Below, one piece after another: positions 1 through 64,000 of a stretch of 64,000 bases of DNA; the stretch's first letter is position 1, and every line of letters starts with the position of its first letter. The notes under the pieces are model-generated. The model saw nothing but the letters and a program-made list of their open reading frames with translations, did no database searches and was not told the origin of the DNA. Position numbers and translations under genes: made by a program. Source of the DNA: Ruegeria profundi (GTDB lineage Bacteria; Pseudomonadota; Alphaproteobacteria; Rhodobacterales; Rhodobacteraceae); contig NZ_LQBP01000007.1 in assembly GCF_001507545.1 (NCBI RefSeq), positions 124,001 to 188,000 on the forward strand, written 5' to 3'.

Positions 1-801
1 TCGGCGCGTGTATTTGCGGGCGTCGATGTGACCAAGGAGCCGATCCCGGTTCTGCCGACCGTGCACTATAACATGGGCGGTATCCCAACCAACTATTGGG
101 GTGAGGTTCTGAACCCGACGGCCGACAACCCGACCGCTGTTGTCCCCGGCCTGATGGCCGTGGGTGAGGCTGGCTGTGCATCGGTCCATGGTGCGAACCG
201 ATTGGGTTCGAATTCGCTGATTGACCTTGTGGTGTTTGGCCGCGCGGCAGCGATCCGCGCTGGTGAGGTTGTTGATGCGAAGGCTCCGAACCCGGTTCTG
301 AACCAGGCGTCGGTCGACAAGGCCTTTGATCGCTTCGACGCGGTGCGAAACGCAAGCGGAGCCATCCCGACCGCCGATCTGCGGCTTGAGATGCAGCGAA
401 CCATGCAAGAGGATGCTGCCGTATTCCGGACCGCCAAAACTATGGCCGAAGGCGTCGAAAAGATGACAGCGATTGCCGCCAAGATGGACGACCTCAAGGT
501 CAGCGACCGCTCGTTGGTCTGGAACAGTGACCTTATGGAAACGCTGGAACTGACCAACCTGATGCCAAGCGCGCTGGCCACCATTGTCGGAGCTGAGGCG
601 CGCAAGGAATCTCGCGGTGCCCACGCGCACGAAGACTACACCGAACGCGACGATGAAAACTGGCGTGTTCACACCGTCAGCCGGGTTGAGGGCAACAAGG
701 TTGAACTCAGCTATCGCCCGGTCATCGTCGACCCGCTGACCACCGAAGACGAAGGTGGCATCAGCCTCAAGAAAATCGCGCCCAAGGCGCGGACGTTCTA
801 A
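1..801 (+). CDS. sdhA: Succinate dehydrogenase flavoprotein subunit, C-terminal part
   Basis: The frame is open from the first base, so only the last 266 residues are present and the start lies outside the window. The piece carries [15 protein letters not shown] and [10 protein letters not shown], which belong to the FAD and dicarboxylate site of SdhA, and the C-terminal [15 protein letters not shown] signature. In the family this subunit oxidises succinate to fumarate in complex II on the cytoplasmic face of the inner membrane and passes electrons to SdhB. It ends 12 bp before sdhB, so the two are clearly one operon. No frameshift is seen. Confidence 0.97.
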
Positions 802-813
802 GGAGAGGAACAC

Positions 814-1593
814 ATGGTACAACTGACCCTCCCCAAGAATTCACGGATCACGACGGGGAAAACCTGGCCCAAGCCTGAGGGTGCCAAGAAAGTTCGTAAG
901 TTCCAGATTTATCGCTGGAATCCGGATGACGGCAAAAACCCACAGCTCGACACCTATTTTGTCGATATGGACAGCTGTGGCCCGATGGTTCTGGATGCTC
1001 TGATCAAGATCAAGAATGAGATCGACCCGACCCTGACCTTCCGCCGATCATGCCGCGAAGGCATCTGCGGGTCCTGCGCGATGAACATCGACGGGATCAA
1101 CACGCTGGCCTGTATCTATGGTATGGATGAAATCATAGGCGACGTGAAGATTTATCCGCTGCCGCACATGCCGGTGGTTAAGGACCTGATCCCCGATCTG
1201 ACCCACTTCTACGCGCAGCATGCGTCGATCATGCCGTGGTTGGAAACCAAGACCAACCGTCCTGCGAAAGAGTGGAAGCAGTCTATTGAGGACCGCAAGA
1301 AACTGGACGGCCTGTATGAGTGTGTGATGTGCGCCAGTTGCTCGACCTCGTGCCCAAGCTATTGGTGGAACGGCGACCGCTATCTTGGGCCCGCAGCGTT
1401 GCTGCACGCCTACCGCTGGATCATCGACAGTCGTGATGAAGCCACGGGTGAGCGTCTGGATGAACTTGAAGACCCCTTCAAGCTGTATCGGTGCCACACG
1501 ATCATGAACTGCGCCAAGACCTGCCCGAAAGGTCTGAACCCGGCCAAGGCGATCGCTGAAATCAAAAAAATGATGGTCGACCGTTCGATCTAG
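814..1593 (+). CDS. sdhB: Succinate dehydrogenase iron-sulfur subunit
   Basis: The product has 259 residues, the usual length. An N-terminal plant-type ferredoxin domain has Cys80, Cys85, Cys88 and Cys100 (CREGICGSC...C) for the 2Fe-2S cluster. The C-terminal part has [12 protein letters not shown] (Cys170, 173, 176, 180) and [14 protein letters not shown] (Cys227, 233, 237), which hold the 4Fe-4S and 3Fe-4S clusters. It moves electrons from the SdhA flavin to quinone at the membrane anchor. A strong AAGGAGAGG ribosome-binding site precedes the ATG. The membrane anchor genes must lie upstream of sdhA, because none follows here. Confidence 0.98.
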
Positions 1594-1605
1594 GTACCCA
1601 AAGAA

Positions 1606-1634
1606 ATGCACTTGCCGTTTTGCGGCAAGTGCAT
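1606..1634 (+). terminator. 12-bp perfect hairpin after sdhB
   Basis: A perfect 12-bp inverted repeat (ATGCACTTGCCG and its complement) with a 5-base loop lies 12 bases after the sdhB stop. It has no following T run, so it may protect the mRNA 3' end or stop transcription with Rho rather than act as a classical intrinsic terminator. Confidence 0.55.
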
Positions 1635-1727
1635 GGCGAGGTTGCAAAACTATGCGATGTTGCCAGCCCTGAACGTGACTATCTTGCGTGCAGGGAGGAG
1701 TGATTGAACCGAAAAGGGATCGCTCCG

Positions 1728-1868
1728 ATGGAAAAACAAACCTCTAAAACAAAAGCAGCCGAAGCGCTGGAATTGCTGGAACAGGCTTGGGCCTACTACA
1801 CGCCAGAACCCGCACCGGTATCAGGTGCTCGTGAGCCTGAGTTGTTTGAGTACGCAAACGCCGCCTGA
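1728..1868 (+). CDS. Small 46-residue protein of unknown function
   Basis: The ATG is preceded by AAAAGGGA at a good distance. The 46-residue product begins MEKQTSKTKAAEALELLEQA, a predicted amphipathic helix rich in Ala, Leu and Glu, followed by a Pro-containing tail (PEPAPVSG) and an acidic end. I do not recognise the family. Support is the ribosome-binding site, the coding-like third-position GC and the lack of any alternative gene between sdhB and the next small gene. It is probably cytoplasmic. Confidence 0.5.
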   Translation: MEKQTSKTKAAEALELLEQAWAYYTPEPAPVSGAREPELFEYANAA

Positions 1869-1905
1869 CGCTTGAAATCGCGGTTGGGTTGGGCAACTGA
1901 TAGAA

Positions 1906-2094
1906 ATGCCCTTCTTGTTGCTACTGCTGGCCGCCGGAGTGTTCGCCTATTTCTTTTGGCGGTCGCGGACGACTTCTTTGACGCGCGATTGCAGATGGCG
2001 GCAGCATCGTAAGGAAGGCGTCTGGAAATGCGCCTATTGCGGCGCGCAGCAAAAGGGCGAGGATGCGCCCACTATTTGCTTAAATGGGAAATAG
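1906..2094 (+). CDS. Small membrane-anchored protein with two CxxC-like pairs
   Basis: The 62-residue product starts with one hydrophobic segment (about residues 3-18, LLLLLAAGVFAYFFW). A basic stretch follows, then a short zinc-ribbon-like end, WKCAYCGAQQKGEDAPTICL. The Cys-x-x-Cys pair and a later single Cys suggest metal binding or redox, but the second half of a ribbon is incomplete. The family is not recognised. It ends just before a terminator shared with deoD. Confidence 0.5.
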   Translation: MPFLLLLLAAGVFAYFFWRSRTTSLTRDCRWRQHRKEGVWKCAYCGAQQKGEDAPTICLNGK

Positions 2095-2099
2095 AAGGG

Positions 2100-2125
2100 C
2101 AGGGCGCTAACTGCGCCCTGTTTAT
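2100..2125. terminator. Intrinsic terminator between convergent genes
   Basis: An 8-bp GC-rich stem (CAGGGCGC and its complement) with a 5-base loop is followed by TTTATT on the plus strand. It lies between the small membrane-protein gene and the deoD stop, so it can serve the plus strand and perhaps both. Confidence 0.7.
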
Positions 2126-2839
2126 TCAGTCATTGTCCGAAAAAGCTGAGTGCAGGGCGATCTCGACCATATCGCCGAAACTGCTTTCACGTTCTGACGA
2201 GGGCAAGGCCTCACCGGTCAGCAAGTGATCAGACACCGTCAGAACGGCCAACGCCCGGCAGTTGTGGCGCGCGGCCAGAATGTAAAGCTCGGCGGCCTCC
2301 ATCTCGACCCCAAGAATGCCGTGGCGCACCATCTGTTCGTTCAGATCGGGGCGTTCATCGTAGAATACGTCCGAGGAGTATATTCCGCCGACATGGATGG
2401 GCGTTCCCTTGGTCGCCGCCGCTTGTGCGGCCGCTTGAAGCAATCCCCAATCGGCGCAAGGCGCAAAGTTCAGTTCTTTAAGGATACCACGAGACGGAGT
2501 GCTGAGCGTTGTCGAGGTCATCGCCAGGATCACATCGCGGATTTTAACGCTTTCCTGCATGGCCCCGCAGGACCCGATGCGGATCAGGGTTTTTGCGCCG
2601 AAATCACGGATCAACTCGTTGGCATAGATCGACAAGGATGGCATGCCCATCCCGCTGCCCTGAATCGTAACCCGGTTTCCCTTCCATGTTCCAGTGTAGC
2701 CCAACATACCCCGGACGTTATTGACCAGAGTCGCATTCTCTAGAAAGTTTTCCGCTGCCCATTTTGCCCGATACGGATCACCGGGCATAAGAACCGTTTC
2801 AGCGATTTCACCTTGTTTCGCGCCGATATGAATTGTCAT
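2126..2839 (-). CDS. deoD: Purine-nucleoside phosphorylase, DeoD type
   Basis: The 237-residue product matches the hexameric DeoD class in length and motifs. It has MPGDPYRAK near the N-terminus (phosphate and nucleoside site), [26 protein letters not shown] and a SDHLLTGE loop carrying the catalytic Asp. It cleaves purine (deoxy)ribonucleosides with phosphate in the cytoplasm, feeding salvage. It reads leftward as a single gene, with the H-NS-like gene upstream in the same direction. The nucleoside-type BMP importer at 14-19 kb would supply substrate, but that link is inference. Confidence 0.95.
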
Positions 2840-2856
2840 TCTTCAGTTAATTCCTG

Positions 2857-3174
2857 TCAGATTTCCAAGTCCGAAATATCAGCGCCGGCTTTCAAAGCGT
2901 CATGAACCCATTGCGGTTTGCGCCCCCGGCCTGACCAGGTTTGTTCTGGGTTGGCAGGGTTTTTGTACTTAGCGTTTGCCTTTTTTCCTTTTGATGACTT
3001 TGAGCTGACACCCGATAGTTCCGCAAGAGAAAACCCAAATTCCGCCGCGGCCTTTTCAGCAGCTTTCAAAGCCTCTTGGCGTTCGCGTTTTTCTGCATTT
3101 TTCAGTGCTATTGCGACTTTGTCGCTCAATTCAAGAAGTTCCTTTCGCGACATTTTTTCAAGGTTGATCGCCAT
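2857..3174 (-). CDS. H-NS family (HvrA-like) nucleoid protein
   Basis: The start is set at the ATG with GGAGAAG upstream, giving 105 residues (MAINLEKMSRKELLELSDKV). An upstream in-frame extension lacks family character. The N-terminal half is a charged coiled coil for oligomerisation. The C-terminal half holds NPANPEQTWSGRGRKPQWV, the H-NS DNA-binding loop with its AT-hook-like RGR. Such proteins bind AT-rich DNA as silencers; HvrA in Rhodobacter modulates photosynthesis and nitrogen genes. The local target is unknown. Confidence 0.9.
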   Translation of the reverse strand: MAINLEKMSRKELLELSDKVAIALKNAEKRERQEALKAAEKAAAEFGFSLAELSGVSSKSSKGKKANAKYKNPANPEQTWSGRGRKPQWVHDALKAGADISDLEI

Positions 3175-3298
3175 TCGTCTTCTCCATTCCGAAAATTGAC
3201 CCAAGCAGACGTAATGGCCCACCGTTGTTTCAAATTCGGTATCTATCCATCTCTTGCCAAAAGGCAATAGATATAGACATTATTAAGTTGTTGTAGTG

Positions 3299-5266
3299 TT
3301 ATTCTGCCGCCATATTTTGCGGATCAACCAGCGTTATGATATCCCCCATTATCGAATTAAGCTCAAAATTCTTGGGTGTATAGATTTTGGAAACACCCAT
3401 TGCCCTGAGTTTTGCAGCATCTTCATCCGGGATAATCCCGCCTACAACAACGGGGATATTGTCCAGCCCGGCATCGCGCAAACGACTCATGACATCCTGC
3501 ACCAGCGGTATGTGGCTTCCTGACAGGATCGACAGGCCGATAACATGGGCTTGGTCTTCAATCGCGGCTGTTACGATTTCTTCCGGAGTTAATCGGATGC
3601 CCTCATAACTGATATCCATGCCGCAGTCGCGGGCGCGAAACGCGATTTGTTCGGCGCCGTTGGAATGGCCGTCCAGCCCGGGCTTACCGACCAGAAATTT
3701 TAGACGGCGGCCCAGCTTGTCACTGACAGCGTCAACAGCGGCACGCAAATCCTCAAGACCCTCTGTCTTGTTCGAGACGGACCCGGATACACCTGTTGGA
3801 CCGCGATAGGTTCCGAAAACCTTGCGCATCTCTTCCGCCCACTCACCTGTTGTCGCTCCGGCCTTGGCTGCGGCGATCGAGGGTTCCATCACGTTAGCTC
3901 CGGATTGGGCCGCTTGGCGCAGCGCGGCGAGGGCTGTGGCAACGGCGGTGTCATCACGTTCGGCACGCCATGTGTTCAGTCGGTCGATTTGGTCCTGCTC
4001 CACCGCGGGATCGACAACCATGATCCCGCCATCCTCGGTTTGCAGGGGTGACGGCTCTCCCTCAGTCCATTTGTTCACACCAACGACAACGGTTTCGTTA
4101 CGTTCAATACGGTTGAGGCGTTCGGCGTTGGAATCCACAAGACGAGACTTCATGTATTCGATAGACGCGACCGCACCGCCCATCGCATCCAGGTTTGCCA
4201 ACTCAGCGCGTGCACCGTCCTTAAGCTCTTCAACTTTTGCGTCCACCACGGGGTTTCCGTCGAACAAATCTCCGTATTCCAACAGGTCGGTTTCATAGGC
4301 CAGGATCTGCTGCATCCTCATAGACCATTGCTGATCCCATGGGCGCGGCAGGCCAAGGGCTTCATTCCATGCGGGCAACTGCACGGCACGGGCACGGGCC
4401 TTTTTTGACAGGGTTACAGCCAACATCTCGATCAGGATGCGATAGACGTTGTTTTCAGGTTGCTGTTCGGTCAGGCCAAGCGAATTCACCTGAACCCCGT
4501 AACGGAATCGGCGGAATTTTGGGTTCTCGACGCCATAGCGTTGTTGCAGGATTTCATCCCAAAGATCGACAAAAGCCCGCATTTTGCACATTTCGGTAAC
4601 AAAGCGAATTCCAGCATTCACAAAAAACGAAATTCGGCCACAGAGTGCCGGGAAATCCTCGGCCGGAACACGTGGGCGCAGCTCGTCCAGAACGGCGATG
4701 GCTGTTGCAAGCGCGTAGGCCAGTTCCTGTTCCGGTGTCGCGCCCGCCTCTTGCAGGTGATAGGAACACACATTCATCGGGTTCCACTTGGGCACGTTCG
4801 AGTAGCAGTACTCAGCTACATCCGCGATCATCTTGAGCGACGGCTTGGGCGGGCACACATAGGTGCCACGGCTCAGGTATTCTTTGATCAGGTCGTTTTG
4901 CACGGTTCCCTGCAACTGAGAGACATCTGCGCCCTGCTCCTCGGCCACCGCGATGTATAGCGCCAGCAGCCATGGCGCTGTCGCGTTGATCGTCATCGAG
5001 GTGTTCATCTGCTCCAACGGAATCTCGTCGAACAGAACGCGCATATCCCCAAGATGGCTGATCGGTACACCGACCTTGCCAACTTCGCCGCGTGCCAGCG
5101 TGTGGTCGCTGTCATACCCGGTCTGGGTCGGCAAATCGAATGCGACCGACAAACCGGTTTGCCCCTTGGCCAGATTTCCACGGTACAGCGCATTTGACGC
5201 CTTGGCGGTGGAATGACCGGCATAGGTTCGGATGAGCCAGGGGCGATCTTTCTGCGACTGCGTCAT
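3299..5266 (-). CDS. ecm: Ethylmalonyl-CoA mutase
   Basis: The 655-residue product is a B12-dependent mutase. The N-terminal TIM-barrel domain has TYAGHSTAKASNALYRGNLA and GLSVAFDLPTQTGYDSD, typical of Ecm rather than methylmalonyl-CoA mutase. The C-terminal cobalamin domain has DGHSNG at 532-537, where the His is the lower cobalt ligand. It converts ethylmalonyl-CoA to methylsuccinyl-CoA in the ethylmalonyl-CoA pathway for C2 assimilation. The divergent acyltransferase and ccr lie next door, the arrangement expected in Rhodobacterales. A GAGGATC ribosome-binding site precedes the ATG. Confidence 0.96.
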   Translation of the reverse strand: MTQSQKDRPWLIRTYAGHSTAKASNALYRGNLAKGQTGLSVAFDLPTQTGYDSDHTLARGEVGKVGVPISHLGDMRVLFDEIPLEQMNTSMTINATAPWLLALYIAVAEEQGADVSQLQGTVQNDLIKEYLSRGTYVCPPKPSLKMIADVAEYCYSNVPKWNPMNVCSYHLQEAGATPEQELAYALATAIAVLDELRPRVPAEDFPALCGRISFFVNAGIRFVTEMCKMRAFVDLWDEILQQRYGVENPKFRRFRYGVQVNSLGLTEQQPENNVYRILIEMLAVTLSKKARARAVQLPAWNEALGLPRPWDQQWSMRMQQILAYETDLLEYGDLFDGNPVVDAKVEELKDGARAELANLDAMGGAVASIEYMKSRLVDSNAERLNRIERNETVVVGVNKWTEGEPSPLQTEDGGIMVVDPAVEQDQIDRLNTWRAERDDTAVATALAALRQAAQSGANVMEPSIAAAKAGATTGEWAEEMRKVFGTYRGPTGVSGSVSNKTEGLEDLRAAVDAVSDKLGRRLKFLVGKPGLDGHSNGAEQIAFRARDCGMDISYEGIRLTPEEIVTAAIEDQAHVIGLSILSGSHIPLVQDVMSRLRDAGLDNIPVVVGGIIPDEDAAKLRAMGVSKIYTPKNFELNSIMGDIITLVDPQNMAAE

Positions 5267-5295
5267 ATCTGATCCTCGTGAATCGACTGAGTAAG

Positions 5296-5303
5296 AATAT
5301 TGC
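5296..5303. promoter_or_regulatory. AATATTGC motif upstream of ecm, candidate regulator half-site
   Basis: AATATTGC lies 30 bases upstream of the ecm ATG, and the same 8-mer occurs upstream of ccr (6828-6835). Both promoters are expected to respond to C2 growth. RamB/PccR-family regulators of this pathway bind TTTGCAA-like sequences, so a shared site is plausible, but one 8-mer is weak evidence. Confidence 0.25.
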
Positions 5304-5409
5304 GTTACAAGGTTCTAAATCGTAATTTTAGCGATATGTCAATTCGCTGCGTCGCGGCATCCGGACTGTTCAGATTGTAGGGCAGGAGGATTGGTGGCAG
5401 TGTGCAGCC

Positions 5410-6798
5410 ATGACTCAGACCGTTGAGCTTCCGCTTTGGCTGTTTTTGCTGATCCTGGTGTTTGCCGCGGTCACGTTTGCCTCGCATTTCCTTTTTCCTT
5501 CTGTGCGTTGGTTTTTCCGGCGTCGTCTTGAGCGGGCGGTCAAACGCCTGAACGAACGCCTGCAGCGACCGATACAGCCGTTCAAACTGGCGCGTCGGCA
5601 CGACATGATTCAGCGCCTGATATATGACCCTCAGGTCGGACACGCCGTTCAGAGTTTTGCAAAGGAAGAAGGCGTTCCCGAGGCCGTGGCGTTCGAAACC
5701 GCGCGCCGCTACGCGCGAGAGATCGTTCCATCCTTTTCCGCGGTGGCTTATTTCAGCGTCGCCATTCGTCTGGCGCGTATGTTGAGCAATGCGTTTTATG
5801 ACGTGCGGCTAAGCTATATGGACGAAAAAGCCCTGCGTAATATCGACCCCGAAGCCACGGTTGTTTACGTGATGAACCACCGCAGCAATATGGACTATGT
5901 CCTGGTGACTTATCTTGCTGCCAATCAATCAGCCCTGTCTTATGCGGTGGGGGAATGGGCCAGAGTTTGGCCTCTCAGCCGCTTGATCCGCGCAATGGGG
6001 GCGTATTTTATTCGCCGCAAGTCGGGCAGCGAGCTCTACCGTCAAGTACTGGCTTGCTATGTGCGGCACGCGACCGAGGCCGGTGTTACCCAGGCAATGT
6101 TCCCCGAGGGCGGGCTGAGCCTGACCGGTGGATTGGGGCGACCGAAGCTGGGCCTGCTCAAGTACATCATTGATGCCACCGACCCCGAAGGCCGGGACGT
6201 TGTGTTCGTGCCGGTTGCCTTGAATTATGACCGCGTGCTTGAAGATACGATTTTGACCAAAGCGGCACTGGGAAACCAACGTCGTTTCCGAGCGAGGATC
6301 GGGGTCATTGCGTGGTGGATAATCAAACAGATCGGGCGACGGCTAGTCGGTCGTTACAAGCGCTTTGGCTTGGCATCCGTCCGGTATGGGCAGCCGATCT
6401 CGCTGAGCGCATTTCGGGCGGATCACGAAGCGGATCTTACAACGGATCTGGCCCGCGATCTGATGGCAGGGCTTACAGACGCTCTCCCACTGGTCCCGAG
6501 TCCTGCGGCGTGTTGGCTGGTGCAGGAGAAAGGTGAAATCCCCGAGAGGGATCTAGTTACCCTGATCGACAAGCTATTGCGAAACAACGGGACCGAGACG
6601 CCAATCGATCGTGAAGCGATTGAAAGTGGCGTTCAGCAATTGGTGGATCGTCGCATTCTGAAACGTGAAAATGGAAAGATATCCTCATCCGGGCAAAGGA
6701 TTGATCTTCTGAACTACTACGCATCGTCAGCAGCCCTAAGCGAAGAGCGTGTTCTTTCTGCATCTGCAAAGGAAGTTTCTGCAGTCGCTGGGTCATAA
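5410..6798 (+). CDS. PlsB-like glycerol-3-phosphate acyltransferase
   Basis: The 462-residue product has an N-terminal membrane segment (about 7-27). It then has the acyltransferase blocks NHRSNMDY (HX4D catalytic motif), IRRKSG and FPEGGLSLTGG, and a C-terminal part ending in LLNYYASS, like PlsB and GPAT proteins. It is much shorter than the roughly 800-residue E. coli PlsB. The likely role is acylation of glycerol-3-phosphate or a related acceptor at the inner membrane. It lies between divergent ecm and ccr. Its ribosome-binding site is poor close to the ATG; an AGGAGG lies about 25 bases upstream. Confidence 0.8.
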   Translation: MTQTVELPLWLFLLILVFAAVTFASHFLFPSVRWFFRRRLERAVKRLNERLQRPIQPFKLARRHDMIQRLIYDPQVGHAVQSFAKEEGVPEAVAFETARRYAREIVPSFSAVAYFSVAIRLARMLSNAFYDVRLSYMDEKALRNIDPEATVVYVMNHRSNMDYVLVTYLAANQSALSYAVGEWARVWPLSRLIRAMGAYFIRRKSGSELYRQVLACYVRHATEAGVTQAMFPEGGLSLTGGLGRPKLGLLKYIIDATDPEGRDVVFVPVALNYDRVLEDTILTKAALGNQRRFRARIGVIAWWIIKQIGRRLVGRYKRFGLASVRYGQPISLSAFRADHEADLTTDLARDLMAGLTDALPLVPSPAACWLVQEKGEIPERDLVTLIDKLLRNNGTETPIDREAIESGVQQLVDRRILKRENGKISSSGQRIDLLNYYASSAALSEERVLSASAKEVSAVAGS

Positions 6799-6825
6799 AA
6801 TTACAAAAACGGATCAAAATGGGTT

Positions 6826-6835
6826 GCAATATTGC
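6826..6835. promoter_or_regulatory. Palindrome GCAATATTGC upstream of ccr
   Basis: This perfect 10-bp palindrome lies about 75 bases before the ccr start in a short intergenic stretch, extended to TTGCAATATTGC. It shares AATATTGC with the ecm upstream region. It may be an operator for a RamB-type pathway regulator; the assignment is inference. Confidence 0.3.
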
Positions 6836-6909
6836 TTGATGGAAAATAACCATCGGGTAAAGCTGGCGATTCTGCATCGCGGCAAGAATTTTGGACAAGG
6901 GAGGCCAAT

Positions 6910-8196
6910 ATGGCTCTGGACACCGACAGTGGCATCGCGTCGTACGAGGCACCGGAAAAAGACCTTTATGAGATGGGTGAGATCCCTCCGATGGGATATG
7001 TCCCGAAGCAAATGTATGCGTGGGCCATCCGCAAAGAGCGCCATGGCGAGCCAGATACCGCCATGCAGTTGGAAGTGGTCGACGTTCCCAAACTGGACAG
7101 CCACGAAGTGCTGGTTTTGGTGATGGCTGCTGGTGTGAACTATAACGGTGTCTGGGCGTCACTTGGCAAACCGATCAGCCCGTTTGACGGTCACGGACAG
7201 CCGTTCCACATCGCCGGGTCCGATGCGTCCGGTATCGTTTGGGCGGTGGGCGACAAGGTCAAGCGCTGGAAAGTAGGGGACGAGGTTGTCATTCATTGCA
7301 ATCAGGATGACGGCGATGACGAATACTGCAATGGCGGCGATCCGATGTATTCCCCAAGCCAGCGAATCTGGGGTTATGAAACACCGGACGGCTCGTTTGC
7401 TCAGTTCACCAACGTACAGGCCCAGCAGTTGATGCCGCGCCCAAAGCACCTGACCTGGGAAGAAAGCGCGTGCTACACCCTGACCCTGGCCACCGCATAC
7501 CGGATGTTGTTTGGGCATGAACCGCACGACCTGAAGCCGGGTCAGAATGTTCTGGTCTGGGGCGCGTCGGGTGGTTTGGGCTCGTACGCGATCCAGTTGA
7601 TCAATACCGCAGGTGCCAATGCGATCGGCGTGATCTCGGACGAAAGTAAACGCGATTTCGTCATGGGGCTTGGCGCCAAAGGCGTGATCAACCGTAAAGA
7701 CTTCAACTGCTGGGGGCAGCTGCCTACGGTGAACACTCCGGAGTATTCAGAGTGGTTCAAAGAGGCCCGCAAATTCGGCAAAGCCATCTGGGATATCACC
7801 GGCAAGGGTGTGAATGTCGATATGGTGTTTGAACACCCGGGCGAAAGCACATTCCCGGTTTCAACCTTCGTGGTGAAAAAGGGCGGTATGGTCGTGATCT
7901 GCGCTGGAACCACCGGCTATAACCTAACTTTTGACGTGCGCTATATGTGGATGCATCAAAAGCGTCTGCAAGGTTCTCATTTTGCGCATCTGAAACAAGC
8001 CGCAGCCGCGAACCAGTTGATGATCGAGCGTCGTCTTGATCCGTGCATGTCCGAGGTTTTCTCGTGGAAAGAGTTGCCCGAAGCGCATATGAAAATGATG
8101 CGAAACGAACACAAGCCCGGCAATATGTCGGTTCTGGTTCAGGCACCGCAGACCGGGATGCGTACCTTGGAAGAGGTGTTACACGCACGCGGTTGA
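6910..8196 (+). CDS. ccr: Crotonyl-CoA carboxylase/reductase
   Basis: The 428-residue product belongs to the medium-chain dehydrogenase superfamily. GVNYNGVW lies near residues 75-82 and the NADPH-binding WGASGGLGS near 217-225. The long N-terminus (YEMGEIPPMGYVPKQMYAW) is typical of Ccr. It reductively carboxylates crotonyl-CoA to ethylmalonyl-CoA using NADPH and CO2, two steps before Ecm. A GGGAGG ribosome-binding site precedes the ATG and a strong terminator follows. Downstream is the quorum-sensing locus, separated by about 200 bases. Confidence 0.97.
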   Translation: MALDTDSGIASYEAPEKDLYEMGEIPPMGYVPKQMYAWAIRKERHGEPDTAMQLEVVDVPKLDSHEVLVLVMAAGVNYNGVWASLGKPISPFDGHGQPFHIAGSDASGIVWAVGDKVKRWKVGDEVVIHCNQDDGDDEYCNGGDPMYSPSQRIWGYETPDGSFAQFTNVQAQQLMPRPKHLTWEESACYTLTLATAYRMLFGHEPHDLKPGQNVLVWGASGGLGSYAIQLINTAGANAIGVISDESKRDFVMGLGAKGVINRKDFNCWGQLPTVNTPEYSEWFKEARKFGKAIWDITGKGVNVDMVFEHPGESTFPVSTFVVKKGGMVVICAGTTGYNLTFDVRYMWMHQKRLQGSHFAHLKQAAAANQLMIERRLDPCMSEVFSWKELPEAHMKMMRNEHKPGNMSVLVQAPQTGMRTLEEVLHARG

Positions 8197-8216
8197 GCCA
8201 GAGTTAAAAAGGCGCT

Positions 8217-8260
8217 GACGCCCGCAAATCGTTACAACGGTTTGCGGGCGTCCTCTTTTT
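8217..8260 (+). terminator. Intrinsic terminator of ccr
   Basis: A perfect 12-bp stem (GACGCCCGCAAA with its complement) closes a 12-base loop that can pair further. It is followed by CTCTTTTT. It lies 20 bases after the ccr stop. Confidence 0.9.
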
Positions 8261-8367
8261 CGCGGGCAGGTTCAGGCTTTCTAAAGGGTTAGAAACGACA
8301 GCCCCGCTATTTTTGGGGAGTAGAAAGCAGTGAATATGCCGAAAATTATTGCTCATGCTATAGTTGT

Positions 8368-8384
8368 GTTAACCCTTCGTTAAC
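8368..8384. promoter_or_regulatory. Full CtrA-type binding site before the luxR unit
   Basis: The sequence is GTTAACCCTTCGTTAAC, which contains TTAA-N7-TTAA and the TTAAC-N5-GTTAAC form described for CtrA in Caulobacter and Rhodobacterales. It ends 18 bases before the ATG of the small ORF and covers the expected start of transcription from a TGCTATAGT extended -10-like element just upstream (about 8356-8364). In that geometry CtrA would repress; if a promoter lies further downstream it would activate. The site is seen; its binding is inferred. Confidence 0.6.
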
Positions 8385-8402
8385 CGTTTCGGAGAGACCT
8401 TG

Positions 8403-8624
8403 ATGGCGCAAAATGAGTGGATACTGGACGTGTTGTCGGACCTCAACGCCTTCGCCGTTGAGAACGGTTTGATCGCGCTGGCCGAGCAGTTGGATGACAC
8501 CAAACTGATCGCCGCGGCCGAGATCGCGTCCATGCAGGCTAAGGTGCGGACGCCAGCGGATGGGAACAAAACTAGATTTGAGCCAGGTTCTGGAGGAATT
8601 GGAAAACACCAGCACGCTGGATGA
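8403..8624 (+). CDS. Small protein overlapping the luxR start
   Basis: The 73-residue product begins MAQNEWILDVLSDLNAFAVE and forms predicted helices for about 50 residues, then a low-complexity tail where it overlaps luxR by 65 bases in another frame. A GGAGAG ribosome-binding site lies 8 bases before the ATG. Roseobacter luxR genes are, to my recollection, often preceded by such a small ORF, but no function is known to me. The overlap suggests translational coupling to luxR. The tail may be an artefact of the luxR frame. Confidence 0.55.
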   Translation: MAQNEWILDVLSDLNAFAVENGLIALAEQLDDTKLIAAAEIASMQAKVRTPADGNKTRFEPGSGGIGKHQHAG

Positions 8625-9279
8625 ACTCAGCGATGTTGCCGTTCGGCTGCGGGACAGCCTGAGGGTTGAACACCTCATTTATCATTGGGTCGATGGTGCC
8701 GGTGATCAATATGGCTATACGACTTATCCAGATGCTTGGGTCCAGCGTTATCTGGAAAGAAGCTATCATCGCATAGATCCGGTGATCGTGGGATGTTTTC
8801 AGCGGTTCCATCCGGTTGATTGGAAAAAACTAGACTGGTCTAGTAAACCGGCTAAGGCATTCCTGAAAGATGCGCAAAGCCACGGCGTCGGCAATCAGGG
8901 ATATTCGATCCCGATCCGGGGGCCTAACGGGCAATTTGCCTTATTCACCGTCAACCATTCCTGTGACGACAGCACATGGCAGGATTTTGTTGAAAGCCAC
9001 GGGCGTAGCCTGATTTTGATCGCGCATTATTTCAACCGAAAAGGATTGGAATTTGCGAGTGACCGGCAACCCGGTTCACCTCGGGGGCTTTCACCGCGCG
9101 AGGTGGACGCAATGACTTTGCTGGCGCTGGGCTACAGCCGGGCGCAGGTGGCGCATTCTCTGTCAATCTCCGAGCATACGCTGCGGGTGTATATTGAGGG
9201 CGCGCGCGCAAAACTCGGCGCCCAAAACACCACCCACGCCATCGCGACGGCACTTAGCCGGGGATTAATAGTGGTTTAA
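8560..9279 (+). CDS. luxR: LuxR-type acyl-homoserine-lactone receptor
   Basis: The 239-residue product has an N-terminal autoinducer-binding domain with the spaced residues of the family (YPDAWVQRYLERSYHRIDPV, VDWKKLDW). The C-terminal LuxR helix-turn-helix is LSPREVDAMTLLALGYSRAQ then SEHTLRVYIEGARAKLGA. It binds an acyl-homoserine lactone and controls transcription. luxI follows 83 bases downstream in the same direction. The ATG used has no good ribosome-binding site, fitting translation coupled to the overlapping small ORF. It resembles the SilR/RaiR class. Confidence 0.9.
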   Translation: MGTKLDLSQVLEELENTSTLDELSDVAVRLRDSLRVEHLIYHWVDGAGDQYGYTTYPDAWVQRYLERSYHRIDPVIVGCFQRFHPVDWKKLDWSSKPAKAFLKDAQSHGVGNQGYSIPIRGPNGQFALFTVNHSCDDSTWQDFVESHGRSLILIAHYFNRKGLEFASDRQPGSPRGLSPREVDAMTLLALGYSRAQVAHSLSISEHTLRVYIEGARAKLGAQNTTHAIATALSRGLIVV

Positions 9280-9323
9280 AGAGGCGCGCGGTCTCAGAAC
9301 GAGAATTTAACTATGCTTCCGTA

Positions 9324-9355
9324 CCCCTTTCGTTCCTGCAATGGGCGACAAGGGG
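9324..9355 (+). promoter_or_regulatory. luxI ribosome-binding site with upstream complement
   Basis: The luxI Shine-Dalgarno AAGGGG (9350-9355) has an exact complement CCCCTT at 9324-9329 within its leader. Pairing would bury the ribosome-binding site in a hairpin with a 20-base loop. The 6-bp stem is short, so this may be chance. Confidence 0.3.
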
Positions 9356-9362
9356 AAAAGTC

Positions 9363-10001
9363 ATGTTGCGCTATCTTTACGCCGACGAATTGTACAAATT
9401 TCCGGATTTGGCGGACGGGATGTTCCGGGACCGGGCAGACCAGTTCAAAACCCGGTTGGGCTGGGATGTTCACGTCGATGTACATGGGCAAGAGAAGGAC
9501 CAGTACGACGACCTGAACCCGTTATACGTCATTTGGGAAGAAGACGATGGCAGTCACGGCGGCTCGATGCGCGTCATGCCCACCACGGGTCCGGTCATGG
9601 TAAATGATGTGTTTGGGCATCTAACAGGGGGCCAGCCGATCTGCAGCCCGTTGATCTGGGAGGTTACGCGGTTCTGCCTCTCTCGCACGGCCAGCCCTCA
9701 TACGGCTGGCGCGATCATGTTGAGCGGGGGCGAGATGATGGAGGGGTTTGGCCTGACCCATATTGCCGGTGTCTTTGATGCGCGCATGATTCGGATTTAC
9801 CGCCTGATCGGATCGTCGCCGGACGTGCTGGGATCAGAAGGAAAAGGACGCGATCAGATTTCTGTTGGGCTGTGGCCCTATTCCGCCCAGGATTGCACCC
9901 GCGTGGCAGAGCGCGCGGGTATTCCGCGTGAGCTGTCCCGGCTGTGGTTTAAGACAGCTTTTGGCACCGGGCGGCAGCAAAGGTTCCCTCTTTCGGCGTG
10001 A
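9363..10001 (+). CDS. luxI: Acyl-homoserine-lactone synthase, LuxI family
   Basis: The 212-residue product carries the invariant LuxI residues at almost their canonical positions: Arg24, Phe28, Trp34, Asp46 and Asp49, Arg70, Glu100 and Arg103 (LIWEVTRF). It makes an acyl-homoserine lactone from S-adenosylmethionine and an acyl-ACP. The acyl chain cannot be read from sequence; roseobacters commonly make long chains. It is paired with luxR just upstream. It follows the crotonyl-CoA gene ccr by little more than 1 kb, which may reflect an old linkage rather than shared metabolism. Confidence 0.93.
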   Translation: MLRYLYADELYKFPDLADGMFRDRADQFKTRLGWDVHVDVHGQEKDQYDDLNPLYVIWEEDDGSHGGSMRVMPTTGPVMVNDVFGHLTGGQPICSPLIWEVTRFCLSRTASPHTAGAIMLSGGEMMEGFGLTHIAGVFDARMIRIYRLIGSSPDVLGSEGKGRDQISVGLWPYSAQDCTRVAERAGIPRELSRLWFKTAFGTGRQQRFPLSA

Positions 10002-10058
10002 CGGGGAAACCCAAATCATTCTCTGGTGATAGCTGGCGTGGGCCTGTAGGGTCGCGCC

Positions 10059-11591
10059 ATGTCTTTACCTCCTGTAACTTTCTCTGACGATCAGGCCGCC
10101 GCCTATGACAACATCTCCGAGATGTTGAAAGCGGCCGGTGTCGACCTGGATGATGACGCGCTGTTGAAATTGCCGGGTGGCGGCAAGTCTGGTGTCATGG
10201 CGGTGATCGGAAAGGCAGGATCGGGCAAAACCCTGCTATTGGCCGAGCTCTACAAGGCGCTTGCGGGAACCGGTGTTCAGATCGTTTCGGGCGATTTCGA
10301 AAGCCGCAAAGCGCGGGATAAGCGAAGCCTTGCGATTTTGGCGCCCACCAACAAGGCCGCAAGCGTCCTGCGTCTGCGCGGTGTGCCGGCCACAACCATT
10401 CACCGGATACTCTATACCCCGGTCTATGATCCGGAATACGAGAGAATCGCCGAATGGTTGGCGGGCAATGATGAACGCCCCGAGATTGAGGGCCTGACGG
10501 ATGAGGCTTTGGATCGCGCCGCCGCGTTTTATGAAAAGAACAAATCAATTCCCGGCGCGCTGGCGGCGGCTGGCTTGCGCGGGTCTGATTTCATCACTGG
10601 CTGGAAACGCCGGGATGAGCCGCTGGATATCGGGTTCGTTGATGAAGCCTCAATGCTGGACGACCGGCAATTCGAAGACCTGAAAGAAATCTTTCCGACC
10701 CTTCTTCTGTTTGGTGATCCGGCGCAGCTGGCCCCGGTTAACCAATCGGGTGGCATGGTGTTTGACGCTCTGCCGGAGCCACGCAAGCAAATCCTGCACA
10801 GGGTACACCGGCAGGATGCGGACAATCCCATCCTCGATCTTGCGCACGCATTAGCAGATCCTCAGATGGGGTTCGAAGACTTCGAACGTCTTGTCGAACG
10901 GACTGCACGGCAGGATGACCGCGTGGTCTGGGGGCAGCGGGTTGAGGTTGATCTTATGGCGCGCAGCCCGGTTCTGGTCTGGCGCAACGCGACGCGCATT
11001 CGGTTGATACAGGCGTTCAGAAATGTACACGGCGCGCCGGATACGGAGTTGTTGGAAGGTGAACCCCTTATCTGCGACGGTATCGAACTGCCCCTGAAGC
11101 ACCGCAAAAAGCGGCTGGACCTTGAGGCGCGTGGTTTGATCAAAGGTGCCCAGGTTATTTACCTGGGGCCGGGACGCAAGCCGGGGTTTTCTCGTTTGCA
11201 TGTGATGGGCGCCGAAGACCCTCAAGTCAGTGCCGCGTCGATCGTCAAGATCGAGAAACCTGACGAAGAAGAACCATTTATCCCATACGCCGCGCGCATG
11301 GGCGCAACCTTCCTGCATGGGGCCGCTGTAACGATACATAAGGCCCAAGGGTCGCAGTGGGACACGGTGCAGGTTTTTGCTCCGGACATTTACGCGGCTG
11401 CACGAATGGGCCGGACCGAGGCTGGTCAACCCTTGTGGAAGCGGCTGGCTTATGTGGCAATCACCCGCGCGCAGCAAAGGTTGATCTGGGTGGTCCGCAA
11501 CCGGCTGGCTAAACCCACCCATGCGCTGCGTGTGGACGATCTGCGCGCCGTCCCGGCGGCGGCGCTGGAATTAGAGGCAGAAGAGACATGA
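10059..11591 (+). CDS. RecD-like superfamily 1 DNA helicase
   Basis: The 510-residue product has Walker A GKAGSGKT at 51-58 and APTNKAASVLR (motif Ia). Walker B is GFVDEASMLD, followed by LFGDPAQLAPV (motif III). The C-terminal UvrD/RecD domain has GAAVTIHKAQGSQWD and LAYVAITRAQQRLIW (motifs V and VI). It is an ATP-dependent DNA helicase of the RecD/Pif1-like type with no nuclease domain. It lacks RecB or RecC partners here, so it is a stand-alone enzyme, probably in repair. It overlaps the next gene by 4 bp (ATGA). Confidence 0.88.
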   Translation: MSLPPVTFSDDQAAAYDNISEMLKAAGVDLDDDALLKLPGGGKSGVMAVIGKAGSGKTLLLAELYKALAGTGVQIVSGDFESRKARDKRSLAILAPTNKAASVLRLRGVPATTIHRILYTPVYDPEYERIAEWLAGNDERPEIEGLTDEALDRAAAFYEKNKSIPGALAAAGLRGSDFITGWKRRDEPLDIGFVDEASMLDDRQFEDLKEIFPTLLLFGDPAQLAPVNQSGGMVFDALPEPRKQILHRVHRQDADNPILDLAHALADPQMGFEDFERLVERTARQDDRVVWGQRVEVDLMARSPVLVWRNATRIRLIQAFRNVHGAPDTELLEGEPLICDGIELPLKHRKKRLDLEARGLIKGAQVIYLGPGRKPGFSRLHVMGAEDPQVSAASIVKIEKPDEEEPFIPYAARMGATFLHGAAVTIHKAQGSQWDTVQVFAPDIYAAARMGRTEAGQPLWKRLAYVAITRAQQRLIWVVRNRLAKPTHALRVDDLRAVPAAALELEAEET

Positions 11592-12316
11592 ACACCATCA
11601 TCGTTACCGGCGCAAGCTCGGGCATTGGCCGTGCGACGGCCGAGCTGTTTTTGAACGAAGGCTGGACCGTTGGCTTGCTAGCCCGCAGCGCGGACAAGCT
11701 GCATGACATGGCGGCGGACCATAAAAATGCGCTTCCCTTGGCCGCTGATGTTACAGACCCGGATGCGGTACAGGCAGCCTTCCGGGCTTTTCAGGACAAA
11801 GCCGGCCGGTTGGATGTTCTGTTCAACAATGCCGGGATATTCGCCCCCGGCGGTACGATTGATGAGATCGAGCTGGAAGATTGGTATCAAAGCGTGAACG
11901 TGAACCTGAATGGTATGTTCCTCTGTGCGCGCGAAGCCTTTCGGATCATGCGGCACCAGACCCCTCAGGGTGGGCGTATCATCAATAATGGTTCAATCGC
12001 TGCTTACGTGCCGCGACCGAACTCGGTGCATTATTCAGCGACGAAACATGCCATCACGGGCCTGACCCGAAGTTTGTCTTTGGACGGGCGCGATTTCGGG
12101 ATTGCCTGCGGTCAGATCGATATCGGCAATGCACGCACGCCAATGGTGCAAGGGTTGGTGGATGCCGCGATTGAGGCAGGGCGACAGCCCGACCCGACTA
12201 TGGCCGTCGAAGATGCGGCGCGGTCGGTGCTTCACATGGCGACCCTGCCTCCTGAGGCAAACGTACAGTTCATGACCGTCATGGCCACGACAATGCCCTA
12301 TATCGGGCGCGGTTAG
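11588..12316 (+). CDS. Short-chain dehydrogenase/reductase
   Basis: The 242-residue product has the cofactor motif TGASSGIG at the N-terminus, NNAGIF, and the catalytic Ser plus YSATK (Tyr-x-x-x-Lys). The substrate cannot be told from sequence. It is translationally coupled to the helicase gene and ends 3 bp before the convergent TIGR02186 gene. Confidence 0.9.
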   Translation: MNTIIVTGASSGIGRATAELFLNEGWTVGLLARSADKLHDMAADHKNALPLAADVTDPDAVQAAFRAFQDKAGRLDVLFNNAGIFAPGGTIDEIELEDWYQSVNVNLNGMFLCAREAFRIMRHQTPQGGRIINNGSIAAYVPRPNSVHYSATKHAITGLTRSLSLDGRDFGIACGQIDIGNARTPMVQGLVDAAIEAGRQPDPTMAVEDAARSVLHMATLPPEANVQFMTVMATTMPYIGRG

Positions 12317-12319
12317 GTT

Positions 12320-13087
12320 TTAGTTCTCGCGTAGCAGGCGGAATGCCGTCGACGCGCCCCACCCTGCGGCGATCGCGATGACCAACGACATCAAACCATA
12401 CCAGACCGGCTGCTCGCGGGACATGCTATAAAGGAGTCGTTCCAGCCCGACCTTGCGCACATCAATAACCGTTTCGTATTGCGACACGACCTCGCCGCCC
12501 CGTGTCAGAAAGATACGCGCGGAATAGTTCCCTTCGGTCAGGTCGGCGGGCATCGCGATTGAGGTGCGGAACAGGGTCTGTTCATCCACGGCCACGGTGT
12601 TTTCGCGAATAGAATACAAACTCTCGCTCTCACGAATGCGAATGACCGCATCGGCAAATTCCTGTGCGCCACGGATATGCATAGCTGCCCCGACCGAGCG
12701 GATAGCGCGTTCGATGGAAACGCGATAGCGCAGGTCTTCGGTATCGGTAAGGATGTCGTCCAACGGGCCGCTCGTGGCAACGGCGTAGAAGCTGGGCGCA
12801 AGATCGACAAGAACACTGTCAGTGTTGACCCAAATTCCCAGCTTGCGTTCCTTGCGCCGGACGGTCACAGGACCCGATGGCCCGGCCACGGCGACGATCA
12901 CCTCAAGCGGGGGGCCTTCCGGAATAGGCGTTTCCCGTTTCACAGCACCAAAAATCAGAATTTCAGATCCGTCAAATGTCGCTGTAATGGCCACGCGATC
13001 CTGGCTGAGGCCCAGCACAACTTGTTCTTCAACAGCCAAGGCCGGGGTGCAGCACAGAACCAGCAGGACAATCAGGCGTTTCAGCAT
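12320..13087 (-). CDS. TIGR02186 family membrane-anchored protein
   Basis: The start is set at an ATG two bases after the TauE stop (255 residues), with GGGGGCC upstream. An upstream TTG is less likely. A signal peptide (MLKRLIVLLVLCCTPALA) precedes a periplasmic domain of beta-rich character. One C-terminal membrane helix follows (about residues 228-247, PVWYGLMSLVIAIAAGWGA). In alphaproteobacteria this family accompanies TauE/SafE exporters, as here; its biochemical role is unknown. Confidence 0.85.
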   Translation of the reverse strand: MLKRLIVLLVLCCTPALAVEEQVVLGLSQDRVAITATFDGSEILIFGAVKRETPIPEGPPLEVIVAVAGPSGPVTVRRKERKLGIWVNTDSVLVDLAPSFYAVATSGPLDDILTDTEDLRYRVSIERAIRSVGAAMHIRGAQEFADAVIRIRESESLYSIRENTVAVDEQTLFRTSIAMPADLTEGNYSARIFLTRGGEVVSQYETVIDVRKVGLERLLYSMSREQPVWYGLMSLVIAIAAGWGASTAFRLLREN

Positions 13088-13089
13088 GA

Positions 13090-14010
13090 TCAATGGCCCC
13101 CTGCGGTGCCCAGAGAATAAAGCTCGGACGGTTCAATCAACAAATCCAACGCCAGTTTGCCGCAAACCACCAGAACCAGGGCGGCCAACAACACCCGCAA
13201 CTGCTCGGCCGGCATGCGCGCACCGATCACCGTGCCAATCTGCGCGCCGACAACACCGCCGATCAGAAGCAGGACGGCCAGAACGATATCGACGGTATAG
13301 TTCGTTGTCGCGTGCAACATCGTTGTAAAGCCGGTCACGAAGATGATCTGAAACAGTGACGTCCCAACCACGACTTTCGTGGGCATCCCCAGCAGGTAGA
13401 TCATTGCAGGCACCATGATGAACCCGCCGCCTACGCCCATGATGGCTGACAAGACACCAACGCAAAGCCCGACCAGGATGGGCGGAATGACCGAGATGTA
13501 AAGCCCCGAGGTACGGAATCGCATCTTGAACGGCATGGAGTGTACCCAACCGCGCTGTCGCCGCTTTGAAGGTGCCGCTATGCCCTTTCGCGATTTACGC
13601 AGCGCACGCAGGCTTTCGATGAACATCAGGCTGCCAACCACACCAAGAAAAATGACGTAGCACAGCGTCACCAACAGATCGACCTGGCCCAAACTTTTGA
13701 GATAGTTGAACACCACAACCCCAAGTCCGGCACCAGTTAACCCGCCGACCAACAAGACCGTGCCCATCCTCAGATCGACTGTCTTTCGTCGAAGATGCGC
13801 CAGCACGCCGGAAAAGGACGAGGCAACGATCTGGTTGGCTTCGGTTGCGACGGCAACCGCTGGGGGGATGCCGATGAAGAACAGAAGCGGGGTCATCAAG
13901 AAACCGCCACCCACACCGAACATGCCCGAAAGCACGCCGACCATTCCCCCCAACCCCAGCAAGAGAAAGGCATTCACGGAAACTTCGGCAATAGGAAGGT
14001 AAATCTGCAT
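13090..14010 (-). CDS. TauE/SafE family sulfite or organosulfonate exporter
   Basis: The 306-residue protein has about eight membrane helices in two similar halves. Each half has the family's Gly-rich VGVLSGMFGVGGGFLMTPLL-type repeat; the second is VLSAIMGVGGGFIMVPAM. Members move sulfite, sulfoacetate or related anions out of the cell. The partner TIGR02186 gene starts two bases after its stop. Substrate here is inferred only from the family; no sulfur genes are in the window. Confidence 0.9.
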   Translation of the reverse strand: MQIYLPIAEVSVNAFLLLGLGGMVGVLSGMFGVGGGFLMTPLLFFIGIPPAVAVATEANQIVASSFSGVLAHLRRKTVDLRMGTVLLVGGLTGAGLGVVVFNYLKSLGQVDLLVTLCYVIFLGVVGSLMFIESLRALRKSRKGIAAPSKRRQRGWVHSMPFKMRFRTSGLYISVIPPILVGLCVGVLSAIMGVGGGFIMVPAMIYLLGMPTKVVVGTSLFQIIFVTGFTTMLHATTNYTVDIVLAVLLLIGGVVGAQIGTVIGARMPAEQLRVLLAALVLVVCGKLALDLLIEPSELYSLGTAGGH

Positions 14011-14345
14011 TTGGAATTACCGGATGACCACGGACGGATCACGCGGGGCGATCCGGCCCGTCTCATACCACTGGGGTGAGGCATTAATACGGCGCACAGA
14101 AAGTGGCGGTATGGCGAATATCGGCGTGACCGAAGTGTATTCGATCAACCTGTTTGGCTGGTCAGAAAAGCAACCCCCGTGATCGGGGTGTTCACGTGTT
14201 TCCATCCCCCCGATGGGGTTTGATCCGCGCTGGGCTATCACAGGAAATACGCACATACCCCTTTAGAACGGTTGCGGCATTCAAAATCAACTCTGTATGC
14301 CGCTCTGCAGCAAACAGGAATGAAATGAGTTCGCAACTGGACTTA
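14011..14345. other. 335-bp intergenic region between TauE and the ABC permease
   Basis: I see no convincing gene here. It should hold the promoter of the TauE gene and the 3' end of the BMP importer operon. The only structures noted are short GC hairpins near 14173-14220. Confidence 0.5.
14163..14189 (-). terminator. Possible terminator of the BMP importer operon
   Basis: Read on the minus strand, ACCCC and GGGGT pair around a 7-base loop and are followed by TGCTTTTCT. The stem is short (5 bp) and lies about 160 bases beyond the last permease stop, so confidence is modest. Confidence 0.35.
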
Positions 14346-15314
14346 TCAGCGCTCCTTCACATAGGGCTCTCCCCCGGCACGGGGCGGGATGGCTTTGCCC
14401 ACGAAACCGGCTAGAATGACCACCGTCAGGATATAGGGCAGGGCGTCCATGACCTGAACCGGGATAATTATGCCCCCAAGGTCAATGTTCTGGAATCGCA
14501 GCGCAATCGCTTGCAGCAGGCCGAACAGCAGGCAGGCCCACATCGCATGCCAAGGCCGCCATTTCGCAAAGATCAGCGCAGCAAGCGCGATGAAGCCGCG
14601 CCCGGCGGTCATCTCTTTGACAAAACCGGCCTGCAGGGCCGTGGCAAGGTAAGCCCCGGCTATTCCGCACAGGACACCACAGATGGCGACTGCGGCGAAA
14701 CGCAACCCAACGACCGACACACCGGCTGTATCCACCGCCGCAGGGTTCTCGCCGACCGCGCGCAGGCGCAGGCCAAACCGGGTACGGTACAAAACCCACC
14801 ATGTCAGCGGGACCATCAGGAACGCGACGTAAACAAGGATCGAATGACCTGACAAAAGTTCCGAGTAGACCGGTCCGATGATCGGAGCTGCATCAAGCGC
14901 TTCGGCAAAAGGAAAACTGATCGGTTCAAACCGGCCTCCGCCAAACAGTGATGGTGTTCGGCCGCCCTGCTGGAACCAACTTTGAGCGATAAGTACGGTG
15001 AGACCCGAGGCCAGGAAATTGATCGCGACGCCCGATATTAGCTGATTGCCCCGGAACGTGATCGAGGCGACGCCGTGCAGCGCGGACAGAATCAGCGACG
15101 CGCCAATACCTGCCATAAGGCCCAGCCAGACAGATCCCGTCACCGCAGCCACGGCGGCTGAGAAAAAGGCAGACATCAGCATCTTGCCTTCCAGGCCGAT
15201 ATCAAAAATGCCCGCGCGTTCGGAATAGAGCCCAGCCAGACAGGCCAATAGCAGCGGTGTCGCCAGGCGGATTGTCGAGTCGAGGACCTGAACCAGAGTA
15301 ACAAAAAACTCCAT
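14346..15314 (-). CDS. BMP-type ABC transporter permease (second)
   Basis: The start is set at the ATG that overlaps the upstream permease stop by one base (TGATG), giving 322 residues. It has about eight membrane helices and family blocks FDIGLEGKMLMSAFFSA and RAVGENPAAVDTAGVSV (EAA-like coupling loop). It forms the channel with the other permease in the inner membrane. Homologues YufQ/NupQ serve nucleoside uptake. It is last in the four-gene operon. Confidence 0.92.
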   Translation of the reverse strand: MEFFVTLVQVLDSTIRLATPLLLACLAGLYSERAGIFDIGLEGKMLMSAFFSAAVAAVTGSVWLGLMAGIGASLILSALHGVASITFRGNQLISGVAINFLASGLTVLIAQSWFQQGGRTPSLFGGGRFEPISFPFAEALDAAPIIGPVYSELLSGHSILVYVAFLMVPLTWWVLYRTRFGLRLRAVGENPAAVDTAGVSVVGLRFAAVAICGVLCGIAGAYLATALQAGFVKEMTAGRGFIALAALIFAKWRPWHAMWACLLFGLLQAIALRFQNIDLGGIIIPVQVMDALPYILTVVILAGFVGKAIPPRAGGEPYVKER

Positions 15315-16408
15315 CACTCTGCCCCCTTCCGCAGACCAAGAAACAGTTTTTCAAGCGGTATCCGCACCATGTTGTCCAACGCCCCGGTGAACAAAATCAC
15401 CAATGCCTGAATCACCACGATCAGCTCGCGTGGGATCGACGTCCAAAGCGCCAGTTCCGCACCGCCCTGATACAGAAAGCCGAACAGGATCGCCGCCAGG
15501 AAAACGCCGAATGGATGTGAACGGCCCATCAAGGCCACAGCGATGCCGATAAAGCCCGCGCCCTCGGTCGCGTTCAGAACCAGACGTTCCGCTTCGCCCA
15601 TCACGTTGTTGATCGCCATAAGGCCCGCCAGCGCGCCCGAGATCAGCATCGCGATGATCGTGATCCGAACCGGTGAAATACCGGCATAGACGGCTCCGGT
15701 TTCAGAATGGCCATACGCGCGGATTTCATAGCCCAGCCGCGTGCGCCAGATCAGCGCCCAGACAACCACGCAGGCCAGCAGCGCGACGAAGAATGAGATA
15801 TTCGCGGGCGCGCCCCGGAAAACAGCATTTTCCGCAGTTGAGAACATCGATTGGAATGTCGGTAGGTGCACAGCCTCGGGGAAGCGCGCTGTAGCCGGAT
15901 CCTGTGAGCCCTGCGGGCGCATAACGTTGACCAGCATATAGTTCAGGAACGCAGCCGCGATAAAGTTGAACATGATCGTGGTGATCACGATATGGCTGCC
16001 CCGCTTGGCTTGCAGATAGGCCGGGATCGCGGCCCATGCAGCCCCGAACAGCATCGAGGCCGCGCAGGCGGCAAGCAGCGCGATGCTCCAATGTGGCCAT
16101 GGAATGTAAAGACAGGCCACGGCGACACCAAGACCGCCCAGCATCGCCTGACCTTCGCCCCCGATGTTGAACAGCCGGGCGTGGAAGGCCACGGCCACAG
16201 CCAGCCCGGTGAACATGAAGTTGGTTGCGTAATACAGCGTATAGCCCCACCCATAGGTGGACCCCAACGCCCCCGTGACCATCAGGTTCACCGCCTCGAC
16301 AGGGTTTTCACCGATGGCCAGAATGACCAGTGTCGAAAGGATTGCGGCCAATATCAAACTGATCAGCGGGATCAGAACAACGTCGGCCCATTTGGGCATT
16401 TTTTCCAT
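15314..16408 (-). CDS. BMP-type ABC transporter permease (first)
   Basis: The start is the ATG one base after the ATPase stop (TAACATG), with GGGAGAGG upstream, giving 364 residues. It has about nine membrane helices and the blocks FNIGGEGQAMLGGLG and RAYGHSETGAVYAGIS. It pairs with the second permease; homologues are YufP/NupP. Both permeases are of the type found in nucleoside and simple-sugar importers. Confidence 0.92.
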   Translation of the reverse strand: MEKMPKWADVVLIPLISLILAAILSTLVILAIGENPVEAVNLMVTGALGSTYGWGYTLYYATNFMFTGLAVAVAFHARLFNIGGEGQAMLGGLGVAVACLYIPWPHWSIALLAACAASMLFGAAWAAIPAYLQAKRGSHIVITTIMFNFIAAAFLNYMLVNVMRPQGSQDPATARFPEAVHLPTFQSMFSTAENAVFRGAPANISFFVALLACVVVWALIWRTRLGYEIRAYGHSETGAVYAGISPVRITIIAMLISGALAGLMAINNVMGEAERLVLNATEGAGFIGIAVALMGRSHPFGVFLAAILFGFLYQGGAELALWTSIPRELIVVIQALVILFTGALDNMVRIPLEKLFLGLRKGAE

Positions 16409-16409
16409 G

Positions 16410-17939
16410 TTACGCGGCCTCTCCCGCAACACCGGCCATCAGCAGGCCCAGTTCTTTTTCATCCGTCTCATGGGGCAGGCGCTCGCCCATGATATGTCCG
16501 TCAAACATCACCGCGATCCGATCCGACAGCGAGAAGATCTCCTCCAGCTCGACCGAGACCAGCAGGATTGCCTTCCCCTGATCACGCAGCGCGACGATTT
16601 GCTTGTGAATGAACTCGATCGCGCCGATATCCACGCCTCGGGTGGGCTGACCGACCAGCAGCAGGTCGGGGTTGCGCTCGATCTCACGTGCGACGACGAT
16701 TTTCTGCTGGTTGCCGCCCGAAAAGTTTTTCGCGGTCAGCCAGGCATTGGGCGGGCGCACGTCAAACTTTTCAATCTTGCGTTCGGTATCGGCGCGCAGG
16801 GCAGCGTTGTCCATGAACAGACCGCGTTTGTAAGCCGGGTCGCGGTGATAGCCGAACGCGACATTCTCCCACGCGTGGAAATCCATGATCAGACCCTCGC
16901 GCTGCCGGTCTTCGGGTACGTGAGCAATGCCTTGTGCCCGTCGGGCCTGACCGTCAGACCCATGCCCTGAAAGTGCCAGCGGTGTGCCGTTCAACCTGAT
17001 CGTTCCTTGACCGGGGCGCATGCCGCCCAACACCTCAAGCAGCTCGGACTGACCATTACCCGCGACGCCGGCGATGCCGACAATCTCGCCTGCGCGCACT
17101 GTAAGGTCGATTCCCTTGACGCGCTCAACACCCGCTTCGTCGACCACCCGCAGGTTCTCAATCTCGAGAATGGGTTTGCCGGGTTGTGCCGGAACCTTAT
17201 CCACCTGCAACAGGACTTTCCGGCCCACCATCAGTTCAGCCAACTCCTGCGGGCTGGTTTCTGCGGTTTTCACGGTTGCGGTCATCTGACCACGGCGCAT
17301 AACGGAAACGGTATCCGTGGCCTCCATGATCTCGCGCAGTTTGTGCGTGATCAGAATAATCGTCTTACCTTCTTCGCGCAGGCGATGAAGAATTCGGAAA
17401 AGCTGATCGGCCTCGGACGGTGTCAGAACTCCAGTGGGCTCATCAAGGATCAGAATTTCTGCCTTGCGATAAAGCGCTTTGAGGATTTCGACGCGCTGTT
17501 GCCGGCCCACGCCGATTTCATCAATGCGCTTGTCCGGGTCTACGAACAGCTCGTATTCTTCTTCCAGGGCTTTCAGTTCCTTGCGCGCTTTTGCCAGCGA
17601 CGGGGCGAGCATGCCGCCATCCTCGGCGCCCAGAACGATGTTTTCCAGTACGGTGAAATTCTCGACCAATTTGAAATGCTGGAACACCATCCCGATGCCG
17701 GACGCGATTGCCGCCTGGCTGTCGGGGATGTCGGTCTTGGTGCCGTTGATCCAAATCTCACCTTTGTCGGCCTTGTAAAAGCCGTAGAGAATACTCATCA
17801 GCGTTGACTTGCCCGCGCCGTTTTCACCGATGATCCCATGAATGGTACCGGGGGCGACGCTGATGGAAATGTCCTTGTTGGCCTGGACTGGCCCAAAGGC
17901 TTTGGAAATCCCTTTGAGCTCAATGGCGGGGACTGTCAT
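16410..17939 (-). CDS. BMP-type ABC transporter ATPase, double cassette
   Basis: The 509-residue protein has two nucleotide-binding halves. The first has GENGAGKST and a degenerate signature (VGRQQRVEILKAL) before LILDEPTGVL. The second has GVAGNGQSE in place of a full Walker A and FSGGNQQKIVVAREI with LLLVGQPTRGVD. Such asymmetry is normal for RbsA/MglA-like and YufO/NupO ATPases. It drives uptake by the two downstream permeases. An 85-base gap with a hairpin separates it from the binding-protein gene. Confidence 0.94.
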   Translation of the reverse strand: MTVPAIELKGISKAFGPVQANKDISISVAPGTIHGIIGENGAGKSTLMSILYGFYKADKGEIWINGTKTDIPDSQAAIASGIGMVFQHFKLVENFTVLENIVLGAEDGGMLAPSLAKARKELKALEEEYELFVDPDKRIDEIGVGRQQRVEILKALYRKAEILILDEPTGVLTPSEADQLFRILHRLREEGKTIILITHKLREIMEATDTVSVMRRGQMTATVKTAETSPQELAELMVGRKVLLQVDKVPAQPGKPILEIENLRVVDEAGVERVKGIDLTVRAGEIVGIAGVAGNGQSELLEVLGGMRPGQGTIRLNGTPLALSGHGSDGQARRAQGIAHVPEDRQREGLIMDFHAWENVAFGYHRDPAYKRGLFMDNAALRADTERKIEKFDVRPPNAWLTAKNFSGGNQQKIVVAREIERNPDLLLVGQPTRGVDIGAIEFIHKQIVALRDQGKAILLVSVELEEIFSLSDRIAVMFDGHIMGERLPHETDEKELGLLMAGVAGEAA

Positions 17940-17962
17940 GTCTTGTCCTCAATAGCCGAAGG

Positions 17963-17981
17963 GCCGCGCCCATTGCGCGGC
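17963..17981 (-). repeat. Intercistronic hairpin between bmp and the ABC ATPase gene
   Basis: GCCGCGC and its exact complement flank a 5-base loop in the 85-base gap. There is no T run. Such hairpins after binding-protein genes often protect the upstream mRNA so that the periplasmic protein outnumbers the membrane parts. That role is inferred. Confidence 0.45.
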
Positions 17982-18024
17982 GAAGTGGATGCGAGGCGGA
18001 GGATCACCACCGCCCCGCGCGATA

Positions 18025-19023
18025 TCAGAACTGTAGTGCCGGGCAGCTGTCGTTTTCGTAATAGCTGACCACCGTGATATTGCCATTGATGATGTCGCTG
18101 CGTGCGTCTGCAACGGCTGCGCTCATCTCTTCGGTGACCAGTTCAGCGTTGTTTTCGTCCATCGCGACACCAACGCCTTCTTCCGCCAGACCCATGGTGA
18201 ATACGCCGGTTTGAACGTCCTCACCTGCTTTCATCGCGTCGTAAACGGCAACGTCCACGCGCTTCAGCATCGAGGTCAGAACCTGGCCCGGGTGCAAATG
18301 GTTTTGGTTGCTGTCCACTCCGATCGACAGGATGCCTTCATCAGCGGCAGTTTGCAGGACACCAACACCGGTGCCACCAGCCGCAGCGTAGATCACGTCC
18401 GCGCCCTGGCTGATTTGTGCTTTAGTCAACTCGGACCCTTTGACAGGGTCATTCCAGGCTGCCGGGGTCGTGCCTGTCATATTTGCAATGATGTTCACAT
18501 CCGGGTTCACCGCCTTGGCGCCCTGCGCATAGCCGCAGCCAAAATGACGGATCAGGGGTATGTCCATCCCACCAATGAAACCAACGGTTCCGGACTTCGA
18601 CGCCATCGCCGCCATCATCCCGACAAGGTAAGAGCCTTCGTGTTCGGCAAAGCTGACCTGGCGGATATTCGGTGCATCCAGCCAGTTCACGTCAACGGCA
18701 ACAAACTTGGTGTTCGGGTAATCACCGGCAACCGCAGCCAATGGATCGGCCATCGCAAAACCCATGGTGATGATCGGGTTCGCACCCGCTTCGGCGAAGC
18801 GGCGCAGCGCTTGTTCCCGCTGGGCTTCGGATTGAAGTTCGATTTCGCGATAGGTTTGACCGGTTTGTTCCGCCCAACGTTGCGCGCCGTTATGCGCGGC
18901 TTCGTTGAACGATTTGTCGAACTTGCCGCCCAGGTCAAAGATCAGGGCTGGCTCGGCCAAACTTGCACCTGCGGTCAGCGCTACGGCGGCAGCTGCACCC
19001 ATCAAGGATTTTATCAGGCTCAT
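18025..19023 (-). CDS. BMP family (nucleoside-type) periplasmic binding protein
   Basis: The start is set at the ATG preceded by GGGAG (332 residues). The longer upstream frame has no family character. A signal peptide (MSLIKSLMGAAAAVALTAGA, cleavage after ASLA) precedes the mature protein, ALIFDLGGKFDKSFNEAAHN, the BMP signature. No lipobox Cys is seen, so it is a soluble periplasmic protein rather than the lipoprotein form of Gram-positives. It is the first gene of the importer operon. PnrA-like members bind purine nucleosides; the ligand here is not proven. Confidence 0.92.
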   Translation of the reverse strand: MSLIKSLMGAAAAVALTAGASLAEPALIFDLGGKFDKSFNEAAHNGAQRWAEQTGQTYREIELQSEAQREQALRRFAEAGANPIITMGFAMADPLAAVAGDYPNTKFVAVDVNWLDAPNIRQVSFAEHEGSYLVGMMAAMASKSGTVGFIGGMDIPLIRHFGCGYAQGAKAVNPDVNIIANMTGTTPAAWNDPVKGSELTKAQISQGADVIYAAAGGTGVGVLQTAADEGILSIGVDSNQNHLHPGQVLTSMLKRVDVAVYDAMKAGEDVQTGVFTMGLAEEGVGVAMDENNAELVTEEMSAAVADARSDIINGNITVVSYYENDSCPALQF

Positions 19024-19145
19024 TTCATACTCCCGTTTGTTTTTGTTGATCGCGGCCACGATAGCCGCGATTACCCGCTGCGAGCGAGCATAATTGTTGT
19101 GATGGCGGGAATTAAGGCTGTTTGCAACCGATGTGGTCAATAGGT

Positions 19146-19166
19146 TTTTGACCGTTTGGTCGAAAA
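19146..19166. promoter_or_regulatory. Inverted repeat upstream of the BMP operon, candidate operator
   Basis: TTTTGACC-GTTT-GGTCGAAAA is a near-perfect dyad about 125 bases before the bmp ATG. Another GGTCAA half-site lies 5 bases away at 19135-19140. On the minus strand TTGACC could also be a -35 box. A GntR- or LysR-type operator is possible; no regulator gene is adjacent. Confidence 0.35.
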
Positions 19167-19182
19167 AAAACAGAAATATCGC

Positions 19183-19596
19183 TTAGGTGAGCATGCGCGC
19201 CATAGCGATAGCGTCGATTTTTGTTCCGTTTTCAGACATATAGTAGCCCTTGCGACGACCGCAGGGTGCGAACCCGCAGCGTTTGTAGAGCGCGATTGCC
19301 GGTTCATTGTCTGTCGCAACGTCCAGAAAAGCCCGAGTTGCACCAAGTTGCCGGGCACGCGCCTGCCAGTCCTGCATGCAACGCAAGGCCAGACCTTGAC
19401 GCTGATGGTTGGGGCGCGTGGCGATTGTCAGCAGTTCAGCCTCATCCGCGATGACTTGAAAAACGGAAAAACAACAAGCATTACCAACGGCATAGGTAAA
19501 CCTGTTGGCCAAAAGATCACTGAATTCTTCGGCCGTCCATGGGCGGGATCGGGTGAATGCCGCCGCGTGGGTGCTCGCCATCTCTTGTGGGGTCAT
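19183..19596 (-). CDS. rimI: Ribosomal-protein-S18-alanine N-acetyltransferase-like GNAT
   Basis: The start is the ATG that overlaps the tsaB stop by 4 bp (ATGA), giving 137 residues; the longer upstream frame is a shadow of tsaB. The GNAT acetyl-CoA loop is RPNHQRQGLALRCM and the C-terminal ALYKRCGFAPCGRRKGYY is typical of RimI. It acetylates protein N-termini in the cytoplasm. Coupling with tsaB is common across bacteria and supports the name. Confidence 0.88.
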   Translation of the reverse strand: MTPQEMASTHAAAFTRSRPWTAEEFSDLLANRFTYAVGNACCFSVFQVIADEAELLTIATRPNHQRQGLALRCMQDWQARARQLGATRAFLDVATDNEPAIALYKRCGFAPCGRRKGYYMSENGTKIDAIAMARMLT

Positions 19597-20177
19597 CCGT
19601 CCAGCAAAACCGGTGGCGTGTCTTTTGACGGTGCAGCATCGGCAGGTCGCAGATACAGCGGTGCTGGCGGCTCGGTCACCGTGGGCCATCTTTGAAGTGT
19701 CAGGCGGGCAATTGCGCGAACCTGCTGTTCGGGGGAGTCGTTCAGGATCAAAGCCCCGAATGATTCTGCCTTTTCCTGTGCCATCAGTGTCGGGTCTTGC
19801 CCGGGCAGCGCGATATAGACTTGGCCGCGCGGAGCACGGATTGCGGGCAGTTCTTGCCCAATTTCGGCCAGCGCATCGAAGCCTGAAACCCCAACGGCTG
19901 GAATCCCGAGACCGAGCGCAAGCCCTCGCGCGGCAGACACCGATATTCGGATGCCGGTGAAATTCCCCGGCCCGATACCCACGCCGATAGCCGTGAGGTC
20001 GGACCATGTGCAGCCCGCCTCGGCCAGAATTTCCTCAAGCAAAGGCATCAGTCGTTCGGCCTGTCCGCGTGACATAGCCTCGGTTCGGGATGCGATTACT
20101 TCGTCACCCTGCAACAAAGCGGCCGCGCAATGCGCGGCCGATGTGTCAAACGCCAGAATGAGCGGATCAGACGGCAA
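19593..20177 (-). CDS. tsaB: tRNA t6A modification protein TsaB
   Basis: The 194-residue product has the N-terminal ASKHA fold start (ILAFDTSAAHCAAALL) and GVGIGPGNFTGIRI, the TsaB signature. It is the partner that holds TsaD in the complex making N6-threonylcarbamoyladenosine at tRNA position 37. It starts with TTG, 11 bases inside the end of nfuA, with GAGGTG as ribosome-binding site; no other start is available. rimI follows by overlap. Confidence 0.92.
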   Translation of the reverse strand: MPSDPLILAFDTSAAHCAAALLQGDEVIASRTEAMSRGQAERLMPLLEEILAEAGCTWSDLTAIGVGIGPGNFTGIRISVSAARGLALGLGIPAVGVSGFDALAEIGQELPAIRAPRGQVYIALPGQDPTLMAQEKAESFGALILNDSPEQQVRAIARLTLQRWPTVTEPPAPLYLRPADAAPSKDTPPVLLDG

Positions 20178-20730
20178 CGGGGCGCACCTCGGTCACTTCG
20201 GGGATGTAGTGACGCAACAGGTTCTCGATCCCCATCTTCAAGGTAAGGGTTGAAGACGGGCAGTTCGCGCAGGCCCCTTGCATATGCAGATAAACAACGC
20301 CGCGGTCGAAGCCATGAAAGGTGATATCACCGCCATCCTGGGCCACGGCTGGCCGCACGCGGGTATCCAGCAGATCCTTGATCTGATTAACAACTTCCGC
20401 GTCTTCACCCGAGTGTTCAGCGTGACCTGAATTGGTCGTCGCTTCGGAATCCATAACCGGTTGACCGGATTGGTAATGTTCCATCACGGCGCCCAAGATA
20501 GCAGGTTTAATGTGATCCCACTGAACGCTGTCCGATTTGGTCACGGTTATGAAATCATTGCCAAAGAAAACGCCTGTCACGCCGTTCACCGTGAATATCC
20601 GTCGTGCCAGAGGCGATTTCTCGCTGGCTTCGGCCGAAGGGAAGTCCGCGGTACCGGCCTCGAGCACCGTTTGACCGGGCAGGAATTTAAGCGTTGCGGG
20701 GTTCGGCGTGGATTCGGTTTGGATGAACAT
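20167..20730 (-). CDS. NfuA/NFU-type iron-sulfur carrier protein
   Basis: The 187-residue product has the NFU N-terminal domain (MFIQTESTPNPATLKFLPG, GVFFGNDFITVTK). The C-terminal NifU-like domain has CANC at 154-157 followed by PSS, which holds a 4Fe-4S cluster between two subunits. It delivers clusters to target enzymes in the cytoplasm; SdhB and other Fe-S proteins are possible clients. It overlaps tsaB by 11 bases. Confidence 0.94.
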   Translation of the reverse strand: MFIQTESTPNPATLKFLPGQTVLEAGTADFPSAEASEKSPLARRIFTVNGVTGVFFGNDFITVTKSDSVQWDHIKPAILGAVMEHYQSGQPVMDSEATTNSGHAEHSGEDAEVVNQIKDLLDTRVRPAVAQDGGDITFHGFDRGVVYLHMQGACANCPSSTLTLKMGIENLLRHYIPEVTEVRPVAV

Positions 20731-20799
20731 GTCATGGCTCCGTTACAGATGCTCCTGATATGCGGGTCAGGGCTGAGGAAGTCAAGATTTGGAACGGTT

Positions 20800-21393
20800 C
20801 TAAACTTCTGCCGCAAGTTGAATTGCATCATCCAGCCGGTCATCGCCCCAGAACAGCTCATCCCCGACCAGAAAGCTGGGGGCTCCGAAAATGCCCTTGG
20901 CCTGGGCCGTTTTCGTTTGCTCCATCAGCGCGGCCTTGATCGCAGGTTCCTGGCACTGATTCAGTGTTTCAGCGGCCAGGCCAACTTGGGTGAGGCAGGT
21001 GATCAGCACCTCGTCGTCTGAAATGTTCCGACCTTCGGCAAATTCAGCAGAATAAACAGCCCGGATAAACGCCGCTTTTTGAGATTGGTCTTTGATCGCC
21101 AAAGCCAGCCGCGCGGCTTTCAGCCCATTCTGGGGAAACGGGTCGGGACGCGTGAACACCAGGCCCCGCTGTGCGGTTAACCGTTCCATATCACGCCACA
21201 TGTATCTGCCCTTGTCGGGGTAGATGTTGAACGGGGTATTGTCCAATCCCTGCGCCGCGAAAATCGGGCCAAGCAGGAAAGGGTGCCATTCAACAGCAAC
21301 GCCGTGCTGAGCCGCAAGCTCTTCGATCCGCATCGCGCTCAGGTAAGAATAGGTCGAAGCGAATTCGAACCAGAACTGAATCTTGTTTGTCAT
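20800..21393 (-). CDS. 2-hydroxychromene-2-carboxylate isomerase-like DsbA-fold protein
   Basis: The 197-residue product has the kappa-GST/HCCA isomerase start QFWFEFASTYSYLSAMRIE, with Ser in the active-site turn instead of a CxxC pair. The family ending is FGAPSFLVGDELFWGDDRLD. These enzymes use glutathione in aromatic isomerisation, or act as DsbA-like oxidoreductases. No aromatic pathway genes are near, so the substrate is unknown. Confidence 0.85.
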   Translation of the reverse strand: MTNKIQFWFEFASTYSYLSAMRIEELAAQHGVAVEWHPFLLGPIFAAQGLDNTPFNIYPDKGRYMWRDMERLTAQRGLVFTRPDPFPQNGLKAARLALAIKDQSQKAAFIRAVYSAEFAEGRNISDDEVLITCLTQVGLAAETLNQCQEPAIKAALMEQTKTAQAKGIFGAPSFLVGDELFWGDDRLDDAIQLAAEV

Positions 21394-21401
21394 GGGTTGT
21401 C

Positions 21402-21857
21402 TCAGGTTATTTCTTCCAGTTTTTCCTTGCTCAGATCACCGGGGACGATGGTGATCGGGATCGGCAGGCTGCCCGAGTTCTTGGTCAGCTGCGTGACCAG
21501 GGGACCTGGGCCTTTCTTGTCGACGCCAGCACCCAGAACCAGAACGCCGATTTCGGGGTCTGACCGCACATGCTCGATAATCTGGGCGACCGGTTCACCT
21601 TCGCGGATCGCAAGTTCAGGGTCGATATTCTGTTTGTCGCGCATCCACTTGGCGAACACTTCGTAATGGGCATGGATACGCTCGCGCGCCTCTTCGCGCA
21701 TCACCTCGGCCACTCCGATCCAATGATTGAATTCATCTGGTGGGATGACGGACAGGATGGTCACACCGCCGCCAGTATGGGCCGCGCGCATGGCAGCAAA
21801 GCGCATCGCGTTCAGGCATTCGCGACTGTCATCCAGAACAACCAGAAATTTGCGCAT
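21402..21857 (-). CDS. Universal stress protein, UspA family
   Basis: The start is the ATG preceded by AAGGAC (151 residues, MRKFLVVLDDSRECLNAMRF); the longer frame is unsupported. The C-terminal part has VLVLGAGVDKKGPG, a variant of the ATP-binding G-2x-G-9x-G(S/T) loop with the glycines mostly retained. Usp proteins support survival under stress; the signal is unknown. It lies 8 bases before the isomerase gene in one unit. Confidence 0.88.
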   Translation of the reverse strand: MRKFLVVLDDSRECLNAMRFAAMRAAHTGGGVTILSVIPPDEFNHWIGVAEVMREEARERIHAHYEVFAKWMRDKQNIDPELAIREGEPVAQIIEHVRSDPEIGVLVLGAGVDKKGPGPLVTQLTKNSGSLPIPITIVPGDLSKEKLEEIT

Positions 21858-21922
21858 GAAGTGTCCTTGTTCATTTCCGGCGATCATGCCCGACCAATTG
21901 CGGACTGGCAACTAAAGCGTGG

Positions 21923-22786
21923 TCAGCGGGTGCTCAGGGCCCAATCCCAGTACATTTCCCGCGCGCGGCGGGCGATCGGGCCGACTTGATACTGCGTATC
22001 CTCAAGTGCGGTGACCGGTGTAATTTTGTTCATGTTGCCAGTCATGAAGACTTCATCCGCCTTGTGAAAATCATCAAAGCCTAGGACCGATTCGTGCACC
22101 TTGACCCCGTCAGCGCGCAGGTTTTGGATGTGGCGCGCGCGGGTAATACCAGCCAGAAAAGTGCCGTTGGGGATGGGGGTGAAAACCTCTCCGTCACGGA
22201 CCATGAAGATGTTGGCAGTTGCGGTTTCGGCCACATTCCCCATGGCGTCAGCCACCAAAGCGTTCGTGAACCCCCTTCCGCGGACCTCTTTCAGCATGCG
22301 CGCGTTGTTGGGGTAGAGGCATCCGGCCTTGGCGTTGACCACAGCGGATTCCAAAATCGGGCGGCGGAACCGCGTGTATCCCAGCGTGACCGAGGCTGTC
22401 TCGGGCGCCATTGGGATTTCCTCAAGACAGATAGCAAAACCGGTGCTGTTTTCCATTGGAACAATGGCCGTCGCGTCGCCGTCGATACCCCAGTACATCG
22501 GGCGGATGTAAACGGCTGCGTCCGGACCGTAGGAAGCTAGCCCCTCCTTGGTGATCTCAACCATCTGCTCTGTCGTCACGAACGGTGTCAGCATCAGCGC
22601 CTCGGCCGAGCGGTTCACGCGTGCACAATGCGCCTCAAGATCCGGGGCCATGCCGTCAAAATAGCGTGCCCCGTCAAAGACTGATGATCCCAGCCAGGCG
22701 CCGTGATCGGCCGCGCGCATAATCGGGGCATCCCCATCGTGCCACTGACCTTCGAAATAGGTGCGGATATTCTTGCCGACTGCCAT
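21923..22786 (-). CDS. ilvE: Branched-chain-type class IV aminotransferase
   Basis: The start is the ATG with GGGAGGG upstream (287 residues). Fold type IV features are FEGQWHDGDAPIMRAADHG near the N-terminus, VVNAKAGCLYPNNARML (Lys for PLP), the EVRGRGFTNALV Glu region and NIFMVRDGEVFTPI. It transfers amino groups between branched-chain amino acids and 2-oxoglutarate. A D-amino-acid or other class IV role cannot be excluded, because a genome may carry several paralogues. It lies downstream of trpS in the same direction. Confidence 0.8.
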   Translation of the reverse strand: MAVGKNIRTYFEGQWHDGDAPIMRAADHGAWLGSSVFDGARYFDGMAPDLEAHCARVNRSAEALMLTPFVTTEQMVEITKEGLASYGPDAAVYIRPMYWGIDGDATAIVPMENSTGFAICLEEIPMAPETASVTLGYTRFRRPILESAVVNAKAGCLYPNNARMLKEVRGRGFTNALVADAMGNVAETATANIFMVRDGEVFTPIPNGTFLAGITRARHIQNLRADGVKVHESVLGFDDFHKADEVFMTGNMNKITPVTALEDTQYQVGPIARRAREMYWDWALSTR

Positions 22787-22844
22787 GACGCCCTCCCAAG
22801 CTTTTGCGCAACCTAGGAAGACGTCGCGGCAACGTCCAGCGCAA

Positions 22845-23873
22845 TCAACCCTGTTTTGCGCCAACCATGCCTACGATTTCGTAGGTCTGCCGCAAGATCG
22901 GGGCTGCAATTGCGCGGGCTTTGTCCGCGCCTTTGGCCAGAATCCGGTCAATCTCGGCCTCTTCACCCATCAGGCGGGCCATTTCGGTTGAGATCGGCGA
23001 CAGTTTTGCGACTGCCAGATCGGCCAGCATCGGCTTGAATTCACCGAACTGCTTGCCACCGACTTCGGCCAGCACCTCATCGGTGGTCTGATTGCTGAGG
23101 GCTGCGTAGATGTTCACAAGATTGCGGGCTTCGGGGCGTTCTGACAGGCCGTCCACCTCAGATGGCAGGGCGTCCGGGTCGGTCTTGGCCTTGCGGATTT
23201 TCTTGGCGATGGTATCGGCATCGTCGGTCATATTAATCCGGCTCATATCTGACGGATCGGATTTCGACATTTTCTTTGATCCATCCCGCAGGCTCATGAC
23301 GCGCGTCGCCGCGCCTTCGATCACGGGTTCAGTGATCGGGAAGAAATCAACGCCGAAATCGTTGTTGAACTTGATCGCGATGTCGCGGGTCAGTTCAAGA
23401 TGCTGTTTCTGGTCGTCGCCCACCGGCACATGGGTTGCGTGATAGACCAGAATGTCAGCCGCCATCAGCGACGGATAGGCAAGCAGGCCCAGCGAGGCGT
23501 TCTGCTGGTTCTTCCCTGCCTTGTCCTTCCATTGGGTCATGCGTTGCATCCAGCCCATGCGCGCGACACAGTTGAAGATCCACGCTAATTGGGTGTGTTC
23601 GGGCACCTGGGACTGGTTGAACAGGATCGACTGTTCCGGGTCGATGCCGGCGGCGATGAAGCCTGCACACAGTTCGCGCGTGGAATGCGCCAGTTCCTTG
23701 GGTTCCTGCCAGACGGTGATCGCGTGAAGATCGACCATGCAGTAGACGGTCTCTTTCTCCGGTCCCTGCATGTCCACAAAACGCTTGAGGGCACCAAGGT
23801 AGTTGCCTAGGTGCAGGTTTCCCGAAGGCTGGATGCCGGAAAACACGCGCGGCGTGAACTTGGTTTCGGTCAT
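22845..23873 (-). CDS. trpS: Tryptophanyl-tRNA synthetase
   Basis: The 342-residue product is the usual bacterial length. The class I motifs are GNLHLGNY (HIGH-type, residues 19-25) and KMSKS at 201-205. [16 protein letters not shown] is diagnostic for TrpRS. It charges tRNA-Trp in the cytoplasm. The divergent rhomboid-like gene begins 86 bases away. Confidence 0.97.
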
Positions 23874-23959
23874 CGAAGGGAACTCCCGTCTGGAAAAATC
23901 AGCCCCCGTCGCTTACCCATGAGGTTAAGGGACGTCAACAGCCGTGAAAGGCCAGCCCA

Positions 23960-24646
23960 ATGAGCAGTGAGCATTATACACCCGCCGTGAACCCTTTGCC
24001 GCCTGTCGTGGTGGCTTTGACCCTGTTTATCATGGGGGTGGAGCTGGCCTTTACTTTGGGTACGCGTGGATTGGTCGGCGGCCCCTCGGCAGTGGGGTGG
24101 CGGCTGGATGCGTTGCAAAGCTATTCTTTTTCGCCCGATATCTTCTACTGGATGATCGAGAACGGGCGCTGGCCGATTGAGCATGTCATCCGTTTCGTGA
24201 CCTATCCGTTTGTCTCGGGCAGTTTCACGCAGGCCATCTTTGTCTGTGTGTTTGTGCTGGCGATGGGCAAGATGGTGGCTGAGGTCTTTGGCGGGGCTCA
24301 GATGCTTGTGATCTTCGTTCTGTCAGGCGTCGGCGGAGCACTGGCCTACGCGCTTTTGCTGGACCCCAACTATCCGCTGGTCGGGGGGTTCCCGCCCGTG
24401 TATGGCCTGATCGGCGCATTCACTTGGCTGCTGTGGCGCAAGCTATCGCTGGTCGGGGAAAATCAGTCGCGCGCGTTCAGCCTGATTGCAGTCCTGATGG
24501 GCATCCAACTGCTGTTCGGTTTGTTGTTTGGCGGCACGTCCGACTGGGTGGCCGATTTGGGTGGTTTTGCCACGGGGTTCTGCCTGTCTTTCTTTTTGGC
24601 ACCCGGCGGCTGGGCACGGATCGTGCGGCGCATTCGCCGCGACTGA
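23960..24646 (+). CDS. Rhomboid-family membrane protein lacking the catalytic dyad
   Basis: The 228-residue protein has about six membrane helices and the rhomboid layout. The usual GASGAVYGL active-site helix reads GGFPPVYGL at 142-150, so the catalytic Ser position is Phe144. The usual AHLGGF reads ADLGGF, so the catalytic His is Asp199. It should therefore be unable to cleave in the rhomboid manner and may act as a pseudoprotease that binds membrane proteins. It ends directly at the end of convergent murJ, and the trpS-rhomboid-murJ-glnD order appears to be an established roseobacter arrangement. Confidence 0.8.
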   Translation: MSSEHYTPAVNPLPPVVVALTLFIMGVELAFTLGTRGLVGGPSAVGWRLDALQSYSFSPDIFYWMIENGRWPIEHVIRFVTYPFVSGSFTQAIFVCVFVLAMGKMVAEVFGGAQMLVIFVLSGVGGALAYALLLDPNYPLVGGFPPVYGLIGAFTWLLWRKLSLVGENQSRAFSLIAVLMGIQLLFGLLFGGTSDWVADLGGFATGFCLSFFLAPGGWARIVRRIRRD

Positions 24647-26188
24647 TCACGACCGCCGCAACGCCTTTTTGAACTCAGACAGCTCAAAAGCACCAAGCAG
24701 GTGACCAAGGAAGAAATAGGCGGCTGCTGCAACCTTGATCGTAATGATCAGCGCCAGGTATCGCCATCCCGGTAGATCGAAGGTCCAGCCGAACAGGTGA
24801 ATGCCTGCATATAGGATGGCCCCCATGCCCAGCGACGCAGCAACGATGCGCCATGCCCGGTGTTTGAAGCGATCGTCAAAGCGTGCCTCCTCACCCATAC
24901 GCCGCGCGCCAAGGAACAACAGGCCAACCATCACCCAACCGGCAGCCGAGGCCGCTATGGCCGGGGCAATCCAGCCCACCAGTGGAAAAAGGCCGAAGGC
25001 CAGCACCGCATTCACGATCATCGCCACAACCGCATAGTGGAACGGTGTTCGCGTATCTTCACGCGCAAAATAAAGCGGTTGTAGTAGCTTTTGCAGCATG
25101 AATGCTGGCAAGCCGATACCATAGATCGCAACAGCCAGCGCTGTGGCCGTGGTATCCTGAGCGCTGAACTGCCCGCGTTCGAAGAGGACCGACACCAGCG
25201 GGCTGGGCAAGACCACAAAAGCCACCGTTGACGGTATCGTCAGCAACAGCGTGAATTCACCCGCACGTGAAAGCGCATTTCGGGCTCCGTCTTTGTCATC
25301 GGCCCGCAGGCGACGAGACAGATCCGGTAGCAGCACGATCCCGACGGCAATGCCCACCACGCCAAGGGGCAGTTGGTAAAGTCGGTCTGCTGCGAACAGC
25401 CAACTTACGGCCTTTTCGGTTTTTGAGGCCACAAGTTGCCCCACCACAAGATTGACCTGCGTTACCCCCATGGCGAGTGCGGCCGGAACGGCGATACGGA
25501 CCATACGGCGCATTTCGGGGCTGAGTTTGGGAATGCCGGGGCGTATGCGATACCCTGCACGTTCGGTCGCTACCCATACCAATGCCAGTTGCGCAACTCC
25601 GGCCAGCGGGATCACGGTGATCAGCCAACGAATTACCTCTCCGCCGGCGGCTGCTCCGGCGATGAGGGCGCTACAGGCGAATATGTTCAGCAGCACCGGC
25701 GCGGCGGCCGCGGCAGCAAAGCGACCGGTGGCGTTCAGAACGCCAGAAAACAGCGCTGCAAGCGACATGAACAGGATGTAGGGAAAGACCACGTACCCGT
25801 AGCCCACCGCCAGATCGAATCTTTCATCGCCATAAAACCCCTCGGCTGTGATCCAGACCAACCCGGGCATGAACACCATCGCCAGCCCGACCAAAGCCAG
25901 AACGGCGATGGCAAGCAGGTTGAACGCGTCCTGTGCAAAGCCTTCGGCGTCTTCTTCCCCCTCCAGCCGTTTTGAAAACATCGGCACAAAAGCTGCGTTG
26001 AACGCGCCTTCGGCAAAGAACCGGCGAAACATGTTGGGCAGGCGGAAAGCGGCGACAAAGGCGTCCATCACCGGACCCGGCCCGATATAGGCGGTCAGCA
26101 GGATTTCCCGTAGAAAGCCCAGTATCCTGCTGGCCAGGGTCCAGAAACCGACCGTGAACAGGCCTGAAAACAGTCGGATCTGCTTCAT
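24647..26188 (-). CDS. murJ: Lipid II flippase MurJ
   Basis: The 513-residue protein has about fourteen membrane helices and starts with FTVGFWTLASRILGFLREIL, the MurJ/MviN signature. It has PNMFRRFFAEGAFNAAFVP, whose charged residues line the transport cavity. It moves lipid II across the inner membrane for peptidoglycan synthesis. Its ATG overlaps the glnD stop by 4 bp, so the two are coupled; the same pairing is known in other alphaproteobacteria. Confidence 0.96.
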   Translation of the reverse strand: MKQIRLFSGLFTVGFWTLASRILGFLREILLTAYIGPGPVMDAFVAAFRLPNMFRRFFAEGAFNAAFVPMFSKRLEGEEDAEGFAQDAFNLLAIAVLALVGLAMVFMPGLVWITAEGFYGDERFDLAVGYGYVVFPYILFMSLAALFSGVLNATGRFAAAAAAPVLLNIFACSALIAGAAAGGEVIRWLITVIPLAGVAQLALVWVATERAGYRIRPGIPKLSPEMRRMVRIAVPAALAMGVTQVNLVVGQLVASKTEKAVSWLFAADRLYQLPLGVVGIAVGIVLLPDLSRRLRADDKDGARNALSRAGEFTLLLTIPSTVAFVVLPSPLVSVLFERGQFSAQDTTATALAVAIYGIGLPAFMLQKLLQPLYFAREDTRTPFHYAVVAMIVNAVLAFGLFPLVGWIAPAIAASAAGWVMVGLLFLGARRMGEEARFDDRFKHRAWRIVAASLGMGAILYAGIHLFGWTFDLPGWRYLALIITIKVAAAAYFFLGHLLGAFELSEFKKALRRS

Positions 26189-29004
26189 GAGGCCGCGCGC
26201 TCGGCGCCTTCGGTAATGGCTTTTCGCAGCTTATCCTCAAGCGTGCGCTGTTTGCTTTCCGAATAGTATTTCAGCCCGAACATATCCTTGACGTAGAACG
26301 TGTCCACCACCTGTTCGCCATAGGTCGCGATCACCGCGTTGGCGATATAGACATTGGCCGCCGCCAGCGTACGGGCCAGATCATACAGCAGGCCGGGACG
26401 GTCGCGGGTGTCGACTTCGATAATCGTGTAGATTTCCGATCCGTCATTGTCGAATGTGATGTGGGTCGGCACGTTGAAGGCGCGTTCGCGTTTCTTGATC
26501 TTGTCGCGCGACTTCAACGCATCCTGCGCGACGACCTCGCCCCTCAGCGTCTTGTGGATCATCTGGGTCAAGCGCGGCAGGCGGCTGGATTCGAAAGGCC
26601 GGCCTTCGGCATCCTGAATCCAGAACACATCGGTCACATAACCGTCCTTGGTGGTATAGCTGCGGGCGTCGACCACATTCGCCCCAACCAGTGCCAGGGC
26701 CCCGGCGATCCGCGCAAAAATGCCGGGGTGATCGCCCATCGCAAAGCAGGCCCGTGTTGCATCGCGGTCTTCGTCCGGATGTAGCCGGATTTCCATTTCA
26801 CCCGGGTCACCGCTGATTTCCAGCGATCGCAACATCTCGGCAAATTCTACGTGGGTCGAGACATTCAAACCCTGCCAATACGGCGCGTAATGCCGCGCGG
26901 TTTCAGCCTTGAGGTCAGACTTGGACCAGTCTGCAAGCTCGGCCCGCAGCGCCTTTTTCGCCACGGTGCCGCGATTGGCGCGGTTTAGGTCCTCCATCCC
27001 CGTTTCCAGGGCGCGCTTGGTTTCAGCGTGCAGCGCCCTCAGCAGGGTAGCTTTCCAGTTGTTCCAGGTATTCGGCCCCACGCCACGAATGTCGCAAACC
27101 GTCAGAACGGTTAACAGGTCCAGCCGCTTGACCGTCTGGACCGCCTTGGCAAAGTCCCGCACCGTGCGCGGGTCTGAAATGTCGCGTTTTTGCGCCATGT
27201 CCGACATCAAAAGATGATAGCGCACCAGCCATTCCACGGTTTCCGAGTCCGATTTGTTCAGACCCAGCCGCGGGGCAACCTTGCGGGCGATCTGCGCACC
27301 AAGGATCGAGTGATCCTCGGCGCGGCCCTTTGCGATGTCATGCAGCAACAAGGCCACGTACAGTACCTTGCGATTGACGCCGCCTTTCAGGATCGACGAG
27401 ACCAGCGGCAGTGTCTCGACCAGCTCTCCGCGTTCGATCTGGGCAAGGTTGACGATACACTGAATGATATGCTCATCCACGGTATAGCTGTGATACATGT
27501 TGAACTGCATCATCGCAACAATAGGCTCGAATTCGGGCAGAAAGGCCGACAAGACACCCAACTCGTTCATCCGCCGCAAAGCGCGTTCGGGGTTGCCGTG
27601 CTTGAGCATAAGATCAAGAAAGATGCGCCGCGCCTCTTTGTTTTCGCGCATTTCCTCGTCAATCAGGTTCAGATTCGCGCTGACAAGCCGCATCGCATCC
27701 GGGTGTATCAGCATACCCGTGCGTAAGCCTTCTTCGAACAGGCGCAGCAGGTTCAGCTTGTCCGACAGGAATGTCTCGGGGTCGGCTACATCCAAACGTC
27801 CATGCACCACCTTGTAACCCGCCTTGATCCGACGGCGGCGGCGAAAAATGCGCTCAAGCAAAGCCTCGCCCTTCAGATGCGAGGCTTCGAGTTTGGTCAG
27901 AAAAATTCGGGTCAGATCGCCGACATAGGTTGCCTCGCGGAAATAGCGTTGCATGAACACCTCAACAGCGCGGCGTCCGGCCCGGTCTTCGTAGCCCATC
28001 CTTCTTGCCACCTCGACCTGTTGGTCAAATGTCAGCTGTTCGGTGGCGCGCCCCGTAACAAGATGCAGATGTGCCCGCACTGCCCACAGGAAATCTTCAG
28101 CCTGAACAAATGTTCTGAACTCTTCAGGCGTGAAGAGGCCCAACGGCACCAACTCGGCCACATCCTGAACCCCGTAAATATATTTGGCAATCCAGTACAG
28201 GGATTGCAGGTCGCGCAAGCCGCCTTTGCCCTCTTTTACGTTGGGCTCGACCACATAGCGCTGGCCTTGCTTTATGTGCCGTTCATCGCGTTCCTTCAGT
28301 TTGGCTTCGATAAATTGACGCTCGGTGCCCTTGAAAAGATCGGATTTCAGGCGCTTTTCCAGATCCGCCGCAAGCTTGGTGTCACCGGCCAGGTAACGCT
28401 GCTCCAACATGGCCGTTCGGATCGTGAAATCATCGGCACCAAGACGCAGGCAGTCTTTTATCGTGCGCGACGAATGGCCAACCTTCAGCCGCAAATCCCA
28501 CAAGATGTAAAGCATGGATTCGATCACGCTTTCGGCCCATGCCGTGATTTTGTAGGGCGTCAGAAACAGCAGGTCTACGTCGGATGAGGGCGCCATCTCG
28601 CCGCGCCCATAACCGCCCACCGCCAACACAGCGATCTTTTCGCCCTGCGTGGGTGTGGCCAGGGGGTGCAGATCCTCGCTCGAAACCTTCATGGCGGTAC
28701 AGACCAGCCCGTCAGTCAGATAGGTGTAGGAACGGGTCAGTGGCCGCGCATCAAACGGGCGTTCGGTAAAAGCATCGGCAATCGCCTTGCGCCCAGCTTT
28801 CTGGACGTCACGCAGAATGCGCACAGTCTCTTGCCGCCGTGCGACATTGTCTGAAATTTTCTCGAAAGCATCCGACAGCTGCGCCAGGACGGCGTTGCTG
28901 TCGAAAATTTCATCGGCCGGACAGATCAACTCACCCCTTGGGGCAAGCGTCAGAGCCGGTAGATCAGAAACCGGCGCCGGAGAAGCTTTGTGGGGCAGGG
29001 TCAA
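26185..29004 (-). CDS. glnD: PII uridylyltransferase/uridylyl-removing enzyme
   Basis: The 939-residue product has the nucleotidyltransferase site GGYGRGEMAPSSDVDLLF at 130-147. A central HD domain (VDEHIIQCIVNL, LLHDIAKGRAEDHS) and two C-terminal ACT domains (HPGIFARIAGALALVGANVV; DTRDRPGLLYDLARTLAAA) follow. It modifies PII proteins according to glutamine level and so controls nitrogen assimilation. The first possible start is TTG at 29004, overlapping the lipoprotein gene by 41 bases. A TTG at 28929 with AAGGGG just upstream would give a protein 25 residues shorter. Confidence 0.94.
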   Translation of the reverse strand: MTLPHKASPAPVSDLPALTLAPRGELICPADEIFDSNAVLAQLSDAFEKISDNVARRQETVRILRDVQKAGRKAIADAFTERPFDARPLTRSYTYLTDGLVCTAMKVSSEDLHPLATPTQGEKIAVLAVGGYGRGEMAPSSDVDLLFLTPYKITAWAESVIESMLYILWDLRLKVGHSSRTIKDCLRLGADDFTIRTAMLEQRYLAGDTKLAADLEKRLKSDLFKGTERQFIEAKLKERDERHIKQGQRYVVEPNVKEGKGGLRDLQSLYWIAKYIYGVQDVAELVPLGLFTPEEFRTFVQAEDFLWAVRAHLHLVTGRATEQLTFDQQVEVARRMGYEDRAGRRAVEVFMQRYFREATYVGDLTRIFLTKLEASHLKGEALLERIFRRRRRIKAGYKVVHGRLDVADPETFLSDKLNLLRLFEEGLRTGMLIHPDAMRLVSANLNLIDEEMRENKEARRIFLDLMLKHGNPERALRRMNELGVLSAFLPEFEPIVAMMQFNMYHSYTVDEHIIQCIVNLAQIERGELVETLPLVSSILKGGVNRKVLYVALLLHDIAKGRAEDHSILGAQIARKVAPRLGLNKSDSETVEWLVRYHLLMSDMAQKRDISDPRTVRDFAKAVQTVKRLDLLTVLTVCDIRGVGPNTWNNWKATLLRALHAETKRALETGMEDLNRANRGTVAKKALRAELADWSKSDLKAETARHYAPYWQGLNVSTHVEFAEMLRSLEISGDPGEMEIRLHPDEDRDATRACFAMGDHPGIFARIAGALALVGANVVDARSYTTKDGYVTDVFWIQDAEGRPFESSRLPRLTQMIHKTLRGEVVAQDALKSRDKIKKRERAFNVPTHITFDNDGSEIYTIIEVDTRDRPGLLYDLARTLAAANVYIANAVIATYGEQVVDTFYVKDMFGLKYYSESKQRTLEDKLRKAITEGAERAAS

Positions 29005-30136
29005 TCACTACTACCTGTTTATTCTGGATCGTGGCGACGGCCAGACCGCGTTCATTGGTACCGTTCGGCCGCAGGCGGAATATACCGCCGACACCCTGAA
29101 AACCAGCGTTTTGTGTCAGCGCCGAAGCGGTGAGCGCGTTGGACCTTCCTTGACTGACCAGGGCAGCGATTGCAGCGATACCATCATAGGCCAAACCGCT
29201 GATCGGGTGCGGGGCTTCGCCATAGGTATTGTTATACCGCTGCCGGTATGCCTGTGCTTTGGATGGGTCCGGCAGAGCAAACCACCCACCTTGTACACCC
29301 GGCAGGTCCAAAGTTTGTGGCGGGATGTCCCAGCGCGTTAGACCGATAAACTGTGTGTTCGCCGGTGAAACGCCTGCTTCGGGCAGCAACTGCGTAAAAA
29401 GCGGCAATGCGCCGGCAGTGGTTGCTGTCAGAAACAGGGAGTCCGCACCAGACGCATCTATGGTTGCTTTGACTGACGGAACCGAGTTGATGACACCTTG
29501 CTGAGAACGGTCATAGCCCACCGAGCCTGCATTGTTCACGCGGCTGCCACCAAGTGCATTGGAAATGGCAGCTTGACCCAACCGCCCGGCAGCATCGTTG
29601 CTATGAACGATGACCATGTTGGATTTGCCTTGCGATCCGGCAAAACTGACAAGACGATTGGCTGTATTGTCGAAAGTTGGCCCCAGCACGAACACATTGC
29701 CGCCTGCAATGCTGGTGTTGTTCGAAAAGGACAATACATTCACGTTGTTGCTCAGCGCCGCAATACCTGCGGAATTTGCAGCCTGCGCATACACAGGCCC
29801 AAGTATGATCTTCGCTCCGTCAGCCACCGCCTGCTGCGCAACCGCCGCAGCTGTATTTGAGCTGCCCCGCGTGTCATAAACGCGCAAATCAATCTGAACA
29901 TTCGGCAAGTCCGCAATAGCAAGGCGAGCCGCGTTTTCCAGGCTGCGCGCTAACGCGGCGTCACCAGCTTGCCCTGATCCCGCAGGGACCAACAAGGCAA
30001 CAGGCACGGGGTCGGAGGTATCGATCGAAGGCCCGCCGCCAATGGTGCCGACTTCGCAAGCGGCCAAAAATGCGGCGGTTGCCAGAACGGCGGCTGTACG
30101 CACCAGTTTGCGAACGGGCTTGCAAAGGCTAAACAT
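28964..30136 (-). CDS. LpoA-like penicillin-binding-protein activator lipoprotein
   Basis: The 390-residue product has a lipoprotein signal with lipobox FLAAC (Cys27). The mature part is a type I periplasmic-binding fold related to amino-acid receptors (VALLVPAGSGQAGDAALAR, IILGPVYAQAAN). In this position, next to rsmI and yraN, such proteins are annotated as LpoA/YraM-like activators of PBP1A. It lacks the N-terminal TPR-like domain of E. coli LpoA. It should sit in the outer membrane facing the periplasm. Confidence 0.82.
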   Translation of the reverse strand: MFSLCKPVRKLVRTAAVLATAAFLAACEVGTIGGGPSIDTSDPVPVALLVPAGSGQAGDAALARSLENAARLAIADLPNVQIDLRVYDTRGSSNTAAAVAQQAVADGAKIILGPVYAQAANSAGIAALSNNVNVLSFSNNTSIAGGNVFVLGPTFDNTANRLVSFAGSQGKSNMVIVHSNDAAGRLGQAAISNALGGSRVNNAGSVGYDRSQQGVINSVPSVKATIDASGADSLFLTATTAGALPLFTQLLPEAGVSPANTQFIGLTRWDIPPQTLDLPGVQGGWFALPDPSKAQAYRQRYNNTYGEAPHPISGLAYDGIAAIAALVSQGRSNALTASALTQNAGFQGVGGIFRLRPNGTNERGLAVATIQNKQVVVIDPAPQSFSGAGF

Positions 30137-30222
30137 CTGAATGAAAACTCCCTGTCCGGGCGGCTAGGGGACCGCCACTCTGTTGCTCGGGATAATAAAC
30201 GTCACGCTGTGAGGGTCCAGCT

Positions 30223-31080
30223 TTGAATTTCCAAAAAGTCAGTTTGGGCGCCGGCCTGTATTTTGTTGCCACCCCAATCGGGGCTGCGCGCGACATCACG
30301 CTTAGGGCGCTGGACGTGCTGGCGTCGGCTGACGTTATTGCTGCTGAAGATACGCGCAGCCTGCGCCGCTTGATGGAAATTCACGGAATCCCACTGGAAG
30401 GCCGGCGTATTCAGGCATACCACGACCACAGTGGTGCCGCGGCGCGTGGGAAGGTTCTGGATGCGCTAGCGGAAGGAAAGTCGGTGGCCTATGCATCGGA
30501 GGCTGGGATGCCGTTGATTGCCGATCCCGGCTATGATCTGGGGCGACAGGCCGCGGAGGCAGGGCATCTTGTAACCTGCGCACCGGGACCGTCCGCTGCC
30601 TTGATGGCACTGACGCTTGCAGGGTTGCCAACGGACGCATTCTTTTTTGCCGGTTTTCTGCCAAACGCCTCTGGCGCGCGACGAACCCGCATCGAAGCCT
30701 TGCGCGACGTGCCGGGAACGCTCGTGTTCTACGAATCGCCTAAGCGCGTGGCGGCCTGTCTTTCAGACTTGGCCGAGGTGCTGGGTGAAGACCGCAGCGC
30801 CGCGATGTGCCGCGAATTAACCAAGAAATTCGAAGAGGTCCGGCGCGGCACTTTGGGCCAATTGGCGTCTGAGCTGCACGGTCAGACACTCAAAGGCGAG
30901 ATTGTGTTGCTTGTGGATCGCGGACATTCGGACTCCGTTAACGAATCCGACGTAGAAGAAGCTCTGAAACGGGCCCTTGAAACCCACTCGGTCAGGGATG
31001 CGGCGGACTTGATATCTGAGATGTTCAAACTGCCTCGACGACCGATCTATCAAAAGGCCCTGAAGCTCGGGAAGGGATGA
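30223..31080 (+). CDS. rsmI: 16S rRNA (cytidine1402-2'-O)-methyltransferase
   Basis: The 285-residue product begins with LYFVATPIGAARDITLRAL and has YASEAGMPLIADPG and FYESPKRV, all RsmI hallmarks of the tetrapyrrole methylase fold. It methylates the ribose of C1402 with S-adenosylmethionine. The start is TTG, with GAGGG 7 bases upstream; an in-frame stop not far upstream leaves no other choice. yraN and gshB follow in the same direction. Confidence 0.95.
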   Translation: MNFQKVSLGAGLYFVATPIGAARDITLRALDVLASADVIAAEDTRSLRRLMEIHGIPLEGRRIQAYHDHSGAAARGKVLDALAEGKSVAYASEAGMPLIADPGYDLGRQAAEAGHLVTCAPGPSAALMALTLAGLPTDAFFFAGFLPNASGARRTRIEALRDVPGTLVFYESPKRVAACLSDLAEVLGEDRSAAMCRELTKKFEEVRRGTLGQLASELHGQTLKGEIVLLVDRGHSDSVNESDVEEALKRALETHSVRDAADLISEMFKLPRRPIYQKALKLGKG

Positions 31081-31081
31081 C

Positions 31082-31453
31082 ATGACAGCGCGATCCGTCC
31101 GAAGCTCGGTCTCTTACCACGCAGGGCAAGCGGCAGAGCTGCGGGTTGCAGCCGACTACGAACGCCGCGGCTTTGCCATCGCGCATCGACGCTGGCGTGG
31201 AGCGGGTGGTGAAATTGACCTGATCGCACGCGACGGCGAAGACTTGGTGTTCATCGAGGTCAAGAAAAGCACCAGGTTCGACATGGCAGCCGCCCGGATC
31301 AGCCAGCGTCAGATTGATCGCATTTGTGCCTCGGCCGCTGCGTTTTTAGGCAGCGAACCTCGTGGTCAACTGACAAATGTTCGGTTTGATGTTGCGTTGG
31401 TGGATGGCAGCGGTGCCGTTCAAATTATAGAAAACGCGTTCGGCACCGCGTGA
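31082..31453 (+). CDS. yraN: YraN family (UPF0102) endonuclease-fold protein
   Basis: The 123-residue product has the restriction-endonuclease-like core GGEIDLIARDGEDLVFIEVK, with the Glu-Asp-(Glu-x-Lys) arrangement. The function of the family is not settled; DNA repair or recombination has been proposed. It begins one base after the rsmI stop, with AAGGGATGAC as ribosome-binding site. Confidence 0.9.
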   Translation: MTARSVRSSVSYHAGQAAELRVAADYERRGFAIAHRRWRGAGGEIDLIARDGEDLVFIEVKKSTRFDMAAARISQRQIDRICASAAAFLGSEPRGQLTNVRFDVALVDGSGAVQIIENAFGTA

Positions 31454-31514
31454 TCCCCATTGAACCCCCGGTCGCGCTGGGCCATGTAACGGGCGAGAAA
31501 CTGAGGGACACGCC

Positions 31515-32447
31515 ATGAAAATCGCCTTTCAGATGGACCCGATCGGGGCCGTGGATATCAACGCAGACAGCTCTTTCCGTTTGGCCGAAGAGGCACAGGC
31601 CCGCGGCCATACGCTGTTTTTCTACAGCCCGGATCACCTCGCCTATCAGGAAGGACGGATTACCGCGCGCGGTTATGACATGAAGGTCCAGCGCGTTGCA
31701 GGCAATCCAGCCGTGCTCGGGTCTGAACGTGAAGTTGATCTGGCGGATTTTGATGTGGTCTGGCTGCGTCAGGACCCACCGTTTGATATGCATTACATTA
31801 CGTCGACCCATATTCTGGATCGCCTTAAAGGGAAGACGCTGGTGGTCAATGATCCGTTCTGGGTGCGGAACTACCCTGAAAAGCTGTTGGTTCTGGACTT
31901 CCCTGAATTGACCCCGCCGACAACGATTGCGCGCGATCTTCAGACGATCAAAGCGTTCAAGGAAAGGCACGGTGACGTCATTCTGAAGCCGCTTTATGGC
32001 AACGGTGGCGCAGGTGTGTTTCGGCTTGACGCAAACGATCGCAACCTGACCTCGCTGCACGAGTTGTTCACGGGTTTCTCGCGTGAGCCTTTGATCGTGC
32101 AGAAATTCCTGCCTGATGTAAGCAACGGCGACAAGCGTGTGATCCTTGTGGATGGCGAAGCTGTCGGCGCAGTCAACCGCGTTCCGGCCGCGGGCGAGAC
32201 CCGTTCGAACATGCATGTGGGGGGTCGCCCGGAAAAAATTGGCCTGTCAGAGCGCGATCAGGAGATATGTGCCGTAATTGGCCCCCTGCTGAAGGAAAAA
32301 GGGCAGATTTTCGTCGGGATCGATGTAATCGGCGACTATCTGACCGAGATTAATGTGACCTCGCCAACCGGTATTCAGGAACTGGAACGGTTTGACGGCG
32401 TCAACATTGCTGAAAAGATATGGCAGGCGATTGAGGCCAAAGTCTAA
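31515..32447 (+). CDS. gshB: Glutathione synthetase
   Basis: The 310-residue ATP-grasp enzyme has [20 protein letters not shown] at the start, [14 protein letters not shown] in the ATP site and [15 protein letters not shown] at the end. It joins gamma-glutamylcysteine to glycine. A GAGGGAC ribosome-binding site precedes the ATG. Its stop codon overlaps that of convergent yifB by 3 of 4 bases (CTAA). Other glutathione-linked genes in the window are the GST at 34 kb and the cyclotransferase at 61 kb. Confidence 0.97.
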
Positions 32448-33958
32448 GACGCGATCTTGGCGCTGATGCGAAAGCTCAGCGCCTCTGCGACATGCGGTCG
32501 TTTGACATCCCTTTCGCCATCGAGATCAGCGATTGTGCGCGCGACCCGCAGGATGCGATGAAAGGCGCGGGCTGACAGGCCAAAACGTTCGGCAGCTTTC
32601 AACAACAGTTCTTTCCCCTCTGCGTCCGGGGCGGCGATTTCCTCGAGAACGTTGCCCTCGACATCCGCGTTCTGGCGGGTTGCGGGCGTTTCCCGAAAAC
32701 GGTCGGCCTGAATTGACCGTGCCTGTTCAACACGTGCCGCAACAATGGCTGAACTGTCGCCGGAGGGCGGCAGGTCGAGGTCGGTAAACCCGACTGGCGG
32801 GACCTCAATCCGCAGGTCGAACCGGTCCATAAGGGGGCCGGAGATTCGGCCAAGGTAGTCTTCGCCGCAGACCGGCGCTCGCGAGCAGGCGCGGGCAGGA
32901 TCGGTCAGATACCCGCATTTGCAGGGGTTGGCCGCAGCCACCAGCATGAACCGGCAGGGATATTTCACATGGGCGTTGGCGCGGGCCACCATGACCTCGC
33001 CGGTTTCGATAGGCTGGCGCAGGGTTTCCAGCACCGTGCGGGGGAATTCTGGAAACTCGTCCATGAACAACACGCCATTATGAGCCAGCGAAATTTCGCC
33101 CGGCTTTGCGCCCTTGCCGCCGCCGACAATGGCAGCCATCGACGCGGTATGGTGTGGTTCCCTGAACGGGCGGCTGCGGCTGATACCGCCTTCATCCAGC
33201 AGCCCACAAAGGGATTGTATCATCGAGGTTTCCAGCGCCTCGACCGGGGTAAGCGGTGGTAGAATACCCGGCAGTCGCGCAGCCAGCATGGATTTGCCGG
33301 ACCCTGGTGTGCCGATCATGATCAGGTGGTGGCGCCCGGCGGCCGCAATTTCAAGGGCGCGCTTGGCCCGTTCTTGGCCTTTAACGTCGCGCAGGTCCCG
33401 GGTGCTGGACGCAAGGCTAACCTCTCCTGGTTTGGCCACAGGCAAAGGCGACTGGCCCGAGAAATGGCGCACGACATCGCCAAGAGACTCTGCACCGATC
33501 ACCTGAGTGGCATCCACCCAAGCAGCTTCGGCGCTTGAGGCGCGCGGGCAAAGCAGGCTGCGATCCTCGGCCGCAGCAGTCATGGCCGCGGGCAGCGCCC
33601 CGAGGACGGGCACAAGTGAGCCATCCAATGACAATTCGCCCAGCGATACCGTACCTTCGGCGGCGTCGGCAGGAATGATTTCAAGCGCCGACAACAAGGC
33701 CACGGCAATGGGTAGATCGAAATGGCTACCTTCTTTTGGCAGATCGGCGGGTGAGAGGTTGATGGTGATCCGCTTTGAGGGCAGCGCAATGGCCATCGAA
33801 CTGAGCGCACTGCGAACTCTGTCGCGCGCCTCGGACACCGCCTTGTCGGGCAGGCCGACGATGGAAAACGCCGGCAAGCCCGGTGAGACGGCGCATTGCA
33901 CCTCGACCGGGCGGGCATCGACACCTTGGAAAGCGACAGTGTGGGAGCGGGTGACCAT
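32444..33958 (-). CDS. yifB: YifB/ComM-type AAA+ ATPase (Mg chelatase-like)
   Basis: The 504-residue product has an N-terminal Lon-like domain ([29 protein letters not shown]). An AAA+ core follows with Walker A GTPGSGKS (216-223) and [10 protein letters not shown] Cys-containing insertion (NPCKCGYL...CSRAPVCG) and a Mg-chelatase C-terminal domain complete it. ComM in naturally competent bacteria is a helicase for branch migration during transformation; the role in non-competent species is open. A hairpin covers its ribosome-binding site. Confidence 0.93.
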
Positions 33959-33959
33959 G

Positions 33960-33986
33960 AACGACCTTTTTGGTTAACAGGTCGTT
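33960..33986 (-). promoter_or_regulatory. Hairpin covering the yifB ribosome-binding site
   Basis: On the minus strand AACGACCT and AGGTCGTT form a perfect 8-bp stem with an 11-base loop, ending one base before the yifB ATG. The Shine-Dalgarno AAAGG lies in the loop and the 3' arm. In RNA this would lower translation; as DNA it could be an operator dyad. Confidence 0.5.
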
Positions 33987-34003
33987 GCTGCCATGGTCGC
34001 GGT

Positions 34004-34888
34004 TTAAGAATGGTTAATACCGGTGATCATTGATGCGAATTCTGGCCACGCGCCGGGGTCTGCAACGGTTTTGTCCCGGCAGAACCGGTTGCAAAAGCCC
34101 CAGCGTTGGCCGTCCAGCTCAAGTACGTGAGTGATCGGCTTACCAGAATACGGGCATGTGTCGTTGACGGATTGTGTTCCCTCGACTGGGCGAGCACCGG
34201 ACTTAGCGCCTATTGGCCAAGCACGTGATGGCAAATCCAACGCATAGGGAACGGGGTCATAAGCAACCGTCAGACCCATGGCACGCCATTGCCGTACCGA
34301 GATGTCTGACAGCAGCTCTAGGCAGTACGCGCGGTTGGCTTCTGAAACAGGCAGGCCGTACCCGATAATCCGGGCGGCTACCGGGGTATAGAAAACATCG
34401 GCCAGGGAATAGCTGCCGAACAGCGGGCCGGTTTCCGCGCCCGATACGGTGCGGGCGTGGGACCACAGGGTTTCAATCCGCTTCAAATCCGCCAACGTCT
34501 CAGAGGATGGCTGAAAACCCTGCCAACACTGGATCAATTGCATTGGACATTCTCCGCGCAAAGCATGAAACCCGGCAACCATCTCGGCACAAAGCCACCG
34601 CGCGGTTGCCCGGGCAGCAGGGTCCTTGGGCCACAACCCGGCCTTTGGGTGCCGTTCTGCCAGTGTTTCCGCCATGGCGAGGCTCTCGCCCACGACTGTG
34701 CCATCCGGCAGACGCAATGCTGGCACAAGACGGGCCGGGGCAAGGGATTTCATATCTTCGGCCATGGTGCCGGAATACAAGCCAATCATGTGGCTTCGGT
34801 AGGGCAGGCTGAACTTTTCCAGCATCAACCAGCCGCGCATGGACCAGCTGGAAAACAGGCGGTCGCCGATAAACAGATCATAAGTCAT
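34004..34888 (-). CDS. Glutathione S-transferase fused to a Cys-rich metal-binding finger
   Basis: Residues 1-230 are a GST: the thioredoxin-like start LFIGDRLFSSWSMRGWLML, VPALRLPDGTVVGESLAM (cis-Pro and Glu-Ser for glutathione) and an all-helical C-domain. The last 50 residues form a TRASH/YHS-like finger: Cys245-PYSGKPITH and GFCNRFCRDK (Cys266, Cys270). Such fingers bind heavy metals or iron. The fusion suggests glutathione and metal handling by one protein. The GST function itself is assigned only to family level. Confidence 0.82.
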   Translation of the reverse strand: MTYDLFIGDRLFSSWSMRGWLMLEKFSLPYRSHMIGLYSGTMAEDMKSLAPARLVPALRLPDGTVVGESLAMAETLAERHPKAGLWPKDPAARATARWLCAEMVAGFHALRGECPMQLIQCWQGFQPSSETLADLKRIETLWSHARTVSGAETGPLFGSYSLADVFYTPVAARIIGYGLPVSEANRAYCLELLSDISVRQWRAMGLTVAYDPVPYALDLPSRAWPIGAKSGARPVEGTQSVNDTCPYSGKPITHVLELDGQRWGFCNRFCRDKTVADPGAWPEFASMITGINHS

Positions 34889-34945
34889 ACCTGACGATGG
34901 CGCGGTCTGACCCTTCCGTAAATCAGTTATTTGTGCGGGCTGTGA

Positions 34946-35524
34946 TCACGGGCAGTGATTGATCCGCCCCACTGACCAGCGATCGCCGTGATGGGTTATG
35001 TCCGTTACGGAAAGGTTGTCGATGCGGTGGCCAAACACCTCTTGCGCTTCGATGCCAAGGGCACGCTGAACCTGTGTCAGGATGACACCGAAATGGGCCA
35101 CGATAACCAGATCGCGCCCGGAGTGATCGACTATCAGCCGGTCTATCACGGCATCGACCCTCGCCCGAACCTCATTCCAGGTTTCACCGTTCGGGGGGCG
35201 AACGTCACCCGGATTGTCCCAATAGGCAAAGGCAAGATCGGGGTCTTCTGCTTCGATCTCTTTGAACCCGCGTAGCTCCCACGTGCCAAAATGAATCTCT
35301 CGCAAGTCGGGATGATGCGGCAGCCTTTGCCGCTGGCCCTGAATGGCCGAGGCGGTGTCGGCAGCGCGTGAAAGGTCGGACGATATAACCAGCGCCTCAG
35401 CCGGCAAGTGCCCATGCAGTCGGGCGATGGCCGCATGATCGCTTAGGTCCGCAGGCAAGTCGGACCATCCAACCATTGATTTAGCGTGGGTTGGGCCGTG
35501 ACGAACAAGGTAAAGGTGCGTCAT
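34946..35524 (-). CDS. Histidine phosphatase family protein (CobC-like)
   Basis: The 192-residue product has the phosphoglycerate-mutase-type RHG motif near the N-terminus (YLVRHGPTH), SDLSRAADTA and VIVAHFGVIL with the second catalytic His. It overlaps cobU by 4 bp, so it is likely the alpha-ribazole phosphatase of cobalamin nucleotide-loop assembly. Sequence alone supports only the broader phosphatase family. Confidence 0.8.
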   Translation of the reverse strand: MTHLYLVRHGPTHAKSMVGWSDLPADLSDHAAIARLHGHLPAEALVISSDLSRAADTASAIQGQRQRLPHHPDLREIHFGTWELRGFKEIEAEDPDLAFAYWDNPGDVRPPNGETWNEVRARVDAVIDRLIVDHSGRDLVIVAHFGVILTQVQRALGIEAQEVFGHRIDNLSVTDITHHGDRWSVGRINHCP

Positions 35525-36066
35525 GGCAAATGCCCTTTCAGGACTAACGGCAACCCGACCGTCACCTGCACAACCAGATCAGCCTGCGCGGCCAACGCGA
35601 TGTTCAACCGGCCCTGCGCCTCGCGGAACCGGCGGGCCATGGCGTTGTCCGGGACAATGCCGTACCCGACTTCGTTTGAGACGATGACAACCGGAGCGTG
35701 GCAAGCCCTGAGGTCGTGCAGCAGCTTAGTCTGCGCCTGTTCCAGATCGTTTTCGGCAAGCAGATGATTGGTTAGCCACATGGTTCCGCAATCGATCAGG
35801 CAGATATCATTCGCGGTCAGGTCGCTCAGCGCAGGGGCCAGATCAAAGGGTGCCTCAATGGTCGTCCAACTACCCCCGCGCTGTGCGATATGGCGTTGAA
35901 CCTTGTTGCGCATCTCATCATCAAACACTTGTGATGTGGCGATGTACGAACGCTTTTTCCCAGAAGATACAACAAGTTGTTCAGCGTATGACGACTTTCC
36001 CGAGGCCGCGCCACCCAGCACAAAGGTCAAATCCGGATACACTGCATAGCCTTTCTGGTGATCCAC
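35521..36066 (-). CDS. cobU: Adenosylcobinamide kinase/guanylyltransferase
   Basis: The 181-residue product has Walker A GGAASGKS near residues 18-25, SYIATSQVFDDEMRNKVQRH and LIDCGTMWLTNHL, diagnostic of CobU/CobP. It phosphorylates adenosylcobinamide and adds GMP before lower-ligand attachment. The start is GTG at 36066 without a clear ribosome-binding site, so the first few residues are uncertain. Cobalamin made here would serve Ecm at 3-5 kb. Confidence 0.92.
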   Translation of the reverse strand: MDHQKGYAVYPDLTFVLGGAASGKSSYAEQLVVSSGKKRSYIATSQVFDDEMRNKVQRHIAQRGGSWTTIEAPFDLAPALSDLTANDICLIDCGTMWLTNHLLAENDLEQAQTKLLHDLRACHAPVVIVSNEVGYGIVPDNAMARRFREAQGRLNIALAAQADLVVQVTVGLPLVLKGHLP

Positions 36067-36142
36067 CCGGTCGTTTTCTGCGTACCTATTTCAAGTCGGT
36101 AAAACAAGCCCGGCTCGCGCCTGTAAATAAGGAGAGATTTCA

Positions 36143-37021
36143 ATGGCACTCGACAATGCGAACGATTTCTCGATGTCCCGGCAAGCGATGAAGGCCGAAC
36201 TGCTGGACGCAGAGACCGAATTGAAACTTGCATATGCTTGGCGAGACGACCGCGACGAACAAGCGTTGCATCGACTGATCACCGCCTACATGCGGTTAGC
36301 TATTTCCATGGCGGCGAAATTCAAGCGCTACGGAGCACCCATGAATGACCTGATCCAAGAGGCGGGGTTGGGTTTGATGAAAGCTGCGGACAAATTCGAT
36401 CCGGACCGCGGCGTGCGCTTTTCCACCTATGCGGTCTGGTGGATCAAGGCGAGCATTCAGGATTACGTGATGCGCAACTGGTCGATGGTGCGGACAGGGT
36501 CGACCTCGTCTCAAAAATCGCTCTTTTTCAACATGCGCAGGGTTCAGGCACGGCTTGAGCGCGAAGCAGCCACTGAAGGGACTGAGCTGGATCGCCACCA
36601 GCTGCACCAGATGATTGCGACCGAGATCGGCGTGCCTTTGCGGGATGTTGAAATGATGGAGGGCCGACTGTCTGGCTCTGATTTCTCGCTGAACGCCGTT
36701 CAATCCACGGACGAGGATGGGCGTGAGTGGATTGACGCCCTTGAAGATGATCGGGAGCAAGCTGCCGAGACAGTGGAAAACAGCCATGATACGGAACAGT
36801 TGCGTGAATGGTTGGTGACGGCCATGCAGGCGCTGAATGACCGCGAACGGTTTATCGTACGTGAGCGCAAACTGCGCGAACCGGCCAGGACGCTGGAGTG
36901 CTTGGGTAAGGAACTTGGCCTTTCCAAGGAGCGGGTACGCCAGCTTGAGGCTGCAGCGTTTGTGAAAATGCGAAAGAACCTTGAAGCTCAATCGCGCGAG
37001 GTGCAACAATTCATCGCATGA
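36143..37021 (+). CDS. rpoH: RNA polymerase sigma factor RpoH, RpoHII type
   Basis: The 292-residue product has sigma-70 regions 2 (NDLIQEAGLGLMKAADKFDP, STYAVWWIKASIQDYVMRNW) and 4 (LGKELGLSKERVRQLEAAAF). The RpoH box reads SQKSLFFNMRR, and the N-terminus fits RpoHII rather than RpoHI. In Rhodobacter RpoHII drives the response to singlet oxygen and stress with partial overlap with RpoHI. An AAGGAGAG ribosome-binding site precedes the ATG. chaN overlaps its end by 4 bp. Confidence 0.94.
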   Translation: MALDNANDFSMSRQAMKAELLDAETELKLAYAWRDDRDEQALHRLITAYMRLAISMAAKFKRYGAPMNDLIQEAGLGLMKAADKFDPDRGVRFSTYAVWWIKASIQDYVMRNWSMVRTGSTSSQKSLFFNMRRVQARLEREAATEGTELDRHQLHQMIATEIGVPLRDVEMMEGRLSGSDFSLNAVQSTDEDGREWIDALEDDREQAAETVENSHDTEQLREWLVTAMQALNDRERFIVRERKLREPARTLECLGKELGLSKERVRQLEAAAFVKMRKNLEAQSREVQQFIA

Positions 37022-37830
37022 AACGATTTGCGATTCTGCTGTGTGCACTTGTGGTTATGGCCAATCCTGGCCATGCCGACCTCATTCCGAATGACATTCT
37101 GAACGCGATGAAATCATCGGATGTGGTTATCTTGGGTGAAATCCACGATAACCCGCAGCACCACATCGTTCAGGCAGAAGCCTTGAAAGCCATCATGCCA
37201 TCGGCGGTTGTATGGGAGATGGTGACCGAAGAAGGCGCGCAGCGTCTTGCGAACAAGGCGGTGTCCGATCCGGAAGAGCTTGCGCGCATATTGAAATGGA
37301 TCGAGTCCGGCTGGCCACCGCTCAGCATGTATTACCCGGTTTTTCAGGCGTCGGATGCACCGATTTATGGGGCGATGGTGCCGCGTGCTGCGGCGCGGGC
37401 AGCGATGGAACGCGGCGCGGCAACCGCTTTGGGTGCAGATGCCGCGCGGTTTGGTTTGACCATCCCGCTTCCGCCTGCCGAACAGGCCGCGCGTGAGGCA
37501 GATCAGCTGGCCGCGCATTGCGACGCTATTCCGGAAAGTGTGCTGCCACAAATGGTGGCGATTCAGCGTTTGCGGGATGCCGTGCTGGCGCGAGCCGTCC
37601 TGCGGGCTACGGATGAAACCGGCGGGCCAATTGCGGTGATTACGGGCAATGGCCATGCGCGCAAGGATCGTGGCATCCCCACTTACCTGTCCCGTCTGCG
37701 TCCGGGATTGAAGGTATTTGTGCTGGGTCAGTCCGAAGATGGTGTTGTGGATGGCGAATTCGACGCGGTGCTCGATAGCCCGGCAGTCGAACGGGAAGAC
37801 CCTTGTCTGGCGTTTCAGCAGCAGAATTAA
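37018..37830 (+). CDS. ChaN family putative haem-binding protein
   Basis: The 270-residue product has a signal peptide (MKRFAILLCALVVMANPGHA). The ChaN domain follows, with VVILGEIHDNPQHHIVQAEAL and a C-terminal ITGNGHARKDRG, two His-containing blocks of the family. No lipobox is present, so the periplasmic form is soluble. ChaN of Campylobacter binds haem; the role here is inferred. It is coupled to rpoH by ATGA overlap. Confidence 0.87.
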   Translation: MKRFAILLCALVVMANPGHADLIPNDILNAMKSSDVVILGEIHDNPQHHIVQAEALKAIMPSAVVWEMVTEEGAQRLANKAVSDPEELARILKWIESGWPPLSMYYPVFQASDAPIYGAMVPRAAARAAMERGAATALGADAARFGLTIPLPPAEQAAREADQLAAHCDAIPESVLPQMVAIQRLRDAVLARAVLRATDETGGPIAVITGNGHARKDRGIPTYLSRLRPGLKVFVLGQSEDGVVDGEFDAVLDSPAVEREDPCLAFQQQN

Positions 37831-37893
37831 CCGCTGGAACTGTCCGGCCCGCTTGCCTAATGTCAGGGCCGAGCTGGACGGGAAGGGGTCAAC

Positions 37894-39105
37894 ATGCTGG
37901 CATCGAAACGCATTCTGCTGATCATTGGCGGTGGGATCGCGGCCTATAAATCGCTGGATCTGATCCGGCGTTTGCGCGAACGCGGTGCGTCGGTGACCCC
38001 TGTCTTGACCCGCGCGGCAGAAGAATTTGTGACACCGCTTTCTGTGTCGGCCCTGGCCGGAGAGAAAACCTATCGTGACCTGTTCGACCTGACGGATGAG
38101 GCTGAGATGGGCCATATCCAGCTGTCTCGTTCCGCCGATTTGATTGTCGTGGCCCCGGCTACTGCCGATCTGATGGGCAAGATGGTTGCAGGGCTGGCGA
38201 ATGATCTGGCCTCGACGTTGCTGATGGCGACCGATACGCGCGTTCTGTGTGCGCCCGCCATGAATGTACGGATGTGGGATCACCCGGCAACTCAGAGAAA
38301 TCTAAAACAATTGCAAGCGGATGGTGTCCACTTTGTTGGCCCGAATGAGGGTGACATGGCCTGCGGTGAATACGGCCCCGGTCGCATGTCAGAACCGCTA
38401 GAGATTGTTGCGGCGATTGAAACCGAACTTGGCGCCGGTCCGTTGCGCGGCAAGCGCGTTCTCGTGACCTCGGGCCCAACGCATGAGCCGATTGATCCGG
38501 TGCGCTATATCGCCAACCGATCATCGGGGGCGCAGGGAACGGCTGTTGCCCGGGCGTTTGCGGCACTGGGCGCTGAAGTGGTGTTTGTAACCGGTCCTGC
38601 GGATGTTGCCCCGCCCGAAGGTGTGCAGGTTACGCGGGTTGAAACTGCACAGCAGATGTCAGACGCCGTGGACGCCGCGCTGCCGGTTGACGCGGCGGTG
38701 TTTGCTGCGGCGGTTGCAGATTGGCGGGTGGTTGGAGCATCGGACAAGAAGCTGAAGAAAAGCCGGGACGGAATGCCAGCGCTGGAATTTGCCGAGAATC
38801 CGGACATCCTCAAACGCGTCTCGCACCTGAAAACAGGACGACCACCACTGGTCGTAGGCTTTGCTGCCGAGACGGACGATGTAATCGAACACGCTACAGC
38901 CAAACGGGACCGCAAGGGCTGCGACTGGATCGTTGCCAATGATGTCAGTCCGGCAACGGGCATCATGGGCGGGTCCGAAAATGCGGTGATCCTGATATCA
39001 GATGAGGGCGCCGAAGAATGGCCCCGTATGGGTAAGGACGCTGTGGCAGAACGATTGGCGCGCAAGATCGCTGACGCTTTGATCAGCAAACAAGAGGAGC
39101 AGTGA
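37894..39105 (+). CDS. coaBC: Bifunctional phosphopantothenoylcysteine decarboxylase/synthetase
   Basis: The 403-residue product has CoaC motifs [30 protein letters not shown] and [11 protein letters not shown] with the catalytic Cys. CoaB then follows with [20 protein letters not shown] and KKLKKS. It carries out two steps of coenzyme A synthesis. GGGAAGGGG precedes the ATG. dut starts in the overlap TGATG, a pairing common in proteobacteria. Confidence 0.97.
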
Positions 39106-39560
39106 TGGTTGCAATTCGTGTAATTCGCGAGGAAGGCGCTGATCCGTCGGTCCCCCTGCCGTCCTATGAAACTACGGGTGCGGCCGGCGCAGATGTTCGG
39201 GCCAACCTGCCAGACGGCGCGGCGATCACGCTTGAACCCGGTCAGCGTGCCTTGGTGCCTACCGGCCTGCGTATCGAAATCCCGCAGGGATTCGAGGTAC
39301 AGGTGCGCCCGCGATCAGGGCTTGCGCTCAAACACGGCATTACGCTGCCCAACACACCGGGCACGATTGATAGCGATTATCGCGGTCCATTAGGCGTGAT
39401 TGTTCTGAACGCGGGGCAGGAGGTATTCGAGATCACCCATGGTGAACGGATTGCCCAACTGGTCGTCGCGCCGGTTGTTCAGGCCCGGTTCGACGCAGTC
39501 GAGTCGCTCAGCGATACCGTGCGCGGTGCCGGTGGCTTCGGCTCGACCGGGCGCGGCTAA
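39105..39560 (+). CDS. dut: dUTP diphosphatase
   Basis: The start is the ATG overlapping the coaBC stop (151 residues, [11 protein letters not shown]); an adjacent GTG is possible. The five trimeric dUTPase motifs are present, including [26 protein letters not shown] and [12 protein letters not shown]. It hydrolyses dUTP to dUMP, keeping uracil out of DNA. The stop overlaps the next ATG (TAATG). Confidence 0.97.
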
Positions 39561-40627
39561 TGCTGCTGGTTCTGATCCTAGCGGCGGCTCTCTGGGGTAT
39601 CGGCTATCTTGCCGGTGTGTCCCGGACAGCACGTATGACGTCTGTCGCGGTTCTGTTGGTGGGCGTGGTTCTGGCACAGCTGGTTTTGCCCGTCAGTCAC
39701 CCCTTACGCGCGGCGACGGGTGGTTCTGCGGCACCTTGGCTTTTGCTAGGCGGTGCCGCGCTGCTCATATTGCTATACAGGCAGCTTCTGAGGGCGCTGC
39801 GCAATCGGGCCGCGCCGACTTCGGAACAGAGCATTACGCCATCCGGCCAGTTCTCAGAAACTGAGCTTGAGCGCTATGCCCGCCACATCGTCCTGCGCGA
39901 GCTGGGGGGGCCGGGTCAGAAACAGATGAAGCAGGCAAGGGTGCTGGTCATCGGGGCCGGTGGGCTGGGCGCGCCCGCCCTGCAATATCTAGCTGCTGCC
40001 GGGGTGGGTACGATCGGCGTGATCGACGATGATGAGGTCGAAAATGCCAACCTGCAACGGCAGGTGATCCATCGCGATGCCGATATCGGAATGCCCAAGG
40101 TGTTTTCGGCGCAACAGGCAATGCTGGCGCAGAACCCAAAGGTTACGGTTTTGCCCTATAACCGCCGCCTGACCGATGAAATCGCATCCGATCTGTTTGC
40201 GGATTTCGATGTGATCCTTGACGGCACCGACAATTTTGAAACCCGCTACCTCGCCAACCGTACAGCCGTAGCCCTGGGTAAGCCGCTGATCTCCGGTGCG
40301 CTGTCGCAGTGGGAGGGGCAGCTCAGCGTCTTTGACCCGGCCAACGAAGCGCCATGCTATCAGTGCATCTTCCCCGAGGCGCCTGCGCCCGGCCTTGCAC
40401 CCTCCTGCGCCGAGGCGGGGGTCATTGGCCCGCTGCCCGGTGTGGTAGGGTCGATGATGGCGGTTGAGGCGATAAAGGTAATCACCGGTGCGGGCCAGGC
40501 TCTGCGGGGTGAAATGCTGATCTACGATGCGCTTTATGGCGAAAGCCGCAAGATCAGCCTATCACGCCGTGCCGATTGCCCGATCTGCGCAGGGTCTGAA
40601 GACCGGGCACAGACGCCGGGCGCGTAA
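39560..40627 (+). CDS. MoeB/ThiF/HesA adenylyltransferase with membrane anchor
   Basis: The 355-residue protein begins with about three membrane segments (1-20, 27-46, 58-74). The E1-like domain follows from about residue 98: RYARHIVLRELGGPGQ, ATP-binding GAGGLG at 132-137, and Cys283 in LAPSCAEAGV. Zinc cysteines are CYQC (266, 269) and CPIC (340, 343). Such enzymes adenylate the C-terminal Gly-Gly of MoaD- or ThiS-like carriers. The membrane extension is unusual outside roseobacters. No rhodanese domain is fused. A structured repeat follows the stop. Confidence 0.87.
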   Translation: MLLVLILAAALWGIGYLAGVSRTARMTSVAVLLVGVVLAQLVLPVSHPLRAATGGSAAPWLLLGGAALLILLYRQLLRALRNRAAPTSEQSITPSGQFSETELERYARHIVLRELGGPGQKQMKQARVLVIGAGGLGAPALQYLAAAGVGTIGVIDDDEVENANLQRQVIHRDADIGMPKVFSAQQAMLAQNPKVTVLPYNRRLTDEIASDLFADFDVILDGTDNFETRYLANRTAVALGKPLISGALSQWEGQLSVFDPANEAPCYQCIFPEAPAPGLAPSCAEAGVIGPLPGVVGSMMAVEAIKVITGAGQALRGEMLIYDALYGESRKISLSRRADCPICAGSEDRAQTPGA

Positions 40628-40934
40628 GCGCGCGGCCCGGCCCAACGCCGCCAAGACGCATCTTTGATGCGCGCGGCGGAGGCGGGAGCACCCAGCTTGG
40701 GGCAGTCTCCAGATTGGCGATAAGATCGTCGCCAGCGCGGTCGCGATAGTCCTGCTGCTGCTTAACCTGCAGCCGCTATTTCACTCCCTCATGTCACGTC
40801 TGCCTTTCAGGTGACGTCGCGTATTGCGATGGGGTTGCACAAAAAAGCAGAGCAAAGGAATTTGCCGCGATTGGTCCGCCACCTCTGGACCATCCGGGGT
40901 AGCCTCCCTAGCTTCACCGGTAAAGGAGAGCTGC
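40628..40934. other. 307-bp intergenic region containing repeat copy A
   Basis: No gene with a credible start is present. The first third holds the structured repeat; the rest runs to the M3 peptidase ribosome-binding site. A frame from about 40690 to 40815 looks protein-like (hydrophobic, LLLLN) but has no usable start codon apart from a late ATG. Confidence 0.5.
40639..40689 (+). repeat. 51-bp structured intergenic repeat, copy A
   Basis: The unit reads GGCCCAACG, 9 variable bases, CGCATCTTTGATGCG, 8 variable bases, AGGCGGGAGC. The centre is a 6-bp hairpin with a 3-base loop, and the variable flanks pair as CCGCC with GGCGG. Copy B at 50471-50521 (other strand) has the same blocks and the same spacing. 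It lies 11 bases after the stop of the membrane MoeB-like gene. Confidence 0.75.
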
Positions 40935-42950
40935 ATGACCAACCCGATCCTGTCCGACTGGACCACGCCGTTTGAAATCGCCCCGTTCAACGCCATTTCA
41001 GATGACGATTTTACACCTGCGTTAGAACAGGCCATGCAGGCCCACAACGCTGAAATCGATGAGATCGCCAACAACCCGGATACGCCCACATTCGCGAACA
41101 CGATCGAGGCGCTTGAGGCGGCAGGCGAACAGATGGATAAGGTGCTTTCGGTGTTTTTCACCGTCGCCGGAGCCGACAGCAATCCGGCACGGGAGAAGTT
41201 ACAACGGGACTTCTCGCCCAAACTGGCCGCGCATTTCTCGGGTATATCGTCGAACAAAGCACTGTTCCACAGGGTCGCGGACCTGTGGGCGCGTAAAGAC
41301 GACCTGAACTTGACCGAGGAACAGGCGCGCGTGCTGATGCTGACTCATCGCGGTTTTGTCCGTGCAGGTGCCGCGCTGGAGGGTGATGCGGACGCACGGA
41401 TGCAGGACATCAAGGCGCGGCTTGCCTCGTTGGGAACCTCTTTTACGCAGAACCTGCTGGCCGATGAACGGGACTGGTACATGGACCTGTCCGAAGCTGA
41501 TTTGGAAGGCCTGCCTGATTTTGTGGTGGATGCTGCGCGCGCGGCGGGGCAGGAAAAAAACGCGAATGGGCCGGTTGTGACGCTCTCACGCTCTTTGATT
41601 GTGCCGTTTTTACAGTTTTCGCCGCGGCGCGACCTAAGGGAAAAGGCGTATAAGGCATGGACTGCGCGAGGCGCAAATGGCGGTGAAACGGATAATCGGG
41701 CGATTGCTGCTGAAATCCTGACCCTGCGGGAAGAACGTGCAAATCTGCTAGGTTATGATAGTTTTGCCGATTTCAAGTTGGAAACAGAAATGGCACGTAC
41801 GCCCGACAAGGTCCGTGATCTGCTTTTGCAAGTGTGGCAGCCAGCCAAGGCGCGTGCGGATGCGGATGCCGAGATCCTGACGCAGATGATGCAGGAAGAT
41901 GGCGTAAACGGTCCGCTGGACGCGTGGGACTGGCGCTATTACGCTGAGAAACGTCGCAAGGCCGAGCATGATCTGGATGAAGCGGCACTAAAACCCTACC
42001 TACAGCTTGATCGAATGATCGAAGCGGCGTTTGCCTGTGCCAACCGTCTGTTCGGGCTTGAATTCGCGCCGCTGGACGTTCCGCTCTATCACGCGGATTG
42101 CCGCGCGTGGGAAGTCACGCGAAACGGACAGCACATCGCGGTGTTCATCGGTGACTATTTTGCGCGGGGATCGAAACGCTCGGGCGCGTGGTGCAGCGCG
42201 ATGCGATCGCAGGCCAAGTTCCCCAAGGTTCAGGCGCCGGTCGTGATTAATGTCTGCAACTTTGCAAAAGGTGATTCCGCGCTGTTGTCTTATGATGACG
42301 CACGAACGCTGTTTCACGAATTCGGCCATGCGTTGCATCAAATGTTGTCTAACGTGACCTATGAAAGCATTTCGGGCACCAGCGTGGCGCGTGATTTCGT
42401 CGAGTTGCCCAGCCAGCTTTACGAACACTGGCTGGAAGTCCCCGAGGTTTTGGCCGAATTCGCAACCCATGCCGAAACCGGTGAAGCGATGCCACAGGAC
42501 ATGTTGGAAAAGGTGCTGAAGGCCGCCAATTTTGATCAAGGGTTTCAGACGGTGGAATATGTCGCCTCGGCATTGGTGGATCTGGCGTTCCATGAGGGCG
42601 CAGCCCCGGCAGATCCAATGGTGAAACAGGCTGAGGTTTTGGCGGAAATCGGTATGCCGCGGGCTATTGGTATGCGGCACGCCACACCGCATTTTGCCCA
42701 TGTCTTTGCCGGCGACGGATATAGCGCAGGTTACTACAGCTACATGTGGTCCGAGGTCATGGACGCAGACGCCTTTGCCGCGTTTGAAGAAGCAGGCGGT
42801 GCATTCGACCCGGAACGCGCCAAAGCGCTGGAAGAAAACATTCTGTCCACCGGCGGTTCGCGCGAGGCCGAAGACCTGTATCTGGCCTTCCGGGGCAGGT
42901 TGCCGGGTGTCGAAGCGCTGTTGAAAGGCCGCGGGTTGATCGCGGCCTAG
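40935..42950 (+). CDS. M3 family oligopeptidase
   Basis: The start is the ATG after AAAGGAGAG (671 residues); a longer frame upstream is unsupported. The zinc motif HEFGHALH and the distal Glu in YESISGTSVARDFVELPSQ are intact. The overall layout matches PrlC/Dcp-type M3 peptidases that cleave short peptides in the cytoplasm. No signal peptide is present. Its stop overlaps that of convergent ghrA (CTAG). Confidence 0.93.
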   Translation: MTNPILSDWTTPFEIAPFNAISDDDFTPALEQAMQAHNAEIDEIANNPDTPTFANTIEALEAAGEQMDKVLSVFFTVAGADSNPAREKLQRDFSPKLAAHFSGISSNKALFHRVADLWARKDDLNLTEEQARVLMLTHRGFVRAGAALEGDADARMQDIKARLASLGTSFTQNLLADERDWYMDLSEADLEGLPDFVVDAARAAGQEKNANGPVVTLSRSLIVPFLQFSPRRDLREKAYKAWTARGANGGETDNRAIAAEILTLREERANLLGYDSFADFKLETEMARTPDKVRDLLLQVWQPAKARADADAEILTQMMQEDGVNGPLDAWDWRYYAEKRRKAEHDLDEAALKPYLQLDRMIEAAFACANRLFGLEFAPLDVPLYHADCRAWEVTRNGQHIAVFIGDYFARGSKRSGAWCSAMRSQAKFPKVQAPVVINVCNFAKGDSALLSYDDARTLFHEFGHALHQMLSNVTYESISGTSVARDFVELPSQLYEHWLEVPEVLAEFATHAETGEAMPQDMLEKVLKAANFDQGFQTVEYVASALVDLAFHEGAAPADPMVKQAEVLAEIGMPRAIGMRHATPHFAHVFAGDGYSAGYYSYMWSEVMDADAFAAFEEAGGAFDPERAKALEENILSTGGSREAEDLYLAFRGRLPGVEALLKGRGLIAA

Positions 42951-43879
42951 TACCCTAACGTCCGATCCACGAGGTGCAGGAAGGGTTCGCCTTCCTCTCC
43001 TCGGCGGATGTTCTCACAGATCACCTGTGCCGCTGTGACGGGACGTGTTTCCGACGCGATATGCGGTGTGACCGTGACGTTCGGATGGGCCCAGTAAGGG
43101 TGGTCCGGCGGCAACGGCTCGACCCGGAACACGTCAAGTGTGGCGTGCCCGACCTGTCCCGTTTTCAGCGCGTCTAGCAAGGCGTTATCGTCGATCAACG
43201 GTCCCCGACCGGGGTTGATGATACACGCCCCCATGGGCAACAGGGCCAGAGTTTTGCTGTTCAGAGTATTCTCTGTCGCTGGTGTATCCGGCAACAACAG
43301 CACGACGATCTCGGCTTGTGACAACGCGGTCAGCAACCCATCCTCGCCATACAGGCAAGTGACACCGGGGATGTCCTTGGATGTGCGGCTCCAGCCGGTG
43401 ACATGAAAATTCAATGCGGCCAACGCCCGTGCAGCGGCTTCGCCCAACGCGCCAAGGCCGAGAACGCAAACCAGACGTTCACTGGCCAAAGGTGGTGCGT
43501 CAGGGGTCCAGACCCCATCCTGAACTGTTATGTGGTGATCCATGCCAAGGTGATAACGCAGCACGTGCCCCACCACCCATTCCGTCATGCCTTGCGTCAA
43601 ACCGTGATCCACCATCCGCGCAAGCGGTACGGTCAGCGTCGCATTGCCCGCAATCTGTTCAACCCCTGCCCAAAGGCTGAGTACCGCTTTCAGCCGGGTG
43701 TAGGGCGTAAAGTCCATCAACCCTCCGTTCGGGGCATAAACGACGTAATCCACCTGATCCGGTGCGAATTCCGTCCCAAGGCAGAAGTCCAGCCCGGCTT
43801 CGGTCAGGCCCTTGGCCAGCAGGGGTTCGTACACGGGCCACAGTTCAGGACGCGCGGAAAACAGGACGTTCACGGGCAT
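42947..43879 (-). CDS. ghrA: Glyoxylate/hydroxypyruvate reductase, GhrA type
   Basis: The 310-residue D-2-hydroxyacid dehydrogenase has VLGLGALGEAAARAL (cofactor site), INPGRGPLIDDNALL, HATLDVFRVEPLPPDHPYW and VTPHIAS (catalytic Arg, Glu, His). It reduces glyoxylate or hydroxypyruvate with NADPH. Because glyoxylate is an end product of the ethylmalonyl-CoA route, the presence of this enzyme is consistent with ecm and ccr, though not linked by operon. Confidence 0.9.
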   Translation of the reverse strand: MPVNVLFSARPELWPVYEPLLAKGLTEAGLDFCLGTEFAPDQVDYVVYAPNGGLMDFTPYTRLKAVLSLWAGVEQIAGNATLTVPLARMVDHGLTQGMTEWVVGHVLRYHLGMDHHITVQDGVWTPDAPPLASERLVCVLGLGALGEAAARALAALNFHVTGWSRTSKDIPGVTCLYGEDGLLTALSQAEIVVLLLPDTPATENTLNSKTLALLPMGACIINPGRGPLIDDNALLDALKTGQVGHATLDVFRVEPLPPDHPYWAHPNVTVTPHIASETRPVTAAQVICENIRRGEEGEPFLHLVDRTLGY

Positions 43880-43894
43880 AAAAGACCTTTCAAA

Positions 43895-45034
43895 TCAGCG
43901 GGGGCGGTGGATATGGGCGCTTTGGACGATGCCAAATGCAGCCATCAAAACCAGCATGGCCGAGCCACCATAGCTGACCATCGGCAGTGGTACACCGACA
44001 ACCGGAGCCAAGCCCATGACCATTGACATGTTGACGGCAAAAAACAGGAAAAAGTTCAGCGCGATGCCCAATGTCACCAGTGACGAAAAGCGATCCTTGG
44101 TAGACAACGCCGTGACGAGACAGAACACGAGGATCAGAGCATATAGTGTCAGCAGGGTAATGCCGCCGACAAAGCCGAATTCCTCGGCCAGTGTGGTGAA
44201 GATAAAGTCGGTGTGTTTTTCGGGCAAGAAGTTCAGCCGCGACTGCGTCCCCTGCATGAACCCGCGCCCGTTCCAGCCACCGGACCCCAGCGCGATCTTG
44301 GACTGGGTAATGTGATATCCGGCCCCTAACGGATCAGTGGACGGGTCAAGAAATGTATCGATCCGCCGGAACTGATAATCCTTGAGCAATTGCCAGTCGG
44401 TCCCCCGGCTGTTGAATACCGTGGCAATCAGGCCCACCACGGCTGCGATGACAGCAGCGAAATAAGCCCAGTGGACACCGGCCAGAAACATCAGCCCTCC
44501 GCCCGCTGCCAGCAGCAGGATCGACGTGCCAAGGTCGGGCTGTTTCAGAACAAAGAAAGTCGGGATCAGGACCAGGATGACGGGGATCAGAACCCACAAT
44601 GGGCGCGACGTTTTATGGGATGGCAACCAGTCGTAGTAGGCAGCCAGAACCATGACGAGAGCAACTTTCATGACCTCGGAAGGTTGTAGCCGCATGAAAC
44701 CAAGGTCGATCCACCGTTGCGCGCCCATGCCGACGGTGCCGAAGAACTCAACAAACACCAGCAGGGCAATTGAGATCAGATAGGCCAGCACAGACATATT
44801 CCGCCAGAACCAGATCGGGACCAGCGCAACGATGAACATGACCGCAAGGCCCAGACCAAATCGCTCCATCTGCGGCTCGGCCCACGGGGTCCACGACCCG
44901 CCGGCCACGGAATACAGCATCAGGAATCCGGCGCTGGCGACGCTGATCAACAACAGGGTCAGCGGCCAGTTCATATACAGGAACTTGCGAAAGCCCGATG
45001 GCGTGGATTTGACGGCGTATTCAAGATAGCTCAT
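43895..45034 (-). CDS. rodA: Rod-shape glycosyltransferase RodA
   Basis: The 379-residue SEDS protein has about ten membrane helices. Family blocks are RWIDLGFMRLQPSEVMKVAL, KQPDLGTSILLLAAG and the conserved DFIFTTLAEEFGFVGG. It polymerises lipid II into glycan with PBP2 during elongation. It overlaps mrdA by 4 bp (ATGA) and is the last gene of the mreB-mreC-mreD-mrdA-rodA series. Confidence 0.96.
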   Translation of the reverse strand: MSYLEYAVKSTPSGFRKFLYMNWPLTLLLISVASAGFLMLYSVAGGSWTPWAEPQMERFGLGLAVMFIVALVPIWFWRNMSVLAYLISIALLVFVEFFGTVGMGAQRWIDLGFMRLQPSEVMKVALVMVLAAYYDWLPSHKTSRPLWVLIPVILVLIPTFFVLKQPDLGTSILLLAAGGGLMFLAGVHWAYFAAVIAAVVGLIATVFNSRGTDWQLLKDYQFRRIDTFLDPSTDPLGAGYHITQSKIALGSGGWNGRGFMQGTQSRLNFLPEKHTDFIFTTLAEEFGFVGGITLLTLYALILVFCLVTALSTKDRFSSLVTLGIALNFFLFFAVNMSMVMGLAPVVGVPLPMVSYGGSAMLVLMAAFGIVQSAHIHRPR

Positions 45035-46980
45035 GCGCGGTCCTTCTCGGTCGGACGCGCTTTGGGGCGACGGTCGCCCTCCAGCCTCTTTTGCTGTTCC
45101 TTGATTTTTTCGCGGTCAGCTACCGGATAGGCTTCAAGTGGGGGCGTTCCGTTGTACAACGCCTGCAGCATGATATCGCGGGCCACCGGGGCCGCCGCCT
45201 TGGACCCGCCACCGCCATGCTCGACCACGACTGCCACGGCAAATTTCGGATTGTCATAAGGGGCAAAGCTGACAAACAGCGCGTGGTCGCGGCGCTCCCA
45301 TGGCAGATCCTCGTTGCGGATCACACCGGCGGCCCGTTCGGCCTTGGTGATATTGCGGACCTGACTGGTGCCGGTCTTGCCTGCCATGCGCAGGTCATCA
45401 GCGATGATACGACTGCGATAGGCTGTACCTCCGCGGTCGTTTGAAACCGCGAACATGGCCTTGCGTATGAATTCCAGATTGGTTGGGCTGACGGCCAGCG
45501 GCTCACCTGCGCCAGAGGGTTGTTCAACCCCGTTTACCGATCGCACCAAACGCGGTTTTACAGCGCGCCCCGTGGCGATCCGTGCCGTCATGACCGCCAG
45601 TTGGAGTGGTGAGGCCAGCATGAACCCCTGACCGATCGACGCATTTGCCGTGTCGCCAGTCAGCCAGCTTTGCCCGTGAACACGTTCCTTCCACTCTTGG
45701 TTCGGGGCCAAGCCAGCGGCGACTGCGGACATAGGGATATCGTGTTTGACACCCAGACCGAAAATGCGAGCCATCTCGGAAATCTTGTCGATTCCGGTGC
45801 GCAGCGCCACGTCGTAATAGTAGACGTCGCAACTGCGTTTCAGCGACAGATTCAGATCGACCGTTCCGTGCCCGCCGCGTTTCCAGCAATGAAAGCGGCG
45901 GCTGCCGACTTTAAGGTGACCAGGGCAGTAGACAGTGTTTGAAGGCCCGACCACGCCGGCCTCAAGCGCAGCCATGGCGGTAATCATCTTGAAGGTTGAT
46001 CCGGGCGGGTACGTGCCCTGAACAGACTTGTTTGCCAGTGGGCGGTAATTGTCCTGTGTCAGCGCCCGATAATCGGCCACTGAAATGCCGCGCACGAAAA
46101 GATTCGGGTCGAAACTGGGGGCCGAACTTATGGCCCGGAGATCACCGGTCTCGCAGTCGATGACAACGGCGGCGGCGCTTTCTCCGGCCAGCCGGGCCTG
46201 CGCATATTGTTGCAAGTCGGCATCGACCGAGAGCTGCAGATCAGCACCAGCCTCGCCTTCTTGCCGGTCCAGCTCGCGCATAACGCGGCCAGTGGCGTTG
46301 ACCTCGACACGCTTGGCTCCGGCTTTGCCGCGCAAAGCGCCCTCTTGCTTGGCCTCGAGCCCCACCTTGCCGATCTGGAACCGGGGAATGCGCAGCACCG
46401 GTTCGGGGTCTGCGATCTGGCTAAGATCATAGTCACTGACCGGGCCGACATAACCGACCACATGGGCGAAATCTTCATAGCGCGGATATTGCCGGGTTTG
46501 ACCGACTTCGGGGATCACGCCGGGCAGGGCCGGGGCGTTGACGGCGACTTTGGATATATCGGCCCAGGTGACCTGATCAGCCAGTGTAACAGGCAGAAAA
46601 GGTGCCGAACGCCGCATCTCTGCCTTGGCGCGCTCTATTTCATCTGAGGTCAGAGGGATCAGTTCCGAGAGTTTGGCAATCACCTGATCGACATCTCCGG
46701 CGTCCTCGCGCACCATGACAATGCGGTAAGAGGGGGAGTTCTGGCCAATAATCTCGCCGTTCCGGTCGTATATCCGGCCACGGGTTGGCGGGATCAAGCG
46801 GATGTTGATCCGGTTTTCCTCGGCTAGAAGGCGGTATTCATCGGCCTGCTCGACCTGCATGAACCGCATCCGGGCCGCCAACCCGCCAATAAAGGCGGCC
46901 TGTAGCCCGCCGAGGATCAGCGCCCGTCGGGGCAGGCGTTTGTATGCGAGACCTTGGGCTTTGGGTTTGCGCTGTTTCAT
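45031..46980 (-). CDS. mrdA: Penicillin-binding protein 2
   Basis: The start is taken at ATG 46980 (649 residues, MKQRKPKAQG); a GTG one codon upstream is possible. A membrane anchor near the N-terminus is followed by the PBP2 dimerisation domain. The transpeptidase domain has PPGSTFKMITA (catalytic Ser), SCDVYYYDVA (SxN-type) and GKTGTSQVRN (KTG). It cross-links peptidoglycan in the elongasome with RodA. It overlaps the mreD stop by one base (TGATG). Confidence 0.96.
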   Translation of the reverse strand: MKQRKPKAQGLAYKRLPRRALILGGLQAAFIGGLAARMRFMQVEQADEYRLLAEENRINIRLIPPTRGRIYDRNGEIIGQNSPSYRIVMVREDAGDVDQVIAKLSELIPLTSDEIERAKAEMRRSAPFLPVTLADQVTWADISKVAVNAPALPGVIPEVGQTRQYPRYEDFAHVVGYVGPVSDYDLSQIADPEPVLRIPRFQIGKVGLEAKQEGALRGKAGAKRVEVNATGRVMRELDRQEGEAGADLQLSVDADLQQYAQARLAGESAAAVVIDCETGDLRAISSAPSFDPNLFVRGISVADYRALTQDNYRPLANKSVQGTYPPGSTFKMITAMAALEAGVVGPSNTVYCPGHLKVGSRRFHCWKRGGHGTVDLNLSLKRSCDVYYYDVALRTGIDKISEMARIFGLGVKHDIPMSAVAAGLAPNQEWKERVHGQSWLTGDTANASIGQGFMLASPLQLAVMTARIATGRAVKPRLVRSVNGVEQPSGAGEPLAVSPTNLEFIRKAMFAVSNDRGGTAYRSRIIADDLRMAGKTGTSQVRNITKAERAAGVIRNEDLPWERRDHALFVSFAPYDNPKFAVAVVVEHGGGGSKAAAPVARDIMLQALYNGTPPLEAYPVADREKIKEQQKRLEGDRRPKARPTEKDRA

Positions 46981-47510
46981 CACGCCCCCACTATACTGTT
47001 ATTGGATACAGAGACACGCCGAACGCCAAAGATGTTCTGGCTGAGCAGAACGATCAACGGATAAACCGCGATTGTCAGAACCAGTTGTATCACCAGCGGG
47101 CCAAATGCTGCCTGTTGCACAGATAGGATAGCAAGAATGACACGATTCAGCATGAAGACCGCTGTAACAACCACTGCGACAGTCGAGCATTCACCAACAA
47201 ACCCCATATCGCGCATGCCATACGCAGCCGAACGCAGGTAGGACGCGCCCAGTACGACCAGCGCTGCCAATAGTCCGGGTGGGCGTTGCAGCAACAGGTC
47301 TGCCATCAGCATCACAAAGGCCACAAGAAGTGTCGGAACATATTCAGGCCGTCGCAGCACCCATGCGAAGGTCAGGGCGATCAGAAGGTCAGGAAACGGC
47401 CAGCGGTCCGGTTGCGTATCCAGCGGAAGAAGGTGAAGAAACAAGATCAACATGGCCAGAAAAAGATACAGCACCCGTTTGGACCAAAGCTGAGAGGTTG
47501 GGCTATCCAT
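46980..47510 (-). CDS. mreD: Rod-shape-determining protein MreD
   Basis: The start is the ATG (176 residues, MDSPTSQLWSKRVLYLFLAM) inside the mreC end, preceded by GAGGTCGGGG; a longer frame is a shadow of mreC. About five membrane helices and WPFPDLLIALTFAWVLRRPE fit alphaproteobacterial MreD. Sequence conservation of MreD is low, so position in the operon is important evidence. Confidence 0.88.
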   Translation of the reverse strand: MDSPTSQLWSKRVLYLFLAMLILFLHLLPLDTQPDRWPFPDLLIALTFAWVLRRPEYVPTLLVAFVMLMADLLLQRPPGLLAALVVLGASYLRSAAYGMRDMGFVGECSTVAVVVTAVFMLNRVILAILSVQQAAFGPLVIQLVLTIAVYPLIVLLSQNIFGVRRVSVSNNSIVGA

Positions 47511-48405
47511 CCCCGACCTCCGCCGGGTTAAGCGCCGTTTCGGGGGTTCCGGGGCCAACAATATCTCCGGGATCGCGGATCGGGGGGGCAGATTTGTACC
47601 GCAACACCCGAAGGAACTCGAGCCGTTCGAAATCTGCCGAAAGGCGCACCCGCAGGCGGCCCCCGGGGTCGGCAGTGATCTGACCGATCAGCAGGCCGCC
47701 AGGGAAAACCCCACCATCGCCCGAGGTTACAACACGGTCGCCGGGGCGCACGAGTTCCCGGTTCTCAAGGAACTCAACGGCGGGTGCAGGCGTGTTATCG
47801 CCGGTGATCAGCGCGGTTTGGCCCGAGGGCTGGATGGTGGCCGGAATCGCGCTTGAGGCGTCGGTCAGCAAGATCACCCTTGCTGTGTCCGGCCCCACAC
47901 CAGAAATCCGTCCGACGACGCCGATGCCGTCCATCGTGGCCCACCCATCGGTGATGCCGTCACGCTCGCCCACGTTCAGCAGAACCGATTGCCGGAAAGG
48001 TGATCCGCTGTCGGCCATCACAACACCGGTGATATAGGTCAGGCGGGGATCAAGACGTACGTTGTTCAGGTCCAGCAGCCGGGCATTTTCCTGCTCTAAC
48101 TGCAACGCGGCCTCTTTCCAGGCGCGCATCAGGCGCAGCTCGCTACGCAATTCCTGGTTCTGTTCGCTCAGGCGTTGATAGCTTTGGAAATCGCGTGCGA
48201 GATTGACCACGGCGGTGACCGGAACCATCGCCCATTCCATCGAAGGAACCACCCGGTCCACGACCTGCGCACGGAACCTTTCCACGCGGGGGCTGTCGAT
48301 GCGCCAGACCAGAAAGATGCCAAGCAGGCACAGCACCACAATCCCCACAAGCAAACGGCGGAGGGGGGTTGTGTATTCGTCGCGCTGTGATCGGTCCTTT
48401 GCCAC
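47503..48405 (-). CDS. mreC: Rod-shape-determining protein MreC
   Basis: The 300-residue product has one N-terminal membrane helix (LLVGIVVLCLLGIFLVW), a coiled coil (NQELRSELRLMRAWKEAALQ) and two beta domains with TGVVMADSGSPFRQSVLLNV and RPGDRVVTSGDGGVFPGGLL. It links MreB to PBP2 in the periplasm. The start is GTG, with GAAGGAG upstream. It overlaps mreD by 8 bases. Confidence 0.95.
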   Translation of the reverse strand: MAKDRSQRDEYTTPLRRLLVGIVVLCLLGIFLVWRIDSPRVERFRAQVVDRVVPSMEWAMVPVTAVVNLARDFQSYQRLSEQNQELRSELRLMRAWKEAALQLEQENARLLDLNNVRLDPRLTYITGVVMADSGSPFRQSVLLNVGERDGITDGWATMDGIGVVGRISGVGPDTARVILLTDASSAIPATIQPSGQTALITGDNTPAPAVEFLENRELVRPGDRVVTSGDGGVFPGGLLIGQITADPGGRLRVRLSADFERLEFLRVLRYKSAPPIRDPGDIVGPGTPETALNPAEVGDG

Positions 48406-48461
48406 AGGACTCCTTCCCGTGCTGCTCTTGCCCGAGTTGTTACCCCGAAAGGGTGCGCGCC

Positions 48462-49619
<1,158 letters not shown>

Positions 49620-49662
49620 TCAGCACCTTTCCGCCTTATTAAGTGGGACTTTAGAAGGCAAT

Positions 49663-50454
49663 ATGCTCTCATATCAACATATTTACCACGCTGGAAATCT
49701 GGCTGATGTGCAAAAGCACGCATTATTGGCATGGGTGCTCGCTTATCTGACCCAAAAGGACAAGCCACTTACCTACATAGAGACCCACTCTGGACGGGGC
49801 TTGTACAAATTGAACGCGCCCGAGGCGCTGCGTACAGGCGAGGCGGCAGCAGGTATCCAGCGCGTAAGGCAGGCAAGTTGGTTTTGCGCGGATCACCCTT
49901 TGGAACGCGCAATCCGAGCGGTCCAAAAGCGGCACGGGGCTGAGGCCTACCCGGGCTCACCCATGATTGCTGCCAGTATTCTACGGGATCAGGATAGTCT
50001 GCACCTTGCCGAGTTGCACCCGCAGGAACACGCTGCATTGGCGATGATGATGTCTCCGTATGGCGCCAAGGTTTATCGTCAGGACGGCTTTGAACTCGCA
50101 CAGTCCTTGTTGCCGCCTACACCGCGACGCGGCGTTCTGATGATTGACCCGAGCTATGAGGTAAAGTCTGAATATGATCGCCTGCCCAGAGTTATCTCCA
50201 AACTGCATCGCAAGTGGAATGTCGGTGTAATCGTGTTGTGGTATCCTGTTCTAAGGGATGGCCGCCACAGCGCCATGATTTCGGCACTCAAGTCGCAGAA
50301 CCTGCCAAAATCCGTCTGTCACGAGGTTCGGTTTGATCCAGTGCGCGAGGGGCACGGAATGGTTGGCTCGGGTATGTTCATTGTCAATGCCCCCTTTGGA
50401 ATCGAAGACGAGGCAACCCGCCTGACACGCTTGTTCGAGGGGCTTCGAAACTGA
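49663..50454 (+). CDS. rlmJ: 23S rRNA (adenine2030-N6)-methyltransferase
   Basis: The 263-residue product has MLSYQHIYHAGNLADVQKHA and THSGRGLY, specific for RlmJ. The catalytic DPSYE (variant of DPPY) is at GVLMIDPSYEVKSEYDR. It methylates A2030 of 23S rRNA with S-adenosylmethionine. A GAAGG ribosome-binding site precedes the ATG. Copy B of the structured repeat starts 16 bases after its stop. Confidence 0.95.
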   Translation: MLSYQHIYHAGNLADVQKHALLAWVLAYLTQKDKPLTYIETHSGRGLYKLNAPEALRTGEAAAGIQRVRQASWFCADHPLERAIRAVQKRHGAEAYPGSPMIAASILRDQDSLHLAELHPQEHAALAMMMSPYGAKVYRQDGFELAQSLLPPTPRRGVLMIDPSYEVKSEYDRLPRVISKLHRKWNVGVIVLWYPVLRDGRHSAMISALKSQNLPKSVCHEVRFDPVREGHGMVGSGMFIVNAPFGIEDEATRLTRLFEGLRN

Positions 50455-50470
50455 CTCGAATCCACAGTTT

Positions 50471-50521
50471 GCTCCCGCCTTGTTCGTCCGCATCATAGAT
50501 GCGAACAAAAAACGTTGGGCC
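50471..50521 (-). repeat. 51-bp structured intergenic repeat, copy B
   Basis: Read on the minus strand the unit is GGCCCAACG, 9 bases (TTTTTTGTT), CGCATCTATGATGCG, 8 bases (GACGAACA), AGGCGGGAGC. It matches copy A in every fixed block except one loop base, with the same 51-base length. The flanks differ in sequence but again pair (TTGTT with AACAA). It lies between rlmJ and leuA and provides the T run of the leuA terminator. Confidence 0.75.
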
Positions 50522-50554
50522 CGGCAGCGCACCATGGCGCGCTGCCGGGCCCAA
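50504..50554 (-). terminator. Intrinsic terminator of leuA
   Basis: Arms at 50515-50530 and 50539-50554 form a perfect 16-bp stem (TTGGGCCCGGCAGCGC and complement) with an 8-base loop. Read on the minus strand it is followed within two bases by six T residues, a strong terminator about 60 bases after the leuA stop. The T run is part of repeat copy B. Confidence 0.9.
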
Positions 50555-50615
50555 AACCCAAGAAGGGGCGGCGCAGCCGGGCCGCCGCGGGTGCGGGAGC
50601 CTTTGGCCGTCGCGC

Positions 50616-52190
50616 CTAGGTCAGGTCCTTGTAGCTTATCTCGCGCGCGTCTGAGCCGGGGCCGGTTTTTTCGCGGCGTACGATCAGGCGGTTCAGGGCG
50701 TGGATATATGCCTTGGCCGATGCGACGACCGTATCCGTGTTGGCCGATTGACCAGTGGCGATCATACCATCTTCTTCCAGACGCACGGAAACGGTGGCCT
50801 GTGCGTCTGTACCCTCGGTTACGGCATGCACCTGGTACAGCTGCAAATGGGCCTTGTTGGGATAAATCGCGCGGACTGCCTTGAATGTCGCGTCAACCGG
50901 GCCGTCGCCGTGTTCGGTCGCGATGACATCCTTGCCGTCCACTTCCAATTCAACGGTTGCTTCGGCTTTCCCACCGGTGCCGCAGGTGACCTTCATGGAA
51001 ACCAGTTGCAGGTGGTCGTTCGCTTCGTCATCGTCCAGCGTCATCAGCGCGATGAGGTCGTCGTCGAAGACCTCTTTTTTACGGTCGGCCAGATCCTTGA
51101 ACCGCACGAAAATATCCTTGAGCTGGTTGTCCCCGATCTCATACCCCAGCGTTTCCAGCTTGTCGCGCAATGCCGCGCGGCCCGAATGCTTGCCCAATGG
51201 CAAGGATGTGCCAGACAGACCGATATCCTCGGGGCGCATGATTTCGAAGTTTTCGCGGTTCTTCAGCATGCCATCCTGATGGATGCCGCTTTCATGGGCA
51301 AAGGCGTTCTTGCCGACAATTGCTTTGTTGAACTGCACATTAAAGCCGGACACGGTCGCGACGCGGCGCGAGATGTGCATGATCTTGGTCGTGTCAATGC
51401 CCGTCTTCCATGGCATGATGTCATTGCGGGTGCGCAGTGCCATCACCACCTCTTCCAAGGCGGTGTTGCCCGCGCGTTCACCCAGACCGTTGATCGTGCA
51501 CTCGATCTGCCGCGCGCCGCCCGCAACTGCGGCCAGAGAGTTCGCGGTCGCCATGCCAAGATCGTTGTGGCAATGGGTGGCAAAGATCACTTCGTCCGCG
51601 CCCGGCACGGTTTCGATCAGGCGCTTGATCAGATCGGCACTTTCCACCGGAGCGGTATAGCCGACAGTGTCGGGGATGTTGATCGTCGTCGCACCGGCCT
51701 TGATGGCAATCTCAATCACGCGGCACAGGTAATCCCATTCCGTCCGGGTCGCATCCATCGGCGACCATTGCACGTTTTCACACAGGTTGCGGGCGTGGCT
51801 GACCGTTTCATGGATCTTGTCGGCCATCTCATCCTGCGTCAGGTTCGGAATAGCGCGGTGCAGTGGCGAGGTGCCGATGAAGGTGTGAATGCGGCTTTTC
51901 CCGGCGTGTTTCACAGCCTCCCAGCAGCGGTCGATATCAGCGAAATTGGCGCGCGCCAGACCGCAGATGCGACTGTTCTTCGACCGCTGGGCAATTTCGG
52001 ACACCGCCTTGAAATCACCTTCGGACGCGATGGGAAAGCCGGCTTCGATAATGTCCACGCCCATCTCGTCCAGCAGTTCGGCGATCTCGAGCTTTTCGTC
52101 ATGGGTCATGGTGGCGCCTGGGCTTTGCTCGCCGTCGCGCAAAGTGGTGTCAAAGATCAAGACACGGTCTTGGTCGGTCACGTTGGTCAT
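50616..52190 (-). CDS. leuA: 2-isopropylmalate synthase
   Basis: The 524-residue product has DTTLRDGEQSPGATM, the metal site FATHCHNDLGMATAN, the N-box GLGERAGN and a C-terminal LeuA regulatory domain for leucine feedback (TDAQATVSVRLEEDG). It condenses acetyl-CoA with 2-oxoisovalerate, the first committed step to leucine. A leucine-rich leader peptide with alternative hairpins lies immediately upstream, implying attenuation as well as feedback control. Confidence 0.97.
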   Translation of the reverse strand: MTNVTDQDRVLIFDTTLRDGEQSPGATMTHDEKLEIAELLDEMGVDIIEAGFPIASEGDFKAVSEIAQRSKNSRICGLARANFADIDRCWEAVKHAGKSRIHTFIGTSPLHRAIPNLTQDEMADKIHETVSHARNLCENVQWSPMDATRTEWDYLCRVIEIAIKAGATTINIPDTVGYTAPVESADLIKRLIETVPGADEVIFATHCHNDLGMATANSLAAVAGGARQIECTINGLGERAGNTALEEVVMALRTRNDIMPWKTGIDTTKIMHISRRVATVSGFNVQFNKAIVGKNAFAHESGIHQDGMLKNRENFEIMRPEDIGLSGTSLPLGKHSGRAALRDKLETLGYEIGDNQLKDIFVRFKDLADRKKEVFDDDLIALMTLDDDEANDHLQLVSMKVTCGTGGKAEATVELEVDGKDVIATEHGDGPVDATFKAVRAIYPNKAHLQLYQVHAVTEGTDAQATVSVRLEEDGMIATGQSANTDTVVASAKAYIHALNRLIVRREKTGPGSDAREISYKDLT

Positions 52191-52224
52191 GGGAATCTCT
52201 TTCTTCTTCTGTCCTAAAGCCTAT

Positions 52225-52276
52225 GGCGCGCGGGCGTCCTCCTCTGAGCGGGCGCGCCGGTTGGCACGCTCAGAGG
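52225..52276 (-). promoter_or_regulatory. Mutually exclusive hairpins in the leuA leader (attenuator)
   Basis: Hairpin 1 pairs CGCTCAGAGG with CCTCTGAGCG (52267-52276 and 52241-52250, perfect 10 bp) and includes the leader-peptide stop codon. Hairpin 2 pairs 52252-52258 with 52225-52231 (GCGCGCC and complement); one arm lies in the loop of hairpin 1 and the other beyond it, so the two cannot coexist as simple hairpins. This is the arrangement of a ribosome-controlled attenuator. Neither has a T run, so the terminator step may need Rho. Confidence 0.55.
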
Positions 52277-52356
52277 CGGATTAGGATCAGTAGGCCACGC
52301 AGTGACGCACCGCTAAGGGCGGTGTCGGCAACAAGGATATCTGCGCGGTTGATCAT
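52270..52356 (-). CDS. leuL: Leucine leader peptide of leuA
   Basis: The 28-residue frame begins MINRADILVADTALSGASL and ends GLLILIRL, with seven Leu and three Ile, four of the Leu in the last seven residues. Two of these use the CTA codon, rare in GC-rich genomes. The stop codon lies in the first arm of the leader hairpin. A convincing Shine-Dalgarno is not seen. The gene is named by analogy with other leucine leader peptides. Confidence 0.6.
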   Translation of the reverse strand: MINRADILVADTALSGASLRGLLILIRL

Positions 52357-52477
52357 GGGCAGAGTGTATACATCGCCTGCGTGGAATGAAAAGACCCATT
52401 TGCAGCGTAAAGGCGGTAAGTGGGATTCTTTTATACGCCACATTGATCCTTCCGCGCAGACGGCTAGGTGAAGCACC

Positions 52478-53143
52478 ATGGAGAAAGCACTAATCATCGG
52501 CGCATCGGGGGGAATCGGGCAGGCGGTCTGCCAGCAGCTGACCGGGCGGGGGGTAGCTGTAACGGCCTTGTCACGTTCGACAGACGGATTTGACCTGACT
52601 GACCCTGACCGCGTTCATCACATCTTGGAGGAAATCCCCGGCCCTTTTGACCTGATCTTCGTTGCCTCGGGTGCGCTGGAAATCAAAGGGTCAGAACCGG
52701 AAAAGACCTTCAGAACCCTGTCAGCGCAGGCGATGATGGATCAATTCGCACTCAACGCTGTTGGGCCTGCACTTGTGCTGCGCCACGCAGCGCGCCTGTT
52801 GCCGCGTGACCGTCGCGCGGTTTTCGCGGTGCTTTCGGCGCGGGTCGGCTCGATTGGAGACAACCGTCTGGGCGGATGGGTCAGCTATCGTGCGGCAAAG
52901 GCCGCCGTGAACCAGATTGTTCACACCGCGTCTATCGAACTGGCGCGGACGCATAAACAGGCGATTTGTGTCGCCCTTCATCCCGGTACGGTAAAAACCG
53001 AGTTCACCCGCAAATACCTTGGTCGCCACCCTGCGGTTGAGCCGGACGAGGCCGCAGCAAACCTCCTGAATGTCACGGAACGCCTGACCCCGGCGGATAC
53101 CGGAGCGTTTTTCGATTGGGCGGGAAAACCCGTGCCTTGGTGA
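52478..53143 (+). CDS. Short-chain dehydrogenase/reductase, CsgA/C-factor-like
   Basis: The 221-residue product has IGASGGIGQAVCQQL at the N-terminus, LSARVGSIGDN with the catalytic Ser, and SYRAAKAAVNQ (Tyr-x-x-x-Lys). It ends in FFDWAGKPVPW, typical of the C-factor-like group that acts without a known small substrate. AGGTGA precedes the ATG. It starts about 120 bases from the divergent leuA leader. Confidence 0.87.
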   Translation: MEKALIIGASGGIGQAVCQQLTGRGVAVTALSRSTDGFDLTDPDRVHHILEEIPGPFDLIFVASGALEIKGSEPEKTFRTLSAQAMMDQFALNAVGPALVLRHAARLLPRDRRAVFAVLSARVGSIGDNRLGGWVSYRAAKAAVNQIVHTASIELARTHKQAICVALHPGTVKTEFTRKYLGRHPAVEPDEAAANLLNVTERLTPADTGAFFDWAGKPVPW

Positions 53144-53147
53144 TGGC

Positions 53148-54584
53148 TCAGCCGTCCGAGTCCGCGGGCGCCACCTCGGGTGTCTCATCTGTCGACGTCG
53201 CAAGCGCACCGTTTTCCCAAACACCGGTTTCGACTTCACCATTGGCATAGCGCATGGTGCCATTGCCCTGACGCTTGGCATCGACAAAGCTGCCTTCGTA
53301 CACGTCCCCGCTTGGGTAAGTCGCGACGCCATCGCCGGTGATTTTGCCCTCGGTCCACTGGCCAGTATAGCTGAAGCCGTTCGCCATGACGATCTCACCC
53401 TGCCCGTGTCGCTGTCCGTCGTTGAATTCACCGGTGTAAACCGTGCCATCGGGATAGGTCGCCATACCGGTTCCCTGGCGCAGTCCATCGACCCAGTCGC
53501 CGTCATAGATATAGCCGTTGGCTGAGGTCAGAACACCTTTGCCGTGGTTCTTGGCATTCCTGAATTCACCTTTGTAGACAGTGCCATTGGGATAGGTCGA
53601 TACACCCTGGCCCTCGATGACCCCAGCGATCCACTCTCCTTCATATGTCGATCCGTCTGTATAGGTGATGCGACCATTGCCTTCGGCCAGGTCGGCCCTG
53701 AAATCCCCGACATAGATCGAGCCGTCGGGATAGGTCACTTCGCCCAGGCCTTCGATCAGACCATTGGTCCACTCGCCGGTGTATACATATCCGTCGGTCC
53801 CGGTATAGGTGCCCTGACCGTGGCGCAAGTCGTCTGCATAGTCGCCTTCGTAGACGTCGCCGTTTGCGTAGATGACCTTGCCCTTGCCCTGACGGCGCCC
53901 TTCGACAAGCGTGCCTTCGTAGACATCGCCATTCACGTAAGACAGGCGTCCGGTCCCGGTTATGCGATCTTCCGACCAGTCGCCCACATAGGTCATGCCG
54001 TCAGGCAAGGTCAGGCTGCCCTGGCCGTGGCGTTGACCGTCCTTTATGTCACCCTCGTAAACGCCGCCTTCGGCATAGGTGATCTTGCCCTTGCCCTGTT
54101 TGACGCCGTCGACCCACTCCCCGTCATAGCTATAGCCGCTTGGGTCGGTCAGAACGCCCGATCCGTGATACCGGGCGTTCTGGAAGCCGCCTTCATAGCG
54201 CGCACCATTGGCATAGATCGCTACGCCCTGACCGTTTATGGTGCCATCGGACCACTCGCCTTCATAGCTGCCACCGTCGGCATAGATGATTTTGCCGCGC
54301 CCTTCGGGCTGGCCATTCGCAAACGTCCCTTCGTAGACAGACCCGTTTACATAGCGGGCAATCCCCTGACCCTGAATCTCACCCTCGGACCATTCGCCGG
54401 TGTATTCGAACCCGTTCGGCAGGCGATAGGTTCCGGTGCCGTGGCGCAGCCCGTTTTCGAAGGTGCCCTCGTAGACGCCGCCGACCTCATCATCTTTGGT
54501 GATCACCTGACCGTCTTGCGCGGTGGCGCCGGTGGCCATCAGAGCGATCGCTGACGCGGCAATGGAAATGCGGAAAGTGTTCAT
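53148..54584 (-). CDS. Secreted MORN-repeat protein
   Basis: The start is the ATG with AGGA upstream (478 residues); an upstream extension is unsupported. A signal peptide (MNTFRISIAASAIALMATGA, cleavage after TAQ) is followed by 18 full 23-residue MORN repeats, such as YEGTFANGQPEGRGKIIYAD, then a partial one and an acidic tail. MORN repeats form long beta-hairpin solenoids. Bacterial forms are poorly understood. The protein should be periplasmic or surface-exposed. I do not assign a function. Confidence 0.88.
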   Translation of the reverse strand: MNTFRISIAASAIALMATGATAQDGQVITKDDEVGGVYEGTFENGLRHGTGTYRLPNGFEYTGEWSEGEIQGQGIARYVNGSVYEGTFANGQPEGRGKIIYADGGSYEGEWSDGTINGQGVAIYANGARYEGGFQNARYHGSGVLTDPSGYSYDGEWVDGVKQGKGKITYAEGGVYEGDIKDGQRHGQGSLTLPDGMTYVGDWSEDRITGTGRLSYVNGDVYEGTLVEGRRQGKGKVIYANGDVYEGDYADDLRHGQGTYTGTDGYVYTGEWTNGLIEGLGEVTYPDGSIYVGDFRADLAEGNGRITYTDGSTYEGEWIAGVIEGQGVSTYPNGTVYKGEFRNAKNHGKGVLTSANGYIYDGDWVDGLRQGTGMATYPDGTVYTGEFNDGQRHGQGEIVMANGFSYTGQWTEGKITGDGVATYPSGDVYEGSFVDAKRQGNGTMRYANGEVETGVWENGALATSTDETPEVAPADSDG

Positions 54585-54730
54585 GATTGGTCCTGCCTGC
54601 CAGGTTTTCATCCTTTCAACCAAAACTAAGGTACCGTTGGGGTCAGAGCAACGAGTTTTGCACCATTTGCCTTTTACTCGCGCAACGATCTGCTACATGG
54701 CAGTAAGACTGACGAGATCATGAGAGCAAA

Positions 54731-56389
54731 ATGGCCGACCGCTTCCGCATCACTCTGGCGCAATTAAACCCCACCGTGGGGGATATTGACGGAAATGCCA
54801 ACAAGGCGTTCGCCGCGTGGGAGCAGGGGCGCAAGGCCGGGGCCGACCTGGTGGCTTTGCCCGAAATGTTCATCACGGGCTATAATACGCAGGATCTGGT
54901 CATGAAGCCCGCATTCCACGCGGCCGCGATGGCCCGGGTCGAAGCCCTGGCCAAAGACTGCGCTGACGGCCCGGCTGTTGCGATTGGCGGCCCGTGGGTC
55001 GAGAATGGTAGCCTTTACAATGCCTACCTGATCCTCAAGGGCGGTCGGATCAGCAGCAAGGTTCTGAAACACCACCTGCCCAACGAAACCGTGTTTGATG
55101 AGGTGCGCCTTTTTGACTCCGGGCCTTTGGGCGGCCCCTATGCCGTTGGGAATACACGCATTGGCAGTCCGATTTGCGAAGATGGCTGGCATTCGGATGT
55201 GACCGAAACCCTTGAGGAAACAGGGGCGGAATTCCTGTTGATCCCCAATGGCTCGCCCTATTTCCGCAACAAATACGATGTGCGGATTAATCAAATGGTG
55301 GCGCGTGTCGTCGAAACTGGTCTGCCGCTGATTTACCTGAATATGGTGGGCGGCCAGGATGACCAGGTTTTTGATGGCGGGACGTTCGGCCTGAACCCAG
55401 GGGGCGAACTGGCATTTCGCATGCCCATCTTTGACGAAGCGAACAGCCACATAGATCTTGAGCGCGGCGATGATGGCTGGCGTATCCTGCCTGCCGAAAT
55501 TGCGCCGCAGCCCGATGAATGGGAGCAGGACTATCGCGCAATGGTGCAGGCCTTACGCGACTATATGGGCAAAACCGGGTTCAAGAAGGCGCTGCTGGGG
55601 CTTTCGGGCGGTGTGGATTCTGCCTTGGTTGCGACCATCGCGGTTGATGCCATCGGGGCTGAGAATGTCCGCTGCGTGATGCTGCCGTCTGAATACACCA
55701 GCCAAGCCTCTTTGGACGATGCCGAAGCGGTCGCGAAGGCGCTGGGCGTTCATTATGACTATGTGCCGATTTCAGACAGCCGGGCGGCGGTGACGGACAC
55801 TTTGGCCTCACTTTTTGACAGCCACGAACCTGACGTGACCGAAGAGAACATCCAGTCACGATTGCGTGGCCTGTTACTGATGGCAATCTCGAACAAGTTT
55901 GGCGAGATGCTGTTGACCACGGGTAACAAATCCGAAGTCGCTGTGGGCTATGCCACAATTTATGGTGACATGAACGGCGGATATAATCCGATCAAGGATC
56001 TGTATAAAACCCGCGTGTTCGAAACCTGCCGATGGCGCAACGCGAACCACCGCGACTGGATGATGGGTCCTGCGGGCGAGGTTATCCGCCCCTCAGTCAT
56101 CGACAAACCCCCCAGTGCCGAGCTGCGTGAAGATCAGAAAGACAGCGACAGCCTGCCCGATTACCCGGTTCTGGACGCGATTCTTGATATTCTGATCGAT
56201 CAGGAAGGTTCGATTTCCGACTGCGTGGCCGCCGGTTTCGATGAGGCTGACGCGCGGCGGGTCGAACATCTGATCTTTATCAGCGAATACAAACGCTTTC
56301 AGTCTGCCCCCGGAACACGTCTGACCCATCGCGCATTTTGGCTGGATCGCAGGTATCCGATTGTGAACCGTTGGCGCGACCAGGGCTGA
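54731..56389 (+). CDS. nadE: Glutamine-dependent NAD+ synthetase
   Basis: The 552-residue product has an N-terminal nitrilase-type glutaminase domain (LPEMFITGYNTQDL with Glu45, CEDGWHSD with the catalytic Cys). The C-terminal synthetase domain has the PP-loop LSGGVDSALVATIA and TGNKSEVAVGYATIYGD. It makes NAD from deamido-NAD using glutamine nitrogen. The ribosome-binding site is only moderate (GAGAGC). Confidence 0.97.
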   Translation: MADRFRITLAQLNPTVGDIDGNANKAFAAWEQGRKAGADLVALPEMFITGYNTQDLVMKPAFHAAAMARVEALAKDCADGPAVAIGGPWVENGSLYNAYLILKGGRISSKVLKHHLPNETVFDEVRLFDSGPLGGPYAVGNTRIGSPICEDGWHSDVTETLEETGAEFLLIPNGSPYFRNKYDVRINQMVARVVETGLPLIYLNMVGGQDDQVFDGGTFGLNPGGELAFRMPIFDEANSHIDLERGDDGWRILPAEIAPQPDEWEQDYRAMVQALRDYMGKTGFKKALLGLSGGVDSALVATIAVDAIGAENVRCVMLPSEYTSQASLDDAEAVAKALGVHYDYVPISDSRAAVTDTLASLFDSHEPDVTEENIQSRLRGLLLMAISNKFGEMLLTTGNKSEVAVGYATIYGDMNGGYNPIKDLYKTRVFETCRWRNANHRDWMMGPAGEVIRPSVIDKPPSAELREDQKDSDSLPDYPVLDAILDILIDQEGSISDCVAAGFDEADARRVEHLIFISEYKRFQSAPGTRLTHRAFWLDRRYPIVNRWRDQG

Positions 56390-56655
56390 CGCGCATGGAC
56401 GTGCTCTGAGAGGGCAATTCAGGGTTTCCTGATCGGAAATAATGCCATTGGATCAATAAACACTGTTTCGTAATCGAGTGGTAGTGTTCGTGTTTTCGAG
56501 CCTTTCCTAAGGCTGACGTCTTGAAATCACGACATTTTTTTGCCACATTTTTGCTTGATTGACGCCCCAACCGTGGGCGGCGTACCCCAATTCCGATTGT
56601 TCCGGATCACGGTGCGTAATGTGTGTGACGTATGAGTTAACGATTTGGTGGTATT

Positions 56656-56940
56656 ATGTATGAAAGGTACGACAAGTCGCTTCACCCGCCTTTAAGGTAC
56701 AAGTCCATGGAGACCGAGGGAAAGGCTCTGGACGAGGCGAAGGTGGATGCTGCGATTTCGGATCTTCTGCGTGAGGAAGAGCCCGAAGACCCCGAGCCCG
56801 AGGCTGAACCCGCGAAAGCACAGCTCAGCTTTCCTGAACTGCCCAAGCAGGCGGAAATAGATGAGAAAGCAGAACCCAAAGAAACCGGTCTAGGGGCGGC
56901 AATACTTCAGAAATTGGCCGAGCTGCGCGGCGCAGCTTAA
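56656..56940 (+). CDS. Small acidic protein of unknown function
   Basis: The 94-residue product begins MYERYDKSLHPPLRYKSMET and is strongly acidic, with a Glu/Pro run (EEPEDPEPEAEPA), then SFPELPK and a C-terminal helix (LGAAILQKLAELRGAA). A start at Met18 (56707, AAGG upstream) is also possible. The family is not recognised. The 266-base region upstream is AT-richer and T-rich, with no gene seen. It is probably cytoplasmic and partly disordered. Confidence 0.55.
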   Translation: MYERYDKSLHPPLRYKSMETEGKALDEAKVDAAISDLLREEEPEDPEPEAEPAKAQLSFPELPKQAEIDEKAEPKETGLGAAILQKLAELRGAA

Positions 56941-57099
56941 GCTTCGGTTTATTCGGGGTGTATCGGCGCGCAATGTCGCGCCCTTTGGCGTGTTCGCCAC
57001 AGCTTAAAAAAATTCTTTGATCCTGCGGCATAAGGCATGTTGCCTATGGAAGCGCTTCGCGCATTCATGGCGGTTCGAGCCATGACGTAAGAGCAGTTG

Positions 57100-58428
57100 A
57101 TGCCCGGCCCAAAGCCAACCCATGTAGAACCCGATTTGCACCTGCCCAAAGCCGTGGACGTCGTCGTCATTGGCGGCGGTATCATAGGCGCGTCGACAGC
57201 CCTTGAATTGTCTGAACGTGGCGCATCCGTGCTGCTATGTGAAAAAGGCCAGATCGCAGGTGAGCAAAGCGCACGCAACTGGGGATGGGTACGGCTTGGA
57301 ATGCGCGACCCAAGGGAAATCCCGCTTATGGTCGAGGCGCTGCGCCTGTGGCAGGGGCTGGATCAGCGCATCGGCCGGAAGACTGGGTATACGCGGTCTG
57401 GTATCCTTTTCGGCGTATCCGGCAAGCGAAGCCGAGGTCAACTGGAACGCTGGCTGCAGCACGTCGACGGATTACAGACTGGTGCGATGTTGGTGGACTG
57501 GGCGGATTTGAACGCGCTTTTACCCGGCAATCAAACGGATTTTGACTGCGCCCTCTACATGCCGCAAGACGGGCGGGCCGAGCCGCAATGGGCGGCCCCC
57601 GCGATCGCCGAAGCCGCGCGGGACAGGGGCACCGTGCTGATGACCAATTGCGCTGTGCGAAGTGTCGAGTTTGACGGCAACCATATCTCTGGTGTCTTTA
57701 CCGAGCGCGGTCGTGTTGCATGTAACTATGTGGTTCTGGCTGGCGGTGCCTGGTCCCGACTTTTTGCAGGAAACGCCGGGATTGAGCTGCCGCAGCTTAA
57801 GGTTCTGAATACGGTGCTAAGGACTTCGCCGGTTGATGGGCCGGACACTGCGCTTTGGGCTGACGCGTTTGCTCTGCGAAAACGCGCGGATGGAGGATAC
57901 TCAATCGCGTCTGGGCACGAGAATACCGTCGACATCGTACCTGATAGTTTTCGGCTGCTCCGGCCATTCCTGCCCGCCTTTGCGCAGGAATGGCGTTCTC
58001 TGCGCTTTCGTCTGTCGCACCGGTGGCGCGTCGAAGCGCGCGAGGATCGAAGCTGGCTGCCCACCGATGTAACTCCGTTTGAAAAATGTCGGATTCTTGA
58101 TCCAGAACCGTCCGCCAAGGTGCTGCGGCGCGCCTGGGCAAAAGCGCGCAAAGGGTTTCCATCGCTGGAGAAAGCCGAAATCATTCAAAGCTGGGCGGGT
58201 ATGATTGATGTGACCCCGGATGCAGTCCCGGTGATCTCGGGCGTAGATGATATGCCGGGCATGTACATCGCCACCGGATTTTCGGGTCATGGGTTTGGTA
58301 TCGGTCCGGCAGCGGGTCGCCTGATGGCCGATCTGGTCGCGGAGACCACGCCGTGTGTCGATCCGGCCGCTTTTCGCCTGTCCCGTTTCACGGATGGCTC
58401 CAAAGTGCGACCGGACCCCGGGTACTGA
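57100..58428 (+). CDS. FAD-dependent amine/amino-acid oxidase (DadA-like)
   Basis: The start is the ATG at 57100 (442 residues). The dinucleotide motif is VVVIGGGIIGASTALELSER near residue 21, and the C-terminal block is YIATGFSGHGFGIGPAAGRL, typical of the DAO/DadA family. Substrates of this family include D-amino acids, sarcosine and glycine, and cannot be chosen from sequence. The ribosome-binding site is weak. Confidence 0.87.
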   Translation: MPGPKPTHVEPDLHLPKAVDVVVIGGGIIGASTALELSERGASVLLCEKGQIAGEQSARNWGWVRLGMRDPREIPLMVEALRLWQGLDQRIGRKTGYTRSGILFGVSGKRSRGQLERWLQHVDGLQTGAMLVDWADLNALLPGNQTDFDCALYMPQDGRAEPQWAAPAIAEAARDRGTVLMTNCAVRSVEFDGNHISGVFTERGRVACNYVVLAGGAWSRLFAGNAGIELPQLKVLNTVLRTSPVDGPDTALWADAFALRKRADGGYSIASGHENTVDIVPDSFRLLRPFLPAFAQEWRSLRFRLSHRWRVEAREDRSWLPTDVTPFEKCRILDPEPSAKVLRRAWAKARKGFPSLEKAEIIQSWAGMIDVTPDAVPVISGVDDMPGMYIATGFSGHGFGIGPAAGRLMADLVAETTPCVDPAAFRLSRFTDGSKVRPDPGY

Positions 58429-58432
58429 AAGA

Positions 58433-59365
58433 TCAGCCCATCATCTGATAGCTGACCGGAACAAAGCGGAACCCGTCCCCACGGGTTTCAACAAAGCCTG
58501 CCGCCGGAAAAGGCATGTGATAGCCGATCATCGGCACCTTGTCGGCGGCCAGCATACCCAGCACGTTGCGTCGCGATGCGGTGGCCGCCGCTTTGTCCAT
58601 GTCAAAAACAACCTCCCATTCCGGGTGAGCGAAGGACCAGACATAATGGTTCGCCAGATCCGCTGTCAGTATTAGGCGCTGGCCGTTGCTTTCCAGATGG
58701 TAAACCGTATGCCCCGGCGTGTGCCCGTATGCGGCGACCGCAGTGATGCCGGAAGTCACCTCGCCACCGTCCCCGAGAAAGCTCATCTTCTCGGCCAGCG
58801 GGGTCACTTTGGCAGCGACCAGATCACCGACGCGATTGCCAGCGTCTTGTGCAGACCAGAAGTCATACTCGGGCGACGCGGTGACATAGCGGGCATTTGG
58901 GAAGGTCGGCGCGTCATTGGTTGTCATGCCGCCGATATGGTCGGGGTGCATATGGGTGATGACAACGACGTCGATCTGGTCTGGGGTTACGCCGGCATCG
59001 GCCAGCGCGGCCTGAATACCGCCTTGTCCGAGGCCGGTGTCGAACAAAACAAGCTCGGACCCGGTATTGACCAGCGTTGGGGTAAAGAAAAACTGCGCCA
59101 CATCAGGCGAGATGAAGTTTTCGGCCGAGACCCTGGCAAAATCCTCATCCGATGCGCCGCCGCCAAAGATGTCCTTGGCACCGTCGCGGGGCAGGCTACC
59201 GTCAAGCAGCGTCGTGACAGTGAACTCCCCCAATTTAAAGGATTTGGCGATGGTCGAATTGGCTTTGGTCTCAACGCCTTCGGCCAACAACGGTGACGCC
59301 GCTGCGGCAAACGGCAAGGCTGCTGCGGAACCAAGTGCCGCGCGACGGGTTAGTTTGATGGTCAT
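58433..59365 (-). CDS. Tat-exported metallo-beta-lactamase-fold hydrolase
   Basis: The 310-residue product has a twin-arginine signal (KLTRRAALGSAAALPFAAAA). The metal motif is THMHPDHIGG, followed by YGHTPGHTVYHL and LTADLANHYVW. Export folded with metal bound fits the Tat route. Family members hydrolyse lactones, thioesters or phosphodiesters; the substrate here is unknown. GGGAGAAG precedes the ATG. Its stop lies 4 bases from the convergent oxidase gene. Confidence 0.88.
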   Translation of the reverse strand: MTIKLTRRAALGSAAALPFAAAASPLLAEGVETKANSTIAKSFKLGEFTVTTLLDGSLPRDGAKDIFGGGASDEDFARVSAENFISPDVAQFFFTPTLVNTGSELVLFDTGLGQGGIQAALADAGVTPDQIDVVVITHMHPDHIGGMTTNDAPTFPNARYVTASPEYDFWSAQDAGNRVGDLVAAKVTPLAEKMSFLGDGGEVTSGITAVAAYGHTPGHTVYHLESNGQRLILTADLANHYVWSFAHPEWEVVFDMDKAAATASRRNVLGMLAADKVPMIGYHMPFPAAGFVETRGDGFRFVPVSYQMMG

Positions 59366-59555
59366 TTTGCTTCTCCCTGTCAGTGTACTTTGGGTGAGGT
59401 AGGTCGGCGCAAGTCTCTTGCCAGATTATAGGCAGGCGATCTGGTCTGCGTTAATGAACAAAGCGTGTTTGTATTTGCTCGTGCTGCCAACCTGAATGCC
59501 TTTACTGGACAATTGGTCAATCCTGTGACAAGAGCCGCGCCAACAGGAGAGCTCC

Positions 59556-60881
59556 ATGACCACGACCCGTTTCGCCCCTTCGCCCACCGGCTTTATCCAT
59601 GTGGGCAACCTACGCACTGCCCTCATGAACTATCTGATCGCCCGCAAGGCTGGCGGTACGTTCATTCTGCGTATCGACGACACTGATCCCGAGCGGTCGA
59701 AAGAGGAATATGTCGACGCGATCAAGCAGGATCTGGAGTGGCTGGGCCTGCATTGGGACCGGGTGGAGCGTCAGTCAGAGCGTCTTGATCGGTACGCCGA
59801 AGCGGCTGACAAGCTGCGCGAAATGGGCCGGTTCTATGAGGCGTTTGAGACGCCGACCGAATTGGACCTCAAGCGGAAAAAGCAGCTGAATATGGGTAAG
59901 CCGCCGGTCTATGACCGGGCCGCGTTGAACCTGTCGGAGACCGAGAAAGAAGCCCTGCGCGCCGAGCGTGGCAATGGCGTGTGGCGTTTCAAGCTGGATC
60001 ATGAGCGGATCGAGTGGACTGACAGTATCCTGGGGGATATTTCGATTGATGCGGCATCCGTCTCTGATCCCGTCCTGATCCGGGGTGATGGCCAAGTTCT
60101 TTATACGATTGCCTCGGTCGTGGACGACACCGAGATGGGCGTGACCGATGTGGTGCGCGGCTCGGACCATGTGACCAACACCGCGACGCAGATACAGATC
60201 ATCGAGGCGCTGGGCGGAAAATGCCCGCGTTTCGCACACCATTCGTTGCTGACCGGCCCGCAGGGTGAGGCGCTGTCGAAACGTTTGGGCACCTTGGCCC
60301 TGCGCGACCTGCGCGAACAGGGTGTTCAGCCGATGGCCTTGCTGAGCTTGATGGCGCGTCTGGGCTCGTCGGACCCAGTCGAGCTGCGCTCGGACATGGC
60401 CGAATTGATCGACGGCTTTGACGTCAGCCGGTTCGGTGCCGCACCAACAAAGTTCGACGTGCAGGACCTTTTCCCGTTGACGGCAAAGCATCTGCAATCC
60501 CTGCCACTGGCGGACGTTGCCGACGCGGTTTCAAAGGCTGGTGTGCCGGACGAGCTGGCCGAGGACTTCTGGGCCATGGCGCGTGAGAACATCACCACTC
60601 TGGGTGACCTGAAAGGCTGGTGGGAGCTGTGCCGCGACGGGGCCGAGCCTCTGATCGCCGATGAAGATCGCGAGTTTATCGCTGAGGCCGTCGCTTTGCT
60701 GCCGGAGGTTCCGTTCGATGCAGAAACCTGGGGCACTTGGACGAAAGCGGTGAAAGAGGCTACCGGCCGCAAGGGAAAAGCGCTGTTCATGCCACTCCGC
60801 AAGGCGCTGACTGGCATGGAACGCGGGCCGGAAATGGCAACTCTGCTGCCACTGCTTCAGGTGATCCGCGCACGCGGTTGA
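59556..60881 (+). CDS. gltX: Glutamyl-tRNA synthetase
   Basis: The 441-residue class I synthetase has the HIGH-type motif PSPTGFIHVGNLRTAL and the KMSKS-type LSKRLG. At 441 residues it is shorter than many bacterial GluRS; alphaproteobacteria often have two, one acting on tRNA-Gln. Which one this is cannot be told here. ACAGGAGAG precedes the ATG and a strong terminator follows. Confidence 0.94.
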   Translation: MTTTRFAPSPTGFIHVGNLRTALMNYLIARKAGGTFILRIDDTDPERSKEEYVDAIKQDLEWLGLHWDRVERQSERLDRYAEAADKLREMGRFYEAFETPTELDLKRKKQLNMGKPPVYDRAALNLSETEKEALRAERGNGVWRFKLDHERIEWTDSILGDISIDAASVSDPVLIRGDGQVLYTIASVVDDTEMGVTDVVRGSDHVTNTATQIQIIEALGGKCPRFAHHSLLTGPQGEALSKRLGTLALRDLREQGVQPMALLSLMARLGSSDPVELRSDMAELIDGFDVSRFGAAPTKFDVQDLFPLTAKHLQSLPLADVADAVSKAGVPDELAEDFWAMARENITTLGDLKGWWELCRDGAEPLIADEDREFIAEAVALLPEVPFDAETWGTWTKAVKEATGRKGKALFMPLRKALTGMERGPEMATLLPLLQVIRARG

Positions 60882-60903
60882 TCACGGCGCATCTGAATTC
60901 GTG

Positions 60904-60933
60904 AAAGGCAGGGCCAAAGGGTCCTGCCTTTTT
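60904..60933 (+). terminator. Intrinsic terminator of gltX
   Basis: A 12-bp stem (AAAGGCAGG plus three inner pairs, one of them G-T) with a 4-base loop ends in TTTTT. It lies 22 bases after the gltX stop and touches the stop of the convergent cyclotransferase gene, so it may also serve that strand. Confidence 0.9.
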
Positions 60934-61502
60934 CATGCCGTCTGAACGAACCGGACTGCAAGGCGGTGCAGGCGGTCGTCTACAAACTCGGTCTCGTGTG
61001 ATTTCAGCCGTTGGTGGCGTGTGTATCGCGGTTCGGCTCGGTCATTTAGAATTGGGGCCTCCCACCCATCGGTCGAGGCAAAGAACCGATCTGCGCCCTC
61101 TTCTCCGAAGGCGCGCAGATATCCCTGCACCACGACGTCGATATAGCTGAGCAACAGCGGATGGCGGTTGGTCGGGTCGTTTTGGCGTTCGTGCGGCACT
61201 GCGTAAACGGCGATCTCAACGTTGTGGGTCAGGGGATGCGTGACCGACTGCGTGGCGGGCACCCGGTCATAGGCCCATTCCCGTTCATCCAAAGCAGCCC
61301 AGTCGTTTCCGGGGACATGGGCGATCATCCCTTCGATTTCACAGTTCGGATCCGGGACTGCGGTCAGGAAGGCCACCGGGCGCAGATCCGTGTGGCGCCA
61401 TGCGCGCCGCCATCCCTTCAACCGGGCTGGGCGCGGATCGGGGAAATCATGGGTCGAAAGGTTCACAAGGCTGCCGTAGCCAAAGAAATAAGGGTCAGCC
61501 AT
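60933..61502 (-). CDS. Gamma-glutamylcyclotransferase-like protein
   Basis: The 189-residue product has the substrate loop FFGYGSLVN near the N-terminus and LDEREWAYDRV, where an acidic residue acts as catalytic base in the family. Members release 5-oxoproline from gamma-glutamyl compounds, including glutathione (ChaC group). The exact class is unclear. AAGGACAT precedes the ATG. Confidence 0.82.
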   Translation of the reverse strand: MADPYFFGYGSLVNLSTHDFPDPRPARLKGWRRAWRHTDLRPVAFLTAVPDPNCEIEGMIAHVPGNDWAALDEREWAYDRVPATQSVTHPLTHNVEIAVYAVPHERQNDPTNRHPLLLSYIDVVVQGYLRAFGEEGADRFFASTDGWEAPILNDRAEPRYTRHQRLKSHETEFVDDRLHRLAVRFVQTA

Positions 61503-61595
61503 GGGCTCATGTCCTTCAAATGCGATTGATGTATGTCAAACCGCTTTTTTATCAGACATGCAATAAGGTCTTACGCTGAAGTGAGGGAGGGCATC

Positions 61596-62042
61596 ATGCG
61601 TATTACCAAGCGGACAAATATTGCAGTGCGGCTGTTGATGTATTGTGCTGCGCATCCGGATCGGTTGGTGACAAAGGCCGAGATCGCGGATGTCTGCAAT
61701 ATCTCGGAAAACCATCTGGCGCAGGTGATCAACCAGCTAAGCCAGCTGAACTACCTTAGCACCCAACGCGGCCGTAACGGCGGCATGTCTCTGGCGCGCC
61801 CTGCTGATCAGATTCGTATCGGGTCGGTGTTCCGTCATGTGGAGGGGAACCTGCCGATTGCAGAATGTTTTGCCGATGCCGGCAACACCTGTCCGCTGAC
61901 GGATGCTTGCCGCCTGCGCGTGGCTCTGCGGGATGCTGCCGAAGTCTTCTACGCCTCGCTGGACGAAATTACGCTGGACGCGCTGGTCTGTGACAATGAC
62001 CGGCTGTTGCAGATCCTGCAACCGGTGGCCTGCGTCCGCTAG
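61596..62042 (+). CDS. nsrR: Rrf2 family regulator, NsrR-like
   Basis: The start is the ATG after GAGGGAGGG (148 residues); an upstream frame is unsupported. The winged helix has ISENHLAQVINQLSQLNYLS and GRNGGMSLARP. The cluster ligands Cys-x7-Cys-x5-Cys lie in AECFADAGNTCPLTDAC. NsrR senses nitric oxide through its Fe-S cluster and represses NO-detoxifying genes. No target gene is adjacent. Its stop overlaps that of the permease gene (CTAG). Confidence 0.88.
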   Translation: MRITKRTNIAVRLLMYCAAHPDRLVTKAEIADVCNISENHLAQVINQLSQLNYLSTQRGRNGGMSLARPADQIRIGSVFRHVEGNLPIAECFADAGNTCPLTDACRLRVALRDAAEVFYASLDEITLDALVCDNDRLLQILQPVACVR

Positions 62043-64000
62043 TCCGTGGCGCGTAGGATACGGGCTGGGCGAACCGCCAGGGGGCGCAGGGCAAACAGAA
62101 TGCCTGCGGCTAGGGTCACGGCGATGCCAGCAAGGACAATGCCCAGTGCCGAAGACCAGATGACAACGAACCCGGTGTCAAAGATATAGGTGGCAACGGC
62201 CCAACCTCCGATTATACCAGTCAGCAGGGCAACGCCGCCTGCTGCCGCACCAAGAAGGACCGAGCGCAGCGCAAAGCTGAACAGGATACGTCGCCGGTCT
62301 GCACCCAGCGTCTTGAGGATCGCGGATTCGTAGCGACGCGCGCTTTCTCCTGCGGCGGCGGCTCCGATCAGAACCAAGAATCCGGTCAGCAACGAAATGC
62401 CTGCTCCGTAAGAGGTCGCTGCCGCCAATCCGGACAGAAGACCAGAAACGCGGTCAATCGCATCACGTACCCGGATGGCGGTGATGTTCGGAAACTGCCC
62501 GGCCAGATCACGCAGGATGGCGGCCTCAGCATTCTCTTCGGCGTAAACAGTGGCGATAAAACTGTGCGGGGCACCTGCAAGGGCTGACGGGTTCATCGAC
62601 ATGATAAAGCCCATGCCAGCGGTTGAAAAATCAACTTCGCGCAGGGAGGTGATCTGCGCGGTGATATCCCGACCCAGGATGTTCACGGTCAATTCGTCGT
62701 CAAGGGACAGACCCATTTCTTCGGCCTCTTCTGCCGCGAAACTGATTTGTGGCACGCCCGCGTAGTCGTCAGCCCACCATTCCCCTGCCGTGATCCGGGT
62801 ATTGTTCGGCGGAGCGGCTGAGTAGGTCACGCCCCGGTCGCCATCCAGCACCCAATGATCTCCTGCCACCTCGCGCGCGGGCTGACCGTTGATCTGCGTG
62901 ATGATCCCGCGCAGCATCGGCGCGCTTTCGATACGGCTGACAGCGGGATCAGAGTCCAGCCGTTCGGTAAAGCCGGGCATCTGGTCCTTCTGGATATCGA
63001 CAAAGAAATACGACGGCGCCACATCCGGCAAGTTGCCCGAGATCGCGTTGCGCAATGTGCCGTCGATCTGGCCAACAGCAGCTAAAACCGAAAGACCCAA
63101 CCCTAGCGACAACACGACCGAGGCCGCCCCTTCACGCGCGTCAGATATAGCGGACAAAGCCCACCGCAGGGCGGGTCGCCCGCGTGCCGGGGTGGTGCTG
63201 ACGCGGGCCAGTTTGCGGATCGCGACGGCAGACAAAGCCAAGAGAAGCAGAGCGCCCACCAGCCCTCCGCTGGTCCAGAGTGTCAAGCGGGTCGAGCCGC
63301 TGAACCATGCCGCTGATGCGACCAGAAGCGCAAGCCCGACGCCGGTTGCCAACACGAACTGTATGCGAGGAAGGGTGCGCGCCGAAGATAGCGCATCCCG
63401 GAACAGTGTCGCTGCGCGTACTTCTTCTGTGCGGGCGAGGGGCCAGAGCGTGAACAGAAAAGCTGTCAACGCTCCGTAAAGTGCCGCCTCGGCCAGCGGT
63501 CGGAGGTAAAGCGCAAAAACCGCAGGCACCGGCAATTGAGCCTCAATTAGCGGAGCCAGCAGAACAGGAAGCACACCACCCAGCACAAGTCCCAAAAGGA
63601 TGCCGATGCCGGACAGGACACCGATCTGTATCATGTAGGTTTGAAAGATCGTCGCGCGATCTGCCCCCAAGGTTCGCAGCGTCGCGATGGTTTCGGTCTT
63701 TTGCGCCAGATAGGCCCGGACGGCGGCTGAAACACCAATACCCCCGACGGCCAGCCCGGACAGTCCCACGAGAATCAGGAAAGCGCTTAGGCGGGCGACA
63801 AACTCGGCAATCCCCGGTGCACCATTGCGCGCGTCGGTCCAGCGCATGCCGGTGCCGTCGAAACTCTGCCGTGCGGCGGCTGACAGGTTGTCCAAGTTGG
63901 TGTCAGGTGGCAGTGCCAGACGGTACTTGGTGGAAAACAACGTTCCCGGTGCCAGCAGGCCAGATGCCCGCAAGTCCTCCGTTCGAACCAATGTGCGCGG
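62039..64000 (-). CDS. FtsX-type ABC transporter permease (YbbP-like), 3' part
   Basis: The frame is open to the window edge, so the start is missing; about 653 residues are present. Two FtsX domains are visible: one with GVSAAVRAYLAQKTETIATL, RTLGADRATIFQTYM, and a C-terminal one with SARRYESAILKTLGADRRRI. They are separated by a large periplasmic part. YbbP with YbbA forms an exporter of unclear substrate, possibly lipids or envelope components. The ATPase gene is expected upstream, outside the window. Confidence 0.88.
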   Translation of the reverse strand, partial: PRTLVRTEDLRASGLLAPGTLFSTKYRLALPPDTNLDNLSAAARQSFDGTGMRWTDARNGAPGIAEFVARLSAFLILVGLSGLAVGGIGVSAAVRAYLAQKTETIATLRTLGADRATIFQTYMIQIGVLSGIGILLGLVLGGVLPVLLAPLIEAQLPVPAVFALYLRPLAEAALYGALTAFLFTLWPLARTEEVRAATLFRDALSSARTLPRIQFVLATGVGLALLVASAAWFSGSTRLTLWTSGGLVGALLLLALSAVAIRKLARVSTTPARGRPALRWALSAISDAREGAASVVLSLGLGLSVLAAVGQIDGTLRNAISGNLPDVAPSYFFVDIQKDQMPGFTERLDSDPAVSRIESAPMLRGIITQINGQPAREVAGDHWVLDGDRGVTYSAAPPNNTRITAGEWWADDYAGVPQISFAAEEAEEMGLSLDDELTVNILGRDITAQITSLREVDFSTAGMGFIMSMNPSALAGAPHSFIATVYAEENAEAAILRDLAGQFPNITAIRVRDAIDRVSGLLSGLAAATSYGAGISLLTGFLVLIGAAAAGESARRYESAILKTLGADRRRILFSFALRSVLLGAAAGGVALLTGIIGGWAVATYIFDTGFVVIWSSALGIVLAGIAVTLAAGILFALRPLAVRPARILRATD

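Follow-up and report, generated by a model that had tools for sequence, protein, structure and literature searches.

A conserved CtrA-type site at the predicted transcription start of a ccr-linked luxR-luxI unit in Ruegeria profundi

The window analysed here is a stretch of 64,000 nt of the Ruegeria profundi genome (GCF_001507545.1, contig NZ_LQBP01000007.1, positions 124,001-188,000, forward strand), which carries a luxR-luxI pair and several upstream elements (Table 1). The upstream neighbour is presumably ccr, a name that follows the B topology of PMC3824088, and it is set apart from the luxR unit by an intrinsic terminator. Downstream of luxRI lie a helicase gene and then a short-chain dehydrogenase (SDR) gene, which together with the upstream ccr is the arrangement of the B1 topology (Cude and Buchan, 2013; PMC3824088). 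In the available text of that paper the term ‘CtrA’ occurs in one reference title only and ‘small ORF’ nowhere, whereas a CtrA-type site and a small ORF are features of the locus described here. The nearest named relatives are Ruegeria, with the best LuxR match in R. denitrificans (90%).

The original prediction placed a full CtrA-type site at the promoter of the luxR-luxI unit. The promoter position was borne out, but the first reading frame of the unit is a conserved small ORF of 73 aa (from 8403) rather than luxR, which opens at 8560 and is overlapped out of frame. For the comparison among relatives, LuxR matches were obtained in 130 of 198 genomes of the family, and 110 loci were compared, one per genome, the 20 genomes left out having weaker, partial or contig-edge LuxR matches. 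Among these orthologous loci, ccr lies upstream in 100, luxI lies downstream in 101, and the small ORF has a tblastn match in 107. The small ORF follows the consensus MxNDWILDVLADLKxFAxxNGLxxLAEQLDDTxLVAAAEIAS and has one match in the genome; no match was found in Pfam with its first 57 aa or in NCBIfam with all 73 aa.

Table 1. Features in and around the luxR-luxI unit of R. profundi (positions in the window)
Feature	Position	Strand	Basis or remark
ccr (presumed crotonyl-CoA carboxylase/reductase), upstream neighbour	6910..8196	+	Pfam ADH_N/ADH_zinc_N
Intrinsic terminator behind ccr	8217..8260	+	16-pair stem 8217-8252, then T run
Conserved block upstream of the -10: inverted repeat CCCC-N9-GGGG, followed by GAAA...GTGAAT	8302..8337	+	Column conservation, 83 loci
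Extended -10, TGCTATAGT	8356..8364	+	TGnTAnnnT; predicted transcription start ~8371
CtrA-type full site GTTAACCCTTCGTTAAC, GTTAAC-N5-GTTAAC	8368..8384	+	TTAA-N7-TTAA core 8369-8383; TTAA-N7-TTAAC 8369-8384
GGAGAG, ribosome-binding-site-like	8391..8396	+	Read from sequence
Conserved 73-aa small ORF, overlaps luxR start out of frame	8403..8624	+	tblastn, consensus
luxR (autoinducer-binding and LuxR HTH domains)	8560..9279	+	Pfam PF03472, PF00196
Second TTAA-N7-TTAA full site, last luxR codons	9265..9279	+	TTA ATA GTG GTT TAA; 83 bases before luxI
TTAACT half-site before luxI	9307..9312	+	Read from sequence
luxI (acyl-homoserine-lactone synthase)	9363..10001	+	Pfam PF00765

The exact TTAAC-N5-GTTAAC match that had been predicted is present as GTTAACCCTTCGTTAAC and is the sole copy in the window. 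Only this exact form stands out, because matches with up to two mismatches number 6 against the 5.1 expected from shuffles. Genome-wide, TTAA-N7-TTAA is not enriched in R. profundi (4.26 Mb; 15 places against 44 for the reversed-pattern control) or in Phaeobacter inhibens (19 against 23), and it is enriched in Dinoroseobacter shibae (25 against 8). Other full sites of R. profundi stand before clpP, motB and one PAS-domain gene, which is taken here to be divL; several of the remaining ones lie inside reading frames or in front of genes not known to be linked to CtrA. CtrA sites have been predicted at clpP and divL of D. shibae, as given in the available part of Wang 2014 (PMC4046655). Since the motif is enriched neither in the window, with two mismatches, nor in the genome, it proves little by itself, and the case against chance is that of conservation.

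Exact TTAA-N7-TTAA occurs at -260 to -140 of luxR in 83 of the 110 loci, whereas 200 dinucleotide shuffles gave 0.6 on average and never more than 3; the count for the loci rises to 92 when one mismatch is tolerated at -230 to -160. Every other spacing from N2 to N17 is found in at most 4 of the 110 loci (N6 in 4). Of 80 named loci, which include 36 titled Ruegeria and share part of their genomes with the family set, 70 likewise keep the site. Absence from the same locus in relatives, which had been named as evidence against the prediction, is thus not what was found. In the column alignment of the 83 loci, the two TTAA cores are invariant, as the rows were chosen to be exact, and the 3' C stands at 0.93; these invariant bases coincide with the published CtrA consensus TTAA-N7-TTAAC. 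Between the cores, the four 3'-most bases of the seven show a preference for TTCG (0.64-0.76), and the three before them are more variable. Judged by its sequence, the site is of CtrA type with a fixed N7 spacing and is conserved beyond chance. As a side observation, one named record titled Nocardioides marinus (L187) holds a roseobacter-type luxR locus with 67% identity and seems to be mislabelled or contaminated.

The exact site is missing from 27 of the 110 loci. A quick LuxR tree of 110 rows was built after 6 of the 110 loci were dropped (frame unreadable) and 6 loci of the P. inhibens genus group were added. Rows that bear the site are found on both sides of the midpoint, and the exact-site state changes at least 21 times, or 12 times if one mismatch is allowed. 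The tree does not separate gain from loss; an old site with repeated loss is the simpler reading because one place and one spacing are seen throughout. The P. inhibens genome and the 6 others of its genus group have neither the site nor the small ORF (7/7). Named loci titled Phaeobacter are mixed, with the site in L177 and L203 and without it in L179, so that the loss applies to the genus group of P. inhibens and not to every Phaeobacter record. In the tree, every row with the site also has the small ORF (0 exceptions among 110 rows), and both are absent from 9; as a co-lost pair the two were not significant in an independent-pairs test (median p 1), the small ORF changing only twice on the tree.

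CtrA itself is encoded in R. profundi (G000:C1:87717), with 432 bits for NCBIfam NF045991 against a cut-off of 350; no solved structure matched it at E <= 1e-60. A CtrA match was obtained in 80 of 80 genomes tested (partial in G006). Loss of ctrA together with the site was considered, but all 27 genomes without the exact site are among those with a match.

The promoter context is conserved as well. In line with the original prediction that the site overlaps the expected start of transcription, the extended -10 TGCTATAGT (TGnTAnnnT) ends exactly 4 bases 5' of the site in 59 of the 83 loci. From the position of this -10, the start is predicted inside the site, the 5' base of which would be at about -2. 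The shorter TAnnnT is seen at that upstream spot in 61 of 83 loci, against at most 8 at any other upstream offset of the scan. The promoter does not appear to need the site: of 24 loci with the small ORF and no exact site, 13 still carry the extended -10. Around most other CtrA sites, matches were too few for a common -10 position to be read (25/25 D. shibae, 15/19 P. inhibens and 13/15 own-genome sites), and the layout at luxR2 is unique among 50 oriented sites of D. shibae, for which mapped transcription starts were not found in the literature searched. A leftward minus-strand promoter, TTAACA-16-AATAAT, was considered and set aside since its -10 falls in unconserved columns; another candidate minus-strand -10 is found in 36 of 83 loci and shares the TA of the forward element. 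Further upstream, the conserved block lies about 35-70 bases before the predicted start and is a candidate activator operator, perhaps for LuxR. Its right part, TGGGGAGNNGAAANNNGYGAAT, occurs exactly only once in the genome, at luxR; a second copy was sought, and the 12 others obtained have 3 mismatches and are at the level of the control.

The region before luxI contains further CtrA-like elements. The second full site spans the luxR stop and codes for Leu-Ile-Val-Val-stop by means of rare codons. Of 36 loci (L125-L160, including 33 with Ruegeria in the title), 35 use TTA for this Leu and 33 use ATA for this Ile, against 28 TTA in 860 Leu codons and 45 ATA in 456 Ile codons over the rest of those luxR genes. 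A full site over the luxR stop occurs in 39 of 78 named loci (2 of the 80 being left out) and in only 7 of the 110 family loci, which makes it mainly a feature of the Ruegeria lineage. In addition, a TTAAC[CT] half-site is found at -70 to -30 of luxI in 55 of 101 loci, the 9 loci without a luxI match being left out, against a mean of 1.2 and a maximum of 4 in dinucleotide shuffles.

Orthologous loci of two species with published mutants bear on the function of the site. The D. shibae genome (G035) was assigned by a 100% match to pDSHI04. That of P. inhibens (G200) was assigned through part of the DSM 17395 plasmid pPGA1_262, which it matches at 99% (next genome 91%); its strain is not necessarily DSM 17395 itself. 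The luxR2I2 locus of D. shibae (L103) is orthologous and ccr-linked, and it has the small ORF, the extended -10 and one TTAA-N7-TTAA in the same place as in R. profundi. Its layout, GTGCTATAGTTGTG-TTAATGTTTCGTTAA-CC, is that of the R. profundi promoter, and its full site precedes luxR2 by 188 bases. TTAACC is present within 140 bases before luxI2, but there is no full site over the luxR2 stop as there is over the luxR stop of R. profundi. In the available text of Wang 2014, CtrA sites are reported at luxR2, and luxR2I2 is lower in the ctrA, cckA and chpT mutants while luxR1I1 is unaffected (PMC4046655). That text counts two perfect sites at luxR2, whereas one exact full site was found here within 450 bases of luxR; it is suspected that the two are one palindrome counted on both strands. 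The pgaRI1 unit of P. inhibens is likewise an orthologous, ccr-linked luxRI, but it has neither the site nor the small ORF and, in the accessible part of a 2025 preprint, it is not CtrA-responsive, the homologue being down in D. shibae relay mutants and unchanged in those of P. inhibens (PMC11974857). P. inhibens keeps TTAACC before luxI; a half-site is therefore not enough for a CtrA response. The presence of the full site in D. shibae and Ruegeria and its absence from the P. inhibens group constitute a natural experiment, and the site tracks the CtrA response, with a positive sign, in the two species with mutant data. This contrast is of one species each, whose media and platforms were not the same, and what the P. 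inhibens group lacks is the whole leader including the small ORF, not the site alone.

The predicted site on the start of the unit, kept in most relatives compared, suggests that quorum sensing is probably under the control of the cell-cycle and motility network in this Ruegeria. Direct CtrA control of the luxR-luxI unit is likely; as to its sign, the data from the orthologues favour activation and the anatomy favours repression. The reading preferred here, with a probability of about one half, is that GTTAACCCTTCGTTAAC would be a genuine CtrA operator of long standing for the ccr-linked luxR-luxI unit, acting directly and with a net positive effect. Net positive control is favoured because luxR2I2 falls in the D. 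shibae mutants and pgaRI1, without the site, is unchanged. Phosphorylated CtrA would bind TTAA-N7-TTAA where transcription of the small ORF, luxR and luxI begins, and the CckA-ChpT-CtrA relay would thereby set the quorum-sensing output, the sign in R. profundi being put as positive after D. shibae. In Ruegeria, the second full site before luxI would probably add to this control. Activation from a site on the start point, which is not the classical activator position, might come about in several ways, the relief of another repressor being one option. A more ambitious form of the same idea is that CtrA has exerted direct positive control over ccr-linked luxRI since the Rhodobacteraceae ancestor, from the unusual activating position on the transcription start, with the half-site, the second site of Ruegeria and the 73-aa leader protein as parts of the switch, the last because the P. 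inhibens group lacks both it and the site. In this full form the idea is unlikely.

The geometry at the site contradicts the sign reported from D. shibae, and it is on geometry that the predicted repression had been based. In Caulobacter, activation goes with full sites near -35 and repression with sites over -10, as stated in the available parts of PMC4287350 and PMC6180460, and the site described here does not stand near -35. At CtrA-repressed promoters of Caulobacter the CtrA site is at the core promoter, as predicted for R. profundi (Zhou et al., 2015; PMC4287350), although the repressor motifs given in the text at hand are mostly half-sites over -10 and the R. profundi motif is a full site just 3' of it. 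Hence the anatomy alone supports repression: CtrA~P over the start point would block RNA polymerase at the extended -10 and limit luxR-luxI, and the fall in D. shibae, where the effect of CtrA on luxR2I2 could be indirect, would have another route. The 4-base distance to a -10 that is kept without the exact site fits such a block, and in Caulobacter the full site at -14 of ctrA P3 and the half-sites over -10 accompany repression (PMC4287350, available part). However, the predicted 5' base at about -2 is further down than in those examples, and luxR2I2 of D. shibae, which has the same layout, falls in all three mutants. Moreover, the unchanged pgaRI1 of P. inhibens would require the indirect positive route to be specific to D. 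shibae. Repression thus fits the geometry and is nevertheless doubtful.

A promoter switch of the kind known from Caulobacter ctrA would accommodate both the geometry and the expression seen in D. shibae. There, in the portion of PMC4287350 available, one full site has its 5' base at -14 of P3 and at -39 of P2; by analogy, the full site of R. profundi would repress the upstream promoter and activate a downstream one near the small ORF, reading mainly luxR. A -10 at the spacing that this needs (TAnnnT some 27 bases downstream of the site's first T, as in the activated type of Caulobacter) is however found in only 1 of the 83 loci, which makes the switch improbable. It is still less probable that the palindrome is the operator of another regulator, such as LuxR or one of the Fnr/Dnr type. 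GTTAAC-N5-GTTAAC is also an inverted repeat, and a Dnr/Fnr site shares the TTAAC half (PMC7232146). Against this, the quoted Dnr site is TTAAC-N4-GTCAA (PMC7232146), the spacing here is fixed at the CtrA value of N7 between the TTAA cores with N6 in only 4 loci, and the D. shibae papers assign the motif to CtrA (PMC4046655, in its available part; PMC7232146). The least probable explanation is a motif kept for the 5' leader RNA or otherwise without a DNA-binding regulator, CtrA having no direct part; the motif would fall in the first bases of the predicted transcript and the TTCG lean goes beyond the CtrA consensus, but the invariant bases are the CtrA half-sites and, of the seven bases separating these, the first three are poorly conserved.

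CtrA sites before luxRI are of a kind already published, the D. shibae orthologue included. The CtrA-to-quorum-sensing arm of D. shibae was reported in 2014, and the same source, in its available part, gives CtrA sites at luxRI units of R. pomeroyi (two) and R. litoralis (one) and regards the luxRI sites as scattered and as having arisen independently several times (PMC4046655). For ccr-linked luxRI, the larger locus set suggests otherwise. In the usual roseobacter picture, quorum sensing stands above CtrA. SsaRI of KLH11 acts above the relay and a feedback was suspected, as the available text has it (PMC3692519), which fits a loop; the KLH11 orthologue of the unit described here is locus L156, either ssaRI or ssbRI. 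Because quorum sensing acts on ctrA in roseobacters (SsaRI of KLH11, LuxI1 of D. shibae), a CtrA site on the luxR unit would close such a loop, as had been proposed; a direct and conserved site would make the reverse arm an old and general component of the circuit, and not something invented sporadically. In the literature searched, in which subscription papers are thinly covered, no report was found that the site has a fixed family-wide position at the transcription start, nor any of the small ORF or of the rare-codon site before luxI. The two published sites of R. pomeroyi could include the rare-codon site.

Apart from the CtrA-like elements, the luxI leader carries an inverted repeat, CCCCTT...AAGGGG, at 9324-9355, and a similar one is seen by eye in most of the 36 loci L125-L160. 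Its right arm includes an AAGGGG that resembles the luxI ribosome site. The repeat could be an operator, or it could mask translation.
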